Under the pieces are notes generated by a model. It was not told where the DNA came from, did not search any database, and saw only the letters and a list, made by a program, of their open reading frames with translations. Both the position numbers and the translations under genes were made by a program. A stretch of 42,156 nucleotides of DNA from a virus, in IMG/VR virus record IMGVR_UViG_3300047446_000281, positions 1 through 42,156 of that record; one strand, 5' to 3'. Positions 1-42,156 of the stretch are shown one piece after another; the first letter of the stretch is position 1, and every line of letters starts with the position of its first letter.

Positions 1-933
1 ATGCAGAAAACCATTAACAATGAAATTGTAAGTTTTTTTTGGTGGAATATCAGCTTGGCTCCCTTGGGGAATGAAAAAGATTTATCTGTAGATGAACTTT
101 CGGATTGCATTCATCTGATGTGTGAGCTGATCAAGGCAAAAAAAATTGATTTTTTTTGCCTTGGGGAAGTAGGAGAACGTCTCGTTAATGGCTTGGAAGA
201 AGCTCTCGCAGATACATCTTATCGAGTAGTAACGGGAGTTGTTCAAGAGAAAAAAGTAAAGTTTGACACTTGCACTATATATGATTCGTCTAAATATGAG
301 CTTATTTATTCGGATGTAATAGTGTCTACCCATGTTGAGTCGTGGCAGAAGGTAGCCCAAAAGATTTGTTACAAAAGCATTCCTGGTGGGGATGAACTTT
401 ATTTGTATGTTCTACACTGGCCAAGCAGAATAAGGCATGCGGTTGATTCAGATTATAGAACATCTCTAGGCACAAATTTAAGATCTTCACTGAAAGATGT
501 TTTTGACTCTCGAAGCGAAAAAGCCAATATAATTGTTTTGGGTGATTTTAACGACGAGCCGTACAACAAGTCGATGAGTATCTGGTTAAAGTCTTCTAGA
601 GATAGAGATTATGTTATTAAGCGCCCTGATACGCTCTATAATCCGTTTTGGCAGTTTCTACCTGCAACGAAAAAATATACCTACAGTCAATCTAGCGGTC
701 TCTGCCAGGCTACATATAAATACTCATCTACGACGCAGGTTACGGAAAATTACATATTTGATCAGATGTTGTTTTCGTCTTCATATATGGGTGTTGGGCC
801 GTGGCACCTTAAGGAAGAGTCCGTAAAAATACCTGATGCAACAGATGTTGATTTTGGTAAATATATTATTGAAATCGGATCTGACCACTTGCCGATATAT
901 GCTGAAATAGAAAGAGTATCTACTGATGGATGA
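1..933 (+). CDS. Endonuclease/exonuclease/phosphatase (EEP) family protein
   Basis: A 310-residue protein with the EEP (DNase I-like, Mg2+-dependent phosphodiesterase) motifs in order: Asn16 in WWNIS, the metal-binding Glu56 in CLGEVGE, His139 in VLHWPS, Asp182 and Asn184 in LGDFND, and the C-terminal Ser-Asp-His at about 294-296. All expected catalytic residues are present, so the enzyme is probably active. The substrate (DNA, RNA, phosphoinositide or nucleotide) cannot be read from sequence. No signal peptide is seen, so it should be cytoplasmic. The ATG is the first base of the window, so an upstream start cannot be excluded. Its end overlaps the next gene by 8 bases, suggesting translational coupling. 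The DNA is clearly more AT-rich than the prophage to its right, which suggests separate acquisition. Confidence 0.8.
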   Translation: MQKTINNEIVSFFWWNISLAPLGNEKDLSVDELSDCIHLMCELIKAKKIDFFCLGEVGERLVNGLEEALADTSYRVVTGVVQEKKVKFDTCTIYDSSKYELIYSDVIVSTHVESWQKVAQKICYKSIPGGDELYLYVLHWPSRIRHAVDSDYRTSLGTNLRSSLKDVFDSRSEKANIIVLGDFNDEPYNKSMSIWLKSSRDRDYVIKRPDTLYNPFWQFLPATKKYTYSQSSGLCQATYKYSSTTQVTENYIFDQMLFSSSYMGVGPWHLKEESVKIPDATDVDFGKYIIEIGSDHLPIYAEIERVSTDG

Positions 934-1414
934 ATTTTACAAAGCGTTGATGGCCGGCTCCAATCAGCTTGATGAAGTCCGGAGAACTCGGAAAGCAATA
1001 GATGAGATCATTGAGTCGGTTTCAATGGCAGTGCAGAGGTTTACTAACGGCCAGATTACTCTTTCAAAGATGTATCTGGATCCGGATAGTTATGACGTTA
1101 AAACCTCTCAATTGTTTATAGATCGAGCTTTGAGTAAACGTCGCCTGCAAGAGTCGATGAACATGACAAAAGCATCGGAAGCTCATAATGTTATTGTACT
1201 TAAGCGTCGCGGGTACAAAGCAATGAAAGTACTTGCTCGATGGAAGCAAGATCCCAGCGGATTGCCATGCACCATAAATTGTTTTGGATATGAAATTATT
1301 TGCAGGGAGAGCAGAGATATTTCAACTGCATTTCAACAAATTTTGAAGAATCCGGTTTTTTTCGAGGTTTTACAAGAAATGAATGTTGATATGAATCGTG
1401 GGCCTAGCTTTTGA
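926..1414 (+). CDS. Unknown protein coupled to the EEP nuclease
   Basis: A 162-residue protein I do not recognise. It starts inside the end of the EEP gene (8-base overlap) and shares its AT-rich composition, so the two form one transcription unit ended by a hairpin directly downstream. The N-terminal half is predicted mostly helical and charged (residues 10-45). The middle is rich in Lys and Arg, and the last third has mixed hydrophobic stretches. No signal peptide, membrane helix or metal-binding cluster is visible. It could be a partner or inhibitor of the nuclease, inferred only from the tight gene arrangement. Confidence 0.6.
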   Translation: MDEFYKALMAGSNQLDEVRRTRKAIDEIIESVSMAVQRFTNGQITLSKMYLDPDSYDVKTSQLFIDRALSKRRLQESMNMTKASEAHNVIVLKRRGYKAMKVLARWKQDPSGLPCTINCFGYEIICRESRDISTAFQQILKNPVFFEVLQEMNVDMNRGPSF

Positions 1415-1449
1415 AAAAGGCCTCATGCCAATTTTGGTTTGAGGCTTTC
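1415..1449 (+). terminator. Terminator of the EEP two-gene unit
   Basis: A GCCTCA stem (1420-1425) pairs with TGAGGC (1440-1445) around a loop holding a small nested CCAA/TTGG pairing. It is preceded by an A-run and followed by TTTCT. It sits directly after the stop codon of the 162-residue protein. The integrase gene converges on it from the other side. Confidence 0.6.
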
Positions 1450-1525
1450 TGAGTCTCCACTAGTTTCGTAGACATCCGAAGGCAGTTTTTGGCCGCTTTC
1501 TGCCTGTCGTACAGGTAGCAACGGG

Positions 1526-2590
1526 TCATTTCGTAGGCTTCACAATTTCACCGACTCGGCGATATACCTTCTTGGTCATTTCCTCTGTGGAGTGACCTAG
1601 TAGGCGGCTAGCGTGCGTCAGCTCGATCTCGCTGGCAGCTTTTGGCCTGATATCCTTGAACTGAAACTGACGAATGCTCGTTGCCAGCGCGGGATCACCA
1701 TCAGCTGACGCTTTGATTGCCGACTTCTCCCGTGCGTCGTCCCACCGATTGCGCAACATCTGCTGACTCATTCGAAGCCCGGATGCATTGGTGATCAAGG
1801 TCGAGGTCCGAATACCATTAATGGCTCTGCGTTCCTGCAGGTCGTCGATAAAGCTACTCAGGCCGGATTGGATTCCGGCATCCTCCAGCCGAAGACGTAG
1901 CCGCTTCTCGGTTTTTCCCTGGCCAATCAGCAAAAAGCCATTGTTCAAGTCGGTGGCTGCAATCTTGAGCACATCGGCGGGGCGCTGCCCTGTCAGGTAG
2001 GCCAGGTCCATAGCATCCTTGAGCTCTTGAACGGCCTCTGCGTACACAGCGTTCCACACGGTTTCGCCGGCGTAATAATCCCGCGGTTTTTCCTTGTTGC
2101 GGCGAACGCCAAAGCAAGGGTTGGCTTTGTCAGTAAGGCCCCACTCACGCGCTATGGTAAACGCGTGAGAAAGAAGGGCGATTTCACGGTTTGCCCTCAC
2201 CTTAGCTGTTCTGGCATCGCGGTATTGGGCTACTACCTGAGGCGTGATCGACTCAATGGGGGCATTCTCGAACGCTCTTCTGAGCTGCTTGAGTTCCTTA
2301 CGGTTGTCGGACTGGGTGCGAATCGACTTGCCTGGAATGATTTCCTTTTCGTACCGATCAAATACATAGCTCATCAGATGGTTGGGTTTCGGCGGTGCCT
2401 TGCGCTCGAGTCTTGCCCATTCGACCTTCGCTTGGTCCAGATCGGTGCCCAGCGGAATTTCCTTTCGCTTTCCGTCCGCAGTCCTTCCGTCGTAGTAATA
2501 CGATGTCCAAGTCTTTCCACCCTTGCCCTTTCGAATGCGCCGTATCATCCGTGGCGGCAGATCTCGATTAGCTGTGCTTTTCTGGCGCAT
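1526..2590 (-). CDS. int: Phage tyrosine integrase
   Basis: A 354-residue tyrosine recombinase that should integrate and excise the prophage. An N-terminal SAM-like core-binding region spans about 40-165. The catalytic domain follows with Arg in TGQRPAD, Arg in FKDIRPKA, His in LLGHSTEEM and the nucleophilic Tyr in KKVYRR near the C terminus. The usual His before the second Arg (HxLR) is replaced by Lys (KDIR), a variation seen in some phage integrases. It starts 3 bases after the DUF4224 gene and is the last gene of the leftward operon. The facing edge, 1450-1525, is the natural place for an att site, but I could not match it to a second copy in the window. Confidence 0.93.
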   Translation of the reverse strand: MRQKSTANRDLPPRMIRRIRKGKGGKTWTSYYYDGRTADGKRKEIPLGTDLDQAKVEWARLERKAPPKPNHLMSYVFDRYEKEIIPGKSIRTQSDNRKELKQLRRAFENAPIESITPQVVAQYRDARTAKVRANREIALLSHAFTIAREWGLTDKANPCFGVRRNKEKPRDYYAGETVWNAVYAEAVQELKDAMDLAYLTGQRPADVLKIAATDLNNGFLLIGQGKTEKRLRLRLEDAGIQSGLSSFIDDLQERRAINGIRTSTLITNASGLRMSQQMLRNRWDDAREKSAIKASADGDPALATSIRQFQFKDIRPKAASEIELTHASRLLGHSTEEMTKKVYRRVGEIVKPTK

Positions 2591-2593
2591 TAG

Positions 2594-2830
2594 TCAGCTC
2601 ACATTTGCGAGATCGAGCGACCAGGCTTCAGTCACGACATTGGCATCAGAAGGTTTGACACCTGACAATTTCATTCGGGCATAAACCCGACCTACTATTG
2701 GGCGGCGAGCTCCAGTCAGAACAAACTCCCAGTGGTTGTCGGTCAACCATTGGATTTGCTTGGACGGGATCTGATAGCCGGTGATGGTGGCCAGTTCTTC
2801 ATCTGTCAGAGTTTCGCTTTGGAATTCCAT
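2594..2830 (-). CDS. DUF4224 domain protein
   Basis: A 78-residue protein matching the DUF4224 pattern: an N-terminal LTDEELATITGY followed by KQIQWL and a central basic segment with GRRPIVGR-like residues. DUF4224 proteins are small phage proteins usually found next to tyrosine integrases. A DNA-binding or excisionase-like role is often supposed but not established. The start ATG overlaps the stop of the preceding DUF2786 gene (TAATG), and the integrase follows after 3 bases, so the three are probably co-translated. Confidence 0.75.
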   Translation of the reverse strand: MEFQSETLTDEELATITGYQIPSKQIQWLTDNHWEFVLTGARRPIVGRVYARMKLSGVKPSDANVVTEAWSLDLANVS

Positions 2831-3630
2831 TATCGTGCCTCCGCCGCATAGGTTTTCTCAGCGGCGGGCAGCGATAGGAGTTCGCCACCCGCCGGCGCTA
2901 TGCCAGCGTGTAAATTAACTTCTCTGCCTGCCAACATGCCCGCGATCTGGGCGTCAAGGTCGAGTTCGATGTAGGGAGATTTGCGTGATTTTCCTATGAC
3001 GATATTTGATAGGTATTCAGCTATCAGCGCCTTGTCCTGGCATTGTACTGTCACCAGCTCATGCCCATCAGTTGTTGAGTCCGGGTCGTCATCGCCCTGT
3101 GGAACCAGCGCCAGAAGCTTTCCGTAGACCTGGGCAACCCATGCCAGGGCAAAATGGTCACCTGCTGTTTCTGCGGAATACGAACTGCGGTACTTGCCTG
3201 AACGGACTCCGGCGGCGTATTGCTTGCGCGCCAGTTTTAGCTTGGTGAGCAGGGCTTCGTACGCGTATAGGGCAATGTGCTGAGAGGGTGTGACTCCAAT
3301 GAATGAAGCCCGCTCAACCACTCGATGCTTGGTTTTGCACCAATCTCTAACGCGCAGTGAGGAGCAGTTAAAAACTGCAGCAACAGACGCACTTAGTTGT
3401 TGGTCCCATGCTGGTCGACGCTGCTCACGCGAAAACTGAGACTCGACTTCACCGACGTCGCTGAGCTTAACGTCCATCTCGGTCAAGCGGTATTCGCGCA
3501 TCAGGGCCTGAGCCTGACGAAGGGCAGTAGCCGCTTCGTATTCATTGGCGCTTTGCGATAGGGCCAAACAGTGCTTGATTTTGCGAATAGCACGTTCAAG
3601 TTTCTTATCGTCATTGCGATCGCTAGTCAT
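2830..3630 (-). CDS. DUF2786 domain protein
   Basis: A 266-residue protein. Residues about 8-50 (LERAIRKIKHCLALSQSANEY-like, then EAATALRQAQALMREYRLTE) fit DUF2786, a small helical domain common in phage and phage-related proteins. The remainder, with a long basic stretch near 110-140 (KLARKQYAAG) and a C-terminal half of unknown fold, is what such proteins usually carry (DUF7168-like). The function is unknown. The ATG at 3630 is chosen because it gives an ATGA overlap with the gene upstream. A longer start at 3675 would cut deep into that gene. Confidence 0.7.
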   Translation of the reverse strand: MTSDRNDDKKLERAIRKIKHCLALSQSANEYEAATALRQAQALMREYRLTEMDVKLSDVGEVESQFSREQRRPAWDQQLSASVAAVFNCSSLRVRDWCKTKHRVVERASFIGVTPSQHIALYAYEALLTKLKLARKQYAAGVRSGKYRSSYSAETAGDHFALAWVAQVYGKLLALVPQGDDDPDSTTDGHELVTVQCQDKALIAEYLSNIVIGKSRKSPYIELDLDAQIAGMLAGREVNLHAGIAPAGGELLSLPAAEKTYAAEAR

Positions 3631-3977
3631 GCTGCATTCTCCGCACTGAGTGGTGCAGGGTAGGCCGCTAACCACATCTTCGCGGCTAAGGCGGTCAGCT
3701 GTCGGCGCTGCTTGTTCACCCTGGCGACCATGATTTCTGTCCTGGGGAATGCTTGCCAGGTGTCCACGGCGAGTCCCGGTGACGTGGTGATCTTCATCAT
3801 CAGTTCGTGGTTGTTGATGGTGCAGGCACGCGAAGCGGCATGCTGCTCGCGGGCCATGTTGACACCACGATCAAAGCCGCGCGCAAAGGCTTTCTTGCTC
3901 GCGTTGATCAGGAAGAAAGCGGTCGCAATCCAGCCGGACAACAGGCCGATTGCAATAATGGAGGTCTCGATTTGCAT
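3627..3977 (-). CDS. Small protein with an N-terminal membrane helix
   Basis: A 116-residue protein with one hydrophobic segment at about 8-25 (IGLLSGWIATAFFLI core) followed by a basic cytoplasmic-type region, so it is probably an inner-membrane protein with one N-terminal anchor. The family is not recognised. A GAGG ribosome-binding site lies 9 bases before the ATG. Its stop overlaps the start of the DUF2786 gene (ATGA). A GC-rich hairpin separates it from the PrtN-family gene upstream. Confidence 0.55.
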   Translation of the reverse strand: MQIETSIIAIGLLSGWIATAFFLINASKKAFARGFDRGVNMAREQHAASRACTINNHELMMKITTSPGLAVDTWQAFPRTEIMVARVNKQRRQLTALAAKMWLAAYPAPLSAENAA

Positions 3978-3998
3978 GTGCTGTATACCTCGTTAGAG

Positions 3999-4037
3999 CC
4001 CGCCGCCGGACAGTTTTGGTGAGAGGACGGCGGCGGG
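3999..4037 (-). other. Strong GC-rich hairpin in the leftward operon
   Basis: A perfect 10-bp inverted repeat, CCCGCCGCCG at 3999-4008 and CGGCGGCGGG at 4028-4037, with a 19-base loop. It lies in the only sizeable gap (3978-4077) of the leftward operon, just upstream of the membrane-protein ribosome-binding site. No T-run follows on the minus strand, so it is not a standard intrinsic terminator. An mRNA processing, stability or attenuation role is possible. Confidence 0.5.
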
Positions 4038-4077
4038 GTGTTGTCAGGCCCTTGGTCGGCAGGGGCTACCGTTTGAA

Positions 4078-4320
4078 TCAGGCTGTTTGCGTCGTCGCCT
4101 GGGCGTCGAGGTAGACGGCCAAGTTGTGCAGGTAAACGACTGGAGTTGCGCGGACGGAATGGTGCAGGTAGTTGACCACCAGCGCGATCCGGCCGGCCTT
4201 GATTTCGCTCATCATGTAGCGGTCGGTGTGGATGTGCGTGAAGTACTGTTCACGCACGGCGGTCAAGGTTGGGCACGGCGTAGGGAACTGGCGCCGGAGT
4301 TGTTCCAGGGTGGTCGTCAC
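4078..4320 (-). CDS. prtN: Pyocin activator PrtN family protein
   Basis: An 80-residue protein resembling PrtN, the transcription activator of pyocin genes in Pseudomonas aeruginosa. The recognisable parts are TLTAVREQYFTHI near the start, a central MMSEIKAGRIALVVNYL segment, and the C-terminal VVYLHNLAVYLDAQ. These parallel the PrtN pattern (Q.C..YF.H......K..aGEI.LP......VhL.DLAaYLDaq). The GTG start at 4320 is chosen because it overlaps the upstream stop (GTGA) and removes an Arg-rich out-of-character extension. Here it is the fifth gene of the prophage leftward operon, so it would be silenced by the CI-type repressor and expressed on induction. Its targets could be phage late genes or host pyocins. 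Confidence 0.75.
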   Translation of the reverse strand: MTTTLEQLRRQFPTPCPTLTAVREQYFTHIHTDRYMMSEIKAGRIALVVNYLHHSVRATPVVYLHNLAVYLDAQATTQTA

Positions 4321-4694
4321 GCGGATTCCTCCCCATGCCCCTCCTTTTGGAGCGACAGCTTGAGGCGGATTAATTCGGCGAGACCTTCTTTGCTTTTGCC
4401 CTTGGCTGCTGCCAGGACGTTGCCCTTGGCGTCTGCGACGACGGCGCCGTATGGGTATTCCGGGCACTTCACCGAAGTCACGTAGGTGATCTGACCTTCC
4501 CCAATAACTGCGTCAACGCAGCGGAACACTTCGGCCAACCCGACCGACACGTAGGGCAGTGACTCCAGCAGTGCGACGGCTTCGGGCGAGGCGCCAATCA
4601 GCGTAGCGCGGCTGATCATCGTTGGGTGGTTGAGGCGCATAGGCACCAGTTTCAGGGCGCCTACAGCGGAGTTGATGGCGTTCGGCGTCTTCAT
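4317..4694 (-). CDS. Unknown phage protein
   Basis: A 125-residue protein I do not recognise. It starts MKTPNAINSAV, has a hydrophobic SPEAVALLESLPYVSVGLAEVFRCVDAV stretch that is not long enough for a convincing membrane helix, and ends in a charged Lys/Glu-rich tail. The ATG at 4694 makes an ATGA overlap with the stop of the gene upstream, and its own stop overlaps the PrtN-family GTG start. This supports the chosen ends and co-translation. Confidence 0.55.
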   Translation of the reverse strand: MKTPNAINSAVGALKLVPMRLNHPTMISRATLIGASPEAVALLESLPYVSVGLAEVFRCVDAVIGEGQITYVTSVKCPEYPYGAVVADAKGNVLAAAKGKSKEGLAELIRLKLSLQKEGHGEESA

Positions 4695-4966
4695 GCTGAA
4701 GCGTCCTTCTTGGTGATGGTGATGTCCAGTTTCTGAGCGATCCACTCAACACCCGCTTCCTTGAACAGCACCACGGAGTAGTGGGTGTATTTACGGAGTG
4801 TTGGATTCCAGCGGCTGCGTGGATCGGAGAACAAGTGGCCACGCTCGCGGTGTGCGCTGGCCAGATCGCCCGATGAAGTCAGCACGCCTAGCTCCCGCAA
4901 CCTAGTGCGGAAGGCGCGGGGCTTGAGCCCGAGCAAAGCTGCGGTTTGATCCAGGGTGCGGTTCAT
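4691..4966 (-). CDS. KilAC-like antirepressor-type DNA-binding protein
   Basis: A 91-residue protein whose N-terminal half (LDQTAALLGLKPRAFRTRLRE, then LGVL) reads as a helix-turn-helix. It is followed by a Ser/Arg-rich turn, SRWNPTLRKYTHYSVV, and a C-terminal helix with KLDITITKK. This is the layout of the KilAC domain found at the C terminus of phage antirepressors. Here the domain stands alone, without the Bro-N or KilA-N half. A regulatory role is therefore inferred. It sits between the dNMP-kinase-like gene (11-base gap) and the 125-residue protein (ATGA overlap). Confidence 0.5.
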   Translation of the reverse strand: MNRTLDQTAALLGLKPRAFRTRLRELGVLTSSGDLASAHRERGHLFSDPRSRWNPTLRKYTHYSVVLFKEAGVEWIAQKLDITITKKDASA

Positions 4967-4977
4967 GGTTGTGGGCC

Positions 4978-5559
4978 TCAGGCTGAGAGCTGATCAGCGC
5001 GTTGGAGGCGCTCGCGAATCATGACGAACTCTTCGTCCAGCGAGCGCAGAAACTCATCAACTGTGCCGTCGTTGCGCAGGATCAGATCGTCCTGGCGAAC
5101 GGCTACACCGGCCTCGCTGATGTGTGGGGTCACCGCTTGCGCGTCGTTGCGGCCGATGTGGATGACTGTGCCGCCCCGGCGTCGAATTAGGTGCGCCTCG
5201 TTTTCGAAGCGCACGTCACTGACGACGAAACCGATTACAGCGCCCAGCGCCTTCGTCATGTAGTCGAGGTTTTGTTCGGCGAGCTTCACCCATACATCTG
5301 GGTGCACGGTGTCGCGCGCCCACTCAGTGCCCATCGACTGCATCAGTTGACGCGGCGAGCGGTCCAGCCAAGCCAGTGTTAGCTCCTTGCGTTCGCCTTC
5401 AAAGTCTGTTGGCTCGAGGTTGAAGATCGCCATCAGGCCATCACGAAGCGGATCGGCGAATGCGTAATGCTCCAGCAGGTAAGTGCCGACCAGGTGTTCG
5501 GCGGCGGTCGACTTGCCAGATCGGGCGCGTCCAGTGAGGCCAATCAGAATAGGCTTCAT
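4978..5559 (-). CDS. Deoxynucleoside monophosphate kinase-like P-loop protein
   Basis: A 193-residue protein with a clear Walker A loop at residues 10-17 (GRARSGKS) and the phage dNMP kinase features that follow: YAFADPLRDGL, RSPRQLMQSMGTEWAR with the substrate-site Gln/Met/Gly-Thr, and a later SDVRFENEAHLIRRRGG segment with VIHIGR. Such enzymes phosphorylate deoxynucleoside monophosphates and raise precursor supply during replication. It overlaps the upstream 66-residue gene by 4 bases (ATGA). It could also be annotated simply as an AAA/adenylate-kinase-like ATPase. Confidence 0.75.
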   Translation of the reverse strand: MKPILIGLTGRARSGKSTAAEHLVGTYLLEHYAFADPLRDGLMAIFNLEPTDFEGERKELTLAWLDRSPRQLMQSMGTEWARDTVHPDVWVKLAEQNLDYMTKALGAVIGFVVSDVRFENEAHLIRRRGGTVIHIGRNDAQAVTPHISEAGVAVRQDDLILRNDGTVDEFLRSLDEEFVMIRERLQRADQLSA

Positions 5560-5756
5560 GCTGCGTCTCCTCTCAATTGACGCTGTTCATCGTTGGCAAC
5601 CGCTGCAAGGGCGGGTGCGATGGTGGCACGACCCAGATTGACGATGACCCAAAGGCAGGTGCTGCGCTGGATGCGCTTCACGGCGGCGAGGCGGGTTGCC
5701 GCCGCCGGGTGAAGGTAGACCGGGCAGCGAGTGTTGCTGTGCTGTGTCGTTTGCAT
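5556..5756 (-). CDS. First small gene of the leftward operon, unknown function
   Basis: A 66-residue basic protein (starts MQTTQHSNTRCPVYL) that I do not recognise. The ATG at 5756 lies about 35 bases downstream of the -10 of the leftward promoter; a longer reading from 5954 would run through the promoter, the repressor terminator and the end of the repressor gene, and is rejected. Its stop overlaps the start of the kinase-like gene. There is a hydrophobic patch around residues 33-52 (TCLWVIVNLGRATIAPALAAV) but with an Arg in the middle. Confidence 0.5.
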   Translation of the reverse strand: MQTTQHSNTRCPVYLHPAAATRLAAVKRIQRSTCLWVIVNLGRATIAPALAAVANDEQRQLRGDAA

Positions 5757-5790
5757 GGTGAATGCTCTTTGATGAGAGATTACGCTGCAA

Positions 5791-5819
5791 ACGATACAAA
5801 CACGTATTGTTCCAGTCAA
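5791..5819 (-). promoter_or_regulatory. Leftward early promoter PL with repressor operator
   Basis: On the minus strand a -35 TTGACT (5819-5814) and -10 TATCGT (5796-5791) are separated by 17 bases. An 18-bp near-perfect inverted repeat, CAATAC-GTGTTT-GTATCG (5809-5792), covers the spacer and nearly all of the -10. It matches the operator in PR at 11 of 12 half-site positions and lies in exactly the same place relative to the promoter boxes. Binding there would block the leftward operon. Confidence 0.75.
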
Positions 5820-5847
5820 TGCGTTTACGAATTGATTTTTGTGTGCG

Positions 5848-5875
5848 CAAAAAAAGACCCGCTGAATACGGGTCT
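5848..5875 (-). terminator. Terminator of the CI-type repressor gene
   Basis: AGACCCG (5855-5861) pairs with CGGGTCT (5869-5875) around a 7-base loop. On the minus strand it is followed by a run of 7 Ts (complement of 5848-5854). It lies 18 bases past the repressor stop codon and just upstream of PL, so it keeps repressor transcription from feeding into the leftward operon. Confidence 0.85.
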
Positions 5876-5892
5876 GTTTGAGTCCGGGTAGC

Positions 5893-6573
5893 TTAGAAAA
5901 TTTCCAGTTTGGAGAAGACGACGCCGCAAATGATGGCGTCGGGGCCGAGCTCAATGATTGGTTCGGGCCATGCCGGGTTTAACGGCTTCAGAAAGCGTCT
6001 ACTGCCTTCCATTACTAATTGTTTAAAAGTGGCCTCTTGGCTCTCCACGAGCTTTGCGATAACTAGTGAACCGTTTTCAGCGTCCTTAGATGGATCCACG
6101 AAAATGATGTCATCGTCACGGAAAGAGCGACGTTCGTGCTGGTTAAACATAGACAGTCCTCGCACGCGTAAGGCGTAACTGTGACTACTATGGGATGCGG
6201 CGCAGGGCAGCCATATCTCCGCGTCGTTTAGAGTGTTGGTGCTTTCATCCTCACACCACGCCCCAGCTTGGACCCAGGAGATTAGCGGGACATATCCCTT
6301 GACTGCTGGTCCTGGTTCAACACCGAGCTCGGCAGTTGCGGTCGATCTGAATTGATCCGAATCAGGCCCTCTTGGGTCTTCTCCCTTCCAAAGCCAGTTA
6401 CTGGTTACCTTTAACGCTTTTGCAATTTTCTCAACATTTTGATGGCGGGGACTCGCGACAGCATTTGTGACGATCCTATGTATCGTCGGCTGAGGTACTC
6501 CGGAGCGTCGGCCTAGCTCGCCCTCTGACAAGTTCATTTCTTGCATGCGTTGAGCAATGCGATCGCCAATCAC
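5893..6573 (-). CDS. CI-type prophage repressor, LexA-fold autoprotease
   Basis: A 226-residue lysogeny repressor. An N-terminal helix-turn-helix (residues about 1-65, with LGRRSGVPQPTIHRIV as the recognition region) is followed by a linker and a C-terminal S24 peptidase domain. The self-cleavage site is Ala103-Gly104 (WVQAGAW), the nucleophile is Ser141 (RGLSMFN), and the general base is Lys184 (ATFKQL). It should dimerise on the CAATAC-N6-GTATTG operators at PL and PR and be inactivated by RecA-stimulated self-cleavage after DNA damage. It is transcribed leftward, divergent from the cro-like gene, and ends in its own terminator. Confidence 0.93.
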   Translation of the reverse strand: MIGDRIAQRMQEMNLSEGELGRRSGVPQPTIHRIVTNAVASPRHQNVEKIAKALKVTSNWLWKGEDPRGPDSDQFRSTATAELGVEPGPAVKGYVPLISWVQAGAWCEDESTNTLNDAEIWLPCAASHSSHSYALRVRGLSMFNQHERRSFRDDDIIFVDPSKDAENGSLVIAKLVESQEATFKQLVMEGSRRFLKPLNPAWPEPIIELGPDAIICGVVFSKLEIF

Positions 6574-6596
6574 TTTTTTAGCCTTGATTCATAAAC

Positions 6597-6640
6597 GTAT
6601 CGACGATTGTATTGAATCACTCAATACGTTTGTGTATTGT
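6597..6640 (+). promoter_or_regulatory. Rightward early promoter PR with repressor operators
   Basis: A -35 TTGAAT (6612-6617) and -10 TATTGT (6635-6640) are 17 bases apart. A perfect 18-bp palindrome CAATACGTTTGTGTATTG occupies 6622-6639, covering spacer and -10. Extra half-sites lie upstream: GTATTG at 6609-6614 and GTATCG at 6597-6602, so half-sites recur every 12-13 bases across the divergent region. The upstream ones could control the repressor's own promoter. Confidence 0.75.
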
Positions 6641-6673
6641 GATGATCAATGCGAAAGCGCATCGGTGAGTCAT

Positions 6674-6871
6674 ATGACTATTCAACAAATGCTCGCGGAA
6701 TTACTGAGCACTGGGCTGTCCCAACGTGTCATCGCTGAGCGAGTGGGCACGACACAGCCAACTATCAATCGGGCAGCCAAGGGGGCGGATGTTCGGTATG
6801 TAACTGGGAAGGCTATTGAGTGCCTTTATTCCCAGGAAAAAGAAGCTGCCGGCATTAAATCGGCGGCTTGA
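6674..6871 (+). CDS. Cro-like regulator
   Basis: A 65-residue helix-turn-helix protein: MTIQQMLAELL, then GLSQRVIAERVGTTQPTINR as the DNA-binding unit. It is the first gene of the rightward operon, divergent from the repressor, which is the place of Cro in lambdoid phages. By analogy it should bind the same operators and favour the lytic pathway. The ATG at 6674 is preceded by GGTGAG; a GTG three codons earlier is an alternative. A longer reading from 6557 would start inside the repressor gene and upstream of the promoter. Confidence 0.8.
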   Translation: MTIQQMLAELLSTGLSQRVIAERVGTTQPTINRAAKGADVRYVTGKAIECLYSQEKEAAGIKSAA

Positions 6872-7011
6872 ATGGGTGCCGGAGCTGGGGCCTCTCACCA
6901 AAGATCCCCCAGCCCGGCTACGACGATACACAGCACATGCACATCGGTCGTGGTTGTAGGATAGGGCGTGCCTGATTCTATGGCTAGACCGTAAACGGGG
7001 AATTTACGGTT

Positions 7012-7503
7012 ATGAATCGCAAAGGACAGTCGCCGGCCATTGCGCCGGTTCTTTCACTTCGCAAGGCAATCTATCGAGCGGCGCACGATTACCATGGCGG
7101 TGTTACCGCTCTGGCGCACGATATGGTGCTGGATTACGACAGTCTGCAGAAGAAGGTCAAGCACGACTTTGAGCAGCGATGGCTTGATCCTGATGAGTTG
7201 GAGGAGGTCATCCGCCTAACGGCACATCCCTTACTGTTGGACGCCTTGATGCGTCCTGCTGCCATGGTTTGGTATAAGCCTGAAGCCGCTGCCCCGACCA
7301 AGGAGGCTTTGCTGGCTGTTAGCAAGGTGCTGCACCAGACCGGGCAGTTTGTTTCCAGCATGCACGAAGGTGCGGCAGACAACCTCTGGGAGCGGCACGA
7401 AGTTGAATGCTTGGAGAAGCACGGCGCCGACGTGATCCGCGCGGTTCTGGGCATTATGGCTGGGGCCAGGGAAGCGATGGAGGCCCGCCAGAATGTCAGA
7501 TGA
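7012..7503 (+). CDS. Phage regulatory CII-family protein
   Basis: A 163-residue protein of the type annotated as 'phage regulatory CII family' in Pseudomonas prophages. The features are an N-terminal LRKAIYRAAHDYHGGVTALAHDM helix-turn-helix-like segment, then the DPDELEEVIRLTAHPLLLDAL signature and a helical C-terminal half. Its position after cro and before the replication genes fits a lysis/lysogeny or replication regulator. The family link is to P2/186-type CII rather than to lambda CII by sequence. It overlaps the following zinc-finger gene by 11 bases. Confidence 0.65.
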   Translation: MNRKGQSPAIAPVLSLRKAIYRAAHDYHGGVTALAHDMVLDYDSLQKKVKHDFEQRWLDPDELEEVIRLTAHPLLLDALMRPAAMVWYKPEAAAPTKEALLAVSKVLHQTGQFVSSMHEGAADNLWERHEVECLEKHGADVIRAVLGIMAGAREAMEARQNVR

Positions 7504-7696
7504 TATCGATATTGCCAACGATGCGGCCGAGCACTTCCGACAGTTTGCTTTGGCACGCCGCCCACGCCCGACATGCTCCGTCAGCGCGCAAATCTGTGAG
7601 GATTGCGACGAGCCTATCCCGTTACTTCATCAGCAGACGATTCAGGGTTGTGCTACCTGCGTCAGTTGCCAGGGGTTGCGGGAGCGGCGGCGATGA
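7493..7696 (+). CDS. TraR/DksA-type C4 zinc-finger protein
   Basis: A 67-residue protein with the TraR/DksA zinc finger: CEDC near residue 36 and CVSC near residue 57, with the conserved I-P between them and a basic GLRERRR tail. Phage TraR-like proteins bind the secondary channel of RNA polymerase in place of DksA and shift promoter choice. It overlaps the CII-family gene upstream by 11 bases and the primase start downstream (ATGA), so the three are translationally coupled. Confidence 0.8.
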   Translation: MSDDIDIANDAAEHFRQFALARRPRPTCSVSAQICEDCDEPIPLLHQQTIQGCATCVSCQGLRERRR

Positions 7697-8730
7697 GTGA
7701 CGACAAGATCCCGCTGCGACTATCCGATCTGCCTCACCTACTTCAATACATTTCCCCCGAATCACGTGAAACGTGGGTCGAAGTTGGTATGGGGTTGAAG
7801 GCAGAGTTCGGCCAAGAAGGCTACGGCCCCTGGAATATCTGGAGCCAAAGCAGCAAGGCTTATGATGGCAAGGCGGCGTTGTCGGTGTGGAAGTCATTCA
7901 AAAAGGCCGGTACCGGCATGGGTACTGTAATCAAGCAGGCGCTGGACGCTGGTTGGCGGCCCGAAAAAACCGAAATGACCGCCGAGGAAAAGAAGCGGTT
8001 TGCTGCGGAGTCGGAGCTGCGGCGCAAGCAGCGCCAGGCCGAGGTCGAGGCTGATGAGGCGCTACTCAACGAGATGCGCGCCTTGGTCGCCGAGAGCTGC
8101 CAACGTATCTGGAATGAGCATTGCCAGCCGGCCGGGAAGAGTGCCTACCTTGACCGAAAACATGTCGATGCCTTTGGCATTGGCTTTTTTAACACGACGG
8201 TAGTTTTGTCCATCGATGACCATAACAAGCGCTGCCAGGTTTGGTCCGGCAGTAGCGCAATGCAGTTCTTCAACAATCTGCCCAAGCTGCGACCTCCTTC
8301 ACTGAGCTTTTTGATGTTCAAGCCTGGCAGCATCGCCATTCCGCTCCGCGATGCATCTGGAAAACTTTGGAGCTTGCAGGCCATAAACGGGCAGGGCACC
8401 AAACTCTTTCCGAAGTATGGCCGGAAGTCCGGATGCTTCCATGTGCTTGGCCCTGTAGATGATCCCCTGGATATTGCCGTTGCTGAGGGCTATGCGACCG
8501 CCGCAAGCGTGCATATGGCCTTGGGTTGGCCAGTAGCGATGGCAGTTGATTCGGGCAATTTGCCGGCGATCACGCGCGCTTTGCGTCGGCAGTACCCCGA
8601 CGTTCGATTGTTGGTCGCCGGTGATGATGATCCCGACACCAAAGGTAACCCAGGCCGAACTAAGGCAATTCAGGCCGCTCTTGCAGCCGGTGGGTTCTCA
8701 GTCTTTCCGAGTTCCGTGGAGCAGGCATAA
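7693..8730 (+). CDS. Phage primase with PriCT-2 and Toprim domains
   Basis: A 345-residue replication protein. The N-terminal 90 residues (YISPESRETWVEVGMGLKAEF, then YDGKAALSVWKSFKK) fit PriCT-2. The C-terminal part is a Toprim domain with the conserved Glu in VAEGYATA and the Asp cluster in LLVAGDDDPDTKG. It should make primers at the phage origin together with the helicase encoded next. The ATG at 7693 overlaps the zinc-finger stop (ATGA). The CHC2-type zinc-binding domain seen in larger primases is absent. Confidence 0.82.
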   Translation: MSDDKIPLRLSDLPHLLQYISPESRETWVEVGMGLKAEFGQEGYGPWNIWSQSSKAYDGKAALSVWKSFKKAGTGMGTVIKQALDAGWRPEKTEMTAEEKKRFAAESELRRKQRQAEVEADEALLNEMRALVAESCQRIWNEHCQPAGKSAYLDRKHVDAFGIGFFNTTVVLSIDDHNKRCQVWSGSSAMQFFNNLPKLRPPSLSFLMFKPGSIAIPLRDASGKLWSLQAINGQGTKLFPKYGRKSGCFHVLGPVDDPLDIAVAEGYATAASVHMALGWPVAMAVDSGNLPAITRALRRQYPDVRLLVAGDDDPDTKGNPGRTKAIQAALAAGGFSVFPSSVEQA

Positions 8731-10224
8731 ATGGCAATTGATTGGAATGACCTGCATTGCAAGTCCGGTTTGAATGTGGTGCGCGAGCAGCTGTTGAGTT
8801 CAATGGTTCCGGTGGCACCTGGTCCAGCGTTTGATGATGTAGATGATCTCATCGACGGTTCGGTTGATCTTCTTCCCCGCGCCCCTTCTTCTGAGTGCGA
8901 AGTGCCAGAAAGTGAATCGCTCGCTCACACACTCGGGGGAGGAGGGGGATTTCGCATCAGTGAGCAGGAGCTGCTTAAAGATTTTGTGGTGATTTACGGG
9001 TTGGACGTTGCATGGGATTGCGCGCGCGCGCGAATGGTCAAGCTGTCGGCAGTGCGCGAGGCTGTTGGCCGAACGCGTTACAAGTGGTGGCAGGAGAGCG
9101 AACACCGCCGCATGGCGCAGGACGTTGTTTTTGACCCGATCAAACGCTGCAGCCCGTTGATGCTCAATTTATTTGATGGGTTTCATGCGGAGCAGGACGA
9201 GCGTGGTGCGGCGGGATGTTTGCGCATTCGCAAACACCTGGGCCTGCTGTGCAACGATCGGGAGGATGAGTATCTGTTTCTGCTGAAGTGGATCGCCTAT
9301 CCATTGCAGAATCCTGGCGCGAAAATGGCCACTGCCGTTGTGATGTTCGGTGCTGAGGGGCCGGGTAAGAGCCTGTTGTGGGAGCAAGTCGTGCGCCGTA
9401 TTTATGGTGACTATGGCACAACCATCGGCCAGGCGCAGTTGGAGAGCCAGTTCACCGGATGGCAGAGCCGCAAGCTCTTCGCCTTGGCGGAAGAGGTGGT
9501 GAGCCGTGAAGAAATGCGCCACTACAAGGGTGTGCTGAAGCACTTAGTGACCGGAGAGACACTGCAAATCAACGAAAAGAACATGCCAGTGCGCGAGGAG
9601 CGCAATCACCTAAACTTTGTTTTCCTGTCGAACTCGACGGTGCCACTGGCACTGGATGATGGCGATCGGCGCTACTTGGTGCTTTACGTCGATCGCGTTC
9701 CACCGGCTGAGTACTTCTCGCAGCTGGTCGAGGAAATCAATGGCGGTGGTATCGAAGCGTTCTATCACTACCTCATGAACCTGGATCTTAAAGGATTTGG
9801 GCCTCATACGAAGCCACCTCTGAACGAAGAAAAGCAGGGTTTAATAGATGGCAGCCTTCCGGCGCCCAGGTATTTTGTGCGGCGGTGGCTTGCTGGAGAA
9901 ACAGAATTTCCTGTTACAGGAGCCGTGACTCAAGACGATCTATGGCGAGCGTTCTGTAAGTGGTGTGAAGGTGCGAACGAGTTTAAACGACGACAACGTG
10001 ACTTTACCCAGGAGGCTGTGCGGGATCTGAAGCAAGCTCGGCCAGATATTCGATACCCAACGCAGAGTGACGATTTCAAGACCACGCGGGTGTACGCCAC
10101 TCCGGCGTTCATGGCGAAGAAGCAGGCACTCGGGCGAGACTGGGCAAGCAAGGCGGGGCTGGAGTGTCGTAAGTTTGCTACCGCGTTCGACAGGCGTTCG
10201 TTGCCGATGCCGGGTGACTTTTGA
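8731..10224 (+). CDS. Phage replicative helicase/primase, DUF5906 type
   Basis: A 497-residue SF3-like ATPase. The Walker A loop is GAEGPGKS at residues 207-214. A Walker B-like LFALAEEVV follows at about 250-258, and a sensor-like NFVFLSNS at about 294-301. The C-terminal 150 residues hold a winged-helix-type region (VTQDDLWRAFCKWCEG) as in P4/D5-type helicases. It starts immediately after the primase stop (TAAATG), so the pair forms a replication module. The CCGACA repeat array follows directly after its stop codon and is a likely place for it, or a partner, to act. Confidence 0.82.
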   Translation: MAIDWNDLHCKSGLNVVREQLLSSMVPVAPGPAFDDVDDLIDGSVDLLPRAPSSECEVPESESLAHTLGGGGGFRISEQELLKDFVVIYGLDVAWDCARARMVKLSAVREAVGRTRYKWWQESEHRRMAQDVVFDPIKRCSPLMLNLFDGFHAEQDERGAAGCLRIRKHLGLLCNDREDEYLFLLKWIAYPLQNPGAKMATAVVMFGAEGPGKSLLWEQVVRRIYGDYGTTIGQAQLESQFTGWQSRKLFALAEEVVSREEMRHYKGVLKHLVTGETLQINEKNMPVREERNHLNFVFLSNSTVPLALDDGDRRYLVLYVDRVPPAEYFSQLVEEINGGGIEAFYHYLMNLDLKGFGPHTKPPLNEEKQGLIDGSLPAPRYFVRRWLAGETEFPVTGAVTQDDLWRAFCKWCEGANEFKRRQRDFTQEAVRDLKQARPDIRYPTQSDDFKTTRVYATPAFMAKKQALGRDWASKAGLECRKFATAFDRRSLPMPGDF

Positions 10225-10452
10225 TTCCGACAATCCGACACCATTCCGACAACACGGAAGCATTGCTTTTGACCAATAAACGCGGGGTTTCCGACATTCC
10301 GACACATTTTTAATGATTTCTCATGTGCGCGTATACACAGGCGAGAATTACTATAAATACCTGTCGGATTGTCGGATTTTATACTTAACCATCTGTTTTT
10401 GTTGATTAAAAGTGTTCCGACAGGATTCCGACAACGAGCCGACAAACCGACA
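10224..10452 (+). repeat. Array of eleven CCGACA motifs, candidate origin or regulator site
   Basis: The gap after the helicase gene holds nine direct copies of (A/T)TCCGACA or CCGACA at 10224-10232, 10233-10240, 10243-10251, 10288-10296, 10296-10304, 10414-10422, 10425-10433, 10438-10444 and 10446-10452. Two inverted copies lie at 10362-10369 and 10370-10377. Between them are AT-rich stretches (10305-10360 and 10376-10413). Repeats flanking AT-rich DNA next to helicase and primase genes look like iterons of a replication origin. Binding sites for a transcription regulator are the alternative. Spacing is irregular and there are no unique spacers, so it is not CRISPR. Confidence 0.65.
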
Positions 10453-10472
10453 TAACTAGGAAGGAAACGAAA

Positions 10473-10865
10473 ATGGCAGTTTATAAACTTGAAAAGGACG
10501 AGTTGGTTCTCGTGGCTGAAACATTGGAAAGCATGCTCAGCCCGGTGCTGGCTGAATGGGAGGACTGGGATCACCTCATGCACGCCTTGGGCTTCACGCT
10601 GTACGACGAGGTTAATGGGGCATACAAGTTTTTCCGTCGTAGTGAATCGAGTTTGGAATCGCCCACCGCTGATCTGCCTGGTGTGGCGTATATGTTCGAC
10701 GTGAATATCGATGAATCGAACATTGACTACATCTTGTTGAGCAACCGGTTGCCTGAATACCTGACTGTCTTAAAATTGCTTGAGCCTCTGGTCAATCGCG
10801 CAGCGGCGGTCGAGGGACAGCTCGAAAAAGACCTGCGTAAAGAATTCATGACGTCATTGCGGTAA
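10473..10865 (+). CDS. Unknown phage protein
   Basis: A 130-residue acidic protein, not recognised. It starts MAVYKLEKDELVLVA after a good ribosome-binding site (AGGAAGG, 8 bases before the ATG) and has alternating hydrophobic and acidic residues that suggest an alpha/beta fold, with a helical C terminus (VNRAAAVEGQLEKDLRKEF). It is the first gene after the CCGACA array, so it may be controlled by whatever binds there. Confidence 0.6.
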   Translation: MAVYKLEKDELVLVAETLESMLSPVLAEWEDWDHLMHALGFTLYDEVNGAYKFFRRSESSLESPTADLPGVAYMFDVNIDESNIDYILLSNRLPEYLTVLKLLEPLVNRAAAVEGQLEKDLRKEFMTSLR

Positions 10866-10893
10866 CGAGCGATCTTAGAGGGGTAGAAGAGTA

Positions 10894-11376
10894 ATGATCG
10901 AAGAGATGGAGACGCTGTTGAACCACTGGGGCGAGCAATTGCGTCGCTGTGGCTCTGCCGGTGGTTTGGGCAGCCCGATGGCCACGATCATGGAATGGGG
11001 TGGGTGCTCGCCGCGTGGCACGCCTGGGTCACGGATCCTTCTCGATGCAGGTGCTGGCATTGATGCTGCTGCACAGGAAGTTGCGGCGGCACTGGCTGAG
11101 GTGGGGCGGCAGGATGCTAGAGGTAAACAGTTGGAATGGCTTGCAGTGCTGCGCTATACCGATGATCCGGCGCCAACCTGGTTGATGCAGCTGCACTTGT
11201 CCGGGTCAACCTCCCGCGTAAAGCGGACCTACTACGATCAGGTGCACAGCCTGCATCTTCGGTTGCTGCAAGTACTTGCAGATCGGGCTGATGCCCGGAA
11301 GTGGCTAACCACTGGTCGGGGTGATTTACCTCAAAGTCTCCTCAAAGCTGCGTCAAAGTTGCGTCGAGTCAGTTAA
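10894..11376 (+). CDS. Candidate Q-type late antiterminator
   Basis: A 160-residue protein. The start (LLNHWGEQLRRCG, then GGLGSPMATIMEWG) resembles the N terminus of phage antitermination Q proteins. The segment VKRTYYDQVHSLHLRLLQVLADRADARKW reads like the helix-turn-helix of that family, and the C terminus is basic. Position supports the call: it is the last gene before an intrinsic terminator and the late genes, exactly where Q acts. If correct, it binds RNA polymerase near the late promoter and lets it read through terminators. The assignment rests on weak similarity plus context. Confidence 0.5.
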   Translation: MIEEMETLLNHWGEQLRRCGSAGGLGSPMATIMEWGGCSPRGTPGSRILLDAGAGIDAAAQEVAAALAEVGRQDARGKQLEWLAVLRYTDDPAPTWLMQLHLSGSTSRVKRTYYDQVHSLHLRLLQVLADRADARKWLTTGRGDLPQSLLKAASKLRRVS

Positions 11377-11399
11377 CCGAAATTGCCCCCTTTTCGGTT
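11375..11399 (+). other. Hairpin after the Q-like gene
   Basis: AACCGAAA (11375-11382) pairs perfectly with TTTCGGTT (11392-11399) around a C-rich loop, starting within the stop codon of the Q-like gene. No T-run follows. It may stabilise or end the early transcript, or form part of the late leader region between here and the terminator at 11503. No coding sequence is seen in 11400-11598. Confidence 0.4.
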
Positions 11400-11502
11400 T
11401 CGCACTCTGGGGGTAAAAAGTCCCCACGATATGGAATTTGCGCCTCGGCGCTGACCTCGCACGTGCTGTGCAGCTTTACCCGGTTTCCCTGGACCGGTCA
11501 CG

Positions 11503-11527
11503 AAACCCCGCTCCGGCGGGGTTTTTT
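11503..11527 (+). terminator. Intrinsic terminator in the late leader
   Basis: AAACCCCG (11503-11510) pairs with CGGGGTTT (11517-11524) around CTCCGG, followed by an uninterrupted T-run to 11527. It lies between the Q-like gene and the holin, the position of the tR' terminator that lambdoid Q proteins overcome. Confidence 0.8.
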
Positions 11528-11598
11528 CTTTGGCGTGTGATCCCTCGCTATTACCCGTCGAATCTTCGAAATCCAATTCAATGTGGGTGGTGCGATTT

Positions 11599-11943
11599 AT
11601 GACGAGTGAACAACAGACATTGATAGATATGCCGGTCTGGTTGGTGATCCTACTATCCCTGGTCGGTGGGGTTTCCGGTGAGGCTTGGCGGGCCGACAAG
11701 GCGGGGATGAGCGGCTGGTCCTTGGTTCGCCGCTTGCTTCTTCGCTCTGGTGCATGCGTGGTCTGCGGACTCTCCACCATGATGTTGCTGCACGCATCGG
11801 GCATGTCGGTATTGGCGGCGGGTAGCATTGGCTGCCTTACTGCGATGGCTGGCGCCGATGTTTCCATCGGGCTGTATGAACGCTGGGCGGCCAAGCGGCT
11901 GGGCGTATGCAATGTACCGCCCTCGGTCAACGACCAGCACTGA
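11599..11943 (+). CDS. Phage holin
   Basis: A 114-residue membrane protein with three hydrophobic segments: about residues 10-28 (VWLVILLSLVGGVSG core), 43-64 (LLRSGACVVCGLSTMMLLH core) and 67-88 (SVLAAGSIGCLTAMAGADV core). Size and layout fit a class I holin of the type found in Pseudomonas prophages, which forms the inner-membrane lesion that releases the endolysin. The ATG at 11599 is preferred; one at 11581 would add six residues. Holin and endolysin are about 22 kb apart here, at opposite ends of the late region. Confidence 0.75.
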   Translation: MTSEQQTLIDMPVWLVILLSLVGGVSGEAWRADKAGMSGWSLVRRLLLRSGACVVCGLSTMMLLHASGMSVLAAGSIGCLTAMAGADVSIGLYERWAAKRLGVCNVPPSVNDQH

Positions 11944-11968
11944 TGCATGGCCAGCTTTAGGGGATGAG

Positions 11969-12847
11969 ATGTTAAAAAAAGTATTTATCCAATCTTCCAT
12001 AGGTCTTGGATCAGCTGGAATGCGACTGCTTGGGGGGCCGACTGCAGGTGCCCTAAGCGCTCCCGAGATGTTTGAGTTTCTACTCGCTCCCCTTATTACT
12101 GTCGACCAACCGGTACTTACACCGGTTATCCGCACCACGGATCGCTATTCATCAGTGCCTGCAAGTGGTGAAGTTTTCACAGGAAGCCTGGGTTGGCGTT
12201 TTACGTTGCAGCGGCGAGCGACAGTTACGGGGCTCGGGTTTGCTGATATCGGTGCGAATGGCCTCGGAAACCCCCATACAGTCTCAGTCCATCGCGTCGC
12301 TGGTGACGAATTGTTGGCTAGTGTTGTGGTGCCTGCCGGGACACAAACGGAATTAATGGGCGGCTACCGATTCGCTGATCTGCCGTCCCCGGTGACGCTT
12401 GATCCTGATGAGTACATTGTGTGGTCTAGCAATTTCACCGGCACGGACCGCTACGTTCGTCTTCAGACGGTACGGGATGCTGCCAATGGCGCGATCACGT
12501 TTGGCAGTCGCTACTGGAGTACTGGGTCGGTAATACCTACCTCGGCACCGGATTCAGCGCTCTATTTTCCGGTGTCCATAAGGCTGTGGACAGGTAAGTC
12601 GCTCAGCCTGACCGGGAAAATATTCGCCGCTTTAGGTAATGCGCAGGAAATAGCGATCTACAGGAAGGTTGGGAGCAGCTTGACCAAAATGGGCGTGGCA
12701 ACGGTTTCACAGTTGTCATGGCAATACAGCGAAGCTACAGAGCAACCTATTGGGCCTCAAGTTCTACGAGTGGTTATTCAAGCAGTGGGGGGGACTATGC
12801 CATCAACGAATGATGCTTATGCCGACGTAGTTTGTACGGTGGATTAA
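11969..12847 (+). CDS. DUF4082-like accessory protein
   Basis: A 292-residue protein starting MLKKVFIQSS after GGGGATGAG. The region about residues 65-180 has the pattern of DUF4082, a carbohydrate-binding-module-like beta-sandwich: GWRFTLQRRATVTGLGF, a GLGNPHTVSVHR strand, LLASVVVPAGT, and VTLDPDEYIVWSS. A C-terminal domain of about 80 residues is also beta-rich. It is inserted with the next small gene between holin and terminase, where no core late gene is expected, so it is probably a moron. A surface, adhesion or host-modifying role is possible. The N-terminal segment (KKVFIQSSIGLGSAGMRLLGG) is a poor signal peptide. Confidence 0.55.
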   Translation: MLKKVFIQSSIGLGSAGMRLLGGPTAGALSAPEMFEFLLAPLITVDQPVLTPVIRTTDRYSSVPASGEVFTGSLGWRFTLQRRATVTGLGFADIGANGLGNPHTVSVHRVAGDELLASVVVPAGTQTELMGGYRFADLPSPVTLDPDEYIVWSSNFTGTDRYVRLQTVRDAANGAITFGSRYWSTGSVIPTSAPDSALYFPVSIRLWTGKSLSLTGKIFAALGNAQEIAIYRKVGSSLTKMGVATVSQLSWQYSEATEQPIGPQVLRVVIQAVGGTMPSTNDAYADVVCTVD

Positions 12848-12858
12848 GAGAGGCGATT

Positions 12859-13089
12859 ATGAAAACGCAACGTATCGCACTAACTAATCAATGGCAGCAA
12901 CTTACGGACGGAACGCAGACTCGTATCCTTCAACTAACTGAGTGCTCCTTCGCCTTAGCTGTATCAGAGACTCAGCCAGATGCTGACGATCCATACTATC
13001 TGCTCACGGATTTGGTGACGGTAGGGCCACCGTTCAAATGGTGGATTAGAGTGCTGGATCGCGAGCAGTCAATAGTAGTAACTCTATAA
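12859..13089 (+). CDS. Small beta-rich phage protein
   Basis: A 76-residue protein starting MKTQRIALTNQWQQLTDG after AGAGAGG. The pattern (an 'ALTNxWQQLTDGTQT' opening, SFALAVSETQPDADDP, and a closing strand with WIRVLDREQSIVVTL) resembles small beta-sandwich proteins found beside phage fibre or decoration genes. The exact role is unknown. It follows the DUF4082-like gene by 11 bases, and the two probably work together. Confidence 0.55.
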   Translation: MKTQRIALTNQWQQLTDGTQTRILQLTECSFALAVSETQPDADDPYYLLTDLVTVGPPFKWWIRVLDREQSIVVTL

Positions 13090-13422
13090 GTCATAGCTAG
13101 ATGCATTGAGGCTATTCCCTGTATCGAGTTCTCACCCTTGTGGTGATTTCAACGGATCGTGTTCGAATACGGATGCGTCCAGCAGGTTGGCATGTATTGC
13201 CCCTAAGTTGAGCGGGGGTATCAGCGAAATTCCTTCAGCTTTTACGATCTCTTGGCTGCGTGGTTCACATCGCAAAAGTACGTCGAAAAGCCGCCGGGGA
13301 CCCTGGTGGTATTCGAGCGGCACGGGGAATAAAACCCGCGCAACTCGGTTTCTGCGAGCACTGAAAAGTTACTGAAATTTCAATCATTGAAATCCCATTG
13401 AAAAAGGACTGAAAAGTATCTT
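13090..13422. other. Non-coding gap before the terminase, possible cos/pac region
   Basis: This 333-base stretch has no convincing gene. Readings on both strands are short, lack ribosome-binding sites and have unnatural composition. One forward reading ending at 13330 looks coding-like (YDLLAAWF, then KPPGTLVVFERHG) but is closed by stops upstream, so a decayed gene is possible. Near the right edge there are two copies of ACTGAAAAGT (13360-13369 and 13408-13417) and two ATTGAAA motifs 11 bases apart (13386 and 13397). The position directly upstream of the small terminase is where cos or pac sites lie in lambdoid phages. Confidence 0.35.
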
Positions 13423-14034
13423 ATGACTGAGCCTCTCTACCTCTCGAAAAGCGCCTTTGCTGCTCGAATTGGGAAGGCGCCTAGCACCATCACCTGGCTG
13501 AAAGACAACGGGCGTTTGGTGATGGCGCCGGATGGGAAACGTGTCGATGTATATGCGACAGAATCCCTCATCAAAGAAACTGCGGACCCCAGCAAGGCCG
13601 GCGTTGTCGCGCGTCACGAACGGGAGCGGCAGACCAAAGACGGTTTCAGTACAGCGGCCCCGGAGACCTCCCGGCCGCTTTTGCACGCTACGCAGGCGCC
13701 GAGTCTTTCCGCTGCCGATGCTTTGCCCGACTTCCAAAAGGCGCGTGCTCGGAAGGAGCACTTCGCATCGCTCAGCGTCGAGGCTGATTTTTACAAGGAT
13801 CAGGGGGTGCTAGTTGAGTCGGCTGTGGTCGATAGAGCTGCCTTCGATACAGGCCGGCTGCTGCGTGATTTGCTTATGACAATGCCGACCCAGATCGCCC
13901 CAGAATTGGCATCGATGACCGACCCTTGGATGGTGGAAAAACACCTGTTGGCTGCGCTGCGCCGGGCATTGGATGACGCCGAACGGATGTCCACTGCCGA
14001 TTTACAACGTGCACTTTCAAGCACGGAGGATTAA
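13423..14034 (+). CDS. Small terminase subunit (Nu1-like)
   Basis: A 203-residue protein in the small-terminase slot directly before gpA. The N terminus (LSKSAFAARIGKAPSTITWLKDNGRLVM) is a winged-helix DNA-binding region like lambda Nu1. A Pro/Ser-rich linker is followed by a helical part (FQKARARKEHFASLSVEADFY), like the oligomerisation region of this family. It should recognise the packaging site and bring the large subunit to DNA. It ends 2 bases before the large subunit start. Confidence 0.75.
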   Translation: MTEPLYLSKSAFAARIGKAPSTITWLKDNGRLVMAPDGKRVDVYATESLIKETADPSKAGVVARHERERQTKDGFSTAAPETSRPLLHATQAPSLSAADALPDFQKARARKEHFASLSVEADFYKDQGVLVESAVVDRAAFDTGRLLRDLLMTMPTQIAPELASMTDPWMVEKHLLAALRRALDDAERMSTADLQRALSSTED

Positions 14035-14036
14035 TC

Positions 14037-16067
14037 ATGACCACGTACGCCGACGGCACTAAGGTTTACCGCACCGGCTACTTTCGAGGATTGCGGCCGG
14101 AGCCTGAGCTTTGGGTTGACGAATGGGCCGATCGTTACATGCGTATCCCGCAAAGCCTCGGCGTCGCTGAACCAGGTCCCTATCGCACGGCACGTACGCC
14201 TTATGCCCGTGAGCCGATGCAATGTCTATCACCCGCGCATCCATGCAAGCGGGTGGTGACAATGATTGCTTCGCAGTTGATGAAGACGCAGATTGCTTTG
14301 AATTGGATTGGCGGATGCATTCATATGGCGCCGGCGAACATTCTGTTGCTGGAACCGACGCAGAGCCTGGCACATGATATTTCCGCACGTTTTGATCAAG
14401 CCGCAGAGGTGGTTCCTGAATTACGCGAACGCATCGTTAAGCCACGATCAAGAAAAGGGACTAACACATCAAGAGTTAAACAGTTCGAGGGCGGACGGTT
14501 GTTCATCGCGACAGCCGGCTCATCTTCCAACCTCGCAGAAAAGTCTGTTCGCTACGTCTACGGGGACGAAATTGATCGTTGGGTAATGGATCTGAATAGC
14601 GAGGGTGATCCGGTCAAGCTCGCAGAGGCACGCGCTTCCACCTTTGGGCGCAACGCCAAGTTCTATTTTTCAAGTACACCTACCCTCAAGGGGGTGTCGC
14701 GAATCGATGATCTTTTTCGCATCAGTGATCAGCGTCATTTTTATGTGCCGTGCCCTCATTGCCAACACATGCAGGTGCTCGACTGGTCACATCTGAAGTG
14801 GGACGAGGCGTACACCCAGGTTCACTACCTATGCAATGGGCCTGATTGTGGCGCGCTGATTGATGAGCATGAAAAGGCCACGATGCTGGCGAAGGGAGAG
14901 TGGCGTGCCCACTCACATGGGGATGGCGAAACCATTGGCTTTCAGCTCAATGCCCTTTATGCACCTCTTGGATGGACCAGTTGGATCCTGTTAGCCCGCG
15001 AGTTCGACTCAGCGATGAGCGAGCAGAAAAAGGGCAATCAGTCGCTCATGCAGGTGTTTTACAACACCAGGCTTGGTCTGCCTTGGGACAGCGCATTTGA
15101 ACAGACCAAGGCTGGTGAGCTTCAAGCCAGAGCGCTGCTAGAAACTTACGTCCTCGGTACCGTGCCAATCGGCGCGCTGATGTTGACTGCCGCAGTGGAC
15201 GTTCAAGGCAATCGTCTTGAGTTTATGGTTATGGGCTGGGGGGTGGGACTAGAGCGATGGGTAGTTGACCATCAGGTCATCATGGGCGACCCGTCTGACG
15301 ACAGAACATGGGAGGCGTTGGATAACAAACTCAAGGTTCGCTACCGCCACCCCAGTGGAGTCGCACTGGGCATCCTTGCGACTGCGGTTGACTCGGGCGG
15401 CAACCACACCCATGAGGTTTATCAGTTTTGCCGTATTCGTCGTTGGCGAAATGTCTTTGCAGTGAAAGGCGAGAGCCGCCCGGGCAAGCCGGTCATTGCA
15501 CAGCGTGCGTCCCGCGTGGATGTCAACTGGCGGGGTAACATTGAAAAGAACGGTGCTGAACTGTGGATGATCGGTACCGACACGGCAAAGGACTGGATCT
15601 ACAACCGCTACGCATTGCCGTCTGGGCCGGGTGCTTTGCATTTTGCAAAGGATCTACCTGATGACTTCTTTGATCAGTGTGTGGCGGAGCGCAAGGTGGC
15701 TCGCTTCGTTAAGGGTGAGTGGCGCGTTGTATGGACTAAGGGCAAGGCTGATCGTAACGAAGCACTCGATCTGATGGTATATGCGCTTGCAATGGCCGAA
15801 TACCTTGGCTTGGGGCGTTATCACGAAAGTGACTGGGATCGGGTACGACAGTCGCTCATGCAGCATCATTTGTTTGAGGACAAATCCATTCCGGCTGATC
15901 CGGTAGTACTTACGCCATCAACCGAAAAACTTGAGGCGTTGCCCATTGCGAAAACATCCTCAGCCACGCCTGCTACGGCTTCTGTCCTACCAGTTACTCC
16001 ACGCCACCAACCGATAGCTGCTCCTCCCCGCCGCGTCAGTACAAGCGGTTACCTCAAGAGACGGTGA
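14037..16067 (+). CDS. Large terminase subunit, lambda gpA family
   Basis: A 676-residue packaging motor. The ATPase domain has a deviant Walker A with Lys83-Thr84 (SQLMKTQIAL) and a Walker B at VYGDEID (Asp177, Glu178). A zinc-knuckle-like CPHC ... CNGPDC follows at about 237-268. The C-terminal nuclease region opens with TAAVDVQGNRLEFMV, whose Asp is a likely metal ligand, and later has NEALDLMVYALAM. This order matches gpA-type terminases (TerL/GpA). The enzyme cuts concatemeric DNA and translocates it into the prohead. The last 60 residues are a Pro/Ala/Thr-rich tail. Confidence 0.93.
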   Translation: MTTYADGTKVYRTGYFRGLRPEPELWVDEWADRYMRIPQSLGVAEPGPYRTARTPYAREPMQCLSPAHPCKRVVTMIASQLMKTQIALNWIGGCIHMAPANILLLEPTQSLAHDISARFDQAAEVVPELRERIVKPRSRKGTNTSRVKQFEGGRLFIATAGSSSNLAEKSVRYVYGDEIDRWVMDLNSEGDPVKLAEARASTFGRNAKFYFSSTPTLKGVSRIDDLFRISDQRHFYVPCPHCQHMQVLDWSHLKWDEAYTQVHYLCNGPDCGALIDEHEKATMLAKGEWRAHSHGDGETIGFQLNALYAPLGWTSWILLAREFDSAMSEQKKGNQSLMQVFYNTRLGLPWDSAFEQTKAGELQARALLETYVLGTVPIGALMLTAAVDVQGNRLEFMVMGWGVGLERWVVDHQVIMGDPSDDRTWEALDNKLKVRYRHPSGVALGILATAVDSGGNHTHEVYQFCRIRRWRNVFAVKGESRPGKPVIAQRASRVDVNWRGNIEKNGAELWMIGTDTAKDWIYNRYALPSGPGALHFAKDLPDDFFDQCVAERKVARFVKGEWRVVWTKGKADRNEALDLMVYALAMAEYLGLGRYHESDWDRVRQSLMQHHLFEDKSIPADPVVLTPSTEKLEALPIAKTSSATPATASVLPVTPRHQPIAAPPRRVSTSGYLKRR

Positions 16068-16068
16068 T

Positions 16069-16275
16069 ATGTCGTTTACCCCTAAGCACCTCGAAGCCAT
16101 CGAGCGCGCCATCGCGCGCGGTGAAAAGACCGTGCGCTACAGCGATCGCACGGTGGAGTACCGCTCCATCGATGAACTGCTCAAGGCCCGCGACGAGATC
16201 CGCACCTCGCTGACCAATGCGACCGGGCAACGCTCTCGCGTGATCCGGCTTACACACGGAGGCAAGGGAATCTAA
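16069..16275 (+). CDS. Head-tail joining protein gpW
   Basis: A 68-residue protein of the gpW type: AIERAIARGEKTVRYSDRTVEYRS followed by a helix (IDELLKARDEIRTSL) and a basic tail. gpW plugs into the head after packaging and lets the tail attach. Its stop overlaps the portal start (TAATG), the usual arrangement in lambda-type head operons. Confidence 0.88.
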   Translation: MSFTPKHLEAIERAIARGEKTVRYSDRTVEYRSIDELLKARDEIRTSLTNATGQRSRVIRLTHGGKGI

Positions 16276-17756
16276 TGGCCCGAAAATATCCGACACTCAC
16301 CCGTAACGGATTCTTGCTGCCGTCAAACATCAAGGCCAGTTACGAAGGTGCCGGGGAGGGCCGTCGTTCGGCCAGTTGGGAAGCTACCGACAACGGCATC
16401 AACAGTATCAACACCCCGGCGCTCCGAAATTTACGTGCCCGTTCGCGGGCGGCGGTGCGCAATGATCCCTACGCCTTTAACGTCATCGACAAGCGCGTCA
16501 GCAACCTGATTGGCACTGGCATAACACCCAGGCCAATCACGGACGATGCTGAACTGCGTAAGTTGAAACAGCAGCTGTGGGATTACTGGGTGGACGAGGC
16601 CGACGCCGATGAACTTACCGACTTCTACGGTATGCAGGCCCTGGTGGCGCGCACCGTCGAAACAGCAGGCGAATGTTTTATACGGCTGCGACCTCGTAGC
16701 CCCAGCGAAGGCTTGGCAGTACCGCTGCAACTGCAGGCGCTCGCCCCTGAATTTGTTCCTCACGACAAGTTCGAGGCGGCCAAAAACGGCAACGTAATCC
16801 GCGCTGGCATTGAGTTCAGCCCGGCCGGCAAACGGGTGGCGTACTGGATGTACTTGTCTCACCCGCGCGATTCGTCGTCACTGAACGCTGGCTACAACCA
16901 GCTGGTGCGTGTGCCGGCGGCACAGGTGCTGCACATCTTCGAACCCATGGAGCCAGGACAGTTGCGCGGCGTACCGCGTTTGGCTCCGGTGCTAAAGCGG
17001 CTGCGCAGCTTGGACAATTACGACGACGCCGTGCTGTTCCGCCAGGAGGTGGCGAATCTGTTCGCCGGCTTCATCAAGCGACCTCCGCCGGATAGCGGGC
17101 AGCAACCACGCGATCCGGTGACGGGCAAGTTGCTGACCACCGACAGTGATGGCTTCACACCGATGGTCGCCCTTGAGCCCGGCACCATTCAGGAACTGGC
17201 ACCAGGAGAAGAGGTGGAGTTCTCTAAGCCACCGGACGCGGGCAACAACTACCCGGACTTCATGCGTCAGCAGCTAATGGCTGCAGCGGCGGGTTCGGGC
17301 ACGCCCTACGAGATCCTCACCGGCGACATGCGGGAGGTCAACGACCGGGCGCTGCGGGTGGTGCTCAACGAGTTCCGACGGCGCCTGGAGCAGCTGCAAT
17401 TCGGCGTGTATGTCCATCAGCTGTGTCGCCCCGTGCGGGCGGCCTGGCTGGACATGGCGGTGCTGTCAGGCGCCCTGGTGCTGGAGGACTACGCGCAACG
17501 TCGCCGTGAATACCTGCGCACACGTTGGGTACCGCAAGGCTGGGCCTACATCCAGCCGGTGCAGGACGTGCAGGCGCGGCGCATGGAAGTGCAGGCGGGC
17601 TTTGCGTCGCGCAGCGAGATGGTGCTGCGCACCGGTTACGACGCGGAAACGGTCGACACGGAAAACGCCGCCGATCTCGCCAGGGCGACACACCTCGGAC
17701 TCAACTACACGACTCTTGAGGCCATCGAGACGATTGATGACAAGGAACAACCATGA
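16275..17756 (+). CDS. Portal protein, lambda gpB family
   Basis: A 493-residue portal. Recognisable features are RARSRAAVRNDPYAFNVIDKRVSNLIGTGITP near the start, the wing region with AQVLHIFEPMEPGQLRGVPRL, and the MAAAAGSGTPYEILTGDMREVNDRALRVVLNEFRR segment typical of lambda-type portals. It forms the dodecameric ring through which DNA enters and to which the connector binds. It overlaps the protease gene by 4 bases (ATGA). Confidence 0.93.
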   Translation: MARKYPTLTRNGFLLPSNIKASYEGAGEGRRSASWEATDNGINSINTPALRNLRARSRAAVRNDPYAFNVIDKRVSNLIGTGITPRPITDDAELRKLKQQLWDYWVDEADADELTDFYGMQALVARTVETAGECFIRLRPRSPSEGLAVPLQLQALAPEFVPHDKFEAAKNGNVIRAGIEFSPAGKRVAYWMYLSHPRDSSSLNAGYNQLVRVPAAQVLHIFEPMEPGQLRGVPRLAPVLKRLRSLDNYDDAVLFRQEVANLFAGFIKRPPPDSGQQPRDPVTGKLLTTDSDGFTPMVALEPGTIQELAPGEEVEFSKPPDAGNNYPDFMRQQLMAAAAGSGTPYEILTGDMREVNDRALRVVLNEFRRRLEQLQFGVYVHQLCRPVRAAWLDMAVLSGALVLEDYAQRRREYLRTRWVPQGWAYIQPVQDVQARRMEVQAGFASRSEMVLRTGYDAETVDTENAADLARATHLGLNYTTLEAIETIDDKEQP

Positions 17757-18883
17757 GCAAAAAGACGAAGCCCCGCGTTTATGACAAGGCGGGCAAGCAG
17801 GTAAAGGTGGCCGACAAGAGCTGGTACACCTTCCAGGCCAGCGGCGAAGCCGAGCAGCGCAGTATCGAGATCTTCGTATACGGCGAGATAGGCGCTTGGG
17901 GCGTTACCGCCAATCAGTTCGTGCAGGATCTGCGCGCCATGGATGATGGTGTGTCCCCAGTGATTGTCGCGTTCAACAGCATCGGCGGTGATCTGTTCGA
18001 TGGCCTGGCGATACATAACGCGTTGTCGCGATTGGGTGAGCGCTGCACTGGTCGTATCGACGCCCTGGCGGCCAGCGCGGCCAGTGTCGCGGTGTGTGGC
18101 GCTCACAGGGTCGTGATCGCGGCCAACGCCATGCTGATGATCCATAACCCCTACACCTTTATCAGTGGCGATGCCAAAGACTTCCGCCGTGTCGCCGATG
18201 TGCTCGATCAGACCCTGGAAGCAATCATTGCGGCCTACAAAGCCAAAGCACCGGACGTTGACGAAGCCGAGCTGCGGCGCATGGTCAACGCTGAAACTTG
18301 GCTCACCGCCAATGAAGCGGTGGCGCTGGGCCTAGCCGATGAAGTCGGCGATGGCATCAAGGTCAGTGCCTGTCTCGGCCAGGGGAGCGTGTTGCAGCGT
18401 TTCCAAAATCCTCCCGCCGAGCTGCTCGCCCAGCTGGATGAAGAACCGGAAGCCGAACCACCTGAACCAGTTCCAGCCCCTGTGCTGGAGGCGGCCAGGT
18501 TGGCGCTGATGGTTACACAAGGTTGTGCGGCAGCTGGCATCAGCAACCTGGTGGAACCCCTGCTGGCCGCCACCAAGCTCGAAAGCGAAGCGGTCATCCA
18601 GGCAGCACTGATCAATGCAAAGGCGCTGCACGGCCTTTGTGTAGCCGCACGACTGCCAGAGCTAACCGGCGAGTTCATTAGCGCTGGCTTGGACGAAGCC
18701 GCCGTCAGGGCGCGTCTGTTCGACAAGCTGGTGGGTAGCGGCGGTGGCTTTGAAATCAACAACAGCCTGCCGCTGGACAGCGACCCAGTACCTACTGTTC
18801 AGGCAAAGCAAGTCGACACCCACGCAATCTGGACCAACCGACAGGCGGCTCAGAATGGATCCTCAAAAGGAGCAAGAGCATGA
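17753..18883 (+). CDS. ClpP-type prohead protease, probably with scaffold region
   Basis: A 376-residue protein. Residues about 35-205 are a ClpP-like S14 peptidase: VIVAFNSIGGDLFDG oxyanion region, the serine motif DALAASAASVAVCGA (Ser108 likely nucleophile), and His131 in MIHNPYTF. An acidic Pro-rich linker (about residues 224-243) leads to a helical C-terminal domain. In lambda gpC the C-terminal part doubles as the scaffold, so an internal start giving a separate scaffold is possible here but not shown. It should mature the prohead. It overlaps the decoration gene by 4 bases. Confidence 0.88.
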   Translation: MSKKTKPRVYDKAGKQVKVADKSWYTFQASGEAEQRSIEIFVYGEIGAWGVTANQFVQDLRAMDDGVSPVIVAFNSIGGDLFDGLAIHNALSRLGERCTGRIDALAASAASVAVCGAHRVVIAANAMLMIHNPYTFISGDAKDFRRVADVLDQTLEAIIAAYKAKAPDVDEAELRRMVNAETWLTANEAVALGLADEVGDGIKVSACLGQGSVLQRFQNPPAELLAQLDEEPEAEPPEPVPAPVLEAARLALMVTQGCAAAGISNLVEPLLAATKLESEAVIQAALINAKALHGLCVAARLPELTGEFISAGLDEAAVRARLFDKLVGSGGGFEINNSLPLDSDPVPTVQAKQVDTHAIWTNRQAAQNGSSKGARA

Positions 18884-19218
18884 AAACTGAATCGATGCAC
18901 GCAGGCGAGTTTCTGCTATCCGAGGGTGCGGGCAACATTTCCCGTGAGGCGATCAACGTCGCCGCAGGTGTCGCCCTGGAACCAGGCCAGATCCTCGGCC
19001 TGGTCACCCTTACCAGCGAGTTTGCCCCGTATCAGCCGACCGCCGAGGACGGCACTGAGAACGCTGTCGCGATTCTCTATGGGCCGGTGAGCGAGTCGGA
19101 TGTTGTTCGACGCGGTCGTGCCATCGTGCGTCTTGCCGAGGTCAGTGAAGCGCACTTGACCGGCCTCGATCCTGCCGCCGAAAGGGCTCTGGCTACCCAT
19201 TTTGTGATCGTCCGCTAA
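18880..19218 (+). CDS. Head decoration protein, gpD-like
   Basis: A 112-residue protein with the gpD-family layout: FLLSEGAGNISREAINVAAGVALEPGQILG near the start and YGPVSESDVVRRGRAIVRLAEV in the second half. gpD trimers cap the expanded capsid and stabilise it after packaging. Position between protease and major capsid gene is canonical. The start overlaps the protease stop (ATGA). Confidence 0.85.
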   Translation: MKTESMHAGEFLLSEGAGNISREAINVAAGVALEPGQILGLVTLTSEFAPYQPTAEDGTENAVAILYGPVSESDVVRRGRAIVRLAEVSEAHLTGLDPAAERALATHFVIVR

Positions 19219-19237
19219 GACGCTCATTCTTTTTACC

Positions 19238-19260
19238 ATCCCGCCGAGTGCGGGATTTTT
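19238..19260 (+). terminator. Terminator-like hairpin before the capsid gene
   Basis: ATCCCGC (19238-19244) pairs with GCGGGAT (19250-19256) around CGAGT, followed by Ts. It sits 20 bases before the capsid ATG, between gpD and gpE. Because essential late genes lie downstream, it must be leaky or read through, or it works as a 5' mRNA-stabilising structure for the capsid message. Confidence 0.65.
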
Positions 19261-19279
19261 CGTTATTGGAGAGTAGCCC

Positions 19280-20275
19280 ATGGCCGATATCGGCATTTTT
19301 GAAGACGATGCGTTCAGCGTCTCCTCGCTGACCGCTGCAATCAATGACCAGGAATACCTGCCTGGCCGCATTAGTAGCCTGGGATTGTTTCGCGAAGAGG
19401 GCATCAGCACTTTAACCGTACAAATCGAGAAAGACGGAGACACCCTGGCGCTGGTGCCGGCCGGTGAGCGCGGTACGTCGGGCCTGGTGGTCGGCGGTAC
19501 CAAGCGTAAAATGATCCCGTTCAACACCGTACATCTGCCTCAACGCTTCACCATCAAAGCGGATGAAATTCAGGGTATCCGTGCTTTTGGTACACGCAGT
19601 GAGCTGCAGGCGGTTCAGGACGTGGTTAACAAGCGCCTGGCGAAGGCCCGCCGTCAGTTGGATGCCACCCACGAATTCCAACGTATGGGCGCGTTGAATG
19701 GTCAGGTACTGGATGCCGATGGCAGCACCGTACTGTTGGACATCTACAGAACCTTCGGTGTCCAGCGCAAGAAGCTACCGATGGGGTTGAACGATCCCGC
19801 GACTGATCTGCGTGTTCGAGTCGGTGAGGCTCTCGACATGCAAGAGGATGCATTGGGCAACATCACTAGCAGCGGCTCTCGGGCGCTCTGCGGGAAACAC
19901 TTCTGGAACAAATTGGTCGCTCACGGTTCGGTCCAAAAAACCTACCTCAACTCCATTCAGGCTGCGGCCCTGCGCGGTGATGCGCGGGAGAGCTTCGAGT
20001 TCGGTGGGGTCGTCTGGGAGCGTTATCGTGGCAAGATCGCGGGCGTCACGTTCATCCACGATGACAAGGCACTGCTGATCCCCGAAGGCGTTCCGGACCT
20101 TTACATCTCGTCGTTCGCACCAGCGGATTACATGGAAACGGTCAACACCCAAGGGATTCCGTACTACAGCAAGATTGAGCCGCTCCCCTTCAACAAGGGT
20201 GTCGCCGGTGAGGCCCAATCCAACCCGCTGCATATATGCACGCGGCCTCTGGCTCAGATCCTGCTGGAACTCTGA
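19280..20275 (+). CDS. Major capsid protein, gpE family
   Basis: A 331-residue protein of the lambda gpE type (HK97 fold). It has FSVSSLTAAINDQEYLPGRISSLGLF at the start, the LPQRFTIKADEIQGIRAFG strand-helix, a central FGVQRKKLPM, and a C-terminal GIPYYSKIEPLPFNKGVAGEAQSNPLHICTRP that is highly characteristic of the family. It builds the icosahedral shell. GGAGAG lies upstream of the ATG, after the hairpin described separately. Confidence 0.93.
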   Translation: MADIGIFEDDAFSVSSLTAAINDQEYLPGRISSLGLFREEGISTLTVQIEKDGDTLALVPAGERGTSGLVVGGTKRKMIPFNTVHLPQRFTIKADEIQGIRAFGTRSELQAVQDVVNKRLAKARRQLDATHEFQRMGALNGQVLDADGSTVLLDIYRTFGVQRKKLPMGLNDPATDLRVRVGEALDMQEDALGNITSSGSRALCGKHFWNKLVAHGSVQKTYLNSIQAAALRGDARESFEFGGVVWERYRGKIAGVTFIHDDKALLIPEGVPDLYISSFAPADYMETVNTQGIPYYSKIEPLPFNKGVAGEAQSNPLHICTRPLAQILLEL

Positions 20276-20277
20276 CC

Positions 20278-20598
20278 GTGCCTTTTCGCGATCTGATCGA
20301 TGACATCGACGATGTAGTGTTCGAAACACTAGGCGATTCCGCCCAGATCGAGGGTCGGACCGAGCCGGTCCTGGGCATGTTCATGGCGCCATGGAAGGCG
20401 CCCCAGTTCGGCAAGACCCAAACCGCCATACGCGAACCTCGCTTTGAGATACGCGTTCGCGATTCGGATGGCCTGACCAAGGGCCTTCGTGTCACGGTCG
20501 ATCTGCCGACACTGGACGGCGGTGGTAATTACGATCTGTTGCAGCTTGAGCCCGGTGGCGATGGCCTGGTGGCCTTGATCTTGAGGAAGCGTCCATGA
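20278..20598 (+). CDS. Head-tail joining protein (FII-position)
   Basis: A 106-residue protein from a GTG start at 20278, 2 bases after the capsid stop. It opens VPFRDLIDDIDDVVFETLGDSA, and the middle and end are beta-rich (TAIREPRFEIRVRD, LRVTVDLPTLDGGGNYDLLQLEP). Place and size fit the gpFII-like head-completion proteins that form the tail attachment site. An upstream ATG at 20236 would lie inside the capsid gene and is less likely. Confidence 0.65.
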   Translation: MPFRDLIDDIDDVVFETLGDSAQIEGRTEPVLGMFMAPWKAPQFGKTQTAIREPRFEIRVRDSDGLTKGLRVTVDLPTLDGGGNYDLLQLEPGGDGLVALILRKRP

Positions 20599-21254
20599 GT
20601 GTCGGCAGCTATGCAAGGCAGAATCGCGGCGGTGGCTTGATCAACATTCAACCGTCACTAGTGGATTTGAAGGTCTTTCAGGACTTCGCTCGTCTTGTGC
20701 CTAAAGCTGCTGCGGCTGCTCAACGGCGAGCGATCAACAAAACGTTGGGATGGCTGCGCACCCACATTGCCAGAGCGGTGGGAAAGCAAGAGCGCATCGC
20801 TATTGGTGCTGTCCGGCAACGGTTGCGGGCTTACCCCACCAGCGGCGGGGCGATGCGCGGCAAGTTGTGGTTTGGTCTTAACGCAATCGAGGCCAGTCGC
20901 ATCGGCCGGGCACGTCAGACGGGCAGGGGTGTGTCAGTAGCGGGGCGTCGTTATCAGGGGGCATTTTACAAACAGGTGTACGGCGGCAGCGCCGATATCT
21001 GGATCCGTACTGCCAGCAAGCACTTCAATAGCGATGACTACCCCGAGGCGACTCAGGGCAGGCGACGCACCGGTTTTGTTGAGGAAAATGACAACCGCTT
21101 TCCACTGGCGAAAGCCAAAGTATCGCTCGACCAGGCTCGGCCACACTTCGAGGCATGGATCAAACGTGCCGATGAGCAGCTGTTGATGGTCCTTGAGCAA
21201 GAGCTCAACTACGAACTGCAGAAGTATCTGAAGGGGAGCGCTAATGTCAGATGA
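20595..21254 (+). CDS. Minor tail protein Z-like
   Basis: A 219-residue protein that fits the prophage minor tail protein Z family (GPZ): FARLVPKAAAAAQRRAINKTLGWLRTHIARAV at the start, WFGLNAIEASRIG, the GAFYKQVYGG segment and a C-terminal helix. It probably completes the tail end that meets the head. It overlaps both neighbours (4 bases upstream, 11 downstream). Confidence 0.78.
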   Translation: MSVGSYARQNRGGGLINIQPSLVDLKVFQDFARLVPKAAAAAQRRAINKTLGWLRTHIARAVGKQERIAIGAVRQRLRAYPTSGGAMRGKLWFGLNAIEASRIGRARQTGRGVSVAGRRYQGAFYKQVYGGSADIWIRTASKHFNSDDYPEATQGRRRTGFVEENDNRFPLAKAKVSLDQARPHFEAWIKRADEQLLMVLEQELNYELQKYLKGSANVR

Positions 21255-21762
21255 ACCGTTCAGCATGAGCCAACTCTACCAGGCCATCGAACAGCACCTG
21301 ACGGATTACCTGTCCGGTATTCAGGCGGTAGTTTTTTGGCCGGATATTCAGGAAAACCAAGGCATTCCACTGCCGTCCGTGTTTCTTGAAATGGCGGAGT
21401 TCGAGCCTGGTATCGATATCGGTACCGGTGAATCAAGTTTGGTTTGCAAGTTTGAGGCACGGATCATCGTTGATCCGATTCAAGCCAATCACCATGAGCA
21501 AGCTGTGCACCTGGTGTCCCAGCTCGCAGTGCTACTCCGACAGCAAAGCTGGGGGCTTGACGTTAACGTCGCGCAATTTGAGCGAGCAACTCAGGATTGG
21601 ACCAAGCCTGAGTTGGATGGTTATGTGGTGTGGGTGGTCGAGTGGACTCACCAGATTCAATTGGGGGTTGAAGTTTGGCCGTTCCCCGACGAAAAACCGA
21701 GCATGCTCAAGCTCAACCTGCAGACTTACCTGGACGCAGATAACCCTGGCGGTCCGCCATGA
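21244..21762 (+). CDS. Putative tail terminator/completion protein
   Basis: A 172-residue protein with an N-terminal helix (SQLYQAIEQHLTDYL), a beta-rich middle (PSVFLEMAEFEPG, LVCKFEARIIVD) and a helical ANHHEQAVHLVSQLAVLL segment, the layout of tail-terminator proteins such as lambda gpU. I do not recognise the family with certainty, and the role is drawn from position between Z and the baseplate gene V. It overlaps both neighbours. Confidence 0.6.
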   Translation: MSDEPFSMSQLYQAIEQHLTDYLSGIQAVVFWPDIQENQGIPLPSVFLEMAEFEPGIDIGTGESSLVCKFEARIIVDPIQANHHEQAVHLVSQLAVLLRQQSWGLDVNVAQFERATQDWTKPELDGYVVWVVEWTHQIQLGVEVWPFPDEKPSMLKLNLQTYLDADNPGGPP

Positions 21763-22352
21763 GTTGGGCTCAGGGTGAGCATGACCGAATGATCGCAGCG
21801 ATGATCATACCGTGTGTAGTGGTTGGGGTGGATTTACTGGCCCCAGCCGTGCGAGTCAAGTCGGGTGACTGGGCCAGCGCCTGGGTGCGTTGGCACAGCC
21901 AAGCGGCAGGCAAGGCTAGACATTGGCGCGCGCCGAGCTTGGGTGAGCAGGGGATCTTGTTCAATCCCAGCGGCCAGGCTGGTATGGGCACGTTTGTGCC
22001 GGGGTTGTTTGGCGCAGCCGGTTCCCCCCCGGATAACCGTGATCATGTCGAAGTGTGGCGCTTTGATGATGGCGGCTCCCTTGTCTATGACTGGGAGGCC
22101 AAAAGCTACTCCATTACTGTGCCCACGGGCACCGTTAGCATCAAGGTAGGGGCGACCGAGGCGGTCGTCACGGATGGCGCGCTGACAGTCACGTCGACCA
22201 ACATCAAGTTGGTTGCAGACGTCGAAATTGAAGGTTCGCTATTGGTAACGAACAACGTAGCCGTCCAGGGTGCTCTGCATGCGGTGAAAGACATCACCAG
22301 TGCCGGCAGGATCCTGGACGCCGGCGGAAACAGCGCGAACCACAAACACTAA
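21759..22352 (+). CDS. Baseplate assembly protein V
   Basis: A 197-residue P2 gpV homologue: VVVGVDLLAPAVRVKSGDWASAWVRW forms the start of an OB-like domain, followed by LGEQGILFNPSGQ. The C-terminal half has repeated short beta strands (VSIKVGATEAVVTDGALTV, ending SAGRILDAGGNSANHKH). The His-rich end is typical of spike tips that hold iron. gpV is the membrane-piercing spike of contractile tails. The start overlaps the preceding stop (ATGA). Confidence 0.88.
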   Translation: MSWAQGEHDRMIAAMIIPCVVVGVDLLAPAVRVKSGDWASAWVRWHSQAAGKARHWRAPSLGEQGILFNPSGQAGMGTFVPGLFGAAGSPPDNRDHVEVWRFDDGGSLVYDWEAKSYSITVPTGTVSIKVGATEAVVTDGALTVTSTNIKLVADVEIEGSLLVTNNVAVQGALHAVKDITSAGRILDAGGNSANHKH

Positions 22353-22368
22353 CCCTTCATTTTCATAG

Positions 22369-22389
22369 GCCCGCCGCGTGCGGGCTTTT
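22369..22389 (+). terminator. Terminator-like hairpin after gpV
   Basis: GCCCGC (22369-22374) pairs with GCGGGC (22380-22385) around CGCGT, followed by TTTT. It is 21 bases upstream of the next start codon, inside the tail operon. The loop and stem are close copies of the hairpin before the capsid gene. Confidence 0.6.
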
Positions 22390-22410
22390 CCGTTTACAGG
22401 GTTTTACTTT

Positions 22411-22695
22411 ATGAAGAGTTCGAGAATGACAGAACCGCTCAATAGTACCGAAGCACTTGAGCCACCCGGATTGGTTCCTTTGACCACGGACTATCCCGGT
22501 ACGACGGATGTCGTGAAGTCGATTGGTCAGGTGCGTGTTTTTCGCGACAAGCTCTACACCTCACGTACTTTGATATTGCCCGACAGCGGCCGCCCTCTTG
22601 ACGTTCTCAAGGCGCGCGTGTCGGTACCGGACACGGACGCTGAGGCACTGGATTACCTCAAGGCTAACGAGGAATTCGAACCGCTGCAGGAGTGA
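22411..22695 (+). CDS. Extra ORF between V and W, unknown
   Basis: A 94-residue acidic protein from ATG 22411 (MKSSRMTEPLNSTE). The second half (IGQVRVFRDKLYTSRTLILPDSG, then VSVPDTDAEALDYLKANEEFEPL) looks folded. P2 has no gene between V and W, so this is an addition found in related Pseudomonas phages at most. The function is not known; a baseplate accessory role follows only from position. Confidence 0.6.
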   Translation: MKSSRMTEPLNSTEALEPPGLVPLTTDYPGTTDVVKSIGQVRVFRDKLYTSRTLILPDSGRPLDVLKARVSVPDTDAEALDYLKANEEFEPLQE

Positions 22696-22700
22696 TTTAG

Positions 22701-23027
22701 ATGATCGGAATGGACCGCCACACCGGCCAGCCCATTTCGGGCCTTGTGCATTTGCGACAGTGCATTGAAGACATTCTAAGCACCCCGCTGGGCAGCCGCC
22801 GACAGCGACCAGAATACGGCAGCAAGCTACGTCGATACGTGGATTTACCGGTCAACGAGGGCTGGAAAGGGGCTGTTCAGGCCGAGGCGAGCAGGGCGTT
22901 AGGCCGCTGGGAACCTCGCCTAAAACTGGAGCGCTTGCAGGCCGTTTCTGTTCTGGATGGGCTGATCAAGATCCAAGTCACCGGTCGTTTTCTGGGCGAG
23001 AGCGTATTGCTGGAGGTAAGTGTATGA
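22701..23027 (+). CDS. Baseplate wedge protein W (gp25-like)
   Basis: A 108-residue gpW/gp25-family protein: IGMDRHTGQPISGLVHLRQCIEDILSTPLGSRRQRPEYG has the conserved LSTPLGSRxxxPEYG core. gp25-like proteins join baseplate wedges and nucleate the sheath. It overlaps gene J by 4 bases (ATGA). Confidence 0.92.
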   Translation: MIGMDRHTGQPISGLVHLRQCIEDILSTPLGSRRQRPEYGSKLRRYVDLPVNEGWKGAVQAEASRALGRWEPRLKLERLQAVSVLDGLIKIQVTGRFLGESVLLEVSV

Positions 23028-23905
23028 GTATCGTCGATCTGTCCGAGTTGCCAGCGCCGGACGTGCTTGAACCCCTGGACTTTGAAGAGGTGTACACCGA
23101 AATACTCGCTGTTTTCCGTAGCTTCATGGGCGACAACTGGAGTGCGCCGCTTGAGAGCGAGCCGGTGGTCAAACTGTTGGAGGCCGGCGCTTATGCGCGT
23201 ATTGGTGATCGCGCCCGGGTAAACGATGCCGCCAAGGCACTGATGCTGGCCCATGCTATCCGTGGCGACCTCGACCATTTAGGGGCTAACGTTAATACCC
23301 CACGCCTAGTGATTCAAATGGAGGATCTTCGCGCAGTTCCTCCGCAGGAAAAGATCACTGAAAGCGATGACGCTTACCGCGAACGTATCCAGATGGCCTA
23401 TGAGGGCCTGACTACAGCAGGGCCGCGTAACAGTTACAAGTTGCATGCGCGCAACGCCTCGGCCCTAGTGGCGGATGCGTCCGCCGAAAGCCCGTCTCCG
23501 GCGCGCGTTACGGTAACGGTGCTGGGGCTGGCCGGCGATGGGGCGGTAGGCCCTGAGTTGTTGGCGGTGGTAGCGAAAGCTGTCAACGACGAAAACGTTA
23601 GGCCCCTTGGTGATCGGGTGACAGTGCAAAGCGCCGAGGTGTTGCCGTACCGCGTCGACGCGGTGCTGTACATGAAAGGCCCGGGGCCTGAAAGCGCCGT
23701 AGCGATGGTAGAAGCAGAAAGGCGGCTCGCAGCCTGGATCAACCCCCGCAAACGTCTGGGCGTCGAGGTGGCGCGCTCCGCTGTCGATGCGCAGTTGCAC
23801 GTCCCAGCCGTTTCACGAGTCGAACTGACCGGGTGGCAAGATCTGGCCCCTACAGAGGCGCAGGCGGCGTTCTGTACCGGGTACAGCGTAGTGCTGGGGG
23901 AGTGA
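23024..23905 (+). CDS. Baseplate assembly protein J
   Basis: A 293-residue gpJ/gp47-family protein. It carries LPAPDVLEPLDFEEVYTEILAVF near the start, the AYARIGDRARVNDAAKALMLAHAIRGDLDHLGANVNTPR core and an ARVTVTVLGLAGDGAVGPEL strand block, all typical of the family. With W it forms the baseplate wedge. It is coupled to W upstream and stops 1 base before the I start. Confidence 0.92.
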   Translation: MSIVDLSELPAPDVLEPLDFEEVYTEILAVFRSFMGDNWSAPLESEPVVKLLEAGAYARIGDRARVNDAAKALMLAHAIRGDLDHLGANVNTPRLVIQMEDLRAVPPQEKITESDDAYRERIQMAYEGLTTAGPRNSYKLHARNASALVADASAESPSPARVTVTVLGLAGDGAVGPELLAVVAKAVNDENVRPLGDRVTVQSAEVLPYRVDAVLYMKGPGPESAVAMVEAERRLAAWINPRKRLGVEVARSAVDAQLHVPAVSRVELTGWQDLAPTEAQAAFCTGYSVVLGE

Positions 23906-23906
23906 C

Positions 23907-24512
23907 ATGAAAAGCCTTCTGCCTATCAATAGCACCCAGTTAGAGCGTGCGATTGAGGCTGCCAGCACGGATCAAACCGTGATTGCGCTCCGTTCGCTCT
24001 ACAACCCCGTAACGTGCCCCGTTCATTTGCTGCCACATCTTGCCTGGGCTTGGTCTGTTGATCGTTGGGATGATCGCTGGACTGAAGCGACCAAGCGCCA
24101 AGCGGTAAGGGCGTCGTTCTATATCCATTCCCGCAAAGGAACTATTGGTGCATTGCGCCGTGTGGTCGAGCCGCTGGGTTACTTGATCGAGGTCATGGAG
24201 TGGTGGCAGAGCGTGCCAGAGGGGGTCCCGGGTACGTTCTCTCTGAAGGTCGGCGTGCTGGACGCCGGCATTACTGAAGAAATGTACGAAGAGTTGACCC
24301 GGCTCATTGATGATGCCAAGCCCGTCAGTCGACACATGACCGGCTTAGCGATCAGCCTGGAAACTCCCGGTTACATCGGCATGGGCGCCTGTGTAAGCGA
24401 GGGTGAGGTGATCGACGTTTACCCACCAACGCCCCGCGATATTGAGGTGACCGGTACTTATGGTCTGGTCATGTGTATTGATGAAGTTGACACCCTGGAC
24501 GTGTATCCATGA
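23907..24512 (+). CDS. Tail protein I
   Basis: A 201-residue P2 gpI homologue: LLPINSTQLERAIEAAS, the CPVHLLPHLAWAWSVDRWDDRWTE core and an IHSRKGTIGALRRVVEPLGY segment. gpI links the baseplate wedge to the fibres. Four bases overlap with the fibre gene (ATGA). Confidence 0.9.
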   Translation: MKSLLPINSTQLERAIEAASTDQTVIALRSLYNPVTCPVHLLPHLAWAWSVDRWDDRWTEATKRQAVRASFYIHSRKGTIGALRRVVEPLGYLIEVMEWWQSVPEGVPGTFSLKVGVLDAGITEEMYEELTRLIDDAKPVSRHMTGLAISLETPGYIGMGACVSEGEVIDVYPPTPRDIEVTGTYGLVMCIDEVDTLDVYP

Positions 24513-25531
24513 TTGATCAGAACAGTCAGTTTTTCGCCATTCTTACGGCAGTGGGTGAGGCTAAACAGGCAAATGCCACTGCCTTGGGCCAGCCCTGGAC
24601 CTTTTCACAGATGGGCGTGGGTGATGCCAACAACACAGACCCAATCCCCGACCACTCGCAAACGCGGCTGATCAACGAATGGCGCCGTGCAGCGGTTAAT
24701 CAGGTCAGGACCGACCCGGAAAACCCGAACATCATCATCACCGAGCAGGTTATCCCGCCCGACGTGGGTGGTAAGTGGATTCGGGAAATCGGCTTGTACG
24801 ATGCAGACGGCGACCTGGTGGCGGTGGCCAATTGTGCCCCGAGCTTCAAGCCTTTGCTTGTACAGGGGACGGGAAAGACGCAAATCATTCGGATGAACTT
24901 CATCGTTGCGAATACATCGAGCGTCGTCCTGAAGATTGATCCGGCGATTGTCCTTGCGACCCGCGAATATGTGGACACGCAGATAATTGAAGCCATGGCA
25001 AAAATGGACTTCAAGCATTCGGTGTTGGTGGCCACCACGGCCAACATCGCCTTGAGCGGCGTGCAGACCATCGACGGCGTACTGTTGCCGGCGGATGCGC
25101 GCGTGCTGGTGAAAGATCAGACGGCCGCCAAGGAAAACGGCTTGTACGTGGTTTCTTCGGCCGGCGTGTGGAAACGTACCCAGGATGCAGACAGTAGCGT
25201 CGAGGTGACGTCGGGGTTATTTGTCAGTGTCGAAACCGGCACCCTCAACGGTGACAGCGTTTGGCAACTGGTCACGGATGCGCCGATTGTATTGGGTACT
25301 ACAGCGCTGGTCTTTGAAATGGTCGTGGGCTGCACCGGTGTTAGCGCTGGCTCCTATGCCAATGTCACTGTCGATAGGTTCGGCCGGGTGATTGGCGGCA
25401 CCAACCCGACCACGCTCGCAGGTCATGGCATTACCGATGCGTTTCCAGCTGATCGCCTCATTGTTTCGACTACTGCCCCGGCGGATACCGATGGGGTGGT
25501 CGGTACTATCTGGCTGCAGGTGGAAACATGA
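24509..25531 (+). CDS. Tail fibre protein H
   Basis: A 340-residue fibre. The N-terminal 155 residues are the P2 gpH attachment domain (DUF3751): FAILTAVGEAKQANATALGQPWTFSQMGVGD, then ITEQVIPPDVGGKWIREIGLYD. The middle, about 167-280, is a beta domain (LSGVQTIDGVLLPADARVLVKDQT, then GLYVVSSAGVW). The C-terminal part has VTVDRFGRVIGGTNPTTLAGHGITDAF, common in fibre ends. It is shorter than P2 H (669 residues), so much of the distal shaft is absent, and the next gene may supply the tip. It overlaps the next start by 4 bases. Confidence 0.88.
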   Translation: MIDQNSQFFAILTAVGEAKQANATALGQPWTFSQMGVGDANNTDPIPDHSQTRLINEWRRAAVNQVRTDPENPNIIITEQVIPPDVGGKWIREIGLYDADGDLVAVANCAPSFKPLLVQGTGKTQIIRMNFIVANTSSVVLKIDPAIVLATREYVDTQIIEAMAKMDFKHSVLVATTANIALSGVQTIDGVLLPADARVLVKDQTAAKENGLYVVSSAGVWKRTQDADSSVEVTSGLFVSVETGTLNGDSVWQLVTDAPIVLGTTALVFEMVVGCTGVSAGSYANVTVDRFGRVIGGTNPTTLAGHGITDAFPADRLIVSTTAPADTDGVVGTIWLQVET

Positions 25532-26307
25532 ATTTTTACGCAAAGGCCGTCACAGGTTTCAAGGCCGGGATTTTGCCTCGCGCAAAGCTGGCAGATGGCT
25601 GGCGTGATGGAGAAGTTCTATGGGTCAAGACCGCCTCGGGTTGGAAAGTGGCATGGCGACGCCGCATCGTTTACACGAATCTTGTGGACCTGGCAGATGC
25701 CAACATCTTTGCCCTGATGGGATCGCCCGTGAAGCCTCGAGAGTACGTATTTATTAATAAAGCGGTGCTGCGTGGAGTGTCTGCTGCTGCGCTGCGAACG
25801 GGTGTTTTTCCTGCGGGGTCGAAGCTGTTGGTGATTAACGAGGGGTATATCAAGGGCGCCGGCGGCGCTGGAGGAACGGCCGCGGCGGGAATGCCAGGCA
25901 ATCACGGTCTTTTGCTCGAGTTCGCAACAACCTTGGATAACTCTGCCGGATATATACACGGTGGAGGCGGTGGTGGTGGCTTGGGACAGCACCGAACTTT
26001 TAGATCGGATGGTTCCGCCAAAACCGGTTATGGCGGTGCTGGCGGCGCTGGCGAGGGCGTTGGAGCTGCAAGGCCTGGGGCAGCGGGGCAAGCAATATCG
26101 GATGACGGATCCGGCGGCACTGGAGGTGCCGGTGCAGCCGCCGGCATTGCTGGTTCGCCAGGCAGTGTTGGGTGGTCAAACACTACTTATGCCACTTATG
26201 GGCCGTGGCCCGGTGGTGCTCCAGGTGCCGCGATTATTTCGGGGGGCCATGCCTTCACTTTCTCGGCTGGTAATTCTTCTGATCGTATTAAGGGGGCTGT
26301 GTCTTGA
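25528..26307 (+). CDS. Glycine-rich tail-tip protein
   Basis: A 259-residue protein with an N-terminal domain (about 1-105: VTGFKAGILPRAKLADGWRDG and a beta-rich part) and a long glycine-rich C-terminal half. The latter has repeated G-G-x-G-G segments at about residues 110-120, 148-156, 170-180 and 195-215, broken by variable stretches. Poly-glycine-II sandwiches of this type form host-recognition tips in other phages (gp38 of T-even relatives). Coupling to fibre H upstream and the chaperone downstream fits a receptor-binding adhesin. Host range would then depend on the loops between glycine runs. Confidence 0.7.
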   Translation: MNFYAKAVTGFKAGILPRAKLADGWRDGEVLWVKTASGWKVAWRRRIVYTNLVDLADANIFALMGSPVKPREYVFINKAVLRGVSAAALRTGVFPAGSKLLVINEGYIKGAGGAGGTAAAGMPGNHGLLLEFATTLDNSAGYIHGGGGGGGLGQHRTFRSDGSAKTGYGGAGGAGEGVGAARPGAAGQAISDDGSGGTGGAGAAAGIAGSPGSVGWSNTTYATYGPWPGGAPGAAIISGGHAFTFSAGNSSDRIKGAVS

Positions 26308-26762
26308 GTGACTTTGCAATTGTTTCGATCTCCCCGGAAGTTGGGACGATGGTTATTAACTGGGGGACGGTAACCCTAAATCATTTTATTCCTTCCGATT
26401 TAGCTGGAGCTGACAGCCTTTCGGCTGCGCAGATCGAGGAGCGAATCGAGGCGATGCGTCCTACGGTGCCCGAACCCGTGAGGGTTCCGGCAGCTCTGGC
26501 GGCCATGGTTCAATCTGTAGCAATCGATCCGGATGTGCGTGAGCGTGTTTGGCGTGACCGGTGTATATCACCGCTGATCGAGTCTCGAGATCGTCACCGC
26601 GACGAGGTTGAGCTCGGCATGCTTACGACACTCACGGCCTCGCAGTTCGCCGAACTGCTGGCTCACATCCAAAAACTGCGTGAGTGGCCCCAGTCGCCGG
26701 ACTTTCCGGATAGCGAGCGTCGCCCCGTAGCGCCGGCCTGGATCAACAATCAAACCGAATAA
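26304..26762 (+). CDS. Tail fibre assembly chaperone-like protein
   Basis: A 152-residue protein starting with TTG at 26304, overlapping the previous stop (TTGA), with AGGGGG upstream. The C-terminal half (RHRDEVELGMLTTLTASQFAELLAHIQKLREWPQSPDFPDSERRPVAPAW) has the 'L..yi..LRDwPqspdFP....P..P' signature of phage tail assembly chaperones. It occupies the place of P2 gpG. It probably assists folding of the fibre or tip protein. Confidence 0.75.
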   Translation: MSDFAIVSISPEVGTMVINWGTVTLNHFIPSDLAGADSLSAAQIEERIEAMRPTVPEPVRVPAALAAMVQSVAIDPDVRERVWRDRCISPLIESRDRHRDEVELGMLTTLTASQFAELLAHIQKLREWPQSPDFPDSERRPVAPAWINNQTE

Positions 26763-26788
26763 CGCCTCACTCCGATGGGGCGTTTTCT
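26761..26788 (+). terminator. Terminator after the fibre cluster
   Basis: AACGCC (26761-26766) pairs with GGCGTT (26779-26784), followed by TTC-TTT-T. It overlaps the stop codon of the chaperone-like gene. In P2 the fibre genes also end a separate transcription unit before FI. Confidence 0.6.
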
Positions 26789-26822
26789 TTTCCGTAATGT
26801 GTAACAACGAACACTCCTCACG

Positions 26823-26845
26823 GCCTCGCATATGCGGGGCTTTTT
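26823..26845 (+). terminator. Terminator-like hairpin before the sheath gene
   Basis: GCCTCGC (26823-26829) pairs with GCGGGGC (26834-26840, one T-G pair) around ATAT, followed by TTTTT. It lies 20 bases upstream of the sheath ATG, so it either ends the upstream message or protects the 5' end of the sheath message. Confidence 0.6.
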
Positions 26846-26864
26846 CGTTTCTGGAGATTGCCCT

Positions 26865-28028
26865 ATGAGTTTCTTTCACGGTGTGACCGTCACCAACGTA
26901 GACACCGGTGCGCGCATCATTTCGCTGCCCTCGTCCTCAATCATCGGTCTATGTGACACCTTCACCCCAGGACCGAACGTGACGGCCAATCCGAACCAGG
27001 TGCTACTGATCACGCGCGAAAGCGAGGCGGTGGCTGCCTGGGGTGAAGACGCAGCTATCACCAAATCCATCAAGGCGATCTACATGCGCGCCAAAGCGGT
27101 GATCGTGGCGTGCGGTGTCGAGAAGCTGGCCACGCCAGCGTTGCAGGCCTCGGCTGTCATTGGCGGCGTCCTGGCTGACGGCCAGCGTACCGGCATGCAG
27201 GCGCTGTTGGATGGTAAGAGCCGATTCAACGCCCAACCCCGGTTGCTGATCACCCCAGGTCATAGCGCGACCCAGGAGGTGGCTACGTCGCTCGATGCGC
27301 TCGCCGGCAAGTTGCGCGGTATCGCCATCGTCGACGGCCCAAACACCACCGACGAAGCCGCCATTGCCTACGTCGAGAACTTCGGCAGCAAGCGCGTGTT
27401 TATGGTCGACCCGGGCGTGCAGACCTGGGACACCGTTCTCAGCGAACCCGTTGATGCGCCGGCCTCGGCCTGGGTGGCGGGTCTGTTTGCCTGGACCGAT
27501 AACGAATATGGCTTCTGGGCCTCGCCGTCGAACAAAGAGTTTGTCGGCATCACCGGTACCACGCGTCCGATTGAATTTTTGGACGGCGACGCAACGTGCC
27601 GAGCCAACCTGCTCAACAACGCGAACATCACCACGATTATTCGTGACGACGGCTACCGCCTATGGGGCAACCGTACCTGTTCCAGTGATCCGAAGTGGGC
27701 CTTTGTCACACGCGTACGCACCCAAGACATCGTCATGGACGCGATCCTTTACGGGCACAAGTGGGCGGTCGACCGCTCGATCACCAAGACCTACGTCAGC
27801 GACGTGACCGAAGGCCTGGAAAACTTCATGCGCGACCTGAAGAAGCAGGGCGCGGTGATCAACTTCGAAGTGTTCCCGGACGACGAGCTGAACACGCCCA
27901 GTCAGTTGGAACAGGGCAAGGTCTTTTGGCGCATTCGTTTCACCGACGTGCCACCGGCTGAAAACCCTACATTCCTCGTTGAAGTCACTAATCAGTGGAT
28001 CACCGAAGTCATCGAAAACAAGGCTTAA
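26865..28028 (+). CDS. Tail sheath protein FI
   Basis: A 387-residue P2 FI homologue: SFFHGVTVTNVDTGARIISLPSSSIIGL at the start, LDALAGKLRGIAIVDGPNT, FWASPSNKEFVGITGTTRPIEF, and the C-terminal VFWRIRFTDVPPAENPTFLVEVTNQW, all characteristic of P2-type sheaths. It polymerises around the tube and contracts on infection. The ATG at 26865 follows CTGGAGATTG; a start at 26832 would lie within the hairpin. Confidence 0.95.
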   Translation: MSFFHGVTVTNVDTGARIISLPSSSIIGLCDTFTPGPNVTANPNQVLLITRESEAVAAWGEDAAITKSIKAIYMRAKAVIVACGVEKLATPALQASAVIGGVLADGQRTGMQALLDGKSRFNAQPRLLITPGHSATQEVATSLDALAGKLRGIAIVDGPNTTDEAAIAYVENFGSKRVFMVDPGVQTWDTVLSEPVDAPASAWVAGLFAWTDNEYGFWASPSNKEFVGITGTTRPIEFLDGDATCRANLLNNANITTIIRDDGYRLWGNRTCSSDPKWAFVTRVRTQDIVMDAILYGHKWAVDRSITKTYVSDVTEGLENFMRDLKKQGAVINFEVFPDDELNTPSQLEQGKVFWRIRFTDVPPAENPTFLVEVTNQWITEVIENKA

Positions 28029-28040
28029 GGAGGCTTCGCA

Positions 28041-28550
28041 ATGTCCATGATTCCCCAAACGCTGTTCATGATGAACATGTTTGTCGACGGCATGAGTTTC
28101 GCCGGCGACGTGCCCATCTTGAGTTTGCCCAAGCTGAAAATCAAAGCCGGCGAGTACCAAGGCGGCGGCATGGATGCTCCCATTGATATGGACCAGGGCA
28201 TGGAAAAGCTGGAGGCGTCTTTCAGCACCAAAGGTGTTCGCCGTGAGGCGATGAAGTTCTTTGGCCTGTCTGATCAGACCGCGTTCAACGCCGTATTTCG
28301 TGGTTCGTTCAAGGGACAGAAGGGTGCAACTACTGCAGTGATCGCCACCATTCGCGGGATGGTCTCGGAGCTGGACCCAGGTGAATGGAAGCCCGGCGGC
28401 GACGCTGAATTCAAGTACGCCGTCAGCGTCAGTTACTACAAGCTGGAAGTCGCTGGCGTGCGTATGTTTGAAATCGATCCTGTTAACGCGGTTCGCGTTA
28501 TCAACGGCGTTGACCAACTGGCAGCTGTTCGCCGCGACCTCGGCCTTTAA
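28041..28550 (+). CDS. Tail tube protein FII
   Basis: A 169-residue P2 FII homologue: IPQTLFMMNMFVDGMSFAGDVPILSLPKLKIK, then MDAPIDMDQGMEKLEASFSTKG and VSYYKLEVAGVRMFEIDPVNAVRVINGVDQLA. It forms the inner tube of the contractile tail. A strong ribosome-binding site (AAGGAGG) precedes it, fitting the high demand for tube subunits. Confidence 0.95.
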   Translation: MSMIPQTLFMMNMFVDGMSFAGDVPILSLPKLKIKAGEYQGGGMDAPIDMDQGMEKLEASFSTKGVRREAMKFFGLSDQTAFNAVFRGSFKGQKGATTAVIATIRGMVSELDPGEWKPGGDAEFKYAVSVSYYKLEVAGVRMFEIDPVNAVRVINGVDQLAAVRRDLGL

Positions 28551-28561
28551 GGAAAATACCC

Positions 28562-28867
28562 ATGCCTCAAGACACCAACAAAATCCCGGAATGGCTGACG
28601 ATCACCGCTGACTCGGCAACCATCAAATTGTCCAAAATCGTCAAGGTCAATCAGATCGAAACTGATCAGCTGACCATGCGTTCCCCAACTGTCCGCGAGG
28701 TTCGCGCCGCGACCAAGGCCGCCCCGGACGATGTAGAACAAAGCGAGATGATCCTGTTCGCCAGCCTGACCGATGCGGGTCAAAACGACTTGGGGGAGCT
28801 GAGCGTGCGGGACTACAAGCGCCTTCAGGCCGCCTATTTTCGCCTGGTGCGCGAGGACCGGGTTTAA
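28562..28867 (+). CDS. Tail assembly chaperone E (first frame)
   Basis: A 101-residue protein of the P2 gpE type (phage_E tail assembly chaperone): ITADSATIKLSKIVKVNQIETDQLTMRSPTVREV, then ELSVRDYKRLQAAYFRL. It acts with the frameshifted E+E' product to chaperone the tape measure. It ends at TAA 28865-28867, where the E' frame is already open. Confidence 0.85.
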   Translation: MPQDTNKIPEWLTITADSATIKLSKIVKVNQIETDQLTMRSPTVREVRAATKAAPDDVEQSEMILFASLTDAGQNDLGELSVRDYKRLQAAYFRLVREDRV

Positions 28868-28979
28868 CGAGGAAATACAGAGAAAGCTGGCTCAGCGGCT
28901 GGCCCGGGAAATGTCTTTCTCGGCCAGCGAAATCGAAGCCATGTCTTTCTCAGCGATGATCTGGTGGCTTAAGGAATGA
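28863..28979 (+). CDS. E' extension (GpE family), made by frameshift from E
   Basis: Downstream of the E stop a second frame reads FNEEIQRKLAQRLARE, then MSFSASEIEAMSFSAMIWWLKE before TGA at 28977-28979. This has the W/E/M spacing of the P2-type GpE' tail protein. It has no good start of its own, so it is probably made as E+E'. The E' frame is +1 (equal to -2) relative to E, and it stays open upstream to just after the TGA near 28799, so the shift must occur in about 28802-28865. P2 itself uses a -1 shift. Confidence 0.65.
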   Translation, partial: FNEEIQRKLAQRLAREMSFSASEIEAMSFSAMIWWLKE

Positions 28980-29007
28980 GCCACCCGTACCTTTTCGGAG
29001 TGACCCC

Positions 29008-31461
29008 ATGGCGAATAACCTGGCGCTTGGCGTCGTCATCGGCGGCGCTATCAGTTCGACCGTCGGCGCCGCCTTCAAGGACGTTGAAGGGCGAATCAAG
29101 AAACTCAGTGACCAGGGCACCAAGGCCCGGGTACTTCAAAGCACCATTGGCGACACCATCCGCCTGCGTGATGAGTGGAAAAAAGCCCATGACACCGGCT
29201 CTGCCTCTGCAGATGGCCTGCTGAAAAAGTTGGAGACCAACCTCAGAACCCTCAAGGATCAGGGCGTCGAGGTCGGAAAGTTGCGTAACGAGTACCAGAA
29301 GCTGGGCCAAGTAGCCCGTGGGGCTGAGCTTAAGGCGCTCGGTCACACTCAAATCAAGCAGGGTAAGGACGGGCTAAAAAGTTCGCTCGGTCAGGCCACG
29401 GCGCTGTCAGCGGCGGTCGCTATTCCCACCAAGATATCCGGCGACTACCAGGCGCAGATGCGCCAGATGTCGCTGTGGGCGCACACGGCCGGCACCGATG
29501 ACGAAGGCAAGATGGCCGCGATGGTCTCGACCATTGCGGACGACAAGGGCATGAGCCGTCAACTGCTCGCCAAGGCGGTGGGTGGCCTTATCGAAAAGGG
29601 TGTTGATTGGCAGGAAGCCAGTGCCTATGCCGGCCAGATTGCCGATCTGATCGATGGGCAGGGCATGGAAGCCGAAACTATTGCCACCTTGATCAACTCG
29701 TTCAAGGAGGCCGGGGTTAAGAAAGAGGACATGGCCGGCATGCTGGGCCAGGTCGCTGCAGCGGGGGATATCGGCGCCTTCGGTCCCAAGGACATGGCTC
29801 GGTATCTGCCGTCCATGCTCGGTAACATCAAGCGCCTGGGCATGGAAGGTCCGGAGGCGGTGCGCTTTCTGGGGGCCAGCTTGCAGTCGCAATACTCGCA
29901 AACGCAGGATTCTGCAGCCGCTGCGACCAACATGAACAATCTGTTGAACGCGGTGATCAGCAGCACCAGCCAGGAGCGTTTTGCCAAGGAAGGTTACGAC
30001 CTGGCCGGCTCGATCCTGGCCGCGACTAAAAGCGGCAAGGCAGCCAACCCGGTTGACGCCTTCATCATGCTCAGTCAGGAAATGATCAAGCGCCAGGATC
30101 CGGCGAAGGCCAAGAAGATCGAGGCACTGAAAGCCAAAATCAAGGCGGCAGCGGATGGCAGCGCCGAGGAACAGCAGGCCATGGTGGCTCTGACCGAGGC
30201 GGCAGGCCTGGCTAACATCGTCAGCGATCAGAGTGCGAGTGCGGGTTTGCTCGCGCAGATCAAATACGGCGACAAGATCAAGGCCGACATGGTCACGATC
30301 GAGAAAACCGACGGCAAGACCAAGATCGAGTCGGACGCCGCCAAGGCCCGCGAAACGTCCAACCGCAGATGGGCAGAGGCCACGGCGGGCATGGAAGCTT
30401 CCATGATCAGCCTGGGCGATGGCCTGCGGCCGCTGACTGACAAGGTCGCGGATGGCCTCGGCAAAGTTGGCTATGCACTGGCTGACCTGGCCAACAAGTA
30501 CCAGCCGGTTACGGCGGTGATTGCTGCGGTTGCTGCAGGCGCAGTCACATTGGGCGCCGCGCTGAGTGCGCTGAAGATCGGCAGGGGCCTGCTGAACGTC
30601 GGCCGTGGTTCGCTGATGGGCAATCCGAACATCCCGCAAAAGGTCATTGTGACCAATCTTCCTACAGGTGGCTTGGGCGGTCTAGATGGTGGTGTAGACG
30701 GCGGTGCCAAAGGTAAGAGGGGTGGCAAGGCAGGTGGTCGCGGTTTGGGCTTGCCCAAGGGCGCCAAGCTGCCTGCGGCCCTGGCGGTCATTGAGGCTGG
30801 CTACAAGGTCAAAGATACCTACGACAACGCCACGACCCGCGATGAAAAGGCCGAAGGCTATGGCGAAGCGGCAGGGGGCTTGGCAGGCACACTGGCCGGC
30901 GCTGCGGCCGGTGCGGCGATTGGCTCGGCGGTGCCGATAATCGGCACGGTGGTCGGTGGGTTGCTGGGTGCTTACCTGGGCAGCCTGGGCGGCGACGCTT
31001 TGGGCGGATATTTGGGTAAGTCCTTCTTCGGCGGCGACGATGAGCTGAAGAAGATGCCCGATGCTGGTCCGTTGATGATGGTCAACGCCGGCAAAGACAT
31101 TCCGCCGGTGCTCGGCGATATCGCGACTTCTTTCGCTCCTAAATGTGATGGCTCTCTGCTGATGCCTGGCGCCGTCAAGACGCCGGGGCCGGTGGGTGGT
31201 GACGTCGTTCGTTCGTTGGCTTCGCCGCCGGCATCGAGCACACCCGCTGCGGTTTCGCTGATGGCGGTACCGTCAAAACCGCCGGCGCCGAAGATCGAGC
31301 AGAAGGTCGATATCATCGCGCCTATTCAGGTGACCGTGCAGGGGGATGTGAAGGATCCGGCGCAGCTCGCCCGTGAATTGCAGCCTTACATCGCGCAGCA
31401 ACAGCGCGAAATCACTCAGCAGCTGGAAAGCCGCAAGCTCTACGACGAAGCGCATCTTTGA
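29008..31461 (+). CDS. Tail tape measure protein
   Basis: An 817-residue tape measure protein, whose length sets the tail length. An N-terminal coiled-coil region (to about 130) is followed by the TP901-type core (about 150-310: MRQMSLWAHTAGTDDEGK, then IGAFGPKDMARYLPSMLGNIKRLG). Two hydrophobic regions come next, about 497-525 and 615-665 (a glycine/alanine-rich GTLAGAAAGAAIGS block), which may insert into the host membrane. The Pro-rich C-terminal end carries IAPIQVTVQGDVKDP. It follows E/E' as in all P2-type tails. Confidence 0.92.
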   Translation: MANNLALGVVIGGAISSTVGAAFKDVEGRIKKLSDQGTKARVLQSTIGDTIRLRDEWKKAHDTGSASADGLLKKLETNLRTLKDQGVEVGKLRNEYQKLGQVARGAELKALGHTQIKQGKDGLKSSLGQATALSAAVAIPTKISGDYQAQMRQMSLWAHTAGTDDEGKMAAMVSTIADDKGMSRQLLAKAVGGLIEKGVDWQEASAYAGQIADLIDGQGMEAETIATLINSFKEAGVKKEDMAGMLGQVAAAGDIGAFGPKDMARYLPSMLGNIKRLGMEGPEAVRFLGASLQSQYSQTQDSAAAATNMNNLLNAVISSTSQERFAKEGYDLAGSILAATKSGKAANPVDAFIMLSQEMIKRQDPAKAKKIEALKAKIKAAADGSAEEQQAMVALTEAAGLANIVSDQSASAGLLAQIKYGDKIKADMVTIEKTDGKTKIESDAAKARETSNRRWAEATAGMEASMISLGDGLRPLTDKVADGLGKVGYALADLANKYQPVTAVIAAVAAGAVTLGAALSALKIGRGLLNVGRGSLMGNPNIPQKVIVTNLPTGGLGGLDGGVDGGAKGKRGGKAGGRGLGLPKGAKLPAALAVIEAGYKVKDTYDNATTRDEKAEGYGEAAGGLAGTLAGAAAGAAIGSAVPIIGTVVGGLLGAYLGSLGGDALGGYLGKSFFGGDDELKKMPDAGPLMMVNAGKDIPPVLGDIATSFAPKCDGSLLMPGAVKTPGPVGGDVVRSLASPPASSTPAAVSLMAVPSKPPAPKIEQKVDIIAPIQVTVQGDVKDPAQLARELQPYIAQQQREITQQLESRKLYDEAHL

Positions 31462-31473
31462 CCTGGGGGATTT

Positions 31474-32319
31474 ATGGGCTACATGGAGCAGCTGCAATCA
31501 AGCGTAAAGTCCCTCGCGGCAGCGGGTGAGACCGGCCGCCGTAGTTTGGATGGGATGATCGCGCCGGTAGACGGGGCGATCAGTGAACTCAGCGGCGCGG
31601 CCTCGGAGCTGGAAGGTACTCCGTTTGTGGGGCCGGCCGTTGGCGAAAAGCTTCAGCGCGTTATGCGTGGGGTGACGGCGGCCCAGGCGAAGGTTGGCCA
31701 GGTGGTCTCGGTGTACAGCGCAGCCACCCGGGCGGCGTCTCAGATTGATGAGCGCTTGGGTGCGCTGAAGGAACAGGCGGGGCGGGCGGCGACGGCGATC
31801 AACAACATCGCCGGCAAGGTCAGCCCCTCGCTGTCGGGCATTCTCCCGACTGGGGCCTTTGCTGCTGATGCCACACCGGCGCCGGAGGCAGTGAAACCCT
31901 TCCCGCACCTGATGATCATGCAGCCGCGTGATCCGAAACAACAGCCGTACTTCTTCAACCTAGACACGGCGGCCTTTGATGAGCTGCGTCGTTCGAGTGC
32001 CTTTCGCTGGGCCTCTCAGGAGCGGCTGACGCGTCGACCGGCGCAACAGGCTATCGGTATGGGTGACGAAAAGCTGACGTTGAAGGGCGCCATCTTCCCG
32101 GGCTTCAGGGGCGGCATCAAACAACTGGACACCCTCCGAACCCTGGGTGGCAAGTTGCAGCCCATGACGCTGACCACCGGCTACGGCGACGTGTTGGGTA
32201 CCTGGTGCATGACCAGTGTCGAGGAAGAACAAAGCGCGCTGCTTGGCGGCGGCATCCCGCGTAAGCAAGGCTTTACCCTGGAGTTTGTACGCTATGGCGA
32301 CGACATGCAGAACGTCTGA
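31474..32319 (+). CDS. Tail protein U with an N-terminal extension
   Basis: A 281-residue protein. Residues about 144-281 match P2 gpU (FPHLMIMQPRDPKQQPYFFNLDTAAFDELRRSSAFRWASQERLTRRPAQQ, then KLTLKGAIFPGFRGG). gpU of P2 is about 159 residues in all. The extra 140 N-terminal residues are Ala-rich and helical (AAGETGRRSLDGMIAPVDGAIS, then LGALKEQAGRAATAINNIAG), probably coiled-coil. The same tail protein thus carries an added oligomerisation or tape-measure-like segment. The end overlaps gpX by 26 bases. Confidence 0.85.
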   Translation: MGYMEQLQSSVKSLAAAGETGRRSLDGMIAPVDGAISELSGAASELEGTPFVGPAVGEKLQRVMRGVTAAQAKVGQVVSVYSAATRAASQIDERLGALKEQAGRAATAINNIAGKVSPSLSGILPTGAFAADATPAPEAVKPFPHLMIMQPRDPKQQPYFFNLDTAAFDELRRSSAFRWASQERLTRRPAQQAIGMGDEKLTLKGAIFPGFRGGIKQLDTLRTLGGKLQPMTLTTGYGDVLGTWCMTSVEEEQSALLGGGIPRKQGFTLEFVRYGDDMQNV

Positions 32320-32500
32320 CGGGGATCTGTTGGACACCATCTGTCACAACTACTACGGCCATCTGAGCGGCACGGTGGAGGCCGTGCTCGATGCCAATCA
32401 GGGGCTGGCCGATGAGGTTCAGCCGTACCGAGCTGGTGTGGTGATTGTCCTGCCGGACATGTCGGCATCCACTGAAGAACTTGTGATGCTTTGGGACTAG
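32294..32500 (+). CDS. Tail protein X
   Basis: A 68-residue P2 gpX homologue: RTSDGDLLDTICHNYYGHLSGTVEAVLDANQGLAD, then GVVIVLPDM, the small LysM-like fold of this family. The ATG at 32294 is chosen since it makes the protein the family length, although it overlaps the gpU end by 26 bases. It is probably a baseplate component that contacts peptidoglycan. Confidence 0.85.
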   Translation: MATTCRTSDGDLLDTICHNYYGHLSGTVEAVLDANQGLADEVQPYRAGVVIVLPDMSASTEELVMLWD

Positions 32501-32523
32501 TCAGGCCTGGCTGTCCTTTTCTT

Positions 32524-32567
32524 CCGTTATGCGTAACGGCCGCCATCATTCCCCCGCGTTGGCGGGG
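32524..32567 (+). other. Two hairpins before gene D
   Basis: CCGTTA (32524-32529) pairs with TAACGG (32534-32539) over a TGCG tetraloop, and CCCCGC (32552-32557) pairs with GCGGGG (32562-32567) over GTTG. No T-run follows the second. They fill the gap between X and D and resemble the hairpins before capsid, sheath and endolysin. Confidence 0.5.
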
Positions 32568-32581
32568 TAACTGGGTGAACC

Positions 32582-33625
32582 ATGACCCCTCGCTTTCGTG
32601 TCGTTGCGGACGGTAAAGACATTACCGCGCTGATCAATGACCGCCTGTTATTGCTGAAAACCACTGACAAGCCAGGCATGGAGTCGGACGACTTCGAGCT
32701 GCGCATCGATGATCGCGACAGCGCCGTGGCGCTGCCCAAGCGCGGCGCCGGCATTGAGATCTACCTGGGCTATGCCGAAACGTCCATGGTGCGGCTGGGC
32801 CGTTACATGGTAGATGAGGTCGAGATATCCGGCCCGCCTAACACCATAGTCGTGCGCGGCAAGGCCGGCGACATGCGCGGTACCGGAAAGACGGTGCGCA
32901 GCGGTAGCTGGGAAGATGTGCCACTGTCCAAGATCGTAGCCGACGTGGCTGCCCGCAACGGCTGGACGCCGGTGTGCAACGTCTCCACAAATGTGCCCCG
33001 GGCTGACCAGCTCAGCGAGTCTGATTTCAACTTCATCACCCGCATTGCCAAGCAGCACGACTGCACGGCCAAGGTGGCCGACGGGAAGCTGATTGTCATG
33101 ACACGCGACGGCGGCACTAGTGCGAGCGGCAAGGTCTTGGGCGCCGTCACCATCACGCCCGCCGATGTCAGTCGGTGGCAGTTCCGCTTAGGCGATCGGA
33201 ACACGCACAAGGCGGTGGTCACCAAGCACCAAGACAAGAAAAGCGGTGAGCTGAAGCTGATCAGCCTGGACAACACGGATGCGCCCGACGGGCTGCCGGC
33301 GGTGCATACAGACCGTCATATCTACCCCAATAAGACCGCAGCGGCCCAGGCCGCTAAGGCCCGACTGACCGCGTTCAATCGATCTTCGGCAGGCGTTCGT
33401 CTTGAAATGCCTGGGCGTACCGATCTGTTTGCCGAGCGGTCGGTAAACGCCACGGGCTTCAAGGTCGGCATTGATGGCGAGTACCTGGTCGACTCGGTTG
33501 AGCAGGTCTTCACCCAGGCAGGCTGGTCGACCACCGTCGAGTGCAATGGCGGCAAAAAGGGTAAGGCTAAGGCAAAGGGCAAGAAGGCGAAAAAAACCAA
33601 GGAGGTCAAGGTTCTACAGCTTTGA
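32582..33625 (+). CDS. Tail/late control protein D
   Basis: A 347-residue P2 gpD homologue: DITALINDRLLLLKTTDKPGMESDDFELRIDDRD, YMVDEVEISGPPNTIVVRGKAGDMRG, SESDFNFITRIAKQHDC. In P2 the family is called late control D, and structurally it is a baseplate hub protein like gp27. The C terminus has a 25-residue Lys-rich tail (KKGKAKAKGKKAKKTKE core), unusually basic. It is the last tail gene. Confidence 0.92.
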   Translation: MTPRFRVVADGKDITALINDRLLLLKTTDKPGMESDDFELRIDDRDSAVALPKRGAGIEIYLGYAETSMVRLGRYMVDEVEISGPPNTIVVRGKAGDMRGTGKTVRSGSWEDVPLSKIVADVAARNGWTPVCNVSTNVPRADQLSESDFNFITRIAKQHDCTAKVADGKLIVMTRDGGTSASGKVLGAVTITPADVSRWQFRLGDRNTHKAVVTKHQDKKSGELKLISLDNTDAPDGLPAVHTDRHIYPNKTAAAQAAKARLTAFNRSSAGVRLEMPGRTDLFAERSVNATGFKVGIDGEYLVDSVEQVFTQAGWSTTVECNGGKKGKAKAKGKKAKKTKEVKVLQL

Positions 33626-33660
33626 CGTGACTCACTGAAACACCCGTTTAACTAGAAACC

Positions 33661-33684
33661 GCCGCCGGTTGGCGGCTTTTTTTT
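33661..33684 (+). terminator. Terminator after gene D
   Basis: GCCGCC (33661-33666) pairs with GGCGGC (33671-33676) over GGTT, followed by eight Ts (33677-33684). It is the strongest intrinsic terminator in the late region and lies 13 bases before the endolysin start codon. Confidence 0.75.
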
Positions 33685-33697
33685 GCCTGGAGAAAAC

Positions 33698-34345
33698 ATG
33701 TCTATCACCCTGCAGCAGTTGCTGTTGATCCTCCCGAACGCTGGCCGTCAAGCCGGGCTTTTTGTCGGTGTCTTGAATACTGCGATGAGTAAGTACGGCA
33801 TCGTCACGCCCAAGCGAATCGCGGCCTTCATCGCCCAAGTCGGGCATGAATCCGGCCAATTGACGCGCCTGGTCGAGAGCCTGAACTACAGAGCGGACCG
33901 AATCATAGCCTTGGGTAGTGCCGCGAGCCCGGGCTCCCGCTGGCGATCCCTGGTGCCGCGTGCCGCCGATCTGGCGGGCAGTTCGGCACGTATGGGAAAT
34001 GCCGTCTATGGCGGCCGTATGGGTAACGGCCCTGAGGCGTCGGGCGAAGGCTATATCTACCGAGGGCGCGGCCTGGTCCAGATTACTGGCAAGGACAACT
34101 ACCGTGCGTGCGGTGAAGCCCTGGGCGTCGACCTGATCAATCACCCCGAGCTGCTGGAGCAGCCGCAATATGCAGCGCTGTCGGCAGCCTGGTACTGGTC
34201 CGTCAATGGGCTGAACACCTTGGCCGACGCCGACGACATCCAGAACATCGGCAGCCTCATTAATACCGGCAGCAAGGGCAAGGTGCCGAATGGCGCAGCC
34301 GATCGCCTGGCGCTGTATCAGACGGCATTGCGGGTGCTGGCATGA
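33698..34345 (+). CDS. GH19-type endolysin
   Basis: A 215-residue lysozyme/chitinase-like protein of glycoside hydrolase family 19: FIAQVGHESGQLTRLVESLNY carries the catalytic Glu of HESG, and YIYRGRGLVQITGKDNYRACGEALGVDLINHPELLEQP is the classic family signature. It should cut peptidoglycan glycan strands. No signal peptide, so it depends on the holin at 11599 for release. The ATG at 33698 follows CTGGAGAAAAC. It overlaps Rz by 4 bases. Confidence 0.92.
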   Translation: MSITLQQLLLILPNAGRQAGLFVGVLNTAMSKYGIVTPKRIAAFIAQVGHESGQLTRLVESLNYRADRIIALGSAASPGSRWRSLVPRAADLAGSSARMGNAVYGGRMGNGPEASGEGYIYRGRGLVQITGKDNYRACGEALGVDLINHPELLEQPQYAALSAAWYWSVNGLNTLADADDIQNIGSLINTGSKGKVPNGAADRLALYQTALRVLA

Positions 34346-34866
34346 CGCCCGTGCAGAAGCTGGCCGGCCTGGTGGTGCTGATCCTGGTGGCTATGGCCAC
34401 GAGCTTCGGGGCTGCTTGGCAGGTGCAGGACTGGCGCCTCGGCAGGGTGTTGGCAGAGCAGGGCGCCCAGTTCGAGGCGGACCTGGCCGTGATCAGCAAT
34501 GCCACAGCAGCCCAGGCCCGTGCCGAGCTGAACAAGCGCGACGCTCTGGAACAGAGCCTGGCCATCTCCGATCAACAACACATCAAGGAATTATCCGATG
34601 CCCAGCGCAACCAGGCTTTACTGCGTGACCGCCTTGCTACTGCTGATATGCGGCTGTCAGTCCTTCTCGACGCCACGGATTCAGCCAGTGGCTGCAACGT
34701 GCCTGCCACCGCCGGCGCCGTCGGCTTGGTTCATGCAGCCCGTAGAGCCGAACTTGACCCAGCGCATGCTCAACGAATTATCGCCATCACCGATATCGGC
34801 GACCAAGGACTGATCGCGTTGCGGGCCTGTCAGGCTTACGCAAAAGAAGTATCTACACCTAAGTAA
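34342..34866 (+). CDS. Rz-type inner-membrane spanin
   Basis: A 174-residue protein with one N-terminal membrane helix (about 5-25: KLAGLVVLILVAMATSFGAAW) and a long helical periplasmic part (about 35-100), the layout of Rz. With the Rz1 lipoprotein encoded inside it, it fuses inner and outer membrane at the end of lysis. Start overlaps the endolysin stop (ATGA). Confidence 0.88.
   Translation: MTPVQKLAGLVVLILVAMATSFGAAWQVQDWRLGRVLAEQGAQFEADLAVISNATAAQARAELNKRDALEQSLAISDQQHIKELSDAQRNQALLRDRLATADMRLSVLLDATDSASGCNVPATAGAVGLVHAARRAELDPAHAQRIIAITDIGDQGLIALRACQAYAKEVSTPK
34598..34813 (+). CDS. Rz1-type outer-membrane lipoprotein, embedded in Rz
   Basis: A 71-residue protein read in the +1 frame entirely inside Rz. 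It has a lipoprotein signal peptide (RLYCVTALLLLICGC) with the lipidated Cys20 and, after cleavage, a Pro-rich tail (TCLPPPAPSAWFMQPVEPN). Both are Rz1 hallmarks, and nested Rz1 genes are known in lambda. The mature length of about 52 residues fits. It pairs with Rz as the outer-membrane spanin. Confidence 0.88.
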   Translation: MPSATRLYCVTALLLLICGCQSFSTPRIQPVAATCLPPPAPSAWFMQPVEPNLTQRMLNELSPSPISATKD

Positions 34867-34979
34867 TAGGCGCCCCTTCTGGCGCGCGCCGGCATTTAAA
34901 CGGTGGCGCGTTGGCGTCACTGAACTAAAATCGCACCTATTGCTCCATTGCAGCCTTTCAATCTCCCGTTGGGTCACGG

Positions 34980-35066
34980 ATGGATAACCAGCTCGCAGGC
35001 TTCTCATTTTTGCTTACCCTTGTCTGGATCTCCGCAGTCGCCTTTGTCATGTGGTACTTCAGCTGA
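34980..35066 (+). CDS. Possible 28-residue membrane microprotein
   Basis: A short ORF (MDNQLAGFSFLLTLVWIS core, ending WYFS) encoding one hydrophobic helix flanked by a polar N terminus. It starts after a weak GGGTCACGG and overlaps the 3' end of the convergent SRAP gene by 63 bases. Hydrophobicity and starting position after the lysis genes are suggestive, but conservation is untested. Confidence 0.3.
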   Translation: MDNQLAGFSFLLTLVWISAVAFVMWYFS

Positions 35067-35753
35067 TGGGGATGGTTCTATTAGCTCTGACCCCTGATTT
35101 CTGACGTTTCCCACGGCCTTACCTACGGGAAACCATTCAAATTCTTGAGTAGGCCGGCAAAACTCCTTTGCGATTTCCTCCGCTCGCGACGGTGTTATGT
35201 TGGGGTCAAGCCACTCGTTGGCATGCTCAGGGTTGAGTACCAAGGGGCGCCGGTCGTGGATGTCGACCATGCCCTGATCGCTTGCGGCGGTGATAATGAC
35301 AAACCCATCACCCTCATGCGGCTCCAACCCTGGGTTGACCTCGGCAAGCGCACCAAAGAACATCGGGCGCCGGCTCTTCAGGCGAATGAAGTAGGGCTGC
35401 TTCTTCTTCGGGTCCTCAGGGTCTTTTACCCACTCATACCAGCCATCGCTGGGAACAATTGCCCGGCCATTCGGCCAGAGCTGTTTGAAGAACTTCCCCG
35501 TGGTGACCGTCTCGACCCGAGCGTTGATCGGATCCGGGCGTTTACCCTTCGCCCAAAACGGCGCCCATCCCCATTTCACTGCATCGATATGCAGCCTGTC
35601 CCCAGCTGTGTGTAGAACCTGCACCCGAGTTGACGGTGCGACGTTGTAGCGATCAATAGGCTGAGCGTCGTACCCGCTAAACAACTCCATCTGCGGGCTC
35701 AGCTCTTCTATGAAGATCGCCATTCCTTCGTATTGCACGAATCGCCCACACAT
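35004..35753 (-). CDS. SOS response-associated peptidase (SRAP, YedK/HMCES type)
   Basis: A 249-residue SRAP protein. Cys2 (MCGRF), the residue that forms the thiazolidine bond with abasic sites in ssDNA, becomes N-terminal after Met removal, so the ATG at 35753 (GAGAGG upstream) is the start and a GTG at 35759 is rejected. Other active-site residues are visible: Asn37 (RYNVAPS), NAR-E at 77-81, Glu107 (SDGWYEW) and His166 (DIHDRRP). It shields abasic sites during replication. It is divergent from umuD with a shared control region holding an SOS box. Confidence 0.93.
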   Translation of the reverse strand: MCGRFVQYEGMAIFIEELSPQMELFSGYDAQPIDRYNVAPSTRVQVLHTAGDRLHIDAVKWGWAPFWAKGKRPDPINARVETVTTGKFFKQLWPNGRAIVPSDGWYEWVKDPEDPKKKQPYFIRLKSRRPMFFGALAEVNPGLEPHEGDGFVIITAASDQGMVDIHDRRPLVLNPEHANEWLDPNITPSRAEEIAKEFCRPTQEFEWFPVGKAVGNVRNQGSELIEPSPSAEVPHDKGDCGDPDKGKQK

Positions 35754-35791
35754 ACGCACCTCTCCGCTTGTCGAAATCCCCTACAGAAAAA

Positions 35792-35836
35792 TTGACCGCA
35801 AGCGCCTTACAAAGTTAACTGTACATTCATACAGTA
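35792..35836 (+). promoter_or_regulatory. SOS box and promoter between SRAP and umuD
   Basis: CTG-TACATTCATA-CAG at 35819-35834 is an exact CTG-N10-CAG LexA box with the extended CTGTA/TACAG arms, flanked by AA and TA. A -35 TTGACC (35792-35797) and -10 TTAACT (35815-35820, 17 bases apart) place it at the start of the umuD promoter, 20 bases before the ATG. The same box is 66 bases from the SRAP ATG on the other strand, so LexA could control both directions. Confidence 0.85.
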
Positions 35837-35854
35837 ATTGTAAAAGGCCGCATC

Positions 35855-36280
35855 ATGAGCTTCACCATTCTAGGTCCTATCGCTGAGATCGGCGCGAAGT
35901 TGCCGCTGTGTTCATTCCAAGTCCCGGCCGGCTTTCCTTCGCCTGCAGCGGATCACATTGAACAGCACATCTCATTGGATGAGGTCCTGAATATCCGTGC
36001 GCCTCACGTGTACCTGGTAGCAATCACCGGCGAGAGCATGCAAGGCGTCGGGATCTTCGATGGGGACCTGGCTGTGGTGGATCGTGCCATCGAGCCGATC
36101 CATGGTCATGTAGTGGTCGCGCTGCTGAACAATGAGCCCATCTGCAAGCGCCTGTGTAAGCGCGGTCGGGAGGTCGTCCTGCTGTCCGAAAACCCCAAAT
36201 TTCCGGCACGCTACGTTCTCGAAGGCGACGAACTGTCGATCTGGGGCGTGATCACCAGCACAGTGCGTAGCCATGTCTAA
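35855..36280 (+). CDS. umuD: UmuD-type subunit of DNA polymerase V
   Basis: A 141-residue UmuD. The self-cleavage site is Ala25-Gly26 (QVPAGFPSP, where E. coli has Cys-Gly), the nucleophile Ser61 (GESMQG) and the base Lys98 (PICKRL); the 37-residue gap between them equals that of E. coli Ser60/Lys97. RecA filaments should trigger removal of the first 25 residues, giving active UmuD'. Eight bases overlap with umuC, and the SOS box lies just upstream. Confidence 0.93.
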
Positions 36281-37550
36281 GGAGCAGCCAACCTTCGCAC
36301 TGATCGACTGCAATAGCTTCTACGCCAGTTGCGAGCGGGTATTCCGGCCCGATCTGGCGAAGGTCCCCATCGTGGTGCTGAGCAATAACGATGGCTGTGT
36401 GATCGCCCGTAGCTACGATGCCAAGCCCTTTATCAAGATGGGCGAGCCGTATTTCCAGATCAAGCACAAGCTCAAGCAGCACGGCATTGTCCCGTTCTCC
36501 TCCAACTATGCGCTGTACGGCGACATGAGCGAGCGCGTGATGAGCTTGATCGAGGCAATGGTGCCGGCAGTTGAGGTTTACAGCATTGACGAGGCGTTCG
36601 CCGATTTGACCGGTATCGATGGGCTGGACGCTTTAGGCCGACAGATTCGCGCCCAGGTGCTTCGCTGCACCGGTATCCCTGTCGGGGTTGGTATCGCTCA
36701 CACAAAGACTCTTGCGAAGCTGGCAAACCACACCGCGAAGCGCCTGCAGTCCCAAACCGGAGGGGTGGTCAACATCACCGACCCGATTAAGCGTGATTGG
36801 GTGTTACGCAATACGGATGTGGCGGAGGTGTGGGGTGTCGGCCGTAAAATGAAACTTCATTTTGATGCTATGGGTATCAACTCGGCTATGGACTTGGCTA
36901 AAGCAGATCCGTGGACGCTCCGTAAGAAGTTCAGCATCGTGATCGAGAAGACTGCAAGGGAGTTGGGCGGCACGCCCTGCCTGGAGCTTGATGAGCCGGA
37001 TCCGCCAAAGCAGGAGATCTGCTGCAGCCGGATGTTCGGCAAACGTCTCACCGAGCTGCCGCCAATCAAGGAAGCCGTAGCTACCTACATGATGCGTGCC
37101 TCTGAGAAGCTCCGTGCTCAGAACTCGCTTTGCAAGAAGGTGCGCGTGTGCATTCGCACAGGCATGTTCAACCCTGAAGAGGCTAAGTATGCCAACGGGG
37201 TAGTGGTAGATTTGCCATATCCCACCGATGACGTGCGACTGCTGACAAAGGCGGCTGTTGATGCGGTCGAGCGTATTTACCGGTCAGGTTTCAAATACAG
37301 TAAGGCCGAAGTGATGCTGCTGAACCTATGTCAGCCCGGCGAGTACACCGATGATCTTTTCGCTATTTCGCAGCCTGCCGAGTCCACCCAAGTGATGACC
37401 GTGCTGGACGAGATAAATGGTCGATGGGGGAGAGGAACATTGCGTTCCGCCAGCGTACCGAGCAATCCAGTCTGGGCCATGCGCAGGGAGATGATGAGCC
37501 GGAGCTACACAACGAAGCTAGATCAGCTGTGGTCGATCTCATGCAAATAA
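36273..37550 (+). CDS. umuC: UmuC-type Y-family DNA polymerase
   Basis: A 425-residue translesion polymerase. Palm carboxylates are Asp12 ([10 protein letters not shown]) and Asp106-Glu107 ([10 protein letters not shown]). The fingers hold [14 protein letters not shown], and [23 protein letters not shown] lies just past the active site; the C-terminal DUF4113-like part ends in [17 protein letters not shown]. Length equals that of E. coli UmuC. It is translated with UmuD as an SOS-induced pair and is the last gene I assign to the prophage with confidence. Confidence 0.94.
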
Positions 37551-37599
37551 CGGCAGCTTTCGGCTTGTTTAGACCTAGGTTTATGCCTAAATGCGGAGT

Positions 37600-37625
37600 G
37601 GACCGCTTTCGGCCAAAAGCGGTCC
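37600..37625. other. Perfect 10-bp hairpin downstream of umuC
   Basis: GGACCGCTTT (37600-37609) and AAAGCGGTCC (37616-37625) form a perfect stem with loop CGGCCA. No clean T-run follows. It may end umuC transcription or be an intergenic repeat of the Pseudomonas genome. The rest of 37551-37745 shows no gene and is the likeliest area for the right prophage junction. Confidence 0.5.
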
Positions 37626-37745
37626 TAGACAGTCATTTAGAAAAATTTATGACTGACTACCAAGTGCAAAAGCGAAGATCGGGAGGGGCGATATGCCCCC
37701 CTCAATCAGCATGATCGGTAGACTTCGTGTTTATTTTTTTGAATC

Positions 37746-38321
37746 TTACCTGTTTGCAGCAATTAGAGTAGCAGCGAACATGGAAAATTCTTTGCCTTCA
37801 CTACTTTCTTGATCCAGCGCTGCCAGAAGTACTTGCTGAACGGCATTGCTTCCGGTGCGGTAACACGCATCAATAGCATTTTGTAGCTCGTTTATACGAA
37901 TGCTACGCCTTTCAATAAGTTCTGGCCGATTTAGATCGACGGTTATAATCGTCAAAGCGCCTCTTTCACTTCCGGCCTTGTGACGTAACACAGCTCCAAA
38001 TGCCAGAAGATGCTCGTTAGGATCCTCAGAATAAGGGTCAACTAGTGGGCAGTCGTCATCAAACTCATCATTTTTTGAATTGTTGCAACGTGCACAACAA
38101 TATCCTAAGTTACTCCACTCAAATTTTAATTGTGGAAACTTACCCTGGGCCTTAGGACGTATATGTTCCACATCACCAAAATACACATGAGACACTTGGC
38201 TTTCACAATACATGCACTTGCCATGTGATGCGTTTTTCAAAGACTCTTTGTTTTCAGGGTGTTTATAGTTCGTTCGAAGCGCAACGGGATTCGGGCATTC
38301 TGGCCGATTTAAACGTCTCAT
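37746..38321 (-). CDS. ptuB: HNH endonuclease, PtuB-like (TIGR02646 type)
   Basis: A 191-residue HNH nuclease. Two zinc ligand pairs, Cys36/Cys39 (GKCMYCE) and Cys76/Cys79 (YCCARCN), flank the catalytic His53 in DVEHIRPKAQGK and a W-S-N-L segment, the pattern of TIGR02646-type HNH proteins and of PtuB in Septu defence. It starts within the end of the ATPase gene (4-base ATGA overlap), so both are made together. By analogy with Septu it is the DNA-cutting effector held or switched by the ATPase. The DNA is AT-richer than the prophage. Confidence 0.8.
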   Translation of the reverse strand: MRRLNRPECPNPVALRTNYKHPENKESLKNASHGKCMYCESQVSHVYFGDVEHIRPKAQGKFPQLKFEWSNLGYCCARCNNSKNDEFDDDCPLVDPYSEDPNEHLLAFGAVLRHKAGSERGALTIITVDLNRPELIERRSIRINELQNAIDACYRTGSNAVQQVLLAALDQESSEGKEFSMFAATLIAANR

Positions 38322-39562
38322 TTTCTAGCCTCTGCAATTTCCCCTATCGCTTGAGGAAATAAGCGCCCGAGACCAGCGGCGTCGAGCTCTGAACGCAGTT
38401 CCGCCAGAGAGTCAATAGTAGGATCAGAAACCGAATGTTTTTGCAGAATTGCGGCGAGTTTCCCTACAGCCCATGCCGGTAAAGTGGTGGAAACACCAAG
38501 TACTTCATCGAGTACATCGACAGCATTTTTAACTTCTGTATTAAAATCAAGTAGATACGAGTTTATTTTTTTTGAATTGCTATATTTAAGTGCGTATACG
38601 TAGGAGTCTTCGACAGAAGTAACGATTAAAGGGCTATGGGTGCTGACAATGAATTTCGCATGTGGAAACGCTCTTAGGAGGCTTGGCAAAAGCGTTCTTT
38701 GCATACTAGGGTGAAGGTGGTTCTCGACTTCGTCGATCACTACCGCGAATGGTTCTTTCTTATCTGTGTCGAACATGTAAATCTGCCACGCGATATCAAT
38801 AAGTGCCGATATCCCCCCGGAAGCAGTCTCTAATAAAAATTCATCAGTCCCTCCGTTGCAGCAGAAAACTATTTCGTAGTCTCTAACTTCAAGATCTTCA
38901 AATCCTAAGGTTGGTGGAAGTATAAGTCTTAGTACGTCACGGAAACCTTCAAAATTTTTAATTTGTTGTGGATCCGAAGGCATGATTACTTTTGTAGCAC
39001 TGCGGACTCCGTAACCGTTGACCATCCACCCTAACAAAGTGGTTTTCATAACATAACTGGAAGGCTCCGGTGAGCCGCCTGCGTGCCTGGTCAGTTGATT
39101 ACTCTGAATTTCTTGAAATGCCGCCTCTCGCTCTTTTCGAAAAGTGCCTATCTGGTGAACACGTCTATACGAGAAGGTCTGACGGTGAGACGGAATGTAG
39201 AAAAAACGAGCAGGCTGCTGGTTGTGAATCTGAATTTGATATTGCGGACTTTCAGCCTCCGGCGCTAACAGTTTTGCAACTGAGTCGTTCGTGTAGATGA
39301 TTCTTCCTATTTCCCTGTCGGTGCTAGCTTCTTTCCCAAAATTTCGAAGGAGGGAGAAATACTTTAAACTTTTAGTTATCAAATCTGTTTTAGGTGTGGC
39401 GAGAGATATTTGTGACCACCCTAATTGCCTTGCGAGAAGTGAGAGGATGGTTGTTTTGCCGCAGCCATTTGCTCCTGTAATGATAGTTGCGCGAGGATGA
39501 AAGCTAATGTCCACTTCATCGAATTGCTGCCAATCGTTCAATACTATTCTTGCGAAATCCAT
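38318..39562 (-). CDS. ptuA: AAA/ABC-type ATPase, PtuA-like
   Basis: A 414-residue SMC/ABC-like ATPase. Walker A is GANGCGKTT (30-38), the ABC signature-like ETASGGISAL centres on 248-250, Walker B is VVIDE (274-278), and the switch His309 is in STHSP. The D-loop-like ENHLHPSMQ follows Walker B. This AAA_21/AAA_15 layout with an HNH partner directly downstream is that of Septu PtuA, which senses phage and controls the nuclease. No DNA-binding or Toprim domain follows, so it is not an OLD nuclease. A GAGGAAG site precedes the ATG. Confidence 0.8.
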   Translation of the reverse strand: MDFARIVLNDWQQFDEVDISFHPRATIITGANGCGKTTILSLLARQLGWSQISLATPKTDLITKSLKYFSLLRNFGKEASTDREIGRIIYTNDSVAKLLAPEAESPQYQIQIHNQQPARFFYIPSHRQTFSYRRVHQIGTFRKEREAAFQEIQSNQLTRHAGGSPEPSSYVMKTTLLGWMVNGYGVRSATKVIMPSDPQQIKNFEGFRDVLRLILPPTLGFEDLEVRDYEIVFCCNGGTDEFLLETASGGISALIDIAWQIYMFDTDKKEPFAVVIDEVENHLHPSMQRTLLPSLLRAFPHAKFIVSTHSPLIVTSVEDSYVYALKYSNSKKINSYLLDFNTEVKNAVDVLDEVLGVSTTLPAWAVGKLAAILQKHSVSDPTIDSLAELRSELDAAGLGRLFPQAIGEIAEARK

Positions 39563-39844
39563 GTCTTGTCTTCCTCGCGGGCTAATCGACTCATTTTTCG
39601 TCTATAGGGGAGCATTCAGGTGGTGTTGATCCTAAACCAAAACCTGGACAATCGCTTATTTCAGTTTTTTATTTCGCTACTTAAATATTGTCTCCATTCA
39701 GCCTTCCGGGATAGCCCACTCGTATATGTAGACAGATCGAGGGGTCATGATTGCTCGATTTCTACTGGTGCTGGCCGTGCCAAGCAGGTCAGTGAAACTG
39801 CGAATGGTCGACCCAAATCATCGGTTATTCGACTGTCTGCTTAT
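39563..39844. other. Intergenic DNA upstream of the Septu-like operon
   Basis: I see no gene here. A forward reading at 39620-39859 has no ribosome-binding site and unnatural composition. On the minus strand a TATAGA (about 39606-39601) could be a -10 for the ATPase operon, but no good -35 is visible. The right half has words common between Pseudomonas genes (GTCGACCCAAATC, ACTGTCTGCTTATGGCC). Confidence 0.4.
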
Positions 39845-40030
39845 GGCCGATTCTGTTGAAAAAGTCGACCATGGTTTCCAAGGCAGAAAAGTACGCATCC
39901 GAGATTGAAATCTTTACTTTTGGCAGAGGTTTCCAGACGCAGATTTCACGCAGCAGCGTGCAAAAATTGCGTTCTCACTAGGCAATGGCCAGGCAGTTTT
40001 GGATAACCGACTTTTTCAACAGAATCGGCC
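39845..40030. mobile_element. MITE-like element with 23-bp terminal inverted repeats
   Basis: A 186-base element bounded by perfect 23-bp inverted repeats, at 39845-39867 and 40008-40030; the core of each is GATTCTGTTGAAAAAGTCG, an end type seen on Pseudomonas insertion sequences. There is no transposase inside (120 bases of interior fit no ORF), so it is non-autonomous and would be moved in trans. If the ends are at GATTCTG, GGCC on each side (39845-39848 and 40027-40030) would be a target duplication; because GGCC is its own complement the two readings cannot be told apart. Confidence 0.75.
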
Positions 40031-40130
40031 GTTTGCTGCCTGTGGTGAAGGGCAGCTTGGGGTCGAAAGCGGCCTCTCGCAGCTGCTAGCCTTCTCCCAC
40101 ATCTGTCATTTAGGCGCTGAAAAGCTCAGC

Positions 40131-40427
40131 GCAATTCTGGAATCGAGCGGTGAACGGCCCCAGGCCGCACCGGTTGAAGTCCTCAACGACATCAACGGCG
40201 ACCTGGTGACGTTGTACCGTGTCGTGCAGAACCACCTGGAAGAATTCGTGCGGCAGTTCAAATGGGCGCTCAGCTCCCGTCAAGTGTTCGAGTGGCAGAA
40301 GATGACGCGTCCTGAAACCCTCACCGATATCCAGTGCGCCGCCCGGTTCTTCTATCTGCAGCACCATGCTTTTGCTGGCAAGGTGACGGGGCAGGCGTTT
40401 GGTACAGCTACCGGGACACACCTTTAG
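40131..40427 (+). pseudogene. Remnant of a D12-class DNA adenine methylase
   Basis: About 85 residues (about 40164-40415) read APVEVLNDINGDLVTLYRVVQNHLEEFVRQFKWALSSRQVF, then WQKMTRPETLTDIQCAARFFYLQHHAFAGK, the internal part of phage-type D12 (Dam-like) N6-adenine methylases. The N-terminal SAM-binding motif and the DPPY catalytic motif are both missing: homology starts after the former and stops at GTAT before the latter. The piece is therefore inactive debris, next to the MITE-like element, probably left from an earlier prophage. Confidence 0.75.
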
Positions 40428-40566
40428 TCTCATGCGCTCCACCCTAGAGATTGGTTCAGGACAGGGTCAAGTTGATTGGTTCGACTGTCCACTGGCCCTG
40501 AGATGGACTACGCTAAATTTTTTAGTGGTGATTTGTTGCCTAGACCAAACATGGAAGTTACTACAC

Positions 40567-42156
40567 ATGGACGTTACTACGCTCCGACAGTCGTTGTTAC
40601 GATTTTCTGCATTTTCTCTTTCAATAAGTATGGCGCTCGTCTCAGGTACCCCTGCCTTTGCTGGAGGAACAGGCGGAAATGGCGCATTCAATTTAGTAGA
40701 ATACGGATACCCCGGTTCTCCTGGAAGCGTTACAAGTGGTGCGGGAGGCGCTGGCGGAGTGGGTTATCTGAATAATGATAACGATAATGGTGGGACTGTG
40801 GGGCGCATTATAAACGCGACCACGACCATATCCGGCCCTGTAGCTGGTGGTAATGGTGGGGCTGGTCTGGCTGGTACTGTTATGTTAGTAGGCGCAAACG
40901 GCGGTGGCGGTGGCGGTACCGGTGTCGTGGCTCAAGGAGCTGTTACCAATAACAGTAGCATTTCGGGAGGTAATGGAGGGAGCGGCAGTAGAGGACGTGG
41001 TGCGCAGCGAGGGTGGTCCTCAGGTGGCGGCGGAGGCGCTGGAATAGTTACTAATTCAGACGTTTCCAATGCCGGTACGATCACTGGAGGCAATGGAGGA
41101 GGAGGGCCGCCAACGGCTAGAGGTGGCGGCGGCGGCGGCGGTGCGGGTATATATATATTAGGTAATAGTGCGCGCACTACTGTTTTGAATACCGGAACTA
41201 TAAATGGTGGGAACGGTGCGGCTGGGAATGCTACTAGTCAATCAGGAAGTGCAGGGGCTGGTGAAGGCGGCGGTAACGGTGCCGGGCGCTCTACAGTCTC
41301 TCAAGGCGCCTCAGCAATCATCGGAAACAATTTGTTGGTACAAAACGCAGGGACTATTAATGCAGGCGTCGGGGGGGCGGGAGCTTCTAGCGCTGCTATT
41401 ACATTTGAAGGAGGCACCAATCAACTAGTGCTTTCAACCGGAAGCGTGATCAATGGTGCCGTAATAGGTAATGGTGACGACACGCTTGTCTTGCAAAATA
41501 ACTTGGAAAATCCCGGTGGCGGTGTATCTGGCGGCGGCTCAATTAATGGGGCGCAGTATCAAAGCTTTGAACACTTTGTTATCAACAGCGGCACATGGAC
41601 GGTCAATAACACACTTTCCGCTACCGATGCGTCACTGAACAATGGACTTCTGTTACTTACGGCAGGTACAGAGCTTGGGAGCGCAACGGTCACGGCACAG
41701 GGTGGTAGTATTGGTGCTGCGACAAACGGTATAACGATCAATAAAGATATTACCTTGTCACCCAATTCCGATGGCTCGGGTATAAGTGGTCTGACTTTGA
41801 CTGGCACCAACGCTTTTTTAGTAAGCGGGGTTCTCATGGGCTCCGGCAGTCTGACCAAGACCCAAAGCGGTACTGTCACACTTACCGGCGCAAACACCTA
41901 CACCGGGGGGACCACGATCAATGGCGGCACTCTGGCCCTCTCGGGTAGCGGCAGTCTGGCAGCAACCGGTTCGGTAAACCTGGCCGATAGCACTGCCACC
42001 TTCAACATAGGCCAAGCAACGGCCAACCAAACCGTAGGAGCGCTCTCCGGTGTGGCGGGCAGCACTCTCAACCTAGGTTCACGGACATTGACCTTCGGTG
42101 ATGCTACCGACACCTCCATGGGCGGTGTGATCAGTGGCACGGGCGGCCTGATCAAA
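40567..42156 (+). CDS. Autotransporter adhesin, 5' part
   Basis: An open frame of 530 codons that runs off the window. A signal peptide is clear: MDVTTLRQSLLRFSAFS followed by LSISMALVSGTPAFA with AFA as the cleavage site (about residue 32). GGAAG lies 9 bases before the ATG. Residues about 33-280 are rich in Gly (repeated GGNGGxG and GGGGGG), with interspersed SISGGNGG, NAGTITGGNGG and NTGTINGG beta-helix-type turns. From about 425 there is a typical autotransporter-associated beta strand repeat (TKTQSGTVTLTGANTYTGGTTINGG). A C-terminal beta-barrel should follow outside the window. It should act at the cell surface. Confidence 0.85.
   Translation, partial: MDVTTLRQSLLRFSAFSLSISMALVSGTPAFAGGTGGNGAFNLVEYGYPGSPGSVTSGAGGAGGVGYLNNDNDNGGTVGRIINATTTISGPVAGGNGGAGLAGTVMLVGANGGGGGGTGVVAQGAVTNNSSISGGNGGSGSRGRGAQRGWSSGGGGGAGIVTNSDVSNAGTITGGNGGGGPPTARGGGGGGGAGIYILGNSARTTVLNTGTINGGNGAAGNATSQSGSAGAGEGGGNGAGRSTVSQGASAIIGNNLLVQNAGTINAGVGGAGASSAAITFEGGTNQLVLSTGSVINGAVIGNGDDTLVLQNNLENPGGGVSGGGSINGAQYQSFEHFVINSGTWTVNNTLSATDASLNNGLLLLTAGTELGSATVTAQGGSIGAATNGITINKDITLSPNSDGSGISGLTLTGTNAFLVSGVLMGSGSLTKTQSGTVTLTGANTYTGGTTINGGTLALSGSGSLAATGSVNLADSTATFNIGQATANQTVGALSGVAGSTLNLGSRTLTFGDATDTSMGGVISGTGGLIK

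Follow-up and report, generated by a model that had tools for sequence, protein, structure and literature searches.

The window, which is the whole 42,156-nucleotide stretch analysed here (IMG/VR record IMGVR_UViG_3300047446_000281), is the record of a temperate tailed phage with genes for an integrase, an S24 repressor, a CII-like regulator, a terminase, a portal protein, a tail sheath and a tape measure protein. A primase gene is followed by a helicase gene of the DUF5906 family, and an array of short repeats lies directly 3' of the latter (Table 1). The primase stop codon directly abuts the helicase ATG (8725-8733); the two are likewise separate, abutting genes in L008, L038 and the Halomonas-type loci (related loci are numbered with the prefix L), and they form one open frame of 840-890 amino acids in equally close relatives (L009-L016). 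In profile searches the helicase matched the C-terminal region of the NrS-1 primase (6k9c/6k9e, 6e-32), and Foldseek likewise gave NrS-1 as the best match, followed by D5/E5 and SaPI5 primase-helicases; a plasmid search yielded remote relatives only. The early region also holds a deoxynucleoside monophosphate kinase gene (4978-5559, minus strand), and at the right end, far from the replication genes, the product of 36273-38321 matches phage DNA polymerase family PHROG 1268 and is followed on the opposite strand by an HNH endonuclease family protein.

Table 1. Features of the primase-helicase region and the iteron array in the window
Feature	Coordinates	Strand	Remarks
Primase partner, PriCT-2 plus Toprim	7603..8730	+	Separate gene in the window, fused to the helicase in most relatives
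SF3/D5-type replicative helicase, PF19263 DUF5906, NrS-1-polymerase-like, proposed initiator	8731..10224	+	Pfam E 2e-18; PHROG DNA primase families
Helicase C-terminal domain, residues 372-497, predicted winged helix, proposed iteron-binding domain	9844..10221	+	AlphaFold2 mean pLDDT 90.5
Iteron group I	10225..10251	+	Three direct CCGACA copies, steps 8 and 11 bp
Iteron group II	10289..10304	+	Two direct copies, step 8 bp
Alternating purine-pyrimidine tract CATGTGCGCGTATACACA, 18 nt, Z-DNA-prone	10322..10339	.	Between groups II and III
AT-rich stretch, candidate first unwinding site	10345..10359	.	Beside group III
Iteron group III	10362..10377	-	Two inverted copies, step 8 bp
Second AT-rich spacer	10378..10414	.	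Between groups III and IV
Iteron group IV	10415..10452	+	Four direct copies, steps 11, 11 and 8 bp

Multiple short iterons directly 3' of a helicase gene, as in origins of the P4/SaPI type, are present in the window. The array comprises 11 exact copies of CCGACA within 10227-10452, nine on the plus strand (starting at 10227, 10235, 10246, 10291, 10299, 10417, 10428, 10439 and 10447) and two on the minus strand (10362 and 10370), which bears out the count of eleven copies in 229 bases, nine direct and two inverted, made in the initial annotation. The three groups described there are in fact four (three, two, two inverted and four copies), with steps of 8 and 11 bp within groups. The array starts 2 nt past the helicase stop codon (TGA, 10222-10224) and ends a few nucleotides 5' of the ribosome-binding site of the next gene (ATG at 10473); it had been taken for the only gap in the replication region, but 7504-7602 is also open between called reading frames of the early region. 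It holds 11 of the 46 CCGACA copies of the window in 0.5% of the window's length, and the maximum per 229 bp in 300 windows simulated with a first-order Markov model was 4. When no word was presupposed, the best 8-mer in the 310 bases 3' of the helicase stop codon again occurred 11 times, as against at most five times in 40 dinucleotide shuffles. There is no second CCGACA cluster in the window, and its GC skew does not switch at the array. Single-stranded DNA of the array folded no better than shuffled sequences (z -0.8), and a hairpin function was dropped on that ground.

Relatives of the helicase were gathered from IMG/VR, GTDB genomes and a phage collection, with 80 of 487 confirmed DUF5906 relatives kept in one scan, and about 100 related loci were found to carry an array of the same plan directly 3' of a DUF5906 helicase gene, among them Pseudomonas, Halomonas, Massilia, Stenotrophomonas, Moraxella and metagenomic phages. 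Behind helicases 75-87% identical to that of the window, the CCGACA array follows the stop codon in an almost unchanged register; at about 53% identity (Halomonas phage H4907 and its relatives) CAGACA and CCGACA are mixed and the register is unchanged; and in farther relatives (Massilia, P. aeruginosa, P. stutzeri, Stenotrophomonas S1 and Moraxella phages) the array occupies the same place with another word. Six loci fetched after this rule was formed (L139-L141, L143-L145) all have the array, with new words such as GTTCCAG and GTTCCGGG. The suggestion that the same array might recur downstream of related DUF5906 genes thus holds for every close relative, and for distant ones once a change of word is allowed for, and this conservation supports the proposal of the initial annotation that the repeats may be iterons of the phage origin. 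No array was seen 3' of the helicase gene in remote relatives (Vibrio J2, Rhizobium and Brevundimonas phages) or within 300 nt 3' of the gene in the distant relatives L054-L056. A pattern of three spaced CCGACA iterons occurred in 8 of 2.9 million viral contigs, all 8 of them already known as helicase carriers; a scan with a Massilia-type word gave five contigs. Each of the related records searched had its paired sites at a single spot. When the phage collection was searched for DNA directly similar to the array, there was no match, as expected if the word turns over.

These comparisons also bear on whether the array is an operator or antitermination site for the following genes, the alternative that had been offered alongside the origin. 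It does end just 5' of the ribosome-binding site of 10473-10865, and the consensus matches in it or close by include one resembling a promoter and three resembling terminators. However, the genes that follow the array in the different loci come from many unrelated groups while the array stays, the promoter-like count is at the level of chance (1 versus 0.5 expected), single-strand folding is no better than in shuffled sequence, and a two-sided 230-bp plan around a fixed centre is unlike an operator. We therefore regard such a control function as highly improbable.

The repeated word differs among the loci, from CCGACA and CAGACA near the window to TGTTGAGGGT, TGTGAANGGT, TGGGAACAGT and GTTCCAG at farther loci. 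Aligned by orientation and phase, the words make up one family, roughly T-N-N-N-R-A-N-R-G-T, in which the window word takes the form TTCCGACAG and the other members are TTCAGACAG, TGTTGAGGGT, TGTGAANGGT, TGTGATGGGT, TGTTGGCGGT, TGGGAACAGT and TGTGTTGGGT. Core positions carry about 1.0-1.5 bits of information within a locus versus about 0.2-0.9 bits when loci are pooled, which indicates that the copies in one phage change in concert.

The layout of the sites is more constant than their sequence. The usual plan has outer groups and inner groups, the inner steps being 8-10 bp and the inner right group inverted; in most lineages, including the window, group IV is oriented as groups I and II and group III alone is inverted. 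Six sites lie left of the centre in 56 of 106 loci and six lie right of it in 53, with a mode of 12 for the total, although relatives are not independent and motif calling adds or loses some sites. Six per side is the mode, not a rule: the window has 3+2|2+4, i.e. five and six, and lacks the fourth group I site that stands at about +29 to +33 from the stop codon in relatives (present in L014 and L016), and the L030 and L033 lineages look like 5|5 or 5|4. The same half-sum is reached in different ways, as 4+2|2+4 in L014, L016 and L019, as 4+2|3+3 in L073 and L075, and as 3+3|3+3 in L034 and the Massilia group. In L143 and L145, three sites 11 bp apart and three 9 bp apart on the left face three inverted sites 9 bp apart and then three inverted sites 11 bp apart on the right, and L141 differs from these two loci by one base in two steps. 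A half-sum that stays near six while the layout varies is what one hexamer per half would produce. In Massilia-type loci (L093, L027), the outer left iterons, two of them inverted, lie at about -13 to +20 relative to the helicase stop codon and overlap it, so that the end of the coding sequence and the putative origin share bases.

Between the two halves lies a conserved centre. An alternating purine-pyrimidine sequence is the classical Z-DNA-forming pattern, and in the 60 nt that follow group II the longest such run has a median length of 18 nt over 100 loci, reaching at least 12 nt in 90% and at least 16 nt in 65% of them. The corresponding values are 0.84% and 0.05% in background 60-nt windows of the same loci (n=12,316), and 8.8% and 1.8% in dinucleotide shuffles of the same stretches. 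The 90 tracts comprise 74 distinct sequences, mostly non-palindromic and with about half of their steps CG or GC, which suggests that the alternation is kept and not the sequence; Moraxella phages are without a GC-rich alternating tract. Towards group III, the mean AT content climbs from 0.41 to 0.74 (97 loci), and an AT-rich segment between iteron groups, as expected of a P4/SaPI-type helicase origin, is therefore found here as well. In L139-L145 and L034, a second alternating tract (e.g. CTCGCGCGCGTATACA) stands beside the inverted group, and the centre looks symmetric, with a tract, an AT-rich stretch and a tract.

Which protein reads the word was approached through the helicase itself. AlphaFold2 confidently predicts its C-terminal 126 residues to form a winged helix that carries a long terminal helix, and the protein would combine an SF3/D5 core with a C-terminal winged-helix domain, as in the self-loading helicases of P4/SaPI-type origins. 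Pox_D5 (PF03288) is matched by the C-terminus in 31 of 49 relatives (best 1e-5) and not by that of the window's own helicase; Foldseek against the PDB gave weak matches, mostly to winged-helix DNA binders (RFX, ORC1/Cdc6 and RTP), and a sequence-profile search found no solved structure for the domain. In Mantel tests over 96 loci, word distance correlated with winged-helix distance at 0.73 and with SF3-core distance at 0.55, and the partial correlations were 0.58 for the winged helix when controlled for the core and 0.10 for the converse. Forty-eight disjoint nearest pairs gave 0.58 for the winged helix and 0.07 for the core, but in a control on disjoint pairs the core block 220-320 equalled the winged helix (0.55-0.59). 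Within one clade, columns outside the winged helix correlated with the word too, and the top-scoring windows were confined to the helicase half, with the primase half contributing none. In the Massilia group, SGEPMYTSMT changes together with TGTGAA, SGESKYTSLT with TGTTGA, and YISQT with TGTGAT or TGTTAT, which offers a specific lead. At the residue level, covariation thus lacks specificity for the winged helix, which linked inheritance of helicase and array would lead one to expect. Overall, the pattern fits the helicase as the reader of the word, but since the array is linked to the helicase end it is no proof of the domain.

The same data leave some room for an origin at which the iterons are read by the CII-like regulator (7012-7503), an HTH protein or the primase, the helicase being merely recruited. 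Further DNA-binding proteins are encoded nearby, and covariation does not single out the winged helix; against this, the place of the array directly behind the helicase stop codon is constant, the best within-clade windows avoid the primase half, and related helicases bind their own downstream repeats by the C-terminal domain (PMC7581432). We consider another reader improbable.

Taken together, the region is best read from its sequence as an iteron origin of the P4/SaPI type with one helicase hexamer probably loaded per side. We consider it highly likely that 10225-10452 is the replication origin of this phage, at which the helicase would bind the iterons through its winged helix, one hexamer on each side, and melt the centre. 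This reading draws on the near base-level retention of the array 3' of close helicases, on its presence at about 100 loci and at the six loci added later, on the three-iteron pattern that finds helicase-bearing contigs alone and the paired sites at one spot, and on per-side counts that peak at six despite differing group layouts. It is further consistent with a word distance that tracks winged-helix distance better than SF3-core distance, with the lack of conservation of the next gene, with the type 1 repeats of P4, which lie in crr directly 3' of alpha, and with the reported binding of SaPI Rep and Cch2 to repeats downstream of their own genes (PMC7581432). From the P4 and SaPI parallels together with the winged-helix prediction, we infer a model whereby, after induction, the SF3/D5-type helicase encoded just upstream would bind the iterons through its C-terminal winged helix, and the sites left and right of the centre would each gather one hexamer, on six and six sites in the commonest plan and on five and six in the window copy. 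The two hexamers would then melt the central AT-rich stretch, with the alternating tract possibly aiding melting by taking up negative supercoiling; they would encircle single strands, the adjacent primase would lay primers, and polymerase would extend the forks, probably both ways.

A search of literature available without subscription found no published description of the array. What appears to be new is that a near-constant six-plus-six plan persists while the word turns over, and that the alternating tract is conserved. It is conceivable, though we would not favour it, that these loci represent a previously undescribed origin design, in which twelve iterons in two sixes would place a pair of hexamers on either side of a Z-DNA-forming, supercoil-sensitive tract, and in which winged helix and word would change together to yield a natural catalogue of replicon specificity. 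The assignment would locate the replication origin in temperate phages and prophages that carry DUF5906 helicases, a large group that has received little study. With one fixed plan and many words, the loci offer a natural series from which to learn how helicases of this kind select their origin, and close helicase pairs (SF3 core 80-90% identical) that have different words could reveal the residues that choose the sequence. In addition, the six-plus-six count suggests how two hexamers may be placed, and with a tract conserved in pattern rather than in sequence it becomes directly testable whether left-handed DNA, or DNA that absorbs supercoils, has a role in opening the origin.

Among the closest known systems, phage P4 has a similar arrangement of repeats. 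The type 1 origin repeats annotated in P4 read GGTGAACA on the strand of alpha; those in crr, immediately 3' of the gene for the alpha primase-helicase, are spaced 9 bp apart, and as in the window the short repeats of P4 ori and crr, 9-11 bp apart, are both direct and inverted. The P4 repeat fits the word family, with the Massilia-type word TGTGAANGGT coming close to it and the window's own word differing. The alignment of P4 alpha with the window helicase spans the SF3 core and extends into the beginning of the C-terminal domain, although this is a remote relation (hhalign probability 72%, 19% identity). The crr and ori repeats of P4 (L137, 4291-4590 and 9310-9413) were inspected: five type 1 repeats are annotated in each 120-bp crr repeat, where an apparent further near-copy, CCTTCACC, would bring the number to six per unit, and six are annotated in ori. 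Neither crr nor ori has a long alternating purine-pyrimidine tract (7 nt), and the two P4 sites lie far apart, whereas the window and related records show one cluster. That ori and crr share repeats, and that crr is the one 3' of alpha, would suit an array serving as an accessory replication site with initiation elsewhere; with no second word cluster in the window and no second paired-site spot in the related records searched, we think this unlikely and retain the array as the probable origin itself.

Iteron plasmid origins of the RepA/RepE type similarly combine iterons with an AT-rich unwinding element; their iterons are typically 17-22 bp and are bound by Rep proteins that are not helicases. 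For the helicase, the closest solved relative is the DUF5906 helicase region of the NrS-1 phage polymerase. The SaPI5 primase-helicase structures are also among its Foldseek matches, with a marginal sequence match to 7pds (E 0.25). SaPI and SCCmec elements have hosts different from that of the window, and Cch2 has three repeats only. The origins that SaPI Rep helicases recognize lie directly 3' of the helicase genes; recognition resides in the C-terminal domain, and two hexamers seem to be involved. For Cch2, the C-terminal domain on its own is enough to bind the repeats downstream of the gene (PMC7581432). SaPI Rep-ori and SCCmec Cch2 thus share with the window an origin of short iterons directly 3' of the gene for a self-loading helicase, and the C-terminal DNA-binding domain and the two hexamers suggested there (PMC7581432) have a predicted counterpart in the window.
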